Shown here piece by piece: positions 1 through 7,158 of a stretch of 7,158 nt of DNA. The notes under the pieces were generated by a model that saw nothing but the letters and a program-made list of their open reading frames with translations, was not told the DNA's origin and ran no database searches. Positions within the stretch are counted from its first letter, which is position 1. Each line of letters opens with the position of its first letter. The position numbers and the translations under genes were made by a program. Source of the stretch: Opitutaceae bacterium (GTDB taxonomy: Bacteria > Verrucomicrobiota > Verrucomicrobiae > Opitutales > Opitutaceae); contig JAISAX010000803.1 of NCBI GenBank assembly GCA_031266495.1, forward strand, positions 1 through 7,158, written 5' to 3'.

Positions 1-236
1 GTGGGCGGGGCTTCCCTGGCGTCGGCCGGGGCGGTGTCGGGCGCGGCGGATGCGGCGGATGCGGCGGATGCGGTTGCGACGGTCGTCGAGGCAGCCGCGA
101 CGACGGGCCCGGTGGGCAGGGTCGGCGAGACGGCTGGCGATTGGCTTTGGCTGTCCGGAGAGGTGGCCCGGAGCGGCGAAAGGAGGGCGAGGGCGAGGGC
201 GGTGGCGGTGGCGCGAGGGCGGAGGAGGGCGGTCAT
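1..236 (-). CDS. Exported protein of unknown function, N-terminal part only (runs off left edge)
   Basis: This reading frame starts with an ATG at 236 that overlaps the TGA of the upstream zinc ribbon gene as ATGA, and it stays open for 78 codons to the window edge. The first residues look like a signal peptide: Arg6 and Arg8, then a hydrophobic run (about residues 9-19, ATATALALALL), with plausible cleavage near Ala24. After it comes a low-complexity segment rich in Ala, Pro, Ser and Thr, including three Ala-Ser-Ala units (56-64), like a linker or cell-surface spacer. No catalytic domain is visible because the rest lies outside the window. The four-base overlap suggests translation coupled to the FmdB-like gene. 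I do not recognise the family. The opposite strand is also open here, but it has no start context or family signature. That this is a real gene is an inference from the overlap and the signal-like N-terminus. Confidence 0.6.
   Translation of the reverse strand, partial: MTALLRPRATATALALALLSPLRATSPDSQSQSPAVSPTLPTGPVVAAASTTVATASAASAASAAPDTAPADAREAPP
43..69. repeat. Three tandem copies of a 9-bp unit
   Basis: The 9-mer GCGGCGGAT occurs three times in a row without mismatch (43-51, 52-60, 61-69). On the minus strand it encodes Ala-Ser-Ala repeats in the low-complexity part of the exported protein. A 9-bp unit preserves the frame, so copy number could change the linker length without breaking the gene. 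Confidence 0.85.
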
Positions 237-481
237 TGCTTTTCGTAGTCGCCGGCGGATGTGCGTCTGAGGACGGTAAAACCGGCTTGTTTGGCTTCCG
301 TGACGGACAAGGGTTTTAAAAGTTTCGGTGTGTTGATTGTATGAATGTCTTCGCGGGCCACGGCCTGGCCGCAGACGGGGCACTGCGTGAGTGCGGGCTC
401 GTTCGCGGGATGCCTGCGATCGAATCCCGTGCCGCAGAGTTTGCAGGGCGATTTGAGCGGGACGTAGCGATAGACAGGCAT
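233..481 (-). CDS. FmdB-type zinc ribbon protein
   Basis: An 82-residue protein beginning MPVYRY, the characteristic opening of FmdB-type putative regulatory zinc ribbon proteins (compare MPxYEY). Two CxxC pairs, Cys13/Cys16 and Cys34/Cys37, form the expected zinc-binding ribbon. The C-terminal half (AKQAGFTVLRR...GDYEK) resembles the tail seen in small zinc ribbon proteins of this group. Function is poorly known for the family; it was first linked to regulation of formamidase/amidase genes and is assumed to bind nucleic acid or protein. The start is fixed by the MPVYRY match, although the frame is open further upstream. There is no Shine-Dalgarno sequence: the bases before the ATG are C-rich because the opposite strand carries a G-quadruplex motif. 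The stop overlaps the next gene's ATG, indicating an operon. Family assignment is fairly sure; role is not. Confidence 0.85.
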   Translation of the reverse strand: MPVYRYVPLKSPCKLCGTGFDRRHPANEPALTQCPVCGQAVAREDIHTINTPKLLKPLSVTEAKQAGFTVLRRTSAGDYEKQ

Positions 482-502
482 GGGAACGGGAATGGGAATG
501 GG
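482..502 (+). other. Canonical G-quadruplex motif between divergent genes
   Basis: Four G-triplets at 482-484, 488-490, 494-496 and 500-502 are separated by three-base loops (AAC, AAT, AAT). This fits the strict G3N3 pattern for an intramolecular quadruplex. It directly abuts the fmdB-like start codon, on the template strand for that gene and the coding-sense strand for aroF. Folding in the cell is an inference. Confidence 0.6.
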
Positions 503-543
503 TCCGGAAAAGGAGAATGGGAGAAGCGAAGCCGCGGCGGCGT

Positions 544-580
544 CCGCGGGCAACCGTTTTGCGAGCGGGAATGCCCGCGG
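544..580. repeat. GC-rich inverted repeat in the aroF upstream region
   Basis: A perfect 9-bp inverted repeat, CCGCGGGCA (544-552) and TGCCCGCGG (572-580), with a 19-bp spacer, lies 52 bp before the aroF start and 62 bp from the fmdB-like start. It could be an operator for one or both divergent genes, or a hairpin in the aroF leader. No leader peptide rich in Phe, Tyr or Trp was found, so classical attenuation is not supported. I see no convincing -35/-10 pair in the 151-bp gap. Confidence 0.45.
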
Positions 581-632
581 GAGCGCGAAATCTTGCCGGC
601 CGGCCGCGGGTGCGGCATGGTCCCGCCCCTTT

Positions 633-1700
633 ATGCGAAAAACATCCGATATCAACGTGGTTGAAACGCGCCTCCTGCCGTCGCCGGCCAGGCTCGTGAG
701 CGAGTACCCCCGTTCCGGGGCGCAGTCGGAGTTTGTCACCCGGGTGCGGCAGGAGATCCACCGGATCGTGTTCACGGCGGACCGCCGTTTCCTGCTCGTG
801 GTGGGCCCGTGTTCGATCCACGACACGGAGGCCGGGCTCGATTACGCGCGGCGCCTGGCCGTGCTGGCCCGGGAGGTGGCCGACCGCGTGATGGTCATCA
901 TGCGCGTGTATTTCGAAAAACCGCGTACGACGGTCGGCTGGAAGGGCCTGATCATGGACCCGGGGCTCGACGGTTCGCACGACATCGCCCGCGGCCTGCG
1001 GGCGGCGCGCGCGTTCCTGCGCGAGGTGGTCGATCTCGGCCTGCCGACGGCCACGGAGTTGCTCGACCCGATCACGCCGCAGTACATCGCGGACCTGATC
1101 TGCTGGTCGGCGATCGGCGCGCGCACCACCGAATCGCAGATCCACCGGCAGATGGCCTCGGGGCTTTCGATGCCGCTGGGCTTCAAGAACGGCACGGACG
1201 GTTCGCTGACGACGGCGATCAACGCCATCCGCGCGGCGTCGCAGCCCCAGACGTTTCTCGGCATCAACATCGACGGGCAGTCGTCGGCGATCGTCACGGC
1301 GGGCAATCCCGACTGCCACGTGGTGCTGCGCGGCGGCAAGGCCGGGCCCAACTACGACGCCGCGCATGTGGACGAGGCTGTGCAGGCGCTCGACAAGGCG
1401 GGGCTCGTCCCGGCCGTGATGGTGGATGCCTCGCACGACAATTCTTCCAAAAAGCCGGAACGCCAGCCCGAGGTGGTGCGCGCCGTGGTGCAACAAATCG
1501 TGGCGGGCAACCACGCGATCATCGGCGCCATGGTGGAGAGCAACCTCGAGGCCGGCAGCCAGCCCTTTCCCCGGCCGCCGGAAAAGCTGCGTTACGGCGT
1601 GAGCATCACCGACGGCTGCATCGACTGGGCCACGACCGAGGTGCTGGTCCGCGAGATCCACGCCGCGCTGGCCCCGCGCTTTGAGAAGGCGCGGGGGTGA
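633..1700 (+). CDS. aroF: 3-deoxy-7-phosphoheptulonate (DAHP) synthase, AroF-like
   Basis: This cytoplasmic enzyme condenses phosphoenolpyruvate and erythrose 4-phosphate to DAHP, the first step of the shikimate pathway. The 355-residue product matches the class I enzymes of E. coli (350-356 aa) end to end. Visible landmarks are GPCSIHD with metal ligand Cys60, RVYFEKPRTTVGWKG (91-105), GARTTESQ (163-169), GFKNGTDG (183-190), LRGGK (232-236), His268, Glu302 and Asp327, so all four metal ligands are present. Phrasing such as LDPxxPQY, MASGLSMP, GSLTTAINA and YGVSITD is closer to E. coli AroF than to AroG or AroH. Feedback specificity cannot be read from that alone. One residue is inserted in LRGGKAGPNY. 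The ATG at 633 was chosen because upstream in-frame ATGs would add 51 low-complexity residues and start inside the divergent gene's start codon. No Shine-Dalgarno sequence is seen. It is not in an aromatic operon here. Confidence 0.95.
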   Translation: MRKTSDINVVETRLLPSPARLVSEYPRSGAQSEFVTRVRQEIHRIVFTADRRFLLVVGPCSIHDTEAGLDYARRLAVLAREVADRVMVIMRVYFEKPRTTVGWKGLIMDPGLDGSHDIARGLRAARAFLREVVDLGLPTATELLDPITPQYIADLICWSAIGARTTESQIHRQMASGLSMPLGFKNGTDGSLTTAINAIRAASQPQTFLGINIDGQSSAIVTAGNPDCHVVLRGGKAGPNYDAAHVDEAVQALDKAGLVPAVMVDASHDNSSKKPERQPEVVRAVVQQIVAGNHAIIGAMVESNLEAGSQPFPRPPEKLRYGVSITDGCIDWATTEVLVREIHAALAPRFEKARG

Positions 1701-1739
1701 GTTTCCCGAGACCCTCCAGGCGCCATTCGGAAACCCCGC
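1691..1739 (+). terminator. Possible stem-loop across the aroF stop codon
   Basis: GTTTCC (1701-1706) pairs with GGAAAC (1729-1734), and beyond a bulge GCGGG (1691-1695) can pair with CCCGC (1735-1739). It sits in the 109-bp gap between convergent genes, where a terminator is expected, but no T-tract follows. It may only stabilise the 3' end or may be chance. Confidence 0.25.
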
Positions 1740-1809
1740 TCAATCTGCGCCGCCCATACGAACGACATTCGGCCCCCCGTCACGGACAGGACAACCCGCC
1801 CCGCCCCAC

Positions 1810-2934
1810 TCAAAGCGACACCACCGCGCCACTGCGGGCGGAGGCATAGACGGCATTGACGAGTTGCACTGCGGCGCGCCCCGCCGCGGCATCGACGAGC
1901 GGACGCCCGCCCGTGCGGATGGCCCGGATAAAATCACGAAACTGCGCCCGGTGCGCATCGCCCCACACCCAGTCCGACCCCGCCCCGTCGCCCGCCCCGC
2001 TGCCGGCCCCCGGCACCGGAGCAGCCGCCGCATGGCTCACCGCCGACTTCGTGCCGCCGGTCGCCACCTGCAGGGCATGCGCCGTCGCATGGCCGCCGGA
2101 AAGCGTTTCGCGGCCCTTGATCGCGAGCGTGTGCAACTCGTCACCCTCGATGATCGCCGTCCCCCCGGTGCCGCTGACCTCGATGCGCGCCGCGAAACCC
2201 GGATACGTTGACGTGCTCGCCACCAGCGAACCGATGGCGCCGTTGGCAAACGTCAAGGTCGCCGACACGACATCCTCGACCTCGATCCGCTCGTGGGCCG
2301 CCGTCCGCATCTGCGCGTAAACCGACTTCACCGGACCGCACAACCAGAGCATCAGATCGAGCGTATGGATGCCCTGGTTCATGAGACACCCGCCGCCGTC
2401 CAGTTCCCAGGTGCCGCGCCAGTCGCCGGAGTCGTAATACTCCTGGGTGCGATACCAGGGGATGCGCACATCGGCGAGAATCACCCGCCCGAGTTCGCCG
2501 CGCGCGATCTTGCCCTGAACAAGCTGCGACGCCGGGTCGAACCGGTGCTGGGAAATCACCCCCAGCAACCGACCCGCCGCCAGCGCGGCCCCGGCCAGCG
2601 CGTCGCACGCCCCCACCGAGACATCCATCGGCTTCTCCACCATCACATGCTTGCCCGCCGCCAGCGCCTCCGCGCCCAGCCGCGCATGCAGGCCGCTGGG
2701 CAGACAAACCGTCACGGCATCGATCTCCGGATCAGCCAGCAACGCCTCCCAGCCGATCGTCCCGAGGCCGAACTCCGCCGCCAGCTTTTCCGCCCGTCCG
2801 GGCACTTCGTCGCAGCAACAGAGCAAGCGGGCCTCACCCGGAAGCCCCTGCAAGGCCTTGACCTGAGTCGGGGCGATTGAACCGCAACCAACGAGAGCGA
2901 AAGAGACCGGCAGCCCGGCGGACGCATTTTTCAT
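1810..2934 (-). CDS. Gfo/Idh/MocA-family NAD(P)-dependent oxidoreductase
   Basis: A 374-residue cytoplasmic dehydrogenase of the glucose-fructose oxidoreductase / inositol dehydrogenase family, which oxidises or reduces sugars and sugar derivatives with NAD(P). The N-terminal Rossmann fold starts with VGCGSIAPTQ (15-24). The family's EKP signature is Glu100-Lys101-Pro102, whose Lys is the usual catalytic base. The C-terminal substrate domain carries DWRGTW-LDGGG-MNQGIHTLDLMLWL (171-197), with conserved His190 and Asp193. The end (HRAQFRDFIRAIRTGGRPLVD...) is typical for the family. An Ala/Gly-rich stretch at about 300-320 (GAGSGAGDGAGS) looks like a loop insertion. The ATG at 2934 places the Rossmann motif near the N-terminus; the frame is open 51 codons further but that part has no family match and runs into the divergent gene. 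The stretch before the ATG is pyrimidine-rich without Shine-Dalgarno. Substrate is unknown; the divergent SDR gene suggests sugar or uronate metabolism. Confidence 0.92.
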   Translation of the reverse strand: MKNASAGLPVSFALVGCGSIAPTQVKALQGLPGEARLLCCCDEVPGRAEKLAAEFGLGTIGWEALLADPEIDAVTVCLPSGLHARLGAEALAAGKHVMVEKPMDVSVGACDALAGAALAAGRLLGVISQHRFDPASQLVQGKIARGELGRVILADVRIPWYRTQEYYDSGDWRGTWELDGGGCLMNQGIHTLDLMLWLCGPVKSVYAQMRTAAHERIEVEDVVSATLTFANGAIGSLVASTSTYPGFAARIEVSGTGGTAIIEGDELHTLAIKGRETLSGGHATAHALQVATGGTKSAVSHAAAAPVPGAGSGAGDGAGSDWVWGDAHRAQFRDFIRAIRTGGRPLVDAAAGRAAVQLVNAVYASARSGAVVSL

Positions 2935-3059
2935 AAAAAAAGGGGAAAGAGATGAAAAGAGGTGGGTGTTTTGACGCCGCAGACAACTGAAAATTGATTC
3001 ACAACAGGATTCTGTGCGCGAACAAGACGCCCGGCCAGCCTGCCCCGCACCCATACCAG
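2935..3059. promoter_or_regulatory. Shared upstream region of divergent oxidoreductase genes
   Basis: A 125-bp gap must hold the promoters for both the Gfo/Idh/MocA gene (minus) and the SDR gene (plus). The left half is clearly more AT-rich than the flanking genes. The best plus-strand candidate is TTGACG at 2971-2976 with TTGATT 17 bp downstream (2994-2999), which is a weak -10 match. No convincing minus-strand promoter or palindromic operator was found. Confidence 0.35.
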
Positions 3060-3845
3060 ATGAACACCACCCACTATCTGACCACACTCTTTTCCCTCGA
3101 AGGCCGCGTAGCCGTCGTCATAGGCGGCACCGGCGAACTCTGCGGAGCAATGGCCGAAGGACTGGCCGGCGCCGGCGCCCGCGTCATCCTCGCGGGCCGC
3201 AACCAGGAAAAAGCGCAAGCCCGCATCGACCGGATCACCCGGCAAGGCGGCGCCGCCACCTTCATTGCCACCGAAGCCAGCGACAAGACCCGGCTCGAAA
3301 CCCTGCTCGCCAGCGTGCTCGCCAGCCACGGGCAAGTTGATATTGTCGTCAACGGAGCCGGCATCAACTCGGCCACCCCCTTCCTCGAAATAACCGAAGA
3401 AGAGTGCGACCACATCCTCCGCGTCAATTACAAGAGCGTATTCCTCGGCTGCCAGGTATTCGGCAAGTACCTGCTGGACCGCGGCCAGGGCGGCACCATA
3501 ATCAACCTCGGCTCCATGTCCGGCCTCGTCCCCCTCTCGCGAGTATTCACCTACTCGGCCAGCAAAGCGGCCGTGCACAACCTCTCGAAAAACCTCGCCC
3601 GCGAATGGGCTCCGCAAGGCATCCGGGTCAACACCATCGTCCCCGGCTTCTTCCCCGCCGAACAAAACCGCAAAGTCCTCACCCCCGGGCGCGTCGCCTC
3701 TATCATGGGCCACACCCCCATGAAACGCTTCGGGGAAGCGCGCGAACTCATAGGAGCGACACTCCTCCTCTCCAGCGAAGCCGGCGCCTTTATCACCGGC
3801 GCCGAGATCGTGGTCGATGGCGGATATCATGCCATGACGATTTGA
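3060..3845 (+). CDS. SDR-family oxidoreductase, D-mannonate oxidoreductase-like
   Basis: A 261-residue classical short-chain dehydrogenase/reductase. The catalytic set is complete: Asn123 in RVNYKS, Ser152 in GSMSG, Tyr165 and Lys169 in YSASK. VNGAG (97-101) corresponds to the usual NNAG. The cofactor loop reads [13 protein letters not shown] (20-32), lacking the usual Thr and with Cys28 where Gly is normal. The GAMAE context, [13 protein letters not shown] (195-207), HTPMKRFG (218-225) and VVDGGYHA (251-258) resemble SDRs annotated as D-mannonate oxidoreductases, which interconvert D-mannonate and D-fructuronate in hexuronate breakdown. That substrate is an inference. The ATG at 3060 gives a normal N-terminus; a TTG 22 codons upstream is less likely. 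No Shine-Dalgarno. It diverges from the Gfo/Idh/MocA gene, so the two may be co-regulated. After the stop lie a T9 tract (3851-3859) and a weak A/T hairpin (3862-3880), not a convincing terminator. Confidence 0.9.
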
Positions 3846-3878
3846 TAATGTTTTTTTTTGCGAAAAAACTCCGGTTTT

Positions 3879-3908
3879 TCATATTGCAAACAGCGCAATC
3901 AGTATAAT
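3879..3908 (+). promoter_or_regulatory. Sigma-70-type promoter for the coiled-coil/HTH gene
   Basis: A perfect -10 box TATAAT (3903-3908) stands 18 bp after TTCATA (3879-3884, four of six bases of TTGACA) in an AT-rich pocket of an otherwise GC-rich sequence. Transcription would start near 3914-3916, only about 7-9 bases before the ATG at 3923, giving an almost leaderless mRNA. The start site itself is inferred. Confidence 0.6.
3883..3899. promoter_or_regulatory. Inverted repeat between -35 and -10: candidate operator
   Basis: ATTGC (3883-3887) and GCAAT (3895-3899) are perfect inverse complements separated by 7 bp and fill most of the promoter spacer. A protein bound here would block RNA polymerase, so this is a plausible repressor or autoregulation site. 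Five-base arms are short, and chance cannot be excluded. Confidence 0.4.
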
Positions 3909-3922
3909 TGTTCGCCTCCGTT

Positions 3923-4360
3923 ATGGTAATACAGAAAATCAAGGAACTCGAAGAACTGAAAGCCCGCGCCGCCAAACTGGCGGCCACCATCGAAGCCGAG
4001 CGCACCGCCGAACTGGCGTCGCTGCCAGGCAAATATGGTTATAGTGATATCAACGAATTCATCAAGGCGCTGAAACAGGCCATTGGTGTTCGTGGCACCG
4101 GAGCCCGCAGAGGCCGCAAGCCGGGCAAGGTCGCCAAGGCGCCCAAGGCCGCCGCCACCGGCAAGCGCACCCGCGCCAGGATCACCCCCGAGATCAAGGA
4201 GCAGGTGAAGGCCGCGGTGCTTGAAGGCAAGAGCGGCAGCGAAATTGCCGCCGCGTTCGGCATCTCGCTCCCCAGCGTGCAAAACATCAAAAAAGAATTC
4301 GGACTCGTGAAAGCCCGAGAAGCCGCTCCCGCCGAGGGCGCTGCTCCCGCCGCTTCCTGA
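3923..4360 (+). CDS. Small DNA-binding protein: coiled coil, AT-hook-like patch and helix-turn-helix
   Basis: A 145-residue basic protein of no family I can name. Residues about 2-33 (KIKELEELKARAAKLAATIE...) are a charged heptad-like helix suited to dimerisation, recalling the H-NS N-terminus. Residues 34-55 (LPGKYGYSDINEFIKALKQAIG) form a second helical segment. Residues 62-69 (RRGRKPGK) look like an AT-hook or H-NS-type minor-groove loop within a Lys/Ala/Pro-rich linker. Residues 87-128 (ITPEIKEQVKAAVLEGKSGSEIAAAFGISLPSVQNIKKEFG) are a clear helix-turn-helix of the Hin/transposase OrfA kind, followed by an Ala/Pro-rich tail. I infer a nucleoid-associated or global regulatory protein in the cytoplasm. 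The ATG at 3923 is preferred over the in-frame TTG at 3908, which is part of the -10 box. It has its own promoter, candidate operator and terminator, so it is monocistronic. Confidence 0.85.
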   Translation: MVIQKIKELEELKARAAKLAATIEAERTAELASLPGKYGYSDINEFIKALKQAIGVRGTGARRGRKPGKVAKAPKAAATGKRTRARITPEIKEQVKAAVLEGKSGSEIAAAFGISLPSVQNIKKEFGLVKAREAAPAEGAAPAAS

Positions 4361-4399
4361 ACATTGATATTCCGGCAAGTTTTCATTGTTTTTCCTCCG

Positions 4400-4440
4400 G
4401 CGCTCCGCGGTTTTTTTTCCGCGGAGCGCTTTTTTATTTT
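4400..4440 (+). terminator. Strong intrinsic terminator
   Basis: A perfect 11-bp GC-rich stem, GCGCTCCGCGG (4400-4410) with CCGCGGAGCGC (4419-4429), encloses a loop of eight T residues and is followed by T6-A-T4 (4430-4440). It lies 40 bp after the stop of the coiled-coil/HTH gene and separates it from the aminotransferase gene. Confidence 0.93.
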
Positions 4441-4503
4441 GCGGCAAACCGCCGGCGGGCGTTGGTGGAGAGAAGGCCGCTTTTCCGGCGACCCCTTTGA
4501 TTC

Positions 4504-5427
4504 ATGAGCACACCCTTGCCTTTTATACAGGCCAACACCAACGGACGGCTCCACCCGGCCGACGAACCCACCATCACGCCCCTCAACCGCGGCTACCTCT
4601 ACGGAGACGCCATTTATGAAGTATGGCGCACCTATGACGGCGTCCTGTTCGCCTGGGAAGAACACTGGCAACGACTGGAACGCTCGGCGGCGGCGCTGCA
4701 CCTCACGCTCCCCCTATCGGCCGGCGCCACCCTCGGCGAACTCCGGAAAACGGCCAACGCCTATCGAGCCGCCAGCCAGGAGCAAGGCGACCTCTACCTG
4801 CGCCTCCAGATAACACGCGGCGCAGGCCCCATCGGGCTCGACACCACGCTGGCCGACCGGGCGGATTTCGTGATCCTCGTGCAACCCGTGCCGAAACTCA
4901 CCCCCGCGCAACTCGCCACCGGCCTGAAACTCTCGCTCGCCACCCGCCTGCGCCGCAACCCGCCCGACGCCCTCAACCCCGCCTGGAAAACCGGCAACTA
5001 CCTCAACAACATCCTCTGCCTGCGCGAGGCCCGCGCCCGCGGGGCGGACGAAGTTGTCATCACCAACCAGCGCGGCGAGATCACGGAAGCCGCCGTGAGC
5101 AACATCGCCTTCGTGCGAGACGGCGAACTGGTCACCCCGCCCCTGGAAGCCGGCATCCTCGCCGGCATTACACGCGGACTACTCTTCACCGGCATCGCCG
5201 CGCAGGCCGGAGTCAGGATCCATGAAAAAATGATCCGGCCCGCCGACCTCGCCGACATGGACGAATGCTGCCTGCTCTCCACGACCAAGGACCTGCAACC
5301 GGTCGGCGCGATCGACGGACACCGTTACCGGACCGGCACGGATACCGTGACACGCCGGCTAAAGACCGCCTTCGCCGCCCACGCGCGCGGCGAGGCCGAC
5401 CGACGGCGGCAAGAACTGGCCGCCTGA
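4504..5427 (+). CDS. Class IV PLP-dependent aminotransferase (branched-chain / D-amino acid aminotransferase-like)
   Basis: A 307-residue fold type IV aminotransferase. The N-terminal motif RGYLYGDAIYEVWRTYDG (29-46), EEHWQRLERSA (52-62) with Arg57, RLQITRGAGPIGLD (100-113), the Schiff-base Lys162 in WKTGNYLNNI, Glu195 in EITEAAVSN (binds the PLP ring nitrogen) and LEAGILAGITR (214-224) are all present, so it should be active. Members include branched-chain aminotransferase (IlvE), D-amino acid aminotransferase and aminodeoxychorismate lyase (PabC). RGYxxGDxxYEV points to the first two; RGxGxxGLD is seen in IlvE-like enzymes. The usual Gly after GD is Ala36. Substrate cannot be decided, so no symbol is given. 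The C-terminal tail (ARGEADRRRQELAA) is charged and extends past the domain. The ATG at 4504 fits the family; there is no Shine-Dalgarno. A strong terminator upstream implies its own promoter, which I cannot identify. Confidence 0.92.
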   Translation: MSTPLPFIQANTNGRLHPADEPTITPLNRGYLYGDAIYEVWRTYDGVLFAWEEHWQRLERSAAALHLTLPLSAGATLGELRKTANAYRAASQEQGDLYLRLQITRGAGPIGLDTTLADRADFVILVQPVPKLTPAQLATGLKLSLATRLRRNPPDALNPAWKTGNYLNNILCLREARARGADEVVITNQRGEITEAAVSNIAFVRDGELVTPPLEAGILAGITRGLLFTGIAAQAGVRIHEKMIRPADLADMDECCLLSTTKDLQPVGAIDGHRYRTGTDTVTRRLKTAFAAHARGEADRRRQELAA

Positions 5428-5457
5428 CCGCCAGAGTCGACACCTCGCCGTCGTCCG

Positions 5458-5667
5458 GCGTCCCGTTTGCCCATTCCCCCCGGGGGGAATGCCTGCGCCG
5501 CGTCCGGTTTGAGGTTTCCCCTGCGGGGGAAACCTTGTCCGGCGTCCGGTCCGGACCTTCCTCCGCGGGGGAAAGCCTGCCCGGCAACCGGTTTGCCGTT
5601 TCCCCCGAGGGGGAAAGCCTCCCTTGCGTCCCGCCCGGCCCTTCCCCCGCGTGGGAAAGGCCGGATT
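5458..5667. repeat. Array of five 42-bp tandem units, each with a GC-rich palindrome
   Basis: Units start at 5458, 5500, 5542, 5584 and 5626 with an exact 42-bp period. Each begins GCGTCC or a variant and carries a TTCCCCC-GGGGGAA palindrome centred at 5481.5, 5523.5, 5565.5, 5607.5 and 5649.5. Unit 1 is a perfect 20-bp palindrome (5472-5491). Unit 2 has 10-bp arms AGGTTTCCCC and GGGGAAACCT around TGCG (5512-5535). Unit 4 has 8-bp arms (5599-5616). Unit 3 is less perfect. Unit 5 pairs 13 of 15 positions (5635-5664). The array fills most of the 393-bp gap between the aminotransferase and exosortase genes. The remaining 153 bp (5668-5820) show only a small TTTTC/GAAAA hairpin (5666-5677) and no clear promoter. 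All frames here give 14-residue repeats because 42 is divisible by three; these are not genes. Role unknown: REP-like element, protein-binding site or mRNA structure. Confidence 0.9.
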
Positions 5668-5820
5668 TTCGGGAAAAGCGAGCTATGGGCACAACATCGA
5701 TTAGACCCGGTCGCCACACCTCCACACCCCGAAGCTTGCACCTGACGCCATTCTGCGGCTGACTGGTCGCTTTCCCGGTACCATTCCGTTCTACGCACAC
5801 CCGTTCACGATTGCCCGTCC

Positions 5821-6855
5821 ATGCAGACCATTCTCAAAAAAACCGCCGCCACACTCACCCCCGGTTTCCTCTGCGCGCTGCTCGTGGCAGCGGCGTTCAT
5901 GGGCTTCATTGCCTGGGACCAGTCGCACTGGTGGAGGCAGAAGGAAGACTACGGATTCGGCTGGCTCGTGCCGGCGTTTGTCGCCTTTGCCGTTTATGAC
6001 CGCTGGCCGCGCATCAAGACCGCCGCCGCCGCGTGCATGGCGCCGCGGAGCCCCCGCGCCACCGGCGGCGCCCGGATCACGCTCGCCGTCGCATTCACGC
6101 TCTCGGCGCTATTCGGCATCCTGCTGTTTTTTGCCGGAGCCTTTTACCGCGCCGGAGCCGGCGCCTCGTATCCCGGCACGCTCGCCATCACGCTCGGCAG
6201 CGCCGGCATCCTCTTTGCCCTGCTCTACCTCAACACCCCCGCCGCCCCGTCCGCCACGCCCTCCCGGCTACTCGACGACGCCCGCGTGCAACTCCTCGCC
6301 CTCTTCGTATTTCCCGTGCTCGTCTGGCTGGTCTCCGCGCCGATGGTCTCCGTCGTGGAAAACAACCTCAGCCTCTTCCTCCTCAACCGCGTGACGTCGG
6401 TCGTGTTTTTCGTATTCGACATCCTCGGGCTCCAGATCGAGCAGCAAGGCAACGTGCTCGTCCTGCCCAAAGGCCAGGTCGGCGTGGCCGAAGCCTGTTC
6501 CGGCATCCGCTCGCTCACCGGCTGCCTCTTTGCCGGCTCGTTTCTCGCGGCGGTGTTCCTGCACAAACTCTGGAAAAAAATCGCGCTGGTCGGCTGCGCC
6601 ATGCTCTTCGCCTTTTTCACCAACCTGCTGCGCGGCACATTCCTCACCGCCTGGGCCTACAATTACGGACCCGAAGCCATTGAAGGCACCGTCCACGACA
6701 CCGCCGGCTACGCCGTTCTCGGCCTGACGGTCATCGGCCTCCTCTGCCTCCTCCCCCTCTTCAACCTGAAGATCAGCTTCTCCGACGACGACGCGGGCAA
6801 CAGCGGCGACGACAACGGCAGCAACAACGCAGACGGCCTCGCCCCGACCCAATGA
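5821..6855 (+). CDS. Exosortase/archaeosortase family protein
   Basis: A 344-residue polytopic inner-membrane protein with about eight or nine hydrophobic segments (roughly 14-33, 45-59, 86-108, 119-138, 157-178, 190-205, 234-249, 254-270, 297-313). The exosortase triad is visible: Cys226 in VAEACSGIRSL, Arg271 in FFTNLLRGTFL and His292 in VHDTAGYA. The upstream motif GNVLVLPKGQVGV (210-222) and the N-terminal YGFGWLVP (44-51) also fit. Such enzymes are thought to cleave the C-terminal sorting signal (PEP-CTERM and relatives) of exported proteins and hand them to the cell surface. No target protein with such a signal is complete in this window, and the exosortase subtype cannot be assigned. 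The last 25 residues form an unusual Asp/Asn/Gly-rich hydrophilic tail (SDDDAGNSGDDNGS...). The start at 5821 gives a normal N-terminus; no Shine-Dalgarno is present. Confidence 0.93.
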   Translation: MQTILKKTAATLTPGFLCALLVAAAFMGFIAWDQSHWWRQKEDYGFGWLVPAFVAFAVYDRWPRIKTAAAACMAPRSPRATGGARITLAVAFTLSALFGILLFFAGAFYRAGAGASYPGTLAITLGSAGILFALLYLNTPAAPSATPSRLLDDARVQLLALFVFPVLVWLVSAPMVSVVENNLSLFLLNRVTSVVFFVFDILGLQIEQQGNVLVLPKGQVGVAEACSGIRSLTGCLFAGSFLAAVFLHKLWKKIALVGCAMLFAFFTNLLRGTFLTAWAYNYGPEAIEGTVHDTAGYAVLGLTVIGLLCLLPLFNLKISFSDDDAGNSGDDNGSNNADGLAPTQ

Positions 6856-6918
6856 AGAATGAAGAATGGTCCGGTCAGCCGCACCACAACCGCAGTTCCG
6901 GCAATTCTTCATTCTGCA
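6853..6918. repeat. 15-bp inverted repeat overlapping the exosortase stop codon
   Basis: TGAAGAATGAAGAAT (6853-6867) matches the inverse complement of 6904-6918 at 14 of 15 positions, with a 36-bp GC-rich spacer. The left arm includes the TGA stop, and the arms are themselves built from a TGAAGAA/TTCTTCA direct repeat, with one more ATTCTTCA at 6918-6925. It could form a long hairpin protecting the mRNA 3' end. There is no T-tract, so it is not a standard terminator. Confidence 0.7.
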
Positions 6919-6931
6919 TTCTTCACTGATG

Positions 6932-7158
6932 TTACGCGGAAGCCCAAGAATGGAGGTATTGGAGGTATACCTCCTCTTTCTTTATAATCTCAAACGCCAC
7001 CGGAATTGACACGTTCTGGCTGACATAAAGCGCATTGAGCAGATTGATTCCTTTGACTGCCCTGTTCTTGCAATGGTCAAAATGCCAGCAGATAATCTCA
7101 TTCTCATCCGTCCACTCCTTCTCTTGTATCGTATCGTCAAATATCAGGCACCCTTGCT
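6932..7158 (-). pseudogene. Truncated DDE transposase fragment (enters from right edge)
   Basis: The minus strand encodes 74 residues up to a TAA at 6932-6934, with the gene's beginning beyond the window. The segment CLIFDDTIQEK...DENEIICWHFDHCKNRAVKGINLL...VSIPVAFEIIKK matches the first catalytic-Asp region (DDT) of an RNase H-fold DDE transposase from the IS4-like superfamily; the exact IS family is not decided. Full-length relatives continue for well over 100 residues past this point to the later catalytic Asp and Glu. Here the match ends near residue 60 and the frame closes after 14 unrelated residues. The fragment is clearly lower in GC than its neighbours, consistent with horizontal origin. 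I infer a decayed insertion sequence whose 3' part was lost; a programmed frameshift is less likely because no continuing homology is visible in other frames. Confidence 0.75.
6961..6974. repeat. Perfect 14-bp palindrome at the transposase break point
   Basis: GGAGGTATACCTCC is a perfect palindrome, preceded by a second near-copy of its left half (GGAGGTATT, 6952-6960). It lies where the transposase homology ends, so it may mark a deletion or insertion junction. Confidence 0.7.

Follow-up and report, generated by a model that had tools for sequence, protein, structure and literature searches.

The window analyzed here is the whole stretch of 7,158 nucleotides, and its features are presented in Table 1. 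A class IV aminotransferase gene is followed on the same strand by an exosortase gene, and an array of five palindromic units lies in the gap between them. The aminotransferase scores below the NCBIfam cut-offs of the named subfamilies, and of the 15 NCBIfam exosortase/archaeosortase models listed, the exosortase exceeds the cut-off of one, TIGR04178, and falls short of the other 14. Other ORFs give matches to DAHP synthase, a Gfo/Idh oxidoreductase and an SDR oxidoreductase, and one more encodes a small protein whose weak HTH match does not reach the Pfam cut-off. The gap between this HTH-like gene and the aminotransferase gene holds a hairpin (GCGCTCCGCGG...CCGCGGAGCGC) with a T-rich loop and a T-run tail, which is mostly conserved in the Opitutaceae strain TAV5 and looks like a real terminator. 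A partial ORF that runs off the window end resembles an IS701-family transposase; its score lies below the family cut-off, as expected because it is a fragment.

Among the best 80 of the 148 relatives of the aminotransferase, names are mostly from the Opitutaceae or Opitutae, with an amino acid identity of 88% in TAV5 and of 77% in its congener Geminisphaera colitermitum TAV2 (genome G001). The host is close to TAV5, a termite-gut strain.

Table 1. Positions of the window features and of the 21-bp-period arrays of genome G217 (window positions unless a locus is named; palindrome centres are given as the base right of the centre).
Feature	Position	Strand	Remarks
Gap with hairpin before aminotransferase gene	4361..4503		
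Class IV aminotransferase gene (upstream neighbour)	4504..5427	+	Pfam Aminotran_4, E 1.5e-53
Intergenic slot	5434..5718	.	blastn: flanks align to TAV5, slot does not
Unit 1	5455..5496	+	Palindrome ATTCCCCCC/GGGGGGAAT centred at 5482
Unit 2	5497..5538	+	Centre 5524; strongest single-unit hairpin (-23.4 kcal/mol, z -3.41)
Unit 3	5539..5580	+	Palindrome centre 5566
Unit 4	5581..5622	+	Palindrome centre 5608; second small hairpin predicted in linker
Unit 5	5623..5664	+	Palindrome centre 5650
Small extra palindrome	5666..5677		TTTTCGGGAAAA
Exosortase gene (downstream neighbour)	5821..6855	+	Pfam Exosortase_EpsH, E 1.3e-46
Partial IS701-like ORF	6932..7156	-	Runs off window end
G217 21-bp arrays	L132:13029-13470, L218:231-440, L221:138-380, L224:15795-16112, L225:1131-1433, L227:3506-3711		TRF

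The 42-bp array

The preliminary description of this DNA reported five palindromic units of 42 bp between two genes, with palindrome centres exactly 42 bp apart, and both statements were borne out by TRF, an ungapped family search and shuffles. TRF reports a period of 42 (4.2 copies, 68% matches, 0% indels) at 5455-5631 and, as an alternative, a period of 84 (2.2 copies, 78% matches, 1% indels) at 5477-5659; the 42-bp spacing is also obtained from the ungapped family search. The array itself, previously placed at 5458-5667, has to be moved to 5455-5664, where the repeated stretch actually lies. The aminotransferase stop (5427) is 27 bp upstream of the array. At the other end, contrary to what had been thought, the array stops short of the exosortase gene, leaving 156 bp before the exosortase ATG (5821).

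Each 42-bp element consists of an inverted repeat of about 18-22 bp and a linker around GCGTCCGGTTTG. The units are degraded copies that align gap-free in the 42-bp register with pairwise identities of 57-78%. Within the repeated stretch, lag 42 gives 113 matches out of 168 positions and lag 84 gives 94 out of 126. Although lag 84 is slightly better, an ABAB order of the units is not clear, because units 1 and 4 are the most similar pair (78%). The array and its palindromes are beyond chance: the best-lag identity in the slot is 54% (at lag 84), which none of 2000 dinucleotide shuffles reached (shuffle maximum 43%), and at least five loop-free palindromes were found in 4 of 2000 dinucleotide shuffles of the slot. 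The helical phasing of the units (42 = 4 x 10.5) is a matter of arithmetic only. A small extra palindrome (Table 1) is located about 21 bp, i.e., half a unit, past the last array centre.

In terms of sequence maintenance, 84% of the cells pair in the five window units, and two-sided changes are present in 3 of 9 pairs, against 0-1 when the partners are slid; 19 of 500 shuffles were as high in this window-only control. When the three units of a related array in genome G224 (described below) are added, two-sided changes are present in 5 of 9 pairs, against 0-2 with slid partners. None of 500 shuffles then reached the covariation score and the cells, and 64 of 500 reached the number of such pairs, in a control that is inflated by relatedness and in which one G224 row runs beyond the array into the adjoining gene. 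Some paired changes preserve the palindrome, with modest shuffle support.

Folded singly as RNA, units 2 and 5 are clearly better than shuffles, unit 4 weakly so, and units 1 and 3 are not; two G224 units are no better than shuffles either (z 0.44 and 0.72). The predicted unit stems have 6-11 pairs and loops of 4-6, formed on palindromes that are loop-free. The whole slot as RNA yields -149.8 kcal/mol (z -3.67) on the plus strand and -156.6 kcal/mol (z -2.84) on the minus strand, and its minimum-energy fold has the units paired with one another instead of five separate hairpins. When 5300-7158 was scanned for terminators and promoters, neither kind of site came up within the array, and the exosortase gene had no promoter-like site ahead of it.

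The slot in close relatives and the search for related repeats

A blastn comparison of the window with a 20-kb region of TAV5 gave two aligned blocks, 1810-5433 (87.9%) and 5719-6850 (92.8%), while the left 1.8 kb of the window has no alignment within that region. Between the blocks, the window has 285 bp including the array, and TAV5 has 143 bp. In TAV5 the slot sequence is composite and palindromic (GTGGCACGGGC/GCCCGTGCCAC), and its fold is a single long hairpin (-80.5 kcal/mol, z -8.29). In counts where one palindrome may be included more than once, its core pattern occurs 45 times in 380 kb of TAV5, 18 times in 224 kb of G224, and 93 times in 1.3 Mb of other relatives. This repeat and the window array share the orthologous slot and a strong hairpin, but their sequences are unrelated, and the TAV5 arms are inverted whereas the window units run head to tail. 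In TAV2, another gene lies behind the aminotransferase gene (by eye), and the DNA after the stop folds little better than shuffles (z -0.95). The window array is absent from the orthologous locus in both TAV5 and TAV2, the two closest relatives looked at. Hence, the slot can accept hairpin repeats, but conservation at this place does not extend to the window repeat.

Relatives of the repeat were searched for in the DNA of 252 family genomes. With 3 candidates scored in each genome, copies that are weak or single could have escaped the search. BLAST matches with E<=0.001 were obtained in 4 of the 252 genomes. In three of them the match is single, 34-37 bp long, and TRF shows no array. The fourth (G224:C658) is a three-unit array with a 42-bp period, with 112 bases aligned and a BLAST E of 9.6e-7 (about 2e-4 when multiplied by the 252 genomes). 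The consensus units of the two arrays are identical at 31 of 42 positions, compared with a maximum of 29 in 20,000 shuffles considering all rotations and both strands. The G224 array starts directly after the stop codon of a gene resembling adenylate cyclase (by eye only), and its orientation relative to that gene is opposite to that of the window array.

One of the three single matches, in genome G021 (L086:1501-1537), has 86% identity over 37 bp to the last window unit (E 1.5e-5) and spans one CTTTCCC...GGGGGAAAG palindrome; by sequence, it might be a lone relative of the window repeat.

The remainder of G224 presents short or weak matches only, both by BLAST and by model search. Neither TAV5 nor TAV2 has a convincing copy by these methods, the best BLAST E values being 0.128 and 0.098, respectively. 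None of the other five sequence sets in which it was counted, about 2.27 Mb, contains the exact core TTTCCCC-N2-6-GGGGAAA. Covariance model R1, built from six dimers (four from the window and two from G224), scores 89.9 bits on G224 by construction. Over the 252 family genomes it found 8 others at 24-27 bits, no more than chance at E<=0.05; over 384 class genomes, a sample that repeats a few family members, it yielded matches in 4 genomes at E<=0.005 against about 2 expected, none of which is a related array. One R1 class match, in G580, is a 21-bp array of different sequence. A model search of four genomes yielded one further weak place in G224 (E 0.2, not tandem) and three places in TAV5 with E of 1-1.6.

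A spaced pattern of two 10-mers 42 bp apart, with at most 2 mismatches, was also applied to the 252 genomes, with 14 matches in 12 genomes. The control pattern read backwards had even more matches, 28 in 24 genomes, and nothing can be read from the count alone. Two of the 14 matches are the known G224:C658 array, and another two (G224:C360 and G217:C114) are inside other tandem arrays; these are no proof of a preference for 42, because the search favours a 42-bp period. BLAST of plasmids with the window array and the G224 array gave no match at E<=0.01, and two exact patterns had no match in viral contigs. No description of this repeat, or of 21-bp or 42-bp arrays in Verrucomicrobia, was found among the listed titles and abstract openings of open-licence papers.

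The array had been proposed to represent a lineage-specific family. What stands of this proposal, which is weakly supported, is the related 42-bp array in one of the 252 family genomes; a convincing copy in the two closest relatives, or a match that holds up at class level, does not accompany it. The contrary outcome, a one-off duplication, was half borne out: the array is not conserved at its locus in those relatives, yet it is not plainly one-off, because a related array exists in G224. In the genomes searched the array is sparse, rather than demonstrably genome-wide.

Nature of the array

On balance, we lean towards reading the array as a non-coding, REP-like intergenic hairpin array in a repeat-prone slot. 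This reading starts from what is observed, i.e., the array, its palindromes and paired changes, its location, a different hairpin repeat in the TAV5 slot, and one related array elsewhere. Speaking against it are the low number of copies found, the single units that fold no better than shuffles, the pairing of units with one another in the slot fold, the modest shuffle controls for paired changes, the opposite orientation in G224, and the absence of terminator-like sites and of the known REP tags. As to transcription, folding in the cell, effect on expression and mode of spread, we infer the following. A 42-bp element would have come to sit behind the aminotransferase gene and would have multiplied in tandem via slippage or unequal exchange, after which the units would have diverged through point changes, some of them paired, with the palindrome kept. 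The array may be transcribed with the aminotransferase message, and the transcript may fold into strong GC-rich stems, with either one hairpin per unit or the pairing between units predicted in the minimum-energy fold. Such stems could hinder 3'-5' exonucleases, reduce read-through into the exosortase gene, or both. If the array acts at all, it most likely would do so by giving the aminotransferase message a 3' region rich in stems.

A resemblance to REP elements had been suggested from the start, and the results support it: the array is intergenic, palindromic and at the 3' end of a gene, in a slot held by another palindromic repeat in TAV5. Palindromes at a 42-bp spacing, in intergenic DNA and 27 bp after a stop codon, make it REP-like in the wide sense. 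The narrower classes fit less well. The GTAG superfamily has an unpaired GTAG at the stem end, and there is no GTAG or CTAC in the five units. CGTC REPs, according to PMC3733652, have a stem of 8-9 bp, a loop of 4-5, a CCA-like tail and an unpaired CGTC directly at the stem end, and occur mostly as head-head dimers, head-to-tail dimers being negligible. In the window, CGTC is present in four of the five units, yet 8-10 bases from the stem; the predicted stems of 6-11 pairs with loops of 4-6 are followed by no CCA tail (by eye), and all five units are head-to-tail.

Like REPs and BIMEs, the window array consists of short GC-rich palindromes that are intergenic and close behind a stop, can be clustered, and occupy a slot whose content varies among relatives. 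Unlike them, it carries no GTAG tag, has CGTC off the stem, and has loop-free palindromes in strictly head-to-tail order. Moreover, high copy number is a REP hallmark, whereas the window repeat is known from one array plus one G224 array. Unit 1 carries ATTCCC...GGGAAT, as does the dRS3 consensus. However, the central length and the flanks differ, and the motif is in unit 1 only. The dRS3 repeats of Neisseria are assigned to CGTC-1 elements in PMC3733652. REPs mobilised by a RAYT flank the gene of this Y1 tyrosine transposase. Y1_Tnp matches were found in all three genomes tested (19 matches), and the 12 of these 19 loci that were compared had no array match better than E 0.8.

Several repeat kinds coexist in the family, as Opitutus terrae is described, in PMC3733652, as highly enriched in GTAG repeats, and G224 has three arrays (L141:3050-3137, L201:252-342 and L205:3812-3904) with a period of 32-33 bp, palindrome GTAGGGCAAGCGTCCCGCTTGCC and GTAG at one end (by eye), which are probably classical GTAG REPs.

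The serious rival is a one-off local minisatellite, i.e., a GC-rich palindromic stretch duplicated by slippage, with no function or family and a chance likeness to G224. We consider it possible, if doubtful. An array missing from the locus in TAV5 and TAV2, without a convincing match in either genome and with a relative in one of 252 family genomes, is what it would predict. On the other hand, the G224 match of 31/42 at an equal period exceeds 20,000 shuffles, and paired changes are present among the units. In addition, the units are separated by at least 32 substitution steps without an indel in the 42-bp register, compared with 31 substitutions and 5 indels in the noncoding flanks against TAV5; this hints at a constraint on unit length, although the numbers are small and some of the flank indels are in homopolymers.

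A phased operator array is improbable. Under this explanation, the palindromes would be duplex sites of a dimeric protein, five on one face of the DNA (42 bp = 4 helical turns), whose cooperative binding would control the exosortase gene or organise the DNA. Loop-free palindromes in an exact 42-bp register, the lack of indels between units and the same register in G224 would all agree with such a role. Nevertheless, TAV5 has no array before its exosortase gene, in a gene region that is 93% identical, the G224 array sits behind an unrelated gene, no regulator was identified, and the units are only 57-78% identical.

A protein-coding repeat of 14 residues (42 = 14 codons) is very unlikely: five of the six frames run through the array without a stop, but open frames are likely at 72% GC, the two of these five frames that were searched have no homologue at E<=1, variation across codon positions (12/7/12) is not concentrated in a single one, and TAV5 has the flanks without the array. 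Least credible of all is a known special element (CRISPR, integron attC or an Rfam RNA family), which the regularly spaced short palindromes recall, since what lies between the palindromes is conserved, unlike the unique spacers of a CRISPR, no Rfam hit reached the gathering score, and no cas or integrase family is among the eight window ORFs tested; as stated earlier for this DNA, there is no evidence here for a CRISPR, an attC site (judged by eye only) or a canonical terminator.

The array looks like one of the hairpin-forming intergenic repeats that bacteria commonly have; its sequence is rare, and no description of it was found. At present the result is mainly the annotation of one intergenic repeat, ordinary in kind and new in sequence. 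Should it function as a 3' hairpin array, then one slot holds different hairpin repeats in two closely related bacteria, and nature would provide a test of whether REP-like repeats act as interchangeable RNA elements or as sequence-specific sites.

Other arrays with 21-bp and 42-bp periods

A 272-kb sample of G217, which a 100% match identifies as MAG Umea3_bin-4024, has six places with degenerate tandem arrays of 21-bp period (Table 1), mostly differing in sequence; those at L132 and L224 belong to one family and run in opposite orientations. L132 came from the 42-bp pattern search, and the other five are in regions picked blindly. Lag counts in G217 gave 11 places each at lags 21 and 42, against 5 at the other lags shown. 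In some of these arrays one frame is open throughout, and coding is possible for some of them. The same TRF filter found no 21-bp arrays when applied to TAV5 (380 kb), TAV2 (100 kb) and the surroundings of the loci of 80 relatives (1.3 Mb).

A broader idea is that some intergenic tandem arrays of the Opitutaceae and their relatives form one class, in which the unit length is fixed at whole helical turns (21 or 42 bp) and the sequence is free at each locus. Its members would be the window array (42 x 5), two in G224 (42 x 3 and 42 x 6.2), the six 21-bp arrays in G217, and one in G580. We regard this as a long shot. A fixed step with free sequence, if true, would point to a phase-dependent protein scaffold or to a fixed-step copying mechanism, and real phase-locking would be a new kind of DNA organisation in Verrucomicrobiota. 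The 21-bp arrays of G217 may be a more interesting lead than the window array.

The second G224 array with a 42-bp period (G224:C360, L131:305-565) has 6.2 copies with 83% matches, a different sequence, and also inverted repeats. It lies behind the 3' end of a gene resembling UDP-glucose dehydrogenase (by eye), and a search of the 252 genomes found, besides the array itself, two short matches (27 and 43 bases). Arrays of 21-bp period with palindromic units are also present at L140:9743-9837 in G224 (GGCTCCTTTTGGGGAAAGGAG, 4.5 copies) and at L242:1486-1584 in G580 (ACCGGGATGACCTGTCCCACA, 4.7 copies).
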